Shown here piece by piece: positions 1 through 34,594 of a stretch of DNA of 34,594 nucleotides (position 1 is the stretch's first letter; each line of letters begins with the position of its first letter). Position numbers and translations under genes: made by a program. This DNA is from Chitinophaga pinensis (GTDB lineage Bacteria; Bacteroidota; Bacteroidia; Bacteroidales; Prolixibacteraceae): contig CAMDGL010000003.1 of NCBI GenBank assembly GCA_945897845.1, positions 1 to 34,594 of the forward strand. The letters are read 5' to 3'. The notes under the pieces are model-generated. The model was given only the letters and a program-made list of their open reading frames with translations. It did no database searches and was not told the DNA's origin.

Positions 1-263
1 GGAGTAGTTGGACGATTAATGGTTCCATCCCACCAAATGTGCTCATCTGTTACTGCATCCTTTACGAAAAATTTATCTTTAGGTGAACGTCCGGTAAATT
101 TACCTGTATCAACCGAAATAGCTCCGGTGTTTGTTAATATACCTTTTTCAAAACCTTCGTTAGAAGGATCAATTTCTGCCTGAAAAAGTTCCTCATAAGT
201 TGGATTGTGAAAAATTTCAACATTGGTATCAATACCATACTTTAATAAATCTGTGTTTTTCAT
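1..263 (-). CDS. pckA: Phosphoenolpyruvate carboxykinase (ATP), N-terminal part, truncated by window edge
   Basis: Reverse complement from ATG at 263 reads [28 protein letters not shown]...[34 protein letters not shown]; [12 protein letters not shown] is typical of PckA. Open to the window edge, so absent from the ORF track. Confidence 0.88.
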
Positions 264-515
264 GATAAGTAATTAAATTTTAACAAGTTTCAACGATTCA
301 AAATTTTCTCGGGATCAAAAATACCTTTTTTTGCCCCCTTGTCTGAATGGTAAATATTAAATTAAGATCAATTCATACCAACCCCGTTTCCGGTGCCAAA
401 TATTTCACACAACACTCTGAAAATCAATATCTAATAAATAATAGCACAAAAAAAAGAATGTTAAGAAATTATTAATTTCAAAACATTCTTTTCGTAATTA
501 AGTTAGAAGAAAAAT

Positions 516-1415
516 TTATGATCTCGGATGAAATTGATTTAAAGTTGACTTTAAATAATCCCTATCGAGATGGGTGTAAATCTCAGTAGTTAAAATTGAT
601 TCATGACCAAGCATTTCCTGCACAGCACGCAAGTCAGCCCCCCCGTTAATCAAATGGGTTGCAAATGAGTGCCTGAAAGTGTGAGGACTGATCTTCTTTT
701 CGAAACCGGCTTTAATAGCAAGGTTTTTAATAATGGTAAAGATCATAACGCGACTTAGTTTTTTGCCCCTGCGGTTCAGGAAAAGAATGTTTTCACTTTC
801 TTTTGAAACTTTCAGTGACTTTCTGTAAACGTCCATGTATTTATTGATTTCTTCAATCGCTTTTTCGCTTACAGGAACCAATCTTTCTTTGTTGTTTTTA
901 CCTTCAACTTTAATATATCCCTGATCGAATGACAGATTGGATATTTTAAGGTTTACCAACTCAGAAACACGCAATCCGCAACTGTATAAAGTTTCGAGCA
1001 TTGCCTTGTTTCTCTGACCTTCCGGCTTGGCTAACTCAACGGTATCGATCATCAGATCGATTTCTTCGATGGTTAGAACATCAGGCAGTTTGCGGCCAAT
1101 TTTAGGAGATTCCAACAAAGTTGTCGGATCGCTGGTTATTTTTCCTTCCATAAGCATGTACTTATAGAAAGATTTGATACCAGAAATTGTACGGGCTTGT
1201 GTTCTTGGTGAAACTCCCTTGTCATTGATCCATTCTACGAATTTCTTCAAATTATTCAGTTTCACTTTTTCTGGAGCCAGTTTCTTAACTTCTTCGTCAG
1301 AAAAGGTCATCAGCTTGTTTATATCATTGATATAAGCAGCGATTGAGTTTGCAGACAAACCCTTTTCCAATCGTAAGAAAGACTCAAATCCTTTTTTGCT
1401 ATCTTCCCATTTCAT
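516..1415 (-). CDS. xerD: Site-specific tyrosine recombinase XerD
   Basis: SAM-like N-terminus plus catalytic motifs SCGLRVSEL, HTFRHSFATHLINGGADLRAVQEMLGHESILTTEIYTHL. Confidence 0.9.
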   Translation of the reverse strand: MKWEDSKKGFESFLRLEKGLSANSIAAYINDINKLMTFSDEEVKKLAPEKVKLNNLKKFVEWINDKGVSPRTQARTISGIKSFYKYMLMEGKITSDPTTLLESPKIGRKLPDVLTIEEIDLMIDTVELAKPEGQRNKAMLETLYSCGLRVSELVNLKISNLSFDQGYIKVEGKNNKERLVPVSEKAIEEINKYMDVYRKSLKVSKESENILFLNRRGKKLSRVMIFTIIKNLAIKAGFEKKISPHTFRHSFATHLINGGADLRAVQEMLGHESILTTEIYTHLDRDYLKSTLNQFHPRS

Positions 1416-1579
1416 AATTAAAAGCTTTAAATTTTTAATTCTATAACATTTATTGATAATTTTGGTTTGTAAATCCTGATGATATTAAAAATATGACCAT
1501 CCACCCAGATTACATAATTTTTCAATACGAATTTACATTCGGTTAAGTTACTAATATTATTAAAATAAAAAATCAAAAT

Positions 1580-2008
1580 ATGAAAATTTTGTTAATAAAT
1601 GGCCCAAATTTGAATTTATTGGGTATTCGTGAGAAAAGTATCTACGGAAATTCCACATTTGAAAGCTATTTCAAGGTTCTTCAGGAAAAATACCATGCTA
1701 TAAGTCTTGAGTATTATCAGTCAAATATCGAAGGAGAACTGATTAATAAAATCCATGAAACAGGATTTAATTACGATGGCTTAGTTATCAATGCAGGCGC
1801 TTATACGCATACTTCCATTGCCATCCGTGATGCTATTTCAGGAATAAAAGCTCCGGTAGTTGAAGTTCACATATCGAACATCCTTACCAGAGAAAGCTTC
1901 AGGCACGAATCACTAATTGGTCCTGTTTGCATCGGAAGTATTATGGGATTTGGCCTTGATTCGTACAGGCTTGGAATTGAGGCAATTACTAAATATATTA
2001 AATCTTAA
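1580..2008 (+). CDS. aroQ: 3-dehydroquinate dehydratase, type II
   Basis: NGPNLNLLGIRE, YYQSNIEGELINKIHE, INAGAYTHTSIAIRDAI, EVHISN motifs. Confidence 0.93.
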   Translation: MKILLINGPNLNLLGIREKSIYGNSTFESYFKVLQEKYHAISLEYYQSNIEGELINKIHETGFNYDGLVINAGAYTHTSIAIRDAISGIKAPVVEVHISNILTRESFRHESLIGPVCIGSIMGFGLDSYRLGIEAITKYIKS

Positions 2009-2061
2009 TGACCATTACATATTCTCAAGTGGATCAATAGATCTGAATTTAATAATTTACA

Positions 2062-2069
2062 TACTTTTG
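2062..2069 (+). promoter_or_regulatory. Possible Bacteroidetes -7 box (TACTTTTG) upstream of pyk
   Basis: Matches TAnnTTTG, 25 bp upstream of the pyk ATG; no convincing -33 TTTG seen. Confidence 0.35.
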
Positions 2070-2093
2070 TCGCCCTCACCAAAAACATGAAAG

Positions 2094-3512
2094 ATGAAAC
2101 ACACTAAAATAGTAGCCACCATCTCTGATAAACGCTGCGATCCTGAATTTATCCGGCAACTGTACGAAGCAGGAATGAATGTGGTTAGACTTAATACCGC
2201 GCATATTTCACCCGAGAGTGCGCTTGAAATGATCAAAAATGTACGAAGCGTATCGGAAGATATCGGAATTCTGGTTGACACCAAAGGGCCTGAAATCAGA
2301 ACTGTCGGGATTTCGGAACCAATTAATGTCAAAGAGGGAGATATTATTAAATTAGCGGGCGGACAAGGTCAATCGGACAATCAAATGTTTTTTGTAAGCT
2401 ACGAAAAAATCCAGATGGAAGTTCCTGTTGGCAACCAAATACTGATCGACGATGGCGATCTCTCGCTCGATGTGATTGAACAATCGGATGAATTTTTAAC
2501 CTGCAGGGTTGGAAACAGCGGACAAATCAAAAACAAAAAGAGTATCAATACCCCGGGAGTAAGTGTTGACCTGCCGTCAATTAGTGAAAAAGATGCTGAT
2601 TTCATTGAATTTTCAGCAAAAAACAACATCGACTTCATAGCTCATTCCTTTGTCAGGAATAAACAAGACGTTTTGGCTGTTCAGGAAATTTTAAACAAGT
2701 TCGACAGCAAAATAAAAATTATTGCTAAAATTGAGAACCTGGACGGTGTCAACAACATTGATGAAATTCTCCAATATGCTTACGGCATTATGGTTGCCCG
2801 CGGTGACCTCGGAATCGAAATACCCGCTGAAAAGATTCCAAGTATTCAACGAAAATTAATTAAGAAAGCGGTTCAGCAAAAAAAACCTGTAATTATTGCA
2901 ACTCAGATGTTGCATTCCATGATCGACAATCCGAGGCCGACGCGGGCCGAAGTGGGAGATGTTGCTACAGCCATATACGATCGGACCGATGCGATTATGC
3001 TTTCAGGAGAGACAGCCTACGGAAGTTATCCGATTGAGGCCGTAAATGTTATGACAAAAATTGCACTTGAAGTGGAAGCAAGCAAAGACCGACGCAATGA
3101 CTTGCCAGTTCCTCGCCTTGACAATGAAACTTCTGCATTTCTTGCTGAAGCCGCAGTACTGGCCTCAAAAGAATTAAAAGTAAGTGCCATTGTAACAGAT
3201 ACACTAACAGGAAAAATTGCCAGGTATATTGCAGCTTTCAGAGGAACATTACCGGTATTTGCAAAGTGTCATAACGGACGGGTGAAACGCGAACTGGCCC
3301 TTTCATACGGTGTTTTCCCAAGCGAAATTAAATCAAAGAAAAACAAGCATAAACTGATTGAAACTTCTTTATTGGATTTAGTTGAAAGAAAAATGATTAC
3401 CGAAAAAGACACGGTGGTTTATGTTGGCGGAAACTTCGGTGTTGGCGGTGGTACTTCATTTATTGAAATTGCTTCAGTTGAACAAATGGCACATTCAAAA
3501 ATGAAAAACTAA
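2094..3512 (+). CDS. pyk: Pyruvate kinase
   Basis: TKIVATISDKR, VDTKGPEIRT, MVARGDLGIEIP, ATQMLHSMIDNPRPTRAEVGDVATAIYDRTDAIMLSGETAYGSYP. Confidence 0.95.
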   Translation: MKHTKIVATISDKRCDPEFIRQLYEAGMNVVRLNTAHISPESALEMIKNVRSVSEDIGILVDTKGPEIRTVGISEPINVKEGDIIKLAGGQGQSDNQMFFVSYEKIQMEVPVGNQILIDDGDLSLDVIEQSDEFLTCRVGNSGQIKNKKSINTPGVSVDLPSISEKDADFIEFSAKNNIDFIAHSFVRNKQDVLAVQEILNKFDSKIKIIAKIENLDGVNNIDEILQYAYGIMVARGDLGIEIPAEKIPSIQRKLIKKAVQQKKPVIIATQMLHSMIDNPRPTRAEVGDVATAIYDRTDAIMLSGETAYGSYPIEAVNVMTKIALEVEASKDRRNDLPVPRLDNETSAFLAEAAVLASKELKVSAIVTDTLTGKIARYIAAFRGTLPVFAKCHNGRVKRELALSYGVFPSEIKSKKNKHKLIETSLLDLVERKMITEKDTVVYVGGNFGVGGGTSFIEIASVEQMAHSKMKN

Positions 3513-3528
3513 TCCAATATATTACCAT

Positions 3529-3560
3529 AAAAAAAGGGAGCCGTTTGGCTCCCTTTTTTT
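3529..3560. terminator. Bidirectional intrinsic terminator between convergent pyk and lolA
   Basis: AAAAAAAGGGAGCC-gttt-GGCTCCCTTTTTTT perfect hairpin with A/T tracts on both sides. Confidence 0.92.
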
Positions 3561-4209
3561 ATCTCATATCAACAATTTCAACGTCCTTGTATTTCGATGC
3601 ATCAAAAACAAAGTCCGAATCTTTGAAAACTCCGTCAGTTTTGAACTGGCTGATGGAAACTTTGTAACTATTTCCATCTTTCCCTGAAATATCCGCCCCG
3701 CGAATCAGCATCTTTTGTTTATCAATCATTAGCTTAATACTGCGAACATCGCCTGTTGCCTTTTGCGGTGTCAGGTTGATGTTGTAAACCGGAACACCTG
3801 CATCAGCAGATTCACTACCAAATTTATAATTGAACCCTCTTTCGTAAATGGTAAAAATACGGGTAGGATCCATTAAATCATCGGTTGATTCATCCAGACT
3901 TGAAATGCTGACTTCGTTAGAATTGACCATATAAGTCCAGATTGTTTTACCATCACAAGTAACCTGTAATCCCATCATTGGGATATTCAACTTATATTTC
4001 TTGCCTTTCAGAATAATTGTTCCACTGTTTTTTTCCTGAATGTTCTCGGCTTTGTTATTCATCTCGAAAGTGAATTTAGCTTCGATGGATGACAATGATT
4101 GTGTTGTCTTTGTAACTTTTTCAAGTATTTCTTTCGCTTTTGCATCTTGCTGGCTATATCCGGCTATGAAACAAATGGAAAGCACAGTAATTAAAAATAA
4201 TTTTCTCAT
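3559..4209 (-). CDS. lolA: LolA-like outer-membrane lipoprotein carrier protein
   Basis: Signal peptide, QSLSSIEAKFTFEM...GTIILKGKKYKLNIPMMGLQVTCDGKTIWTYMVNSNEVSI pattern; adjacent to ftsK. Confidence 0.8.
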   Translation of the reverse strand: MRKLFLITVLSICFIAGYSQQDAKAKEILEKVTKTTQSLSSIEAKFTFEMNNKAENIQEKNSGTIILKGKKYKLNIPMMGLQVTCDGKTIWTYMVNSNEVSISSLDESTDDLMDPTRIFTIYERGFNYKFGSESADAGVPVYNINLTPQKATGDVRSIKLMIDKQKMLIRGADISGKDGNSYKVSISQFKTDGVFKDSDFVFDASKYKDVEIVDMR

Positions 4210-4233
4210 TTTGTTATATTAAATAATGCGGTT

Positions 4234-6714
4234 CTATTTTAAACCTTTCAATAACTGTTCCAAACTGTATTCGTCCTGAAGTAATACCTGTCTGGCCTTG
4301 CTTCCTTCACTCTGACCGACAATACCTGCAGCTTCCAACTGATCCATGATCCTGCCGGCCCGGTTGTATCCGATCGAGAATTTCCTTTGAATCATCGAAG
4401 TTGACCCCTGTTGATTGGCAACTATCAATCGTGCAGCATCGTCGAACATTTCATCGCGGTTGGTTAAGTCGGCCGCGCCATTGCCACCCTCTGTATCTCC
4501 CACATAATCAGGAAGAAGAAAAGCAGTGGTGTACCCTCTCTGATCTGCAATAAACTCACAAATACGTTCAACTTCAGGAGTATCCACAAATGCACACTGA
4601 ACACGGGTCATTGCACTTCCGCTCGAAACAAGCATGTCACCCTTACCAATCAATTGATTCGCGCCGGGAGTGTCGAGAATCGTTCTTGAGTCGATCATCG
4701 AAGCTACTTTAAAGGCAATACGGGTCGGGAAGTTTGCTTTGATTACACCGGTAATAATATTAATAGACGGACGCTGGGTGGCAATGACCATGTGAATACC
4801 CACTGCACGCGCCAACTGGGCAATACGTGCGATCGGCAATTCAACTTCTTTACCGGCGGTCATGATCAGATCGGCAAACTCGTCAATGATGACTACTATA
4901 TATGGTAAGAACCTGTGACCTTTCTCCGGATTCAGTCGCCGGCCAATGAATTTGGTATTGTATTCAATGATATTGCGCACATGCGCTTTTTTCAGCAAAT
5001 CGTAGCGCGAGTCCATTTCGATATTTACTGAATTCAGCGTATTTTTAACTTTCTGAATATCAGTAATAATTGCATCTTCCTCATCGGGCATTTTAGCTAA
5101 AAAGTGCTTTTCGAGCGACGAATAAAGATTGAGCTCTACCTTTTTTGGATCGATCAGAACAAATTTTAACTGCGAAGGATGTTTCTTATATAATAAGGAG
5201 GTAATAATTGCATTCAATCCAACCGATTTACCCTGACCGGTAGCGCCTGCCACCAATATATGGGGCATTTTGGTCAAATCGACCATGAATGTTTCGTTCG
5301 ATATGGTTTTTCCCAAAGCAATCGGAAGTTCGAAATTCGATTCCTGAAATTTCTTGGATCCGATGATCGAACGCATCGAAACGATTTCAGGCTTTTGGTT
5401 CGGCACTTCAATACCGATGGTTCCCCTTCCCGGAATGGGAGCAATAATACGAATGCCCAATGCGGACAAGCTCAGTGCGATATCGTCTTCCAGGTTTTTA
5501 ATTTTTGCAATCCTGATGCCAGGCGCAGGTACAATCTCGTATAAAGTAATTGTCGGTCCAATGGTAGCCCTGATTTTGGTAATCTCAATTTTGTAATGAC
5601 GAAGCGTTTCTACGATCTTGTTCTTATTTGAAATCAGTTCCTCGTTGCTTACTTCTGCGTTGCCCGATGCGTGATCGTCAAGTAAATCAGGAGTTGGATA
5701 TTTATAAGTTGACAAATCCAAAGTCGGGTCATAATCTTCCATAACCGGAAGCCCATGATCATCAACTTCAGCCTCAACAATTTTAGTAACCTGCAGTTCC
5801 GGATCTTTGATTTTTGATTTCTCAGGTCTGGGGGTGTTACTGAATATCATGTCCTCAATACTCATTTCAACGTCCTTTTGCGACAAGGTATTTTCAATCT
5901 CAAAATCATCATCGTCAACATCAACTTCAGTATCATCTTCATCGGGCGAATCAGGATTGAAAATTGCTTCAATTTTGTTGTCTTCATTGATCACTTTCGA
6001 AATCGATACAACTTCTGTTTCCATCAACGGGGTCTTCTCCAGCGCCAATTCCGGAGATTTTTCTTCTGATAATTGATCAGCAATTACTGGTTCTTTTTCT
6101 TTCCTTGTGAAGACGCGGGTCAGCCATGGAATAAACTGCTGGAAGGTTACAATCAGCAATATAAACAATACAAAAATCAGGATTAAAGTCGCTCCAAGGG
6201 TTCCCAAAATTGACGAAAGTAATTTGGACAATATAAAGCCGTACATTCCTCCGAAATTCAAAAATTGACTATCTATAGAATTGGTCAACAGACCAAGAGC
6301 GATGGAGGCCCAAAGCATCCAAACAATTGAAAAAACAAGTGTTTTGAAAAATTTGATCTTTCGATAGCCAAACAAATTGAGAGCAGCTACAAAAAATATC
6401 AGCACAAAAAAGAAGGATGGAAATCCGAAACCATGATTAATAAACCATTCGCTCAAAAAAGCACCACCTTTTCCGGCTATGTTCTGAACTTTCTCTGAAG
6501 GATCAGTAAATAAATTCCATCCAAGTGACAGTTTACTTTGGTCAACTCCTCCTGAAATAACATAAGAAACAAAGGCTACAGCCATGTATCCGCTGATGAT
6601 CATCAGAAAAAGCCCTAATGTATATCTGAATTGGTTGCTCTTGAAAAAAAGTACAATTCCCCCTGTTTTTTTAGGCGCGGGAGCCTTTGCCGGTTTCTTG
6701 ATTTGCTTTGCCAT
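4234..6714 (-). CDS. ftsK: DNA translocase FtsK/SpoIIIE family
   Basis: N-terminal TM helices, Walker A GATGQGKSVGLNA, VIIDEFADLIMTAGKEVE, C-terminal winged helix (gamma). Start placed at MAKQIKK (6714) rather than the upstream in-frame ATG at 6789. Confidence 0.93.
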   Translation of the reverse strand: MAKQIKKPAKAPAPKKTGGIVLFFKSNQFRYTLGLFLMIISGYMAVAFVSYVISGGVDQSKLSLGWNLFTDPSEKVQNIAGKGGAFLSEWFINHGFGFPSFFFVLIFFVAALNLFGYRKIKFFKTLVFSIVWMLWASIALGLLTNSIDSQFLNFGGMYGFILSKLLSSILGTLGATLILIFVLFILLIVTFQQFIPWLTRVFTRKEKEPVIADQLSEEKSPELALEKTPLMETEVVSISKVINEDNKIEAIFNPDSPDEDDTEVDVDDDDFEIENTLSQKDVEMSIEDMIFSNTPRPEKSKIKDPELQVTKIVEAEVDDHGLPVMEDYDPTLDLSTYKYPTPDLLDDHASGNAEVSNEELISNKNKIVETLRHYKIEITKIRATIGPTITLYEIVPAPGIRIAKIKNLEDDIALSLSALGIRIIAPIPGRGTIGIEVPNQKPEIVSMRSIIGSKKFQESNFELPIALGKTISNETFMVDLTKMPHILVAGATGQGKSVGLNAIITSLLYKKHPSQLKFVLIDPKKVELNLYSSLEKHFLAKMPDEEDAIITDIQKVKNTLNSVNIEMDSRYDLLKKAHVRNIIEYNTKFIGRRLNPEKGHRFLPYIVVIIDEFADLIMTAGKEVELPIARIAQLARAVGIHMVIATQRPSINIITGVIKANFPTRIAFKVASMIDSRTILDTPGANQLIGKGDMLVSSGSAMTRVQCAFVDTPEVERICEFIADQRGYTTAFLLPDYVGDTEGGNGAADLTNRDEMFDDAARLIVANQQGSTSMIQRKFSIGYNRAGRIMDQLEAAGIVGQSEGSKARQVLLQDEYSLEQLLKGLK

Positions 6715-6886
6715 TCGGGTTATAAAATTCGTGCGCAAAGTTAACGATTTTTGCCTATCATATATTTTATCTGCACATCCAATCCACACTTTTATTTATT
6801 CCTGAAATATTTTATCATCTGTTTAACAGCATCCTTTTCCGGCGCTACAACAATCGTTAATCATGATTATAATTGGTTCCTTTTTG

Positions 6887-6894
6887 TACGTTTG
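6887..6894 (+). promoter_or_regulatory. Possible Bacteroidetes -7 box (TACGTTTG) upstream of arcC
   Basis: Matches TAnnTTTG, 67 bp upstream of the ATG; no clear -33 element. Confidence 0.3.
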
Positions 6895-6960
6895 TCAGCA
6901 ACAGATTATGGCCAAAATGACTGTAAAACCTACTATTACAAAGACTTAACAATTTACTAA

Positions 6961-7911
6961 ATGAAGAAAATTGCAGTTGTGGCGCTTGGCGGAAATGCCT
7001 TACTGAGAGAAAATGAAACCGGCACCATCGAACAACAGGAATCAAATACGACGGAAACGCTTGAAAATCTGATTTTTCTGCTGAAGGAAGGTTTCGAATT
7101 GGTGATAACCCACGGAAACGGGCCGCAAGTTGGCAATATCCTGATGCGGAATGAGGCAGGAAATCAGTTGTACAACATCGCTCCAATGCCACTGGACGTT
7201 TGTGTGGCTGATTCTCAAGGAGGAATTGGGTACATGATTGAACGAATGATTCGAAATGTGTTGAAGAAACATGGCATTCAGAAAAATGTCATCACTTTGG
7301 TTACCATGGCAACAGTCGATCCCAACGATCCGGCATTCGCGAATCCGACCAAGGGAATCGGGAAAATATATTCGGAACCGGAAGCAAAAAAACTTCAGGA
7401 AGAAAAGGGCTGGATTTTCAAACCTTCAGCAAAAGCCAATGGTGGATGGCGGCGAATGGTATCTTCCCCACAGCCAATTGACATCATCAATCAGGAAATC
7501 ATCGAAAATCTGGTCAGGGCCGGGAACATTGTGATTGCAGTTGGCGGCGGCGGCATTCCGGTTTATTACGATGAAAACAATGATCTTCGCACGCTGGATG
7601 CAGTGATCGACAAAGACCTGGCTTCGGCATTGCTGGCTGCTAAGATTAAGGCAAACGAGTTTTATATCCTGACCGATGTGTCATTCATTTATAAAGATTT
7701 TGGCCTGCCAACTCAGGAAAAACTCGAATTCCTGAATTATGCCGATACCGTTAAATATTTAGAAGCAGGAACTTTCTCCGAAGGAACAATGTCGCCAAAG
7801 ATAAAAGCGTGCTTGTACTTTATTAAAAACGGCGGCGAAAAAAGTGTGATTACAGAAGCAAAAAAGCTGGAAGACAAATCGTACGGATCGAAGATTACGA
7901 TGGAATATTAG
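6961..7911 (+). CDS. arcC: Carbamate kinase
   Basis: VALGGNALL, THGNGPQVGNILMRNE, MPLDVCVADSQGGIGYMIE, VIAVGGGGIPVYYDE, DKDLASALLA. Confidence 0.93.
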   Translation: MKKIAVVALGGNALLRENETGTIEQQESNTTETLENLIFLLKEGFELVITHGNGPQVGNILMRNEAGNQLYNIAPMPLDVCVADSQGGIGYMIERMIRNVLKKHGIQKNVITLVTMATVDPNDPAFANPTKGIGKIYSEPEAKKLQEEKGWIFKPSAKANGGWRRMVSSPQPIDIINQEIIENLVRAGNIVIAVGGGGIPVYYDENNDLRTLDAVIDKDLASALLAAKIKANEFYILTDVSFIYKDFGLPTQEKLEFLNYADTVKYLEAGTFSEGTMSPKIKACLYFIKNGGEKSVITEAKKLEDKSYGSKITMEY

Positions 7912-7992
7912 TAGAGTGATCAGTGGTCAGTCGCAGTTGGCAGAAAAAAAAGGGAAATTAAATGACGGAAATTAATCATTAACGAATTGCCA

Positions 7993-8026
7993 AAAGCCCA
8001 TCCTGTGGAGGGGTTGGGGAGGCTTT
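7993..8026. repeat. Dispersed GC-rich palindrome-like repeat (AAAGCCC...GGCTTT)
   Basis: aaagcccatcctgtggaggggttggggaggcttt; reverse complement resembles 19838-19879. Confidence 0.5.
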
Positions 8027-8042
8027 AATAAAATACATCGCT

Positions 8043-9041
8043 ATGAAAATCAACCTTAAAAACAGAAATTTCTTAAAATTGCTCGACTTTAATGCAGAAG
8101 AGATTTATTTCCTGCTGAATCTTGCAACAAAATTAAAAAAAGCGAAGGCTTCCGGTCTGGAAGAGCAAATGCTGAGTGGAAAAAACGTGGCACTGATCTT
8201 CGAAAAAACCTCGACACGAACACGTTGTGCATTCGAAGTAGCCGCTTTCGATCAGGGTGCACATGCCACTTATCTGGGACCAACAGGATCACAAATCGGT
8301 CACAAGGAATCGATCAAAGATACAGCAAGGGTTTTGGGCCGGATGTACGATGGCATCGAATACCGCGGATATGGCCAAAGTATCGTGGAAGAACTGGGCA
8401 AATATGCAGGAGTTCCGGTTTGGAATGGGTTGACCGACGAATTTCACCCGACACAGATCCTGGCCGATTTTCTGACAATGAAGGAACACTCGTCAAAACC
8501 GCTCTCGGAGATCAAATTTTGCTATTTGGGCGATGCACGCAACAACATGGGCAATTCGCTGATGGTGGGAGCCGCAAAACTCGGAATGGACTTTAGGGCG
8601 GCAGCGCCGGTGAGTTGCCAGCCATCCGCACAGTTACAGGAAACCTGCCGCGAAATTGCTTCCGAAACCGGCGCCCGGTTGCTCATTACCGATGATTTGG
8701 CTTTGGCTGTAAAGGATTGTGACTTTTTGTACACCGACATCTGGGTTTCAATGGGCGAACCCGAATCAGTATGGGCCGAAAGGATTAAACTGCTCCTACC
8801 CTACCAGGTGAATAAAAAAGCCATGGAACTTACCGGAAATCCGAACGTGAAATTTCTGCATTGTTTGCCGGCATTTCACAACAGAGAAACCAAAGTGGGA
8901 GAAGAAATGTACCAAAAATTCGGTCTCGACGGACTGGAAGTTTCAGAAGAAGTTTTTGAAAGCGAGGCTTCGATTGTTTTCGACCAGGCAGAAAACCGCA
9001 TGCACACGATAAAGGCGGTGATGGTGGCGACAATTGGGTAG
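8043..9041 (+). CDS. argF: Ornithine carbamoyltransferase, possibly catabolic (paired with carbamate kinase)
   Basis: [95 protein letters not shown]. Confidence 0.92.
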
Positions 9042-9058
9042 AAGTTAAAACAATTGCT

Positions 9059-9604
9059 ATGAGAATTTTATCATTTTTATTTGGTCTCGCAATTTTATTT
9101 TCCTGTAGCCATAAAAGCGAGAATATTGATAATTCTGTGATCATTGGTGATAGCCATAGAAATTATACAATTATCAAACCCGACCCGGCAATTGTGGTTA
9201 CAATATCCCATGAAGATTCACTTGACTTAAATTCAGATGGAATTTCCGAACTCAGATTCGCAATATCTCCTATTCATACGGTAACAGAAATTGGATCGGA
9301 AACTAAAATTTATACAAAAAACAAATTACAGATTCTTCTTTCCGGAATAAATTCCCCAGATGCATTGAATATTAATGCGGTTTTAAATAACAACTCTGCC
9401 TGGTCTGATGCTTATTCTGATCACCTCTCATTTCTTATTCAAAGTTATGCCTGTTATTCCTATGATCATTGTCTGAGTTGGGGTAATTTTCTAAATACTT
9501 CAGGAAAGTATTTAGGGTATAAATTAGGAGAGAAATTTGGCTGGATATTGGTTGATAGTTCAGCTTCTGAACTAAAGATTAAAGAATATACAATTTTGAG
9601 ATAA
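9059..9604 (+). CDS. Hypothetical lipoprotein
   Basis: Signal peptide with lipobox-like LFSC; DLNSDGISEL Ca-binding-like segment. Flanked by two copies of the OTC 3' end. Confidence 0.6.
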   Translation: MRILSFLFGLAILFSCSHKSENIDNSVIIGDSHRNYTIIKPDPAIVVTISHEDSLDLNSDGISELRFAISPIHTVTEIGSETKIYTKNKLQILLSGINSPDALNINAVLNNNSAWSDAYSDHLSFLIQSYACYSYDHCLSWGNFLNTSGKYLGYKLGEKFGWILVDSSASELKIKEYTILR

Positions 9605-9619
9605 ATACCTGAAAAATAA

Positions 9620-9676
9620 CAGGCTGAAAACCGGATGCACGCGATAAAAGCGGAGATGATGGCAACAATTAGGTAA
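9620..9676 (+). pseudogene. Decapitated duplicate of the OTC 3' end
   Basis: caggctgaaaaccggatgcacgcgataaaagcggagatgatggcaacaattaggtaa = QAENRMHAIKAEMMATIR*, about 48/57 nt identical to 8985-9041 ([18 protein letters not shown]). Confidence 0.85.
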
Positions 9677-9742
9677 TCGAGTGTACGACAAAATTCCCAA
9701 ATAGATAATTTCAGTTTTTTCAGTTATTAATTTTTCTTGAAA

Positions 9743-9795
9743 TCCTGAAGGGATTTAATGTCAATAGCCCCGGATTCCATCCGGGGTAAAATAGC
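9743..9795. repeat. Dispersed palindromic repeat, copy 1 (AATAGCCCCGG...CCGGGGTA)
   Basis: tcctgaagggatttaatgtcaatagccccggattccatccggggtaaaat; related copy at 19934-20005. Confidence 0.75.
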
Positions 9796-9807
9796 GATAA
9801 TGAACAA

Positions 9808-9864
9808 CAACCCTGCAAAGGGTTGAATTTCTGAAATGAACATATTCAACCCTTCGCAGGGTTG
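9808..9864. repeat. Paired stem-loops CAACCCT-gcaa-AGGGTTG and CAACCCT-tcgc-AGGGTTG
   Basis: Two perfect 7-bp hairpins at 9808-9825 and 9847-9864. Confidence 0.75.
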
Positions 9865-9916
9865 GATATAGTCTTTCGCAATTGTCCATTCAAATAAAAT
9901 AATGCTTAGATATTGT

Positions 9917-10111
9917 GAAATGGCATCTCATGCTTCTGAAATGAAACTTCATGATCGTGAAATGACATTTCATTGTTATGAAATGAAGCTTAAAAATCGT
10001 AAAATGGCATCTGAAGATTCTGAAATGAAGCTTGAGAATCGTGAAATGAAACATAGAGATTCTGAAATGAAACATAGAGATTCTGAAATGGAACATAGAA
10101 GTCGTAAAATG
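9917..10111 (+). repeat. Degenerate 21-bp-period tandem repeat around (G/A)AAATG, 10 units
   Basis: [g/a]aaatg core starts at 9917, 9938, 9959, 9980, 10001, 10022, 10043, 10064, 10085, 10106: constant 21-bp spacing. Inside a 77-aa + ORF (9902-10135) with heptads such as SEMKLHD/REMTFHC/YEMKLKN. Confidence 0.88.
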
Positions 10112-10414
10112 ACATTTTATCATCAAAAAAGATGAATTTTTACTAAATTGAAGGATAATCAAGTTTAAATGATGGAAATCCGGAAGAAGTGGCAATGTTT
10201 TTTATTATTTCATTTCCATTTATTGATGGAAAACAGAGTTATAACAAATCCGAATGATTGTTTAGCGACAAAGCATTAAACTCCAATGAAATGGAATGAA
10301 AATCACAAACCTAAAAAAAATAATTATCTGATGATTTTTTATGTGAATTATTGAACAATTATTTGTATATTTATTGTGATATAGGTTAATGTTAAACTCA
10401 TAAACTCAATTTTT

Positions 10415-10783
10415 ATGCAAAAGATTCAAGAGAGTAGAATTAAAATGGGCAGATCAGTTTCAGGAATTCTTACCGCTTTTGTGGACATCATAATGAGAAC
10501 TCCGGGATTGAATGCTGCGCATGAATTGTTAAATTATTTGATCGGTGAAACGGAGCGGCACAATCGGGGGCAGCTCAATAAAGGAACCGAAATTACGACT
10601 CAAAAGAAAGATGTACGCTCACTTCTCGAAACCTTAATAATTCAGATTTGTGCTGCTATGGCGGCATTTGCAACTGCCTCTGCCGACAAGGTACTTAAAC
10701 CGCTCAAAGAAAAATATCAGCTCAGTGATTCGGATATTACAAAGTTGGCGGTCAGTTTAATTGCGTCGAAATTGACAGAATAA
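10415..10783 (+). CDS. N-terminal half of a Bacteroidetes helical protein of unknown function (probably truncated)
   Basis: MQKIQESRIKMGRSVSGIL...TTQKKDVRSLLETLIIQICAAMAAFATASADKVLKPLKEKYQLSDSDITKLAVSLIASKLTE; ends where the 12595-12954 fragment appears to begin. Confidence 0.5.
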   Translation: MQKIQESRIKMGRSVSGILTAFVDIIMRTPGLNAAHELLNYLIGETERHNRGQLNKGTEITTQKKDVRSLLETLIIQICAAMAAFATASADKVLKPLKEKYQLSDSDITKLAVSLIASKLTE

Positions 10784-10812
10784 TACATGTTGTTGCTAAA
10801 AAATAAACAATT

Positions 10813-11871
10813 ATGAAAACTCTTAAAATTGAATCTGAGAATAGATTAGCATCTAGATCCTCTTCTCTCCATAAATCATTAAAAAGACATGCGTCCTTCT
10901 TTTTTAAATATTTAACCGTAAAAAAAACCATAAATCTTATTTTGTGTTTTTTTGAATTTAAGTTAAAAATTGTAAGATGCAAGAGCTTTCCTGTATATAT
11001 TCGTTTTGAGGTATGTTCGGTATGTAACTTAAGGTGTTCTGGATGTCCCCTTGGTGGTGCGGAAAATATGAGTGTCGAAAAACATAAAGAAAAAGTGACT
11101 TCGTTGATTGAATTTAAAAAATCGATTAATGATTTTATTCCATATCTTCTGAAAATTAATCTTTATGATGAAGGAGAACCTTTCTTAAATAAAGAGATAA
11201 CTGATATTGTCAAATATTTGAATCAAAACAAAGTAGCGACGTGCATTAGTTCTAACTTTTCTCTAAAATTTAGTGATATAGATTTAAACGATATTATTAA
11301 CTCCGGGTTAGACCATTTAGTTATTTCAGTTGATGGCATTGATCAAGAATCGTATTCCAAATACCGAATAGGAGGAAATTTTAGTTTGGTTATAAGCAAT
11401 ATTAGAAGACTAACATCTTTAATTAAAGAAAAAAACTCAACTCTAAAAGTTGAGTTCCAGTATTTGGAATTTGTGGATAGCACAATTGATAGAGATGAAG
11501 TTAAGAAATTGGCTGAATCTCTTGATGTGTGGAGATTTACGGTGAAAACAAATTGTACTCGAAATGGTTGGAAAGATACATTTTTTAAAGGAACTTCTGA
11601 CCAAAGGAAGAACTTGGGGTGCTACTATATCTGGTTTTCTGGTTCTATATTATCAAACGGAACTTATTTTGCCTGTGATTTTGGTGAAGATATTGGAATG
11701 GAAAAAATTGGACATGCAATGAATTTTTTAAAAAATAAATTAAGAAACCATAGCAATATTGTTAATCTACGAAAGTCTTTTACCCAAGATGGTAAACTCA
11801 CAGAGATATGCTTAAAATGCCCACAATTCGCAAAAAAGGAAAAACGGAACGCCAGCATTTTGAATAAGTAA
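10813..11871 (+). CDS. Radical SAM protein with SPASM-like C-terminal Cys cluster
   Basis: CNLRCSGC (CX3CX2C), LYDEGEPFLNKEI, GLDHLVISVDGIDQESYSKYRIGGNF, and C-terminal NLGCYYIW...YFACDFGED...ICLKCPQF. Confidence 0.82.
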   Translation: MKTLKIESENRLASRSSSLHKSLKRHASFFFKYLTVKKTINLILCFFEFKLKIVRCKSFPVYIRFEVCSVCNLRCSGCPLGGAENMSVEKHKEKVTSLIEFKKSINDFIPYLLKINLYDEGEPFLNKEITDIVKYLNQNKVATCISSNFSLKFSDIDLNDIINSGLDHLVISVDGIDQESYSKYRIGGNFSLVISNIRRLTSLIKEKNSTLKVEFQYLEFVDSTIDRDEVKKLAESLDVWRFTVKTNCTRNGWKDTFFKGTSDQRKNLGCYYIWFSGSILSNGTYFACDFGEDIGMEKIGHAMNFLKNKLRNHSNIVNLRKSFTQDGKLTEICLKCPQFAKKEKRNASILNK

Positions 11872-12002
11872 TGGCAGGGAAAGTGCAAAATATCAAGGTT
11901 TATAGCCCGCTCAAACAGCATCATGATTTGACTGGAAAGTACTACGCAATCTGCCACTACTCATACAATTTCCCGTTTGCGGTCAGTTTAATCGCTACTT
12001 GA
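11871..12002 (+). CDS. Small 43-aa ORF overlapping the radical SAM stop (TAATG)
   Basis: MAGKVQNIKVYSPLKQHHDLTGKYYAICHYSYNFPFAVSLIAT*; ATG overlaps TAA by 1 nt. Below the track's length cutoff. May be non-coding debris. Confidence 0.25.
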   Translation: MAGKVQNIKVYSPLKQHHDLTGKYYAICHYSYNFPFAVSLIAT

Positions 12003-12018
12003 AATGTTTTTGGCTACT

Positions 12019-12423
12019 TGAGACAGTTTCGTATTTCGGCAAATCTAAGCCGTTTGACAAAGTTTTATAATTATCTGTTTTAGTGCTATTTGATAGAGTT
12101 ACGTAGTTTGACAGAGCCGAACCGTTTGACAGGTTTTTTTAAGTTTAAGTCGTTTGATAGAATTTATTGGTTTGACAGTTTCGAGCCGTTTGACAGGTTT
12201 TTTAAATTTTGGGTTCTATTGGTTCGGTTTCGACAAGTTCCCTTTTCATTGACAGGAAAGCTTGTATAAAACGTTCATTCACAGCTTGACACAGTTTGTA
12301 TTTAGAAACGCATTCTTGACCAAAGTTTTTTAAACTTCGTGGACACGTCAGCGGAGAATCAGGTGGATAAAATTCTGCAATTTGACACATAATTCGTTGA
12401 CAAACAGCGATTTCATTTGACAG
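12019..12423 (+). repeat. Degenerate TTTGACAG repeat array, partly with 18-bp period
   Basis: TTTGA(C/T)A-type motifs at 12053, 12089, 12107, 12125, 12153, 12171, 12189, then TTGACA-type motifs at about 12248, 12285, 12315, 12381, 12396, 12416. Spacing of 18 bp (or 36) within 12053-12125 and 12153-12189. Confidence 0.75.
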
Positions 12424-12594
12424 AGATAAAAAAAGATATTTCAAGTGAGCGAAAACTGAACCGCCAACAGCAAAATACCCGCAAGTCGGGCAGCCAGCTT
12501 CGTGGACAGGAGATTGGTATTTGAAAAGCAATACTTCGTAGGAAGTTCATCGGTTAAATCCCGTCCTGCGTGTATTTGCGGAACGAAGCGCGAC

Positions 12595-12954
12595 ATGCAA
12601 TTGTACGCATTTGCCTATACCCTTTTTGACGATGCAACTCCTTATGCCGCACAACTCGAACCTTTTGTGACTGCCGATGATGTTGCTCAGTTGAAAGACC
12701 TGGCCGACAATTTCAACACCTTATTACCACAGAAACGGACACAACAAAACAAGAGCACCGTTTCGACCAAGAACCTCGAAGATGCTATTGCACAGATGGA
12801 TTTGTTACTGAACGGTACGATTGATATTTTGGTAAAACCATGGGAAACCAAAGAAGCCGAATTTTTCAATGCATACAAAAATGCACGCACGATTGTTGAT
12901 TCAGCTTCACGCAAAACCAAAGAAGCCGATAAATCGACCGCCTCACAGCAATAA
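12595..12954 (+). pseudogene. C-terminal half of the same helical-protein family (5'-truncated)
   Basis: MQLYAFAYTLFDDATPYAAQLEPFVTADDVAQLKDLADNFNTLLPQKRTQQNKST...LEDAIAQMDLLLNGTIDILVKPWETKEAEFFNAYKNARTIVDS: reads like the second half of a protein whose first half is at 10415-10783. Confidence 0.5.
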
Positions 12955-12983
12955 CCATCACCAACAGATATCATAGTATTAAA

Positions 12984-13014
12984 AAACCTTGTCGTAAACT
13001 GGCAAGGTTTTTTT
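12984..13014 (+). terminator. Intrinsic terminator
   Basis: AAACCTTG-tcgtaaactgg-CAAGGTTT followed by a T tract. Confidence 0.85.
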
Positions 13015-13278
13015 TATGCGATTGCATTATACCGAACATGAAGTTTCAAAAAAAATGGGATCACATACCCCCGGGTCCTCGGGGTGGAGAACGCAAAGCA
13101 AGTCCACAATAAATTTTTATTACAATGAAAAACAAGCTAATTTGTTAAAGAATAGAACCCGACACATTGGGAAGTGGCAACAGAAGCTGCAAACTTTTGT
13201 GCATATCCGGAAGAGTGAGAGCTTTGTTTCTTATCTTTGTTTAAAATATATAAATTACAAATATCAAAATAAAAGATC

Positions 13279-13515
13279 ATGTACACGACATATCATTTAA
13301 CATCAGCGCAGGAAGTAAATACCGACCTACTGGATGCCATTAAAGCGGCTTTTAAATCAAAGCCTATAACGATTATTGTGGAAGAGAGCGACAACGATTT
13401 TGACCTGACAAGCGATATGAAAGCGGTTTTGGATGAACGTTTGCAGGAAGATGAGAGTACTTATCTGATCGCCGAAGATTCCATCAACCAACTCAATAAA
13501 AAATATTGTTTATAA
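13279..13515 (+). CDS. Type II antitoxin of a RelE/ParE module
   Basis: 78-aa acidic ORF MYTTYHLTSAQEVNTDLLDAIKAAFKSKPITIIVEES... directly upstream of and overlapping a RelE/ParE-like frame. Confidence 0.75.
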   Translation: MYTTYHLTSAQEVNTDLLDAIKAAFKSKPITIIVEESDNDFDLTSDMKAVLDERLQEDESTYLIAEDSINQLNKKYCL

Positions 13516-13801
13516 AATCATCGTTTCGCCACGTGCCCAAAAGGAAATTGAAAACGCTATTGATTATTACGCTTTATACAGCTCCGATGCTCCTTTAAAT
13601 TTTATTACAGCGCTCAAAGATGTTTATAACTCTTTGAAAACAAACCCTTTTTTCAGGGTACGGTATAAAAACGTCCGTGCTTTAAAAATCAAACACTTTC
13701 CGCATTCTTTGTATTTTATCATCAACGAAAATCAAAATACCATCCGGGTTCTTTCCTGCTTCCACAACAAACGAAACCCAAATAAAAGACCAGGATATTA
13801 A
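13505..13801 (+). CDS. RelE/ParE-family toxin, apparent ATT start
   Basis: Open frame from att at 13505 to taa at 13799-13801: (I)VYKIIVSPRAQKEIENAIDYYALYSSDAPLNFITALKDVYNSLKTNPFFRVRYKNVRALKIKHFPHSLYFIINENQNTIRVLSCFHNKRNPNKRPGY*. No ATG/GTG/TTG between the upstream in-frame stop and the conserved N-terminus. Confidence 0.82.
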   Translation: MVYKIIVSPRAQKEIENAIDYYALYSSDAPLNFITALKDVYNSLKTNPFFRVRYKNVRALKIKHFPHSLYFIINENQNTIRVLSCFHNKRNPNKRPGY

Positions 13802-13847
13802 CACAAAAAAACCTGACAACGCCGAATAAGAATAGCGTCCATTAGGT

Positions 13848-13878
13848 TAGTAGTTTTATCATAACTGTAAAACTACTA
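13848..13878. repeat. 11-bp perfect inverted repeat between two TA modules
   Basis: TAGTAGTTTTA-tcataactg-TAAAACTACTA. Confidence 0.8.
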
Positions 13879-14012
13879 AAAAGCACGAGAGCTGAGGTAT
13901 AATGTTAATTCTTTTATTGATCCGATATAATTGTTCCCTTATAGATATGGATTTCAAAATGAGACAGAACGTATAAGTCCACAAGAAATATTAAATTTGA
14001 ACAAAAAAGAAC

Positions 14013-14321
14013 ATGCAACAGATACTTGAAAAAAAGAGAGAAGATTTAAAAGCCATCTGTCGGACCCTGAAAGTTAAAAGGCTGTATGCTTTCGGGTCAG
14101 TTGTTTCTGAAAAGTTTCGGGAAGACAGTGATATTGACTTTTTGTTTTCGTTTGCCGATAATCTGACAGTGGAGGAATATACGAACAACTATTTCTCACT
14201 TCATTACCGGTTACGTGAAATTTTCCATCGTGAAATTGACCTGGTTACAGAACGAACTTTGTCAAATCCGTATTTCATTGATAGTATTAACGAAACAAAA
14301 GAATTGATTTATGAAGCGTGA
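14013..14321 (+). CDS. mntA: MNT-type nucleotidyltransferase antitoxin (MntA-like)
   Basis: LYAFGSVVSEKFREDSDIDFLFSF (GSx10DxD minimal nucleotidyltransferase motif). Confidence 0.85.
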   Translation: MQQILEKKREDLKAICRTLKVKRLYAFGSVVSEKFREDSDIDFLFSFADNLTVEEYTNNYFSLHYRLREIFHREIDLVTERTLSNPYFIDSINETKELIYEA

Positions 14322-14649
14322 AGTTAAAAAGTTTCTTTATGACATTAAGACTTCTATTGAATCAATCAATTCCTACCTTGGAGAAAGTAGAAATTTCTTT
14401 GAATATCAGAATAATAAATTGCTTCGAAGAGGAATCGAAAGAGAAATTGAGATCATCGGAGAAGCTATGAGCAGAATACTAAAGCTTGCTCCTGATTTAC
14501 AAATTGAAAATGCCAGACAAATTGTTGATACGAGAAATTGGGTCATTCATGGTTACGACAAAGTGGATGATGTTGTTATCTGGGGTATCATATCAAATCA
14601 TTTACCGAAATTAAAAATAGAGATTGACAAATATTTAGACCAGAAATAG
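14311..14649 (+). CDS. hepT: HEPN-domain toxin (HepT-like, DUF86)
   Basis: LLRRGIEREIEIIGEAMSRILK and DTRNWVIHGYDKVDDVVIW (RX4HXY); overlaps the MNT gene by 11 bp. Confidence 0.87.
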   Translation: MKREVKKFLYDIKTSIESINSYLGESRNFFEYQNNKLLRRGIEREIEIIGEAMSRILKLAPDLQIENARQIVDTRNWVIHGYDKVDDVVIWGIISNHLPKLKIEIDKYLDQK

Positions 14650-14758
14650 AGCCAACTATCAATTAATCAGAATCAATTTCCAGTCCTATACCCTATTAAA
14701 CTGGCAAGGTAAGTTTTTAAAATGAACAAATAATTGAAATAAACCTAAACTCAAATTC

Positions 14759-16084
14759 ATGAACTCAAAAAAAGTAATTGCAGGAATTATTCTTTTCCTC
14801 TTTTTATCCGGAAGTATTATGGCACAATCCGGTTATAAGCCAACTGAGAAAAATATCCAAAACCGCGAATGGTTTCAGGATGCAAAATTCGGACTGTTTA
14901 TTCACTGGGGCTTGTATTGCCAAATGGCTGGCGGCGGCGATCAGGGCATTGCAGAATGGATCATGAACCAGAAAAAAATCCCCATTCCACAGTACGAAAA
15001 ACTCACCAACTTCTTTAATCCTGTCGCTTTTAATCCTGCAGAATGGGTTGCGATGGTAAAAAAAGCGGGGATGAAATACATCACCATTACCAGCAAGCAC
15101 CACGAAGGATTTGCCATGTACGACTCGAAAGTAAGCGATTACAATGTGGTTGATAAAACTCCTTATGGCAAAGACATTATTAAGATGCTGAAAGACGAAT
15201 GTGACAAACAGGGAATCAAACTTTTCTTCTACTATTCGCAGTTAGACTGGCACCATCCCGATTATTTTCCGCGCGGAAATACCGGTCAGGGTTTTACAGG
15301 GAGACCGGAAAAGGGAGACTGGAACAAATACATTGATTACATGAATGCCCAACTTAGTGAACTTCTGACCAATTACGGCGAAGTTGGCGGAATCTGGTTC
15401 GACGGAATGTGGGACAAACCGGATGCACCGTGGCGTTTGGACGAAACCTACGCTTTGATTCACAAACATCAGCCGGGAGCATTGGTTGGAAGCAATCACC
15501 ACAAATTCCCGATAGCCGGTGAAGATTTCCAGATGTACGAACGTGACCTTCCGGGTGAGAACTCAATGGGTTTCAACCACACCGGAGCAATGTCGGATTT
15601 ACCGCTCGAAATGTGCGAAACAATGAATGGTTCATGGGGTTTCAATCTGGCCGATAACAACTACAAATCAACCACCCAATTGCTTCAGACATTGATAAAA
15701 TCAGCCGGTTACGGAGCAAACTTTTTACTGAATACAGGCCCCATGCCAAACGGAAAAATTCAACCTGAAAATATTGACACGCTGATGGTTATGGGCAAAT
15801 GGCTCGATAAATACGGCGAAACCATTTATGCAACGCGCAAAGGCCCGATCAATCCAACAACATGGGGCGCTTCGACTCAAAAAGATGGAAAAGTTTGGGT
15901 GCATGTTCTTAAATGCAACGAAGAAAATCTGTTTATCGGCAAACTTCCGAAGAAATTAAAGTCGGCTATTTTCTTCGATGATCAGTCGGCTGTGAAATTC
16001 AAAGAAACAGAGTTTGGGGTCATCCTGAACATTCCCGATTCAAAGAAAAAACCGGTTGATACCATCATTCAACTCGAAATGTAA
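14759..16084 (+). CDS. Secreted alpha-L-fucosidase, GH29
   Basis: Signal peptide; WFQDAKFGLFIHWGLYCQ, YITITSKHHEGFAMYDSKVSDYNVVDKTPYGKDIIKML, GGIWFDGMWD. Confidence 0.9.
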   Translation: MNSKKVIAGIILFLFLSGSIMAQSGYKPTEKNIQNREWFQDAKFGLFIHWGLYCQMAGGGDQGIAEWIMNQKKIPIPQYEKLTNFFNPVAFNPAEWVAMVKKAGMKYITITSKHHEGFAMYDSKVSDYNVVDKTPYGKDIIKMLKDECDKQGIKLFFYYSQLDWHHPDYFPRGNTGQGFTGRPEKGDWNKYIDYMNAQLSELLTNYGEVGGIWFDGMWDKPDAPWRLDETYALIHKHQPGALVGSNHHKFPIAGEDFQMYERDLPGENSMGFNHTGAMSDLPLEMCETMNGSWGFNLADNNYKSTTQLLQTLIKSAGYGANFLLNTGPMPNGKIQPENIDTLMVMGKWLDKYGETIYATRKGPINPTTWGASTQKDGKVWVHVLKCNEENLFIGKLPKKLKSAIFFDDQSAVKFKETEFGVILNIPDSKKKPVDTIIQLEM

Positions 16085-16107
16085 TCATTATCAATTTCTT
16101 ATAAACT

Positions 16108-16139
16108 AAAAAAGCCATCCGTTCCCGGATGGCTTTTTT
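16108..16139 (+). terminator. Intrinsic terminator after GH29
   Basis: AAAAAGCCATCCG-ttc-CCGGATGGCTTTTT-type hairpin. Confidence 0.9.
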
Positions 16140-16330
16140 AGTTTATTCTGAATAAATTTACAGGTGAAATTTGATTGTTTAAACAAACGACAACTCATGC
16201 ATATATCTACATACTTTATTAAATATTTTTTGATATATTCGAAAACTTAAAAAGAACAAAATAGTAGTGGCATTGTTAAGATTGTTGTATAAAGGTTACC
16301 TTGAAATTGTTATCACAAAAAACCAAAAAT

Positions 16331-18592
16331 ATGTTTGATCTGGATTTAATTACAAAAAGTTATCAGGAATTAAGTGCCAAAATTGAAAAAGCTAAAAAAC
16401 ACTTAAACAGGCCGTTAACCCTTTCAGAGAAAATTCTCTATTCCCATCTGTACGAAGATCAGCCGTTGCAGGATTTTAAACGCGGAATCGACTATGTTGA
16501 TTTTGCACCTGACCGTGTAGCAATGCAGGATGCCACTGCCCAAATGGCCCTGCTGCAATTCATGAATTCAGGCAAAACAAAAACTGCAGTTCCTTCAACA
16601 GTGCATTGCGATCACCTGATCCAGGCCAGCAAAAACGGCCTTGCAGATTTGAACGATGCAATCAAAATCAACAAGGAAGTGTATGATTTTCTTGAATCGG
16701 TTTCAACCAAATACGGAATAGGATTCTGGAAACCGGGTGCAGGGATTATTCATCAGGTAGTTCTCGAAAACTATGCGTTTCCGGGAGGAATGATGATTGG
16801 TACCGACTCGCATACCGTGAACGCAGGCGGTTTGGGAATGGTTGCAATTGGAGTAGGCGGCGCTGATGCCGTTGATGTGATGGCAGGAATGGCCTGGGAA
16901 CTTAAATTTCCGAAGTTAATCGGAGTAAAACTCACCGGTAAACTGAGTGGCTGGACTGCACCAAAAGATATTATCCTGAAAGTTGCCGGAATCCTCACTG
17001 TAAAAGGCGGAACAGGTGCAATTATCGAATATTTCGGCGAAGGTGCACAATCTATTTCATGCACAGGAAAAGGAACCATCTGTAATATGGGCGCTGAAGT
17101 TGGCGCAACCACTTCTACATTTGGATACGACGAATCGATGGAACGTTACCTGCGTGCTACAGGCCGTGCAGAAGTTGCCGAACTGGCAAATCAGGTCAAA
17201 GAACATCTGACTGCCGATCCTGAAGTATATGCAAATCCTGAAAAGTACTTTGATCAACTGATCGAAATTAATCTGGATGAGTTGGAACCTTATATCAATG
17301 GTCCGTTTACGCCCGATCGTGCAACGCCCATTTCAAAAATGGCAGAAGTTGCCAAAGAAAACGGCTGGCCAACCAAAATTGAAGTCGGTTTGATCGGTTC
17401 CTGCACCAACTCGTCGTATGAAGACATTTCGCGGGCTGCATCGCTTGCTCAGCAGGCAGTCGATAAAAATCTGAAATCGAAAGCAGAATTCACCATTACT
17501 CCCGGTTCCGAATTGGTACGTTTTACCATCGAACGCGATGGTTTTATTGGTATTTTCAATCAAATAGGCGCAAGCGTTTTTGCCAATGCCTGCGGACCGT
17601 GTATCGGCCAATGGTCGCGCCCCGGTGCCGAAAAAGGCGAAAAGAACACGATCATTCACTCGTTTAATCGTAATTTTTCGAAGCGTGCCGATGGGAATCC
17701 AAATACGCATGCTTTTGTGGCTTCTCCTGAAATTGTAACGGCAATGGCCATTGCAGGAGATCTGACATTCAATCCGCTGACCGATTACCTGATCAATGAA
17801 AAAGGCGAAAAGGTAAAACTTGACATTCCTTCTGGACAAGAACTTCCGGAGAAAGGTTTTGATGTTGAAGACGCAGGCTATCAGGCTCCGGCCGAAAACA
17901 GCTCTGCCGTAGTTGTAAAAGTTGATCCTGAATCTTCCAGATTGCAGTTACTTTACCCTTTTGCCCCCTGGAACGGTGAGAACCTGTTGGGTGCAAAACT
18001 ACTGATCAAGGCCAAAGGAAAATGTACTACCGACCACATTTCGATGGCTGGGCCATGGCTGCGTTTCCGCGGTCACCTCGACAACATTTCGAACAACATG
18101 TTGATTGGTGCAGTCAATTCGTTTAACGATGCAACCAATAAAGTGAAGAATCAGATGACCGGCGAATATGGCGAAGTACCTGCTGTTCAAAGGTATTACA
18201 AAGCTTCAGGAGTTGCTACAGTGGTGGTGGGCGACCATAACTACGGCGAAGGTTCATCGCGCGAACATGCTGCCATGGAACCACGGCATCTGGGTGTAAA
18301 AGCGGTGATTGTGAAATCGTTTGCCCGTATTCACGAAACCAACCTGAAAAAACAGGGAATGCTCGGATTGACTTTCGCAAACGAAGCCGATTACGAGTTA
18401 ATTCAGGAAGACGATACCTTTAACTTTATTGATCTGAAAGAATTTGCACCAGGCAGGCAATTAACGTTGGAAGTAGTTCATGCTGATAATTCAAAAGACA
18501 TTATCATGCTGAACCATACCTACAATCAGCAACAAATCGACTGGTTTATAGCCGGTTCGGCATTGGATTTAATTCGCAAACAAAACCTTTAA
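16331..18592 (+). CDS. acn: Aconitate hydratase
   Basis: [94 protein letters not shown]. Alternative start at 16301. Confidence 0.94.
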
Positions 18593-18604
18593 TTTTACCC
18601 ATAA

Positions 18605-19834
18605 ATGATTAAAAAAATCAAAGTAGCAAACCCGGTTGTAGAGTTGGATGGAGATGAAATGACCCGGGTAATCTGGACGTTTATCAAAGAAAAACTGATT
18701 TTCCCTTACCTTGATGTTGACATTAAATACTTCGACCTGGGCATGGAAAACCGCGATCTGACCAACGACCAGGTAACTGTTGATGCAGCAAATGCAATCA
18801 AAAAATACGGAGTTGGAATTAAATGTGCAACCATCACTCCCGATGAAGCACGCGTAGAAGAATTCGGCCTGAAAAAAATGTGGAAATCACCCAATGGAAC
18901 CATCCGTAATATTCTGGACGGTACCGTTTTCCGCGAACCGATCATCATCAGCAACATCCCAAGACTTGTTCCAGGCTGGAAACAGCCGATCTGCATTGGC
19001 CGTCACGCATTTGGCGACCAGTATAAAGCGACCGATTTTGTTACCAAAGGGAAAGGGAAACTGACCATTACTTTCACTCCTGAAGATGGCACAAAGGAAA
19101 CTTCATTTGAAGTTTATGATTTCGCCGGAGATGGCGTGGCAATGGCAATGTACAATACCGACGAATCGATCACCGGTTTTGCCCGGGCCTGCATGAATCA
19201 GGCTTTGATGAAAAAATGGCCGCTATACCTTTCAACCAAAAATACCATTCTGAAGAAATACGACGGACGTTTTAAAGATATTTTTCAGGATGTATTTGAT
19301 GCCGAATTTAAAGCAGCTTTTGCTGAAGCAGGAATTACTTACGAACACCGCCTGATTGACGACATGGTTGCGGCCTGCATGAAATGGGAAGGTGGATTTG
19401 TTTGGGCATGCAAAAACTACGACGGCGATGTTCAATCGGACACTGTTGCCCAGGGATTTGGTTCACTTGGGCTGATGACTTCAACATTGGTTACACCTGA
19501 CGGAAAAACAATGGAAGCCGAAGCTGCACATGGAACAGTTACACGCCATTTCCGCCAACACCAGCAGGGAAAACCAACTTCTACAAATCCAATTGCATCA
19601 ATTTATGCATGGACACGCGGACTGGAATTCCGGGGTAAACTGGATGAAAACCAGGAATTGATCAATTTTGCTGAAGCAATAGAAAAAACATGTGTCGAAA
19701 CGGTGGAAAGCGGAAAAATGACCAAAGATTTGGCCATGCTGATTTACGGGAATGACATAAGAACAGATCAATACCTGACAACCGAAGGATTTCTGGATGC
19801 TATTGACGCGAATTTACAGACGAAGTTAAAGTAG
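18605..19834 (+). CDS. icd: NADP-dependent isocitrate dehydrogenase, eukaryote-like (type II) subfamily
   Basis: [103 protein letters not shown]. Confidence 0.93.
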
Positions 19835-19837
19835 GAA

Positions 19838-19879
19838 AGCCCCATCCCCAACCCTTCCCCATTAGGGAAGGGAGTTTGA
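19838..19879. repeat. GC-rich repeat (AAAGCCCCATCCCCAACCCTTCCCC...)
   Basis: aaagccccatccccaacccttccccattagggaagggagttt; internal CCCTTCCC/GGGAAGGG hairpin; similar to the reverse complement of 7993-8026. Confidence 0.55.
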
Positions 19880-19933
19880 GCGACCAAAACTCTGATTATT
19901 CTTCCAATGAATAAAGTTTAGGAAATACGACAT

Positions 19934-20005
19934 TGAAACCTGAACTCCGAAGGAGTTTAATATTAATAGCCCCGGGTGCAGCAAAGCGGAACCCGGGGTA
20001 GAATT
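19934..20005. repeat. Dispersed palindromic repeat, copy 2
   Basis: aactccgaaggagtttaatattaatagccccgggtgcagcaaagcggaacccggggtagaatt: same layout as 9743-9795. Confidence 0.75.
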
Positions 20006-20105
20006 GACAAATTGAAACAAGGCGCATCGACAAATCAAATTTGAAATAAAAACCTTGTATGCGCCGCATCAATAACAGTTGAAAAAAACAATATAAGATT
20101 TCAGC

Positions 20106-21371
20106 ATGAGCCAAAATATTCAATTCATAAACGGTCAGTTAATCGTTCCCGACCAGCCGGTGATTCCTTTTATTGAGGGCGACGGAATTGGGAAAGAGAT
20201 TACAGAAGCAAGTCAGCGGGTGATTGATGCCGCTGTAGCTGCGGCTTACGGTGACGAGAAAAAACTGATCTGGAAAGAGGTTCTGGCAGGTCACAAAGCT
20301 TTTGAAATTACCGGCAGTTACATGCCTGACGAAACACTGGAAGCATTTCAGCAATACCTTGTTGGAATTAAAGGCCCGCTCGAAACTCCGGTTGGCGAAG
20401 GAATCCGTTCGTTAAATGTTGCATTGCGTCAAACGCTCGATTTGTATGCCTGCATGCGTCCGATCCGCTGGTTCAAAGGTGTACCCTCTCCTATCCGTTA
20501 TCCTGAACTGGTTGACATGCATATCTTCAGGGAAAATACCGAGGATATTTATGCCGGAATTGAATTTATGACTGGCACTGAAAAAGGCATCAAATTCCGC
20601 GACTTCCTGATCAATGAAATGGGTGTTGACAAAATCAGGTTCCCTGAAACCAGTTCCTACGGTGTTAAACCTGTTTCGAAAGAAGGCTCTGAGCGATTGA
20701 TCAAAGCAGCCATTGAGTATGCGATCATGAGAAGTTTGCCGTCGGTTACCATTGTTCACAAGGGCAATATCATGAAATTTACCGAAGGCGCTTTTAAAAA
20801 CTGGGGCTACGATCTGGCCGAAACCGAGTTTGCAGAACAAACTTTTACCTGGAGAAAATATCAGGAAATAGAAAAAAAAGAAGGTAAACCAGCGGCAAAA
20901 GCAGCGCTCGAAGCAGCTAAAAATTCAGGAAAAGTGATTATCAAAGATGTAATAACAGATGCATTCCTTCAGGAAAGTTTGCTGCATCCGTATGATCATT
21001 CGGTAATTGCCACCTTAAACCTGAACGGCGATTACATTTCGGATCAGTTGGCAGCCATGGTTGGAGGTATCGGCATTTCGCCAGGGGCAAACATCAATTA
21101 CAACAGCGGCTATGCTATTTTTGAAGCCACCCACGGAACAGCCCCCAGCATTGCCGGAACCGGAAAAGCAAATCCGGGATCGCTCATTCTTTCAGGAGCA
21201 ATGTTACTCGAGTATTTGGGTTGGTTCAAAGCTGCCGAACATGTTTATGATGCCATGGAACATACTTTTGCCAAAAGAAAAGTTACTTCTGATTTGTTTA
21301 CAATGATGGAAGGTGCAACATTACTTTCAACTTCTGAGTTTGCGGACGAGATAATCCGAAATATTCATTAA
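20106..21371 (+). CDS. Isocitrate dehydrogenase, E. coli-type (type I), predicted NAD-preferring
   Basis: [87 protein letters not shown]. Confidence 0.9.
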
Positions 21372-21411
21372 TTTAGAAAACTTATTCTGAATAAAACTAA
21401 AAACCAAATAG

Positions 21412-22731
21412 ATGGAATATATTAAAAACAGATTCTACGAAAAGGCTACCAAAGATTTAGCCGAGTTTCAACGTATTCGCAAAGAGCACGGCGATGTTGT
21501 ATTGGGTCAGGTAACAATTGATCAGGTGCTTTCAGGTATGAAAGGTATACCTGCACTGCTTACCGAAACATCAAAATTAGATGCCAACGAAGGTATCAGG
21601 TTCAGAGGTTATTCGCTTCCTGAATTGCGTGAGAAACTTCCCAAAATGGATCCCGAAGGTGAACCACTTCCGGAAGGTTTATTTTACCTGATGATGGTCG
21701 GCGAAATTCCGGACAAGGAAGATGTGATAAACATTTCGAAAGACTGGGCAACCCGCGCTCATGTACCGCAACACGTTTTCGACGTAATTGATGCTTTGCC
21801 GAAAAATAGCCGTCCGATGACTCAGTTCGCAACTGCAGTGCTTTCAATGGCTTACGATTCGGTATTTCAGAAAGCATACAGGGCAGGAATAAACAAAAAG
21901 TTCTACTGGGACTTTATGTACGAAGATGTAATGACATTGATTGCACGTCTTCCACGCATCGCTGCCTACATCTACAGAAGGATTTACCACAATGGTAATC
22001 ACATCGAACCCAATCCGAATCTTGACTGGGCAGGAAATTTAGCCCACATGATGGGACACGATTCGCTTGAAGTGAAACGGCTTCTCCGCCTTTACATGGT
22101 GATACATGCCGACCATGAAGGTGGAAACGTTTCGGCCCATGCGACCCATTTGGTTGGTTCAGCTCTGAGCAATGCAGCATATTCTTTTGCTGCCGGAATG
22201 GTTGGACTGGCTGGCCCGCTACATGGTTTTGCCAATCAGGAAGTAATGAGCTGGCTGGAAGAATTGATCGAGCAAATCGGCACAGACGAACCAAGTGATG
22301 AACAAATTGCCGCCTATATTGAACAAACATTGATACAGGGAAGAGTTGTTCCGGGTTACGGACATGCTGTGCTTCGTATCACCGACCCAAGGTTTACTGT
22401 TCAGCAGGAGTTTGCCGAAAAATACATTAAAAACGACAAACTGATCAACATTGTAAATGCTGTTTACCGCGTTGCTCCTCCTATTCTTGAAGGTACAGGG
22501 AAAATAAAAAACCCGTGGCCAAATGTGGATGCAATCAGTGGAGCGTTGTTGAACCATTACGAAATTACCGAATCGAGTTTCTATACTGTACTGTTCGGGG
22601 TTTCACGCTCGCTGGGTGTTTTATCCTCGCTTGTTTTCGACCGTTTTTATGGACTTCCGATCGAAAGACCTTCGTCGTTCCCACTCGAGTGGTTTGCTGC
22701 AAAAGCCAAAGCTGCCGCTGATAAAAAATAA
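21412..22731 (+). CDS. gltA: Citrate synthase, mitochondrial-like subtype
   Basis: DANEGIRFRGYSLPEL, MGHDSLEVKRLLRLYMVIHADHEGGNVSAHATHLVGSALS, GPLHGFANQEVMSWL, GRVVPGYGHAVLRITDPRF. Confidence 0.93.
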   Translation: MEYIKNRFYEKATKDLAEFQRIRKEHGDVVLGQVTIDQVLSGMKGIPALLTETSKLDANEGIRFRGYSLPELREKLPKMDPEGEPLPEGLFYLMMVGEIPDKEDVINISKDWATRAHVPQHVFDVIDALPKNSRPMTQFATAVLSMAYDSVFQKAYRAGINKKFYWDFMYEDVMTLIARLPRIAAYIYRRIYHNGNHIEPNPNLDWAGNLAHMMGHDSLEVKRLLRLYMVIHADHEGGNVSAHATHLVGSALSNAAYSFAAGMVGLAGPLHGFANQEVMSWLEELIEQIGTDEPSDEQIAAYIEQTLIQGRVVPGYGHAVLRITDPRFTVQQEFAEKYIKNDKLINIVNAVYRVAPPILEGTGKIKNPWPNVDAISGALLNHYEITESSFYTVLFGVSRSLGVLSSLVFDRFYGLPIERPSSFPLEWFAAKAKAAADKK

Positions 22732-22751
22732 TATTAGCTACTGATAATTTC

Positions 22752-22783
22752 AAAAGGCTGTCCGGATTGGGCAGCCTTTTTTG
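22752..22783 (+). terminator. Intrinsic terminator after citrate synthase
   Basis: AAAAGGCTG-tccggattggg-CAGCCTTTTTT. Confidence 0.88.
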
Positions 22784-22935
22784 ATTATTGTTCAGAAGAA
22801 GAAATGATCAATTTTATTTATCATATATTTAGGTCCCGAAACTAAGTTTGACGGATCTTTTAGGTGGCTCAACACTAAATTTAAACTCGTGCTATTTTTT
22901 GAACAGATAGTCAATTTTATATGAAAAACGTGGAT

Positions 22936-23871
22936 TTACCTTGGTCCTAAAAATCTATCACCATTGAAATGGATCATGTGTTCCGGAAATTCCATTATCC
23001 AGACTTCAGTATCCCATGCTATATTACTGGTATGCCGCTTAAATTCAGCAAAATCAGGAAAAGCCGACACATATATTTTACCGGCTTTACAATCAGCGAG
23101 AAGCTTTTCGAGTTCAAACAATCTTTTGGGCGACATGGGGCCATGCGAGGTTACGGCCTCAATCAAATAAAGCCAATTCTTTGATTCATCAAAAATTACC
23201 ACATCGGGCAACTTGCTATGTTCGTTAATCGGGATTCCTAAATTTTCCAATTTGTCCTTATTTAGAATAATATCTTTATTTTCCGTATCACCTAAATATA
23301 AAAGGACAGACCCTTGTGCAAAACGTGATGCAAACTCTTCAACAATTGCCGCAATAACTTCATTGTGTTTGCCCGGAGATAACAGAATTACTACTCCATC
23401 GGGTAAATGGAGCGGAACCCGAGCCATTCCCCTACCCTTACTATACTTATCATTTAGCTCACCAACTTGCTCTTTAAACGACCTGAGAGCCCGGCTCCAT
23501 TTCTTTGTTTTATAAGTTTTGATTGTTTCCAAAGCAATGGTAGATAAGGCATAATGGGCTCTTGGGCTGTTAACCGGCAAATCCGGAAGATCTGGATTAT
23601 AATCAGCTATTCCAGCTTGCACAAATTGGTGTAATACCTGCCTTCTTACAGTTTCTCTGGTATTCGGAGCATATTCTCGTTGGTAGTTTGTTGAAATAAA
23701 TGACATTATTCCTTTCGAAACGCCCAAGCTTTGTTGTTCTGCATTTGACCAATTATCACCTTCTTTGATGTTGCACAATGCCAGTAATGTATAAGCTGAA
23801 ATTTCATTTTGCTGTGCATTAGGCAACCCCAACTCGTGCAAAATCGCCTGAGCTTCCACTATTTTCGTCAT
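22936..23871 (-). CDS. Type II restriction endonuclease, BsuBI/PstI family (predicted CTGCAG)
   Basis: LPDVVIFDESKNWLYLIEAVTSHGPMSPKRLFELEKLL is the family-diagnostic block; overlaps and follows an N6-adenine methyltransferase. Confidence 0.85.
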   Translation of the reverse strand: MTKIVEAQAILHELGLPNAQQNEISAYTLLALCNIKEGDNWSNAEQQSLGVSKGIMSFISTNYQREYAPNTRETVRRQVLHQFVQAGIADYNPDLPDLPVNSPRAHYALSTIALETIKTYKTKKWSRALRSFKEQVGELNDKYSKGRGMARVPLHLPDGVVILLSPGKHNEVIAAIVEEFASRFAQGSVLLYLGDTENKDIILNKDKLENLGIPINEHSKLPDVVIFDESKNWLYLIEAVTSHGPMSPKRLFELEKLLADCKAGKIYVSAFPDFAEFKRHTSNIAWDTEVWIMEFPEHMIHFNGDRFLGPR

Positions 23872-25414
23872 ATTGATTTACTAATAAAGTTTCGTTTATG
23901 ATCTTGTCAATGTCATTTCTTCTCGGTGTCACCAATCGTTTAACTGCTTGTCCAATCGCAATTAGCTGATGGTATGGAGGCATTTTTATTTGTTTTAATT
24001 CTGAAGCGCCTACCTGAGTATTCCCGTTAAATGTTCTGAAGTAAGTATCAAAAAGGCTGCTATTAAACAGCGCTGAAATTCCCCAAACTTCATCGTCAGA
24101 AAGTTCTCCGTTGGGTCGATAAATGTAATTCAGATGATTTTCGATGCCTAACCATTCAGAACTTGCATTTGATGCAAAGTATGGTGCGCATACCAATCTG
24201 CTCTTATCGTCTTTTGAACTAAACCTCCGGATCAATATATAATTCCTATTTCTCAGTAACAATTTACGACTGGCCTCCGAATGAATGATATAACTCTGTT
24301 TTTCGCCCTTTTTTAATGGAAAAACAAACTCCATTTCCTTGATATTGTGCAACCAAAGCAATGGCACCAATGTAAACTCGTTGTTAAAATCAGAGATCAG
24401 AAATTCAAGGCTTCTGAACGCGACAACCGGGCCTGTCGAGATTTGAATATTGTAATCGTTCAACGAGTTTTTCCAATTCTTAAAAACATGAATTGTGTCT
24501 TTTTCAACAGAGTTGGATGGTATAAAAAGTATCTTTTCCCTTGAGTTTAAATCGATCAGCTCTTCCGTTTTAAAGACTGATACATTAGATGAATTCATAT
24601 CTTTTTCGCATTCAGAAACTGAAAGTTTAATCGTATTGCTTCGTTTCTTAGTGGCCCGGATTATAACATTTTCCTGAAGTACATTATCACCTTTAAACAT
24701 TTTATTTCTTGACTCAAAAATGTGAATATCGGCGATACTGACTTCTGCAAAAAAGAAATTTCGAAATGCTTTGAAATAATTACCGGCTGCAAAGCTTCTG
24801 GGAGTAATAATTATCAATTCACCCACAGGGTTAAGCAGACGAGCTGAAACGCCCATAAATAATGCATAAATATTCGGTTGACCGTAAACCAACTCATCTG
24901 CAATTTGGGCACGACTATCTGACTTAGATATTTTAAAATAGGGTGGATTTGAAATGACGTAATCATATTTGCTTACAGCATGGCTACCGAAAAGTGTATT
25001 AGGAGCAAAGACTGCCGAATTGGATAGAATAAAATCTTCTTGTATCAAAATAATATTTAACTCGATTTGCTTTTTGTGCAGCCAATTTTTCAGAAATGAA
25101 ATGACCTTGTGAAGCTCTTTGATCATATTAGAATCTGTCTCATACAGTTGTAAATCGATTTTGGTAATTCTACCTTTTTCAACCAGATTTTCGATCAGGC
25201 AACAACTTAAAATAGCCATCCCACAACCAGGATCGAGTATAGAAACGTGATCAGATTTGTGCTGGGCCAATTTACCCATGTAATCAGCAATCAACTTTGA
25301 AGTAAAAAACTGGCCACTCGATTTTTTGTGCAAATCTGTAGTCAAAACTGAATAGTTCAGTCCTACTTTTTCAGCATATTCCGACGGTAATATATTTATT
25401 TGATGTTCTCTCAT
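23819..25414 (-). CDS. N6-adenine DNA methyltransferase of the type II RM system
   Basis: KSSGQFFTSKLIADYMGKL, ILDPGCGMAILSCCL, YDYVISNPPYFKISKSDSR (NPPY). Confidence 0.88.
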   Translation of the reverse strand: MREHQINILPSEYAEKVGLNYSVLTTDLHKKSSGQFFTSKLIADYMGKLAQHKSDHVSILDPGCGMAILSCCLIENLVEKGRITKIDLQLYETDSNMIKELHKVISFLKNWLHKKQIELNIILIQEDFILSNSAVFAPNTLFGSHAVSKYDYVISNPPYFKISKSDSRAQIADELVYGQPNIYALFMGVSARLLNPVGELIIITPRSFAAGNYFKAFRNFFFAEVSIADIHIFESRNKMFKGDNVLQENVIIRATKKRSNTIKLSVSECEKDMNSSNVSVFKTEELIDLNSREKILFIPSNSVEKDTIHVFKNWKNSLNDYNIQISTGPVVAFRSLEFLISDFNNEFTLVPLLWLHNIKEMEFVFPLKKGEKQSYIIHSEASRKLLLRNRNYILIRRFSSKDDKSRLVCAPYFASNASSEWLGIENHLNYIYRPNGELSDDEVWGISALFNSSLFDTYFRTFNGNTQVGASELKQIKMPPYHQLIAIGQAVKRLVTPRRNDIDKIINETLLVNQYDENSGSSGDFARVGVA

Positions 25415-25719
25415 TCAGCAAAAATAGTTATTGTGTGATGTAATTCAAACAATTGAAATACTATTAAAAATTTATCACAAGTTAATGATTCTTACACAAT
25501 AATATCAATTGAATGAATTTGTGCAAATTCAAATCCATTGTTTTGTTTTAAACTTCAGATATGAGATCAAAAATTATTCAAAATAAACCCATTAAAAAAA
25601 GAATAAGCATTTCAACGGAATAAAAGAATTCCACTATTTTTAGGCCACGCAAACAAGGGGTACTTTTTGGAATTGGTTTTCGCGTTTCGGAAAATACCAA
25701 CAATTAAAAAATACTGATT

Positions 25720-27972
25720 ATGAGTACTAATAAACTTTACCTGCCAATCACGCTGGCAATATTGATGATCGTGTCGGGCTGTCAGAAAAAAACAGAAAAC
25801 CTAATTCAATATGTCAATCCGTTAATCGGAACAGGGCCATCAACTGGCCCCGGTGGTTTAAAACACAATCAAGGTTCCGAATCATGGGGCCAGGATATAC
25901 CGGCGGTTGCAACTCCGTTTGGAATGACACAATGGACTCCTCAAACACGCGACAGTGAAAACAAATGCGTTTCACCTTATTATTTTGGCGCTGGAAATCT
26001 TCAGGGATTCAGGGGAACACACTGGTTAGGAGGTTCGTGCACCCAGGACTATGGTAGTTTTACCATTATGCCGATGACAGGTTATTTACGCACTTTTGCC
26101 GTCGATCGTGCTGCAAGTTACATGCACGATAACGAAACATCTACCCCGGCTTATTATTCGTGTTTACTTCAGAAATACCTCACTTTTGTTGAAATTACAA
26201 GTACTGCCCGTGCCGGATTTTTCAGGTTTTCATACGTGCAAAAAGATCAGGCCATCATTCTGATTACCCCAAACAGCGACGAAGGAAAGGGATATATAAA
26301 AGTTGATCCTGAAAAACAGGAAATTTACGGTTACAATCCTGTTCATCGGATCTATCAGGGTTGGGGAGAGCCGGCAGGTTTCAGCGGATATTTTGTAGTC
26401 AGGTTCAACAGGCCATTGGAAAATTACGGATGTTACTACCAGATGGAAGATTTAAAAAAACAAACAGAGATTTCAGGAAAACCTGATATTGGCGCTTATG
26501 CGCGTTTCAGCGTCACTGAAAAAGATGTGATACTCGCAAAAGTTGGTACTTCGTTTACCAGCCTCGAAGCGGCCCGTGCCAACCTTGACGCAGAAATACC
26601 GCATTGGGAGTTTGAAAAAACCAAAGCCGAAACCGAACAAATCTGGAATGAATCATTGTCGGCCATTAAACTGAAAGGTGGCAAGACCGAAGATTTAACC
26701 AAATTTTATACTGCGATGTATCATTCCATGCTTTACCCGCGCACATTCAGCAATGTGGATGGTACCTACCCCGAATTTGACGGGAATAAATCAATCAAAA
26801 AAGTTGAAGACGGACATGTTTATTACGACGATTTCTCATTGTGGGACACCTTCAGGGCTCAACTTCCACTGGTAAGCCTAATTGCTCCTGATAAATATGA
26901 AGACATGATGAAATCGCTCGTTCTGAAAGCAGAACAGGGAGGTTGGATGCCTATTTTCCCGATGTGGAACAGCTATACTTCAGCGATGATCGGCGACCAT
27001 GCCAACACCGCTTTGGGCGACGCTTACCTCAAAGGTTTCGATATCGATATTGACCGTGCCTGGCCGTACATGCGGAAAAATGCTTTTGAGATTCCGTCAT
27101 ACGAAGACTTTAACAACGGTAAGGGACGCAGAGCAATTATGTCGTATCTCGAAAATGGATATATTCCGCTTGAAGACAGTGTAAAAGAAGCTTTCCACAA
27201 AATGGAACAGACCTCGCGCACATTGGAATATGCCATGACCGACGATGTGCTTTCGAAAGTTGCATCGAAATACGGAAAAACAGAAGATGCCCAAATGCTG
27301 GCCAAACGCGGGCAGAATTACCAAAATGTTTTCGACGATGAAACCAAAAGCATGCGTGGCCGCCATCTCGATGGAACCTGGAGCAAAGATTATAATCCGC
27401 TTGCGCGTGCATCGTACCTCACCGAAGGGACTCCAATGCAACATTTGTGGTTTGTTCCGCAGGATATTCCGGGATTATTCGATCTGATTGGCGATCAAAA
27501 ACAAGTTCGTGAAAAGCTGGATGAACTCTTTGATACCGGCGAATACTGGCATTCGAACGAACCTTGCCACCACATCCCCTATTTGTACAATTATCTGGGC
27601 GATCCGGCTGAAACACAGCGAAAAGTAAAGAACATTCTGGCAACCGAATACACTGCTTATGATGGAGGAATCCCCGGGAACGACGACTCAGGCCAAACTT
27701 CGGCATGGTATGTATTTTCGGCCATGGGCTTTTATCCTGTTTCGCCCGGAAGTGGCGAATACCAGCTGTCCTCTCCTATTTTTACTGAAGTTGAATTAAA
27801 CCTGAACCCAAAATATTATCCGGGAAAGAAATTCAAAATCAGTCTCGACGATCCGGATACCTCAAAAACTTTCGACAAAGTGGAGTTGAATGGCAAGGAA
27901 AGTCAGTTTGTACTGAAACATGAAGACATACGAAAGGGCGGAAAATTGGAATTCTCAAATTCTGTAAAATAA
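25720..27972 (+). CDS. GH92 family alpha-mannosidase, lipoprotein
   Basis: Lipobox VSGC; YVNPLIGTG, AVATPFGMTQWTPQT, YHSMLYPRTFSNVDGTY, DDFSLWDTFRAQLPL, NEPCHHIPYLYNYLGDPAETQ, GIPGNDDSGQTSAWYVFSAMGFYPVSPGSGEY. Confidence 0.93.
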   Translation: MSTNKLYLPITLAILMIVSGCQKKTENLIQYVNPLIGTGPSTGPGGLKHNQGSESWGQDIPAVATPFGMTQWTPQTRDSENKCVSPYYFGAGNLQGFRGTHWLGGSCTQDYGSFTIMPMTGYLRTFAVDRAASYMHDNETSTPAYYSCLLQKYLTFVEITSTARAGFFRFSYVQKDQAIILITPNSDEGKGYIKVDPEKQEIYGYNPVHRIYQGWGEPAGFSGYFVVRFNRPLENYGCYYQMEDLKKQTEISGKPDIGAYARFSVTEKDVILAKVGTSFTSLEAARANLDAEIPHWEFEKTKAETEQIWNESLSAIKLKGGKTEDLTKFYTAMYHSMLYPRTFSNVDGTYPEFDGNKSIKKVEDGHVYYDDFSLWDTFRAQLPLVSLIAPDKYEDMMKSLVLKAEQGGWMPIFPMWNSYTSAMIGDHANTALGDAYLKGFDIDIDRAWPYMRKNAFEIPSYEDFNNGKGRRAIMSYLENGYIPLEDSVKEAFHKMEQTSRTLEYAMTDDVLSKVASKYGKTEDAQMLAKRGQNYQNVFDDETKSMRGRHLDGTWSKDYNPLARASYLTEGTPMQHLWFVPQDIPGLFDLIGDQKQVREKLDELFDTGEYWHSNEPCHHIPYLYNYLGDPAETQRKVKNILATEYTAYDGGIPGNDDSGQTSAWYVFSAMGFYPVSPGSGEYQLSSPIFTEVELNLNPKYYPGKKFKISLDDPDTSKTFDKVELNGKESQFVLKHEDIRKGGKLEFSNSVK

Positions 27973-27980
27973 CAATTGAG

Positions 27981-28715
27981 TTACACACCTGCCACCGAAC
28001 CGGTAAAATTCAAGGCACTTAATACCGCATTCTTGTAATTCCGTCCAATTGGTAGTTCTTTACCCTGAATTTCAATTGTATTGGCAGTAAATGCTTCTAT
28101 CTTGCTGACCGAAACAATGTATGATTTGTGAATCCGGAGAAAGTTTTCAGCGGGCAGTTTCTCTTCCATTAAAGTCATGCTGGTTTTGGTAATGATCTTA
28201 CGTTTATCGGTGTAAATCTGAACATATTCGCTTAATCCTTCAATGAACCTGATTTCGGAGAGATACAATTTTACAACCTTTTTATTTTCTTTCACATAAA
28301 TAAAACTTTCTTCCTGAACTTTTTCCGAAGTAGAATTGGAACCCACCTGAACTTCGTCCTGATTCATCTGATAAAACTTGTTTACAGACTTCAGGAAGCG
28401 CTCAAAAGTGATGGGTTTCAGTAAATAATCGACCACATCCAGTTCAAAACCTTCCAAGGCATATTCGCGGTAAGCCGTGGTAATAATCACTTTCGGCGGA
28501 TGTTTCAGTGTTTTAAGAAATTCGATGCCGGTAATCTGAGGCATTTGAATGTCCATAAATACCAGATCAACATGCTTTTCGCGTAATACGCCCAATGCTT
28601 TCATTGCATCGCTGCATTCAGCAACAATTTCAAAATTCTCCAGTTTTTCAACATGTCCACGTATGAGTTCACGTGCCAGCGGCTCATCGTCAACAATCAA
28701 ACATTTTGTCTTCAT
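27981..28715 (-). CDS. LytTR-family response regulator
   Basis: CLIVDDEPLARELI, LVFMDIQMPQITGIEFLK, LKPITFERF; LytTR domain IRFIEGLSEYVQIYTDKRKIITKTSMTLMEEKLP...FLRIHKSYIVSVSKIEAF. Confidence 0.94.
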   Translation of the reverse strand: MKTKCLIVDDEPLARELIRGHVEKLENFEIVAECSDAMKALGVLREKHVDLVFMDIQMPQITGIEFLKTLKHPPKVIITTAYREYALEGFELDVVDYLLKPITFERFLKSVNKFYQMNQDEVQVGSNSTSEKVQEESFIYVKENKKVVKLYLSEIRFIEGLSEYVQIYTDKRKIITKTSMTLMEEKLPAENFLRIHKSYIVSVSKIEAFTANTIEIQGKELPIGRNYKNAVLSALNFTGSVAGV

Positions 28716-28719
28716 AGTG

Positions 28720-30465
28720 TCACAATTTATTCGTTTCGGTTTTCTGCTTCAACTGATTGACAAAATACATCGAATTCAACGGTTCGCCTGTCGCCTTTTC
28801 GATCAGTTTTTCCCAGGGTAAAAGGTTACCGTAGCGGTAAAGATTATCTTTCAAATACTGTCCAACAGCTTTATTATTCGTATAAACACCACTCGTTTGC
28901 TTTATGACGCGGCTTTCGATGGAATGTTGCAGTTGAGCAGCAAAAACATCGGCAATTAAAACATTGTGGGTTGAACACGACAGGCTGGTTGCAAACTTAT
29001 TGGCCGCCCAAACACCGGAATTCCTTTCAGCTGGATAACTGATTCCCAAATATTTGAGGTTAAGTTTGTACCACAACGAATCCAGATCCTGATAAGGATT
29101 CCGGTAAATTTCCTGCTCAAAGTCTGACAGGGCAAGCAATTTACGGCATCTGAACAACTGATCGACTTGCTGCAAATGCTGACAAACCAACACAATCTCT
29201 TTCTGGTTTTCCTCATTAAGATTTAACTCATTTTTCAGCCAACTGTAATCCGATGCGAGGTTTTCGAAATATCTGGCGACCCCTTCATAAATAACCGGAA
29301 TCGGAGTTTTCAGCAAATACGGAATATCATCAGGAATAGAACTGTAATGAGATGCATGTCCGCCAAGGTGCATCATTCGGTACATTCCTTTGTGCGTATT
29401 CTGAATACCGGAAATCAGGCGAATGTCGTTTTTAAAATCCACATTGATCATGGCGTTTAAGGATGACTTTTCCGGACGGTATGCCAAATCGCTGTTATCA
29501 ATCACATCCTGGATGGGCAGGCCAATTCCTTCATAAAACTCAGCAGTTTTCTGAATCGGATCAATATCTGTAAAAAGCGAATCCATTTTTGCACTATATT
29601 TCTCAGGCAGATAACCGGTGCGCTCATTGTTGTAATGCCAGGGCTTTAATTCGGTCACCTGAATTTTGAAACGATCTGCCAGCAACTTATCAATTTCCCG
29701 TTTTGCCTCAAAGAACAGATCTCTGGTATTCATTTCAATTTCATCAATCATCCGTTTAATCTTTTGCGGAGTCTGATCTTTCGATTCTAGCGAGAGTGTG
29801 TAATAATCGGGATACCCAAAATTAGCGGCGAATTCATTTCGATCTTTAACCATCCTGATAATATCAGGGGCTAAAATCTTGCCTTTCTGCTGGTAAGCCT
29901 CAAAAATACGCTTCCGTACAGATTCATCATTGGTATGTTTCTGAATGGAATCAATTTTACCGGCACCATATTTTTTACCGTCAATTTCAATTTTCAGTAC
30001 TGAAAATACCTGCCACAATTTCAATTCATTTGATATGAGCTTCTGATATTTTTCGGGTTCTATCTGTGGCCCCATAAATGCCTGATAAAGAACATTCAAC
30101 TGGCGAATCAGCAAGGTGTCGGTAATCAATTCTGAATATTTTAATTTTCTGAGAAGCTGAAAATCCTCCTCGTTGGTAAATACATTTTGGGTGATTGACG
30201 AAAACCTGTCGGGATTAAAAAAATTGGAATCTTTTTGATTGGTTTTATTGAATTCGAGATCGATATCAATTAACTTTTGGTAATCTTTCTCGTTGCCCGA
30301 AACAGTGGCGTTCCACAATGCAACCGCACTTTCCATCGAATAATTCCTTATCAGGTCAACCTTCTGATCGATATAATGCTGCAGAATTTTTTCGGCCTGT
30401 TGTTTTTGATTCATGCAGGCAGAAAGCGCAAAAAACAATCCTATGGTAAAGAGAATCTTACGCAT
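28720..30465 (-). CDS. M2/M3-like metallopeptidase lipoprotein with degenerate active site (HLGGH)
   Basis: Lipobox LSAC; RMMHLGGHASHYSSIPDDIPYLLKTPIPVIYEGVARYFENLA aligns by eye with the LHELGHAxY...LPYLLRxP...TEAIAMLFG block of bacterial M2-type peptidases, but the Glu of HExxH is Leu. Confidence 0.75.
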   Translation of the reverse strand: MRKILFTIGLFFALSACMNQKQQAEKILQHYIDQKVDLIRNYSMESAVALWNATVSGNEKDYQKLIDIDLEFNKTNQKDSNFFNPDRFSSITQNVFTNEEDFQLLRKLKYSELITDTLLIRQLNVLYQAFMGPQIEPEKYQKLISNELKLWQVFSVLKIEIDGKKYGAGKIDSIQKHTNDESVRKRIFEAYQQKGKILAPDIIRMVKDRNEFAANFGYPDYYTLSLESKDQTPQKIKRMIDEIEMNTRDLFFEAKREIDKLLADRFKIQVTELKPWHYNNERTGYLPEKYSAKMDSLFTDIDPIQKTAEFYEGIGLPIQDVIDNSDLAYRPEKSSLNAMINVDFKNDIRLISGIQNTHKGMYRMMHLGGHASHYSSIPDDIPYLLKTPIPVIYEGVARYFENLASDYSWLKNELNLNEENQKEIVLVCQHLQQVDQLFRCRKLLALSDFEQEIYRNPYQDLDSLWYKLNLKYLGISYPAERNSGVWAANKFATSLSCSTHNVLIADVFAAQLQHSIESRVIKQTSGVYTNNKAVGQYLKDNLYRYGNLLPWEKLIEKATGEPLNSMYFVNQLKQKTETNKL

Positions 30466-31540
30466 TTATTTCAGGAGTTTGGGTACAGTTTTTCATGATT
30501 GCCAGACGAACGAAAAACACACAATTTTCTTTCCTGATCTCTAATTCATGATTTTTGGGATAGATCAGTTCAAGTCGCCTTTTGATGTTTGTAAGGCCAA
30601 CGCCTTCTTCAATTTCATTACCGAAACACTTTGATTTCGGAATGCTGTTGGAAGCCTCGAACTCAAAAATATTGCCGCGCACCCTGATCAGAAGTTTGAT
30701 CCAGGGAGATTCGGGATCGGGGCTGCTGCCGTGTTTAAAGCAATTTTCGATAAATGTATAGAGCAGCATCGGGGGAATCAGACAATCCGGATTATCAACA
30801 TCCTTTTCAAAAGTGAACGAAAGCCGGTCGGAATAACGCAATTCTTCGAGCTGAATGTAATCTTCAATAAGCTTAATCTCTTTCTTAACAGGCACTTCAA
30901 TGGCATTGCACTCGTATAAAATATAATGAAAAAGATCAGCCATTTTGGAAATGACAATCGGGGTTTTATCGCTTTTTTGGAGTGCCAGAACGTATAAATT
31001 ATTGAAGGTATTGAAAAGAAAATGAGGATTTAACTGCGCTTTCAGTACCTGCAATTCTGAAGCCAGATGTTTTCGTTCGGCTTCATTGGCAAGGTTTCTG
31101 AAATTCAACCAGTTTTTGTAATACTTAAACATTGCAAACAGAATAGCAGGACCCAAAATCCAGATCAGGTTCCGAAAAAATATATCTGCATTAAACCATT
31201 CTGTCGGATGTAAAACCTCCGGGATGAACAATGCATAATAAACATATCTGCCGGTTAAAATCCTTAAACAAGCTGCTGCGCATGCCGCAAAGGCAAGTGC
31301 CAGGAAAAACTGCCAGTACTTGCGGTTCAGGAGAAAAGCAGGAACCAGAAAATAAACTACACCATAAGTAAAAAACACAAATACCGGCAAATGAACCAGG
31401 AAATTCAGAAGGTAAAAAGAATATGGAAAATTTTGCTGGTAACTAAATATGAATGATCCGATCAGCACAAAGAATGTCCAAAACACAAGGTGAATCACCG
31501 GGCGTTTATTCAGGAATTGATAGATAGTTTTTAATGCCAT
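30458..31540 (-). CDS. LytS-type sensor histidine kinase (His_kinase/HATPase), canonical
   Basis: TM helices; LKAQLNPHFLFNTFNNLYVLAL; YTFIENCFKHGSS; EEGVGLTNIKRRLELIYP. Confidence 0.92.
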   Translation of the reverse strand: MALKTIYQFLNKRPVIHLVFWTFFVLIGSFIFSYQQNFPYSFYLLNFLVHLPVFVFFTYGVVYFLVPAFLLNRKYWQFFLALAFAACAAACLRILTGRYVYYALFIPEVLHPTEWFNADIFFRNLIWILGPAILFAMFKYYKNWLNFRNLANEAERKHLASELQVLKAQLNPHFLFNTFNNLYVLALQKSDKTPIVISKMADLFHYILYECNAIEVPVKKEIKLIEDYIQLEELRYSDRLSFTFEKDVDNPDCLIPPMLLYTFIENCFKHGSSPDPESPWIKLLIRVRGNIFEFEASNSIPKSKCFGNEIEEGVGLTNIKRRLELIYPKNHELEIRKENCVFFVRLAIMKNCTQTPEINA

Positions 31541-32583
31541 GGCTCGATATTGATTTCGATGGACACTTCCACAAAGTTAATTTCAAAATTCGACATGACC
31601 TTGTGATTTTCAGGATAAAAATAGTCAAGGTATTTTCGGCAGTTTTCAATAACCACGGTATTAAACTGTTTGCCAAGCAAACGATCGTTCCAAATTGTCA
31701 TCGAAAACAGAAGATGTTGAGGCTCTGTTCTAATAAGTACGGAATAATCTGTACTGTTTTCAGATTCATCCAGAATCATAAACCCTTCTTCGACCAATTG
31801 GAAGAAAAGAAACCGAGGAATCAGGATGCCATTCAATTCACCGGAAACATGAAAATTGACATCATAATCATCAGGTAAACTCATCAGTTGAATGTCGATG
31901 TAACCTTTGATTAAGTCAACTTCCTTCTGAAGTAAAATTCGATCCGATCGGTCATCTGAAATCATGCTGTTCATCAGATTCGATAAACGAATGATCATCT
32001 CCGGTGTTTGTGGTGAATGATTCTTTGCCAGATCCTCAAGTTTGTCTGCCACGTTCAGAAGAAATCGGGGATACGACTGGATTTTAAGGAGTTCAATCTC
32101 TGTTGACAATTTTCTGTTCAGTAAATCAGTCTTCTCGCCCATTTTCAAATTCCAAAAACGGACCACTTTTACCGACAGAAAAACTATGATAATATATTCG
32201 TTTCCCAAACCGTTGATCAGGATATTCTGCCAGCCAAAATAATTACCCGGTTGCTTATTCTCAGGTTTTACCAGCGCCCATACCACTTCGTTGCTGATAA
32301 GCATCTCAAGGATTGATGCAATAATAAGCAAAACAATGATCCACAGCGCAAATAATCCATAGCGAGGTCTGAAAAAATATGCCGGAACAAGCCAGTATGC
32401 AATAAGGTATGTGTGCGCCATGAATAAAGGAAGTGTTACCAGATAATAGACTAACCAGGCCATAAAATCATGCATTCCAAAGCCAAAACTTTGAATGAAA
32501 GTAAAACCAAAAATCCAGCACATCCAGAAAATGGTGTGTTGTGTCACCCGTTTTTTATCGATATGTATTGAAAATTCAGTCAT
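31531..32583 (-). CDS. Degenerate LytS-type pseudo-histidine kinase
   Basis: Same architecture as its neighbours, but LLKIQSYPRFLLNVADKLEDLA (PHFLFN to PRFLLN), N-box ENCFKH replaced by EEGFMI, no GxGL G-box. Confidence 0.85.
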   Translation of the reverse strand: MTEFSIHIDKKRVTQHTIFWMCWIFGFTFIQSFGFGMHDFMAWLVYYLVTLPLFMAHTYLIAYWLVPAYFFRPRYGLFALWIIVLLIIASILEMLISNEVVWALVKPENKQPGNYFGWQNILINGLGNEYIIIVFLSVKVVRFWNLKMGEKTDLLNRKLSTEIELLKIQSYPRFLLNVADKLEDLAKNHSPQTPEMIIRLSNLMNSMISDDRSDRILLQKEVDLIKGYIDIQLMSLPDDYDVNFHVSGELNGILIPRFLFFQLVEEGFMILDESENSTDYSVLIRTEPQHLLFSMTIWNDRLLGKQFNTVVIENCRKYLDYFYPENHKVMSNFEINFVEVSIEINIEPWH

Positions 32584-32589
32584 TTCAAT

Positions 32590-33645
32590 TTAGCTAAGTT
32601 CCAAATCAAGTTTAACTGTAAATTCCTGTTCTTTTGGCTGCACAACCAAACTGTATTTCTTTGGATAGATTAAATCCAGACGTTGCCTTAATCTTACAAG
32701 GCCCTGATTTTCTGACGCTTGAACCAATAGAATTTTCTTTGGCATACTGTTTTTTGTCTCAACGGAAAGTCTGTTTTTTTTACAATTCAAACTAAGTTCG
32801 ATCCACGGATTACCGGCGTCAGTGCTGCTTCCATGTTTAAAGCAATTCTCGATCAGGGAAAACAATACGAATGGGGCAATTACCTGTTGACTGATTTCAC
32901 CTTTTACATTGTTAATCAGATGTAGCCGTGAACCATAACGCAATAACTCTATCCGGATATAATCCTGAATCATGGCTATTTCGTTGTTCAGAAGAACTTT
33001 TTCTTGCTGGGCATCCACAATTGCAAAATGCAGCACTCGTTTAAGTCTGCAAATCAAATCCAATGTTTCATCAAAATTACGGAGCGACAATGCGTATAAA
33101 TTATTGAGCGTATTGAACAGAAAATGTGGTTCAAAATGATTTTGCAATAATTTCAGGTTCAGCCCGGCATATTTTTTTTGCAATATTTTGTGTTGCTTTT
33201 CGGCTATCAGCCAGTCTTTGCTAAATTTTGCAATCACAAACAATGCAACAATAAACGACATGTCTTTTGTATTGATCAGGATAAACCGGACACTGAGCAT
33301 TCCTTTGGAACCAATGAATTCAGGAGAAATGGCTGAATAAAAAATATAGTCCGAAACACTCAGCTTGATTGCCGACAGCACTAATCCAAGCGAAAGGAAG
33401 GAGACTGAGAACAATACATATTTTCTTCGAAGTACGAGGAATGGAATTAGAATGAAAATGGTGAGATATCCATATCCAAGAAAAATAAGCGCATTGATGA
33501 AAGTGAGGTTCAGTTGGTACAAAAAAGGCTGGTCGCTGTTCCTGCTGTAAAGAACAAGCGTGAAAACAAGCACCACAATGGTAAAAAAAACGATGTGTCT
33601 GCTTATCCTGAATTTCAGGGCATTATCAAACAAAAATTTATTCAT
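32590..33645 (-). CDS. LytS-type sensor histidine kinase
   Basis: LLQNHFEPHFLFNTLNNLYALSL; FSLIENCFKHGSS; SENQGLVRLRQRLDLIYPKKY (G-box partly degenerate). Confidence 0.9.
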   Translation of the reverse strand: MNKFLFDNALKFRISRHIVFFTIVVLVFTLVLYSRNSDQPFLYQLNLTFINALIFLGYGYLTIFILIPFLVLRRKYVLFSVSFLSLGLVLSAIKLSVSDYIFYSAISPEFIGSKGMLSVRFILINTKDMSFIVALFVIAKFSKDWLIAEKQHKILQKKYAGLNLKLLQNHFEPHFLFNTLNNLYALSLRNFDETLDLICRLKRVLHFAIVDAQQEKVLLNNEIAMIQDYIRIELLRYGSRLHLINNVKGEISQQVIAPFVLFSLIENCFKHGSSTDAGNPWIELSLNCKKNRLSVETKNSMPKKILLVQASENQGLVRLRQRLDLIYPKKYSLVVQPKEQEFTVKLDLELS

Positions 33646-33882
33646 TCTGTACCCGGATTAGCTTTCCCTGACCATTTTCCCCTGACGTTTAACTTCAAAT
33701 AAATGTAGCAAAATATACAATCGGCTAAGGCAACAAGCTGCAAACAACTCAAGGAGATCAGTTAATTGACTGATTGGACAATTAATAACCATTCGCCCGG
33801 CGCAATGCATCGTTGAGACGGAGTTTATTGTAATTCGCAGACAAAAAACTTGAAATCAAATAATTATAATCGTAACATAAAA

Positions 33883-33912
33883 AAGTTTCCTGACCATACG
33901 ATCAGGAAACTT
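33883..33912 (-). terminator. Intrinsic terminator downstream of the 33938-34429 gene
   Basis: AAGTTTCCTGA-ccatacga-TCAGGAAACTT perfect 11-bp stem, with an A tract on the + strand left side (T tract on the minus strand). Confidence 0.9.
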
Positions 33913-33937
33913 CAAACTTAAAGATTAAAATGTAATT

Positions 33938-34429
33938 TCAGATTTGTGCCCTGAATTGTTCTTTTATCAGCAATGGGAAATAACACGCAATTAAACCCAA
34001 TAATTCTTCCTCATTTTTTGGATTTTGAGAAATCACCCTTTGTGCATAATACTGCGAATTATCCAACATTGCATTAACAGTGGCAAGATCAACTTCACGA
34101 TATTCTTCATTCACCTTTTTTACACCAAATACATGCTTTTTACAAATGTATTCAATTTCAAAATCATCGGTCCTGACAATAAAATTCATACATTTCTTTG
34201 TCTTCTTTACCCCAATCAAAACAGGAGAATCCGACTCGGAATAAACCAATTGGTAAGTATTCAGAAGTTCATTGCCAATGGTGATGGCTTCGGGTGAAAG
34301 ACTGATGGTGTACTGACCTAATTCGGTCAATGACTGCCCGCTAACGACGGTTGTTCCTCTTTCTTTTGCGACGGTGAATAAAGTTACCAGCAGCAAACCA
34401 AATGTTAAAAATGCAAGTTTTGTTTTCAT
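33938..34429 (-). CDS. Hypothetical secreted protein
   Basis: Signal peptide MKTKLAFLTFGLLLVTLFTVAKE; own downstream terminator; no family recognised. Confidence 0.65.
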   Translation of the reverse strand: MKTKLAFLTFGLLLVTLFTVAKERGTTVVSGQSLTELGQYTISLSPEAITIGNELLNTYQLVYSESDSPVLIGVKKTKKCMNFIVRTDDFEIEYICKKHVFGVKKVNEEYREVDLATVNAMLDNSQYYAQRVISQNPKNEEELLGLIACYFPLLIKEQFRAQI

Positions 34430-34594
34430 GACTTTTTGTTTTTAAATAATTGTTCTTAATAGCTGAAGTAAATTTATTTCAATTATCAAGGCCCATTATT
34501 ACAAATCAATCAACGAACGTTTTTCAGGCTGAAAAACAAAAAATCAGGATACAAACGCCATTCGTTTACTACATTTTGCTGACAAATTGGATTT

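What the first reader, a model, noticed from the sequence alone, without database searches (positions are those of the whole stretch)
27981..33645. Five-gene LytS/LytTR operon: three tandem sensor kinases, a peptidase-like lipoprotein and one response regulator
Seen: minus-strand ORFs 32590-33645, 31531-32583, 30458-31540, 28720-30465 and 27981-28715 are separated by 4-6 bp or overlap by 8-10 bp, implying co-transcription and translational coupling. Known: LytS-type kinases usually pair one-to-one with a LytTR regulator. Here three paralogous kinases and a surface or periplasmic lipoprotein feed a single regulator, and two of the five proteins look catalytically dead. Inference: a multi-subunit sensor in which the dead kinase and dead peptidase-like lipoprotein are scaffolding or ligand-binding parts. 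This is my best candidate for an undescribed system.
Basis: partly seen in the sequence, partly recalled or inferred. Interest (0 to 1): 0.75.

Follow-up and report, generated by a model that had tools for sequence, protein, structure and literature searches.

The report
Two-module sensor operon with dead enzymes
In a family of environmental bacteria, one DNA-binding switch protein is wired to two separate membrane-sensor modules, one built around a broken signalling kinase and one around a broken relative of the human blood-pressure enzyme ACE, which gives testable natural cases of dead enzymes reused as sensors.

Summary
The five minus-strand genes are real, exactly where stated, and tightly packed. 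Comparison with relatives (Prolixibacteraceae, Bacteroidales) shows two modules sharing one response regulator rather than one five-part sensor.

Module A is an intact LytS kinase (K1) followed by a LytS pseudokinase (K2). It is older and was found in 42 of 140 genomes of the family, including a sister genus that lacks the lipoprotein. All K2 orthologues examined lack the phospho-histidine and ATP-site residues, but their membrane domain is as conserved as K1's.

Module B is an intact LytS kinase (K3) followed by the lipoprotein. It lies next to the regulator in 15 genomes, with or without module A. Two genomes carry leftovers of K2 where A was deleted. The lipoprotein is a divergent ACE-type (peptidase M2) protein. 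Free-standing relatives keep HExxH; the K3-linked clade has lost the catalytic Glu in 14 of 15 members, usually keeping the zinc ligands. Four deeper kinase-linked copies still look active.

Most likely mechanism: K2 is a sensing or activating partner of K1, and the lipoprotein is a periplasmic, probably peptide-binding, receptor for K3; both feed one LytTR regulator. Nearest described analogues: FasB-FasC-FasA and QseE-QseG-QseF. New variant of known kinds; partners, ligand and targets are inferred.

The parts
32590..33645 (-). K1: LytS-type histidine kinase, 351 aa, about 4 TM helices, intact H-box (PHFLFN) and N-box (ENCFKH)
   Evidence: PF06580 62.8 bits; motifs intact in all orthologues except L171 (H to D); monophyletic K1 clade 100/99
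31531..32583 (-). K2: LytS-type pseudokinase, 350 aa; H-box His, N-box Asn and G-box absent; membrane domain conserved
   Evidence: PF06580 44.4 bits; all 18 orthologues examined lack the motifs; 42/140 family genomes; 31 invariant residues in the TM part vs 10 in the rest
30458..31540 (-). K3: LytS-type histidine kinase, 360 aa, intact; first extracytoplasmic loop (FSYQQNFPY) unusually conserved
   Evidence: PF06580 80.6 bits; motifs; loop 1 identity 0.74 vs 0.58 for the whole TM region, against 0.28 in K1
28720..30465 (-). LIPO: lipoprotein (lipobox LSAC17), ACE-like (peptidase M2) fold, HLGGH at 366-370 in place of HExxH, E394 kept
   Evidence: AlphaFold2 pLDDT 83.9, pTM 0.86; Foldseek best matches ACE/ACE2, TM about 0.75; relatives match PF01401; motif survey and tree
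27981..28715 (-). RR: LytTR response regulator, phospho-acceptor D55, K100
   Evidence: PF00072 and PF04397; D55/K100; 80-98% identical in the other loci with K3-LIPO of the window's type, about 63-75% in loci without LIPO
33646..33937 (-). Intergenic region upstream of K1, presumed site of the operon promoter
   Evidence: no gene here; downstream genes are nearly gapless; promoter not tested
33938..34429 (-). ORF163: small secreted protein of unknown fold, usual upstream neighbour of this locus; possible RR target, not part of the sensor
   Evidence: 119/140 family genomes carry homologues; syntenic; no fold match; upstream direct repeats tentative

Best explanation
The locus is two sensory modules in one operon that share a single LytTR response regulator. 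Module A is K1 plus K2: K1 is the working LytS kinase; K2 is a conserved pseudokinase whose membrane domain is kept while its phospho-site and ATP site are gone. K2 most likely heterodimerises with K1 and supplies a sensing or activating membrane domain (shown: sequence loss, conservation, constant pairing; inferred: heterodimer and direction of effect). Module B is K3 plus the lipoprotein: the lipoprotein is a catalytically disabled ACE-type (M2) peptidase, held in the periplasm by its lipid anchor. It most likely binds a ligand, probably a peptide, in the old substrate cleft and docks on the short conserved extracytoplasmic loop of K3 to switch it (shown: fold, active-site change, fixed gene pairing, loop conservation; inferred: ligand, docking, sign of effect). 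Either active kinase phosphorylates D55 of the regulator, so its output integrates two inputs.
For: Modules separate in nature: K1-K2-RR with no LIPO across a sister genus; K3-LIPO-RR with no K1-K2 in seven genomes, and K2 leftovers immediately upstream of K3 in G316 and G307. Full sets also exist (window, G303, G306, G299, G301 on two contigs; with an extra kinase in G302 and G423; G304 shows K2-K3-LIPO-RR before its contig ends). K2 is dead in every orthologue but constrained: motifs, dN/dS 0.175, TM identity 0.53 equal to K1 while the H-box domain falls to 0.40 from 0.59. LIPO: ACE fold; 15-member clade (support 99) with Glu lost in 14, both zinc histidines kept in 13. The kinase tree joins K3 with the kinases beside the deeper LIPO copies (98/90), so kinase and lipoprotein were inherited as a pair. 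K3 loop 1 is its most conserved membrane segment. Precedents: FasB-FasC-FasA (PMC12675982), QseE-QseG-QseF (PMC6075780, PMC12691602).
Against: No interaction, phosphorylation, ligand or expression data. K3 lacks the folded periplasmic domain that QseG binds in QseE. One member of the lipoprotein clade (G309) has HEGGH and four deeper kinase-linked copies have intact HExGH, so enzyme activity may matter in some. G310 and G423 have also lost zinc ligands, so a zinc-bound ligand cannot be general. K2 could act as a homodimeric sink or RR-sequestering protein rather than a K1 partner. The K3 loop comparison uses partly different species sets for K1 and K3. In the LIPO tree the two kinase-linked clades join with support of only 55.
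Confidence: 0.55

Rival explanations
1. One integrated five-protein sensor: the three kinases and the lipoprotein form a single complex that signals to the regulator.
For: Five genes tightly packed in the window and in G303; the same full order (one copy split over two contigs) in G306, G299 and G301.
Against: The two pairs occur without each other in many genomes, K2 leftovers show that A can be lost while B persists, and K1-K2 are present in a sister genus where LIPO was not found.
Confidence: 0.12
2. The lipoprotein is still a functional processing component: an active or residually active peptidase that destroys or matures a peptide signal for K3.
For: G309 keeps HEGGH with E394; the deeper kinase-linked copies (G326, G410, G413, G415) keep HExGH.
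Against: Catalytic Glu is Leu in 14 of 15 members including the window; two members lack the zinc histidines as well.
Confidence: 0.15
3. K2 is a negative regulator (kinase sink or inhibitor of K1, as RetS is of GacS) rather than an activating sensor subunit.
For: Pseudokinase paralogue beside an active kinase; RetS-GacS heterodimer inhibition is cited in PMC12675982.
Against: Sign of effect is not readable from sequence; the conserved TM domain fits either sign.
Confidence: 0.3
4. K2 and LIPO are passengers in decay: dead copies awaiting deletion.
For: K2 leftovers in G316 and G307 and a collapsed locus in G311 show that deletions occur.
Against: Purifying selection similar to that on K1; K2 loss of motifs is ancient and shared by all orthologues with full-length frames; TM residues invariant across genera.
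Confidence: 0.04

Closest known systems
FasB-FasC-FasA of group A Streptococcus (PMC12675982)
   Same: Two membrane sensor kinases encoded beside one response regulator; FasC is proposed to be a pseudokinase that senses, and FasB-FasC form heterodimers by two-hybrid assay.
   Different: FasC keeps its phospho-histidine H246, whereas K2 has lost both the histidine and the ATP site; Fas proteins are predicted to have six TM helices, these about four; no evidence here of heterodimers; far apart taxonomically.
QseE-QseG-QseF (GlrK-QseG-GlrR) of Enterobacteriaceae (PMC6075780, PMC12691602)
   Same: Gene order kinase, lipoprotein, regulator; in QseEGF the lipoprotein faces the periplasm from the outer membrane and activates the kinase directly.
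   Different: QseG is not described as peptidase-related in the papers read; QseE has a 140-residue periplasmic domain, K3 only short loops; QseF acts on sigma-54 promoters, the regulator here is LytTR.
Peptidase M2 (ACE) family, PF01401
   Same: Predicted fold matches ACE/ACE2 (TM about 0.75); free-standing relatives score up to 120 bits over full length.
   Different: Window protein does not itself reach PF01401, lacks the catalytic Glu, is a lipoprotein tied to a kinase.
LytS/LytTR two-component systems such as BtsS/BtsR (PMC10653868)
   Same: PF06580 kinase with LytTR regulator; multi-helix membrane input domain.
   Different: No 5TMR-LYT or GAF domain found; one to four kinases and a lipoprotein per regulator instead of one kinase.
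Pseudo-histidine kinases DivL and evolved ChrS (PMC9491836)
   Same: Histidine-kinase-derived proteins that modulate a partner kinase without catalysis.
   Different: Different kinase families; K2 is a naturally conserved LytS-type case.

Membership tests
LytS/LytTR two-component system | PF06580 kinase domain with phospho-His H-box and N-box | tested here: met
   K1 and K3 intact; K2 fails this and is a pseudokinase
LytS/LytTR two-component system | Receiver domain with phospho-Asp plus LytTR DNA-binding domain | tested here: met
   PF00072, PF04397; D55, K100
LytS/LytTR two-component system | 5TMR-LYT input domain (described as characteristic in PMC10653868) | tested here: not met
   no such Pfam hit in K1, K2 or K3 at E 0.01; about 4 hydrophobic segments. 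They belong to the broader PF06580 family, not to the 5TMR-LYT type
Peptidase family M2 (ACE) | M2/ACE fold | tested here: met
   model pTM 0.86, Foldseek ACE/ACE2 E about 1e-15 to 1e-13, TM mostly 0.65-0.77
Peptidase family M2 (ACE) | Score above PF01401 gathering threshold | tested here: inconclusive
   window protein none; clade members L075 40.8 and L076 32.9 bits, free-standing relatives 78-120 bits, cut-off 23
Peptidase family M2 (ACE) | HExxH...E zinc and catalytic motif | tested here: not met
   HLGGH, E394 kept: filed as a non-catalytic homologue, not as an M2 peptidase
FasBCA-type kinase/pseudokinase three-component system | Kinase and pseudokinase paralogues encoded with one regulator | tested here: met
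   K1-K2-RR in the loci; K2 in 42/140 genomes
FasBCA-type kinase/pseudokinase three-component system | Phospho-His retained in the pseudokinase | tested here: not met
   His replaced in all K2 orthologues examined
FasBCA-type kinase/pseudokinase three-component system | Heterodimer of the two kinases | not testable with these tools
   needs two-hybrid or crosslinking
QseEGF-type kinase-lipoprotein-regulator system | Gene order kinase, lipoprotein, regulator | tested here: met
   15 loci K3-LIPO-RR, plus G326
QseEGF-type kinase-lipoprotein-regulator system | Kinase with large periplasmic domain bound by the lipoprotein | tested here: not met
   K3 has only loops of about 17-23 residues
QseEGF-type kinase-lipoprotein-regulator system | Lipoprotein activates kinase | not testable with these tools
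   needs biochemistry

The most novel reading that the evidence does not exclude
A signalling operon in which an ACE-type peptidase has been turned, after recruitment beside a LytS kinase, into a catalytically dead peptide receptor, and which also carries an ancient fully dead LytS pseudokinase as the sensing half of a kinase heterodimer, both inputs meeting on one LytTR regulator. The lineage preserves the intermediate steps (active-looking kinase-linked copies, Glu loss, later zinc-ligand loss).
Probability: 0.35. Interest if true: 0.75.

Novelty: new variant of a known kind. Interest (0 to 1): 0.55.

Why it matters
Histidine kinases are usually thought of as homodimers, each paired with one regulator. 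Here a family of bacteria offers about 40 genomes with a naturally conserved kinase/pseudokinase pair and about 20 with a peptidase-derived lipoprotein tied to a kinase, and the two modules combine or separate on one regulator. It makes two general questions testable: how a pseudokinase contributes to a two-component system, and how an enzyme becomes a receptor. The graded loss of the catalytic site within one clade gives ready-made natural variants to compare. I found no description of an M2-type protein in a two-component system in the papers searched, though that library is incomplete.

Tried and rejected
Target of the regulator: a search for tied direct repeats upstream of ORF163 gave a clear best period of 21 bp (287 vs 218-239 for other periods and about 180 for shuffles), as expected for LytTR, but training on one genus group and testing on the other worked only for a few loci, and the window's own copy is weak; kept as tentative. 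ORF163 as a cassette-specific ligand or effector: rejected as specific, because 119 of 140 family genomes carry homologues with or without the cassette; its model (pLDDT 72) has no PDB match. GH92 as the regulated target: rejected as general, because the gene at the 3' side differs between genomes (Na+/H+ exchanger, SusD, fumarase, Tex). M32 carboxypeptidase as the identity of the lipoprotein: only a C-terminal match; full-length fold and relatives say M2. Kinase-lipoprotein pair outside the family: no co-directional pair in 87 loci across order and phylum (some genomes counted twice); the single adjacency (L221) is a convergent, unrelated LytS/LytTR operon.
Full report
WHAT IS THERE. The five minus-strand ORFs exist as described, with gaps of 4-6 bp or overlaps of 8-10 bp. 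I call them K1 (32590-33645), K2 (31531-32583), K3 (30458-31540), LIPO (28720-30465) and RR (27981-28715). Pfam gives PF06580 for all three kinases, receiver plus LytTR for RR, and only a C-terminal M32 peptidase match for LIPO. The genome is a draft in 536 contigs, 76.6% complete with 0.97% contamination; its nearest named relatives are metagenome-assembled Prolixibacteraceae. It holds nine PF06580 kinases.

THE LOCUS IS A MOSAIC OF TWO MODULES. I searched 140 genomes of the same family for LIPO, RR, K2 and the neighbour ORF163 and read the surroundings. In a sister genus (g3) and others with no LIPO, the locus reads ORF163, (K0), K1, K2, RR, where K0 is a further intact kinase present in some. 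In the window's genus and two others it reads ORF163, (K0, K1, K2), K3, LIPO, RR. K3 and LIPO always come together, in that order, directly before RR. K1 and K2 come together, and are missing in G316, G307, G309, G305, G310, G322 and G324. In G316 and G307 the C-terminal end of K2 (residues from about 305 on, 50-53% identical) still lies just upstream of K3, broken. G311 has only fragments of K1 and LIPO running into RR. Three genomes have ORF163 and RR with no kinase between them (L156, L157, L161). So the simplest history is an older K1-K2-RR operon, insertion or acquisition of K3-LIPO between K2 and RR, and later losses. The regulator is the constant part: 80-98% identical in the loci with LIPO of the window's type, about 63-75% in loci without.

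K2 IS A CONSERVED PSEUDOKINASE. Every K2 orthologue examined (18 besides the window) lacks the phospho-accepting histidine (R, K, I, L or E instead), the N-box asparagine and the glycine box; K1 and K3 keep them, with one K1 exception in a distant genome, L171. K2 was found in 42 of 140 family genomes in six genera. It forms one clade (99/94) in the kinase tree. Among the same genomes, the membrane domain of K2 is as conserved as that of K1 (mean identity 0.53 in both), but the H-box domain is less conserved (0.40 against 0.59); 31 of 41 invariant K2 residues lie in the membrane part. Between the window and G303, dN/dS is 0.175 for K2 and 0.152 for K1. A protein that keeps its membrane domain and loses catalysis under selection is best read as a sensing or allosteric subunit. 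That it pairs with K1 is inferred from their constant adjacency (overlapping genes in most of the sister-genus loci) and from precedents: FasB-FasC of group A Streptococcus form heterodimers and FasC is proposed to be a pseudokinase (PMC12675982); DivL and evolved ChrS act without catalysis (PMC9491836).

LIPO IS AN ACE-TYPE PROTEIN WHOSE ACTIVE SITE WAS LOST. A model from the window protein and 13 relatives has pLDDT 83.9 and pTM 0.86; its best PDB matches are ACE and ACE2, TM about 0.75. Free-standing relatives at about 30% identity match the M2 (ACE) model PF01401, mostly over full length, and carry HExGH...E in all but three cases. The tree of 82 sequences puts the 15 K3-linked copies of the window's type in one clade (support 99). 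In it the catalytic Glu is replaced by Leu in 14 of 15; both zinc histidines are kept in 13 and E394 in 14; G310 and G423 have lost more. G309 has HEGGH (codon GAG), either retained or regained. Four deeper copies (G326, G410, G413, G415) also lie directly behind a kinase but have intact HExGH; they form a second clade, compatible with one origin (joint support only 55). The kinase tree joins K3 with those kinases (98/90), so kinase and lipoprotein travelled as a pair, and active-site loss most simply came after recruitment. In 87 loci with free-standing relatives from order and phylum no kinase lies in the same direction beside LIPO; the one adjacency, L221, is convergent.

HOW MODULE B LIKELY WORKS. 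K3 has about four membrane helices and no folded extracytoplasmic domain. Its first loop (FSYQQNFPY; extracytoplasmic by the positive-inside rule, inference) is the most conserved part of its membrane region (identity 0.74 against 0.58 overall), whereas the same loop is the least conserved in K1 (0.28), below average in K2 (0.47) and about average in K0 (0.59), none of which has a lipoprotein encoded beside it. The species sets differ in part, so this is supportive only. The lipobox is clear; no acidic surface-export signal follows the cysteine, which (general knowledge of Bacteroidota lipoproteins) favours the periplasmic face. M2 peptidases hold oligopeptides in a deep cleft (general knowledge), so a disabled M2 protein is a natural peptide receptor. 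The nearest mechanistic precedent is QseE-QseG-QseF, same gene order, where the outer-membrane lipoprotein binds and activates the kinase from the periplasm (PMC6075780, PMC12691602). It works like QseEGF at best; it is not a member, since K3 lacks the periplasmic domain and LIPO is a different kind of protein.

WHAT IS REGULATED is open. ORF163, a small secreted protein of unknown fold, is the most constant neighbour, but is family-wide. A 21-bp-period direct repeat upstream of it suggests LytTR sites but did not transfer well between genera.

VERDICT. Observation confirmed; interpretation partly supported. The finding is a new variant of known kinds: a naturally conserved LytS kinase/pseudokinase pair and a kinase tied to a disabled ACE-type lipoprotein, sharing one LytTR regulator.

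Noticed in passing
22936-25414: BsuBI/PstI-type restriction endonuclease (22936-23871) overlapping an Eco57I/N6-type methyltransferase (23819-25414): a restriction-modification pair beside the finding.
   Followed up: partly
25720-27972: GH92 alpha-mannosidase family gene convergent with the operon; GH92 genes also lie near this locus in several relatives (L066, L079, L085, L156, L157, L160), others have a Na+/H+ exchanger or SusD there.
   Followed up: partly
L085:9579-10683: Genome G311: fragments of K1 (residues 4-28) and LIPO (13-126) run into RR lacking its first 34 residues, in a 323-aa open frame; a collapsed locus or an assembly artefact.
   Followed up: partly
L075:8729-10462: The G309 lipoprotein has HEGGH (codon GAG) inside a clade that has Leu: retained or regained catalytic Glu.
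   Followed up: partly
L026, L030, L093: Three free-standing M2-type relatives in two other families of the order have YE[CS]GF and Asp in place of HExGH and Glu: an independent loss of the zinc site.
   Followed up: no
L156, L157, L161: RR and ORF163 kept side by side with no kinase between them: an orphan regulator with 63-72% identity to the window's RR.
   Followed up: no
L168, L169: In genus g201 the RR homologue (53-56% identity) lies next to two long ORFs of SusC/SusD size and not beside the kinase-lipoprotein pair.
   Followed up: no
34430-34594: Phylogenetic footprint upstream of ORF163 (TGGCGTT(T/G)GTAT ... CGTT(T/C)GTTGATT in relatives) that may be a regulator site.
   Followed up: partly
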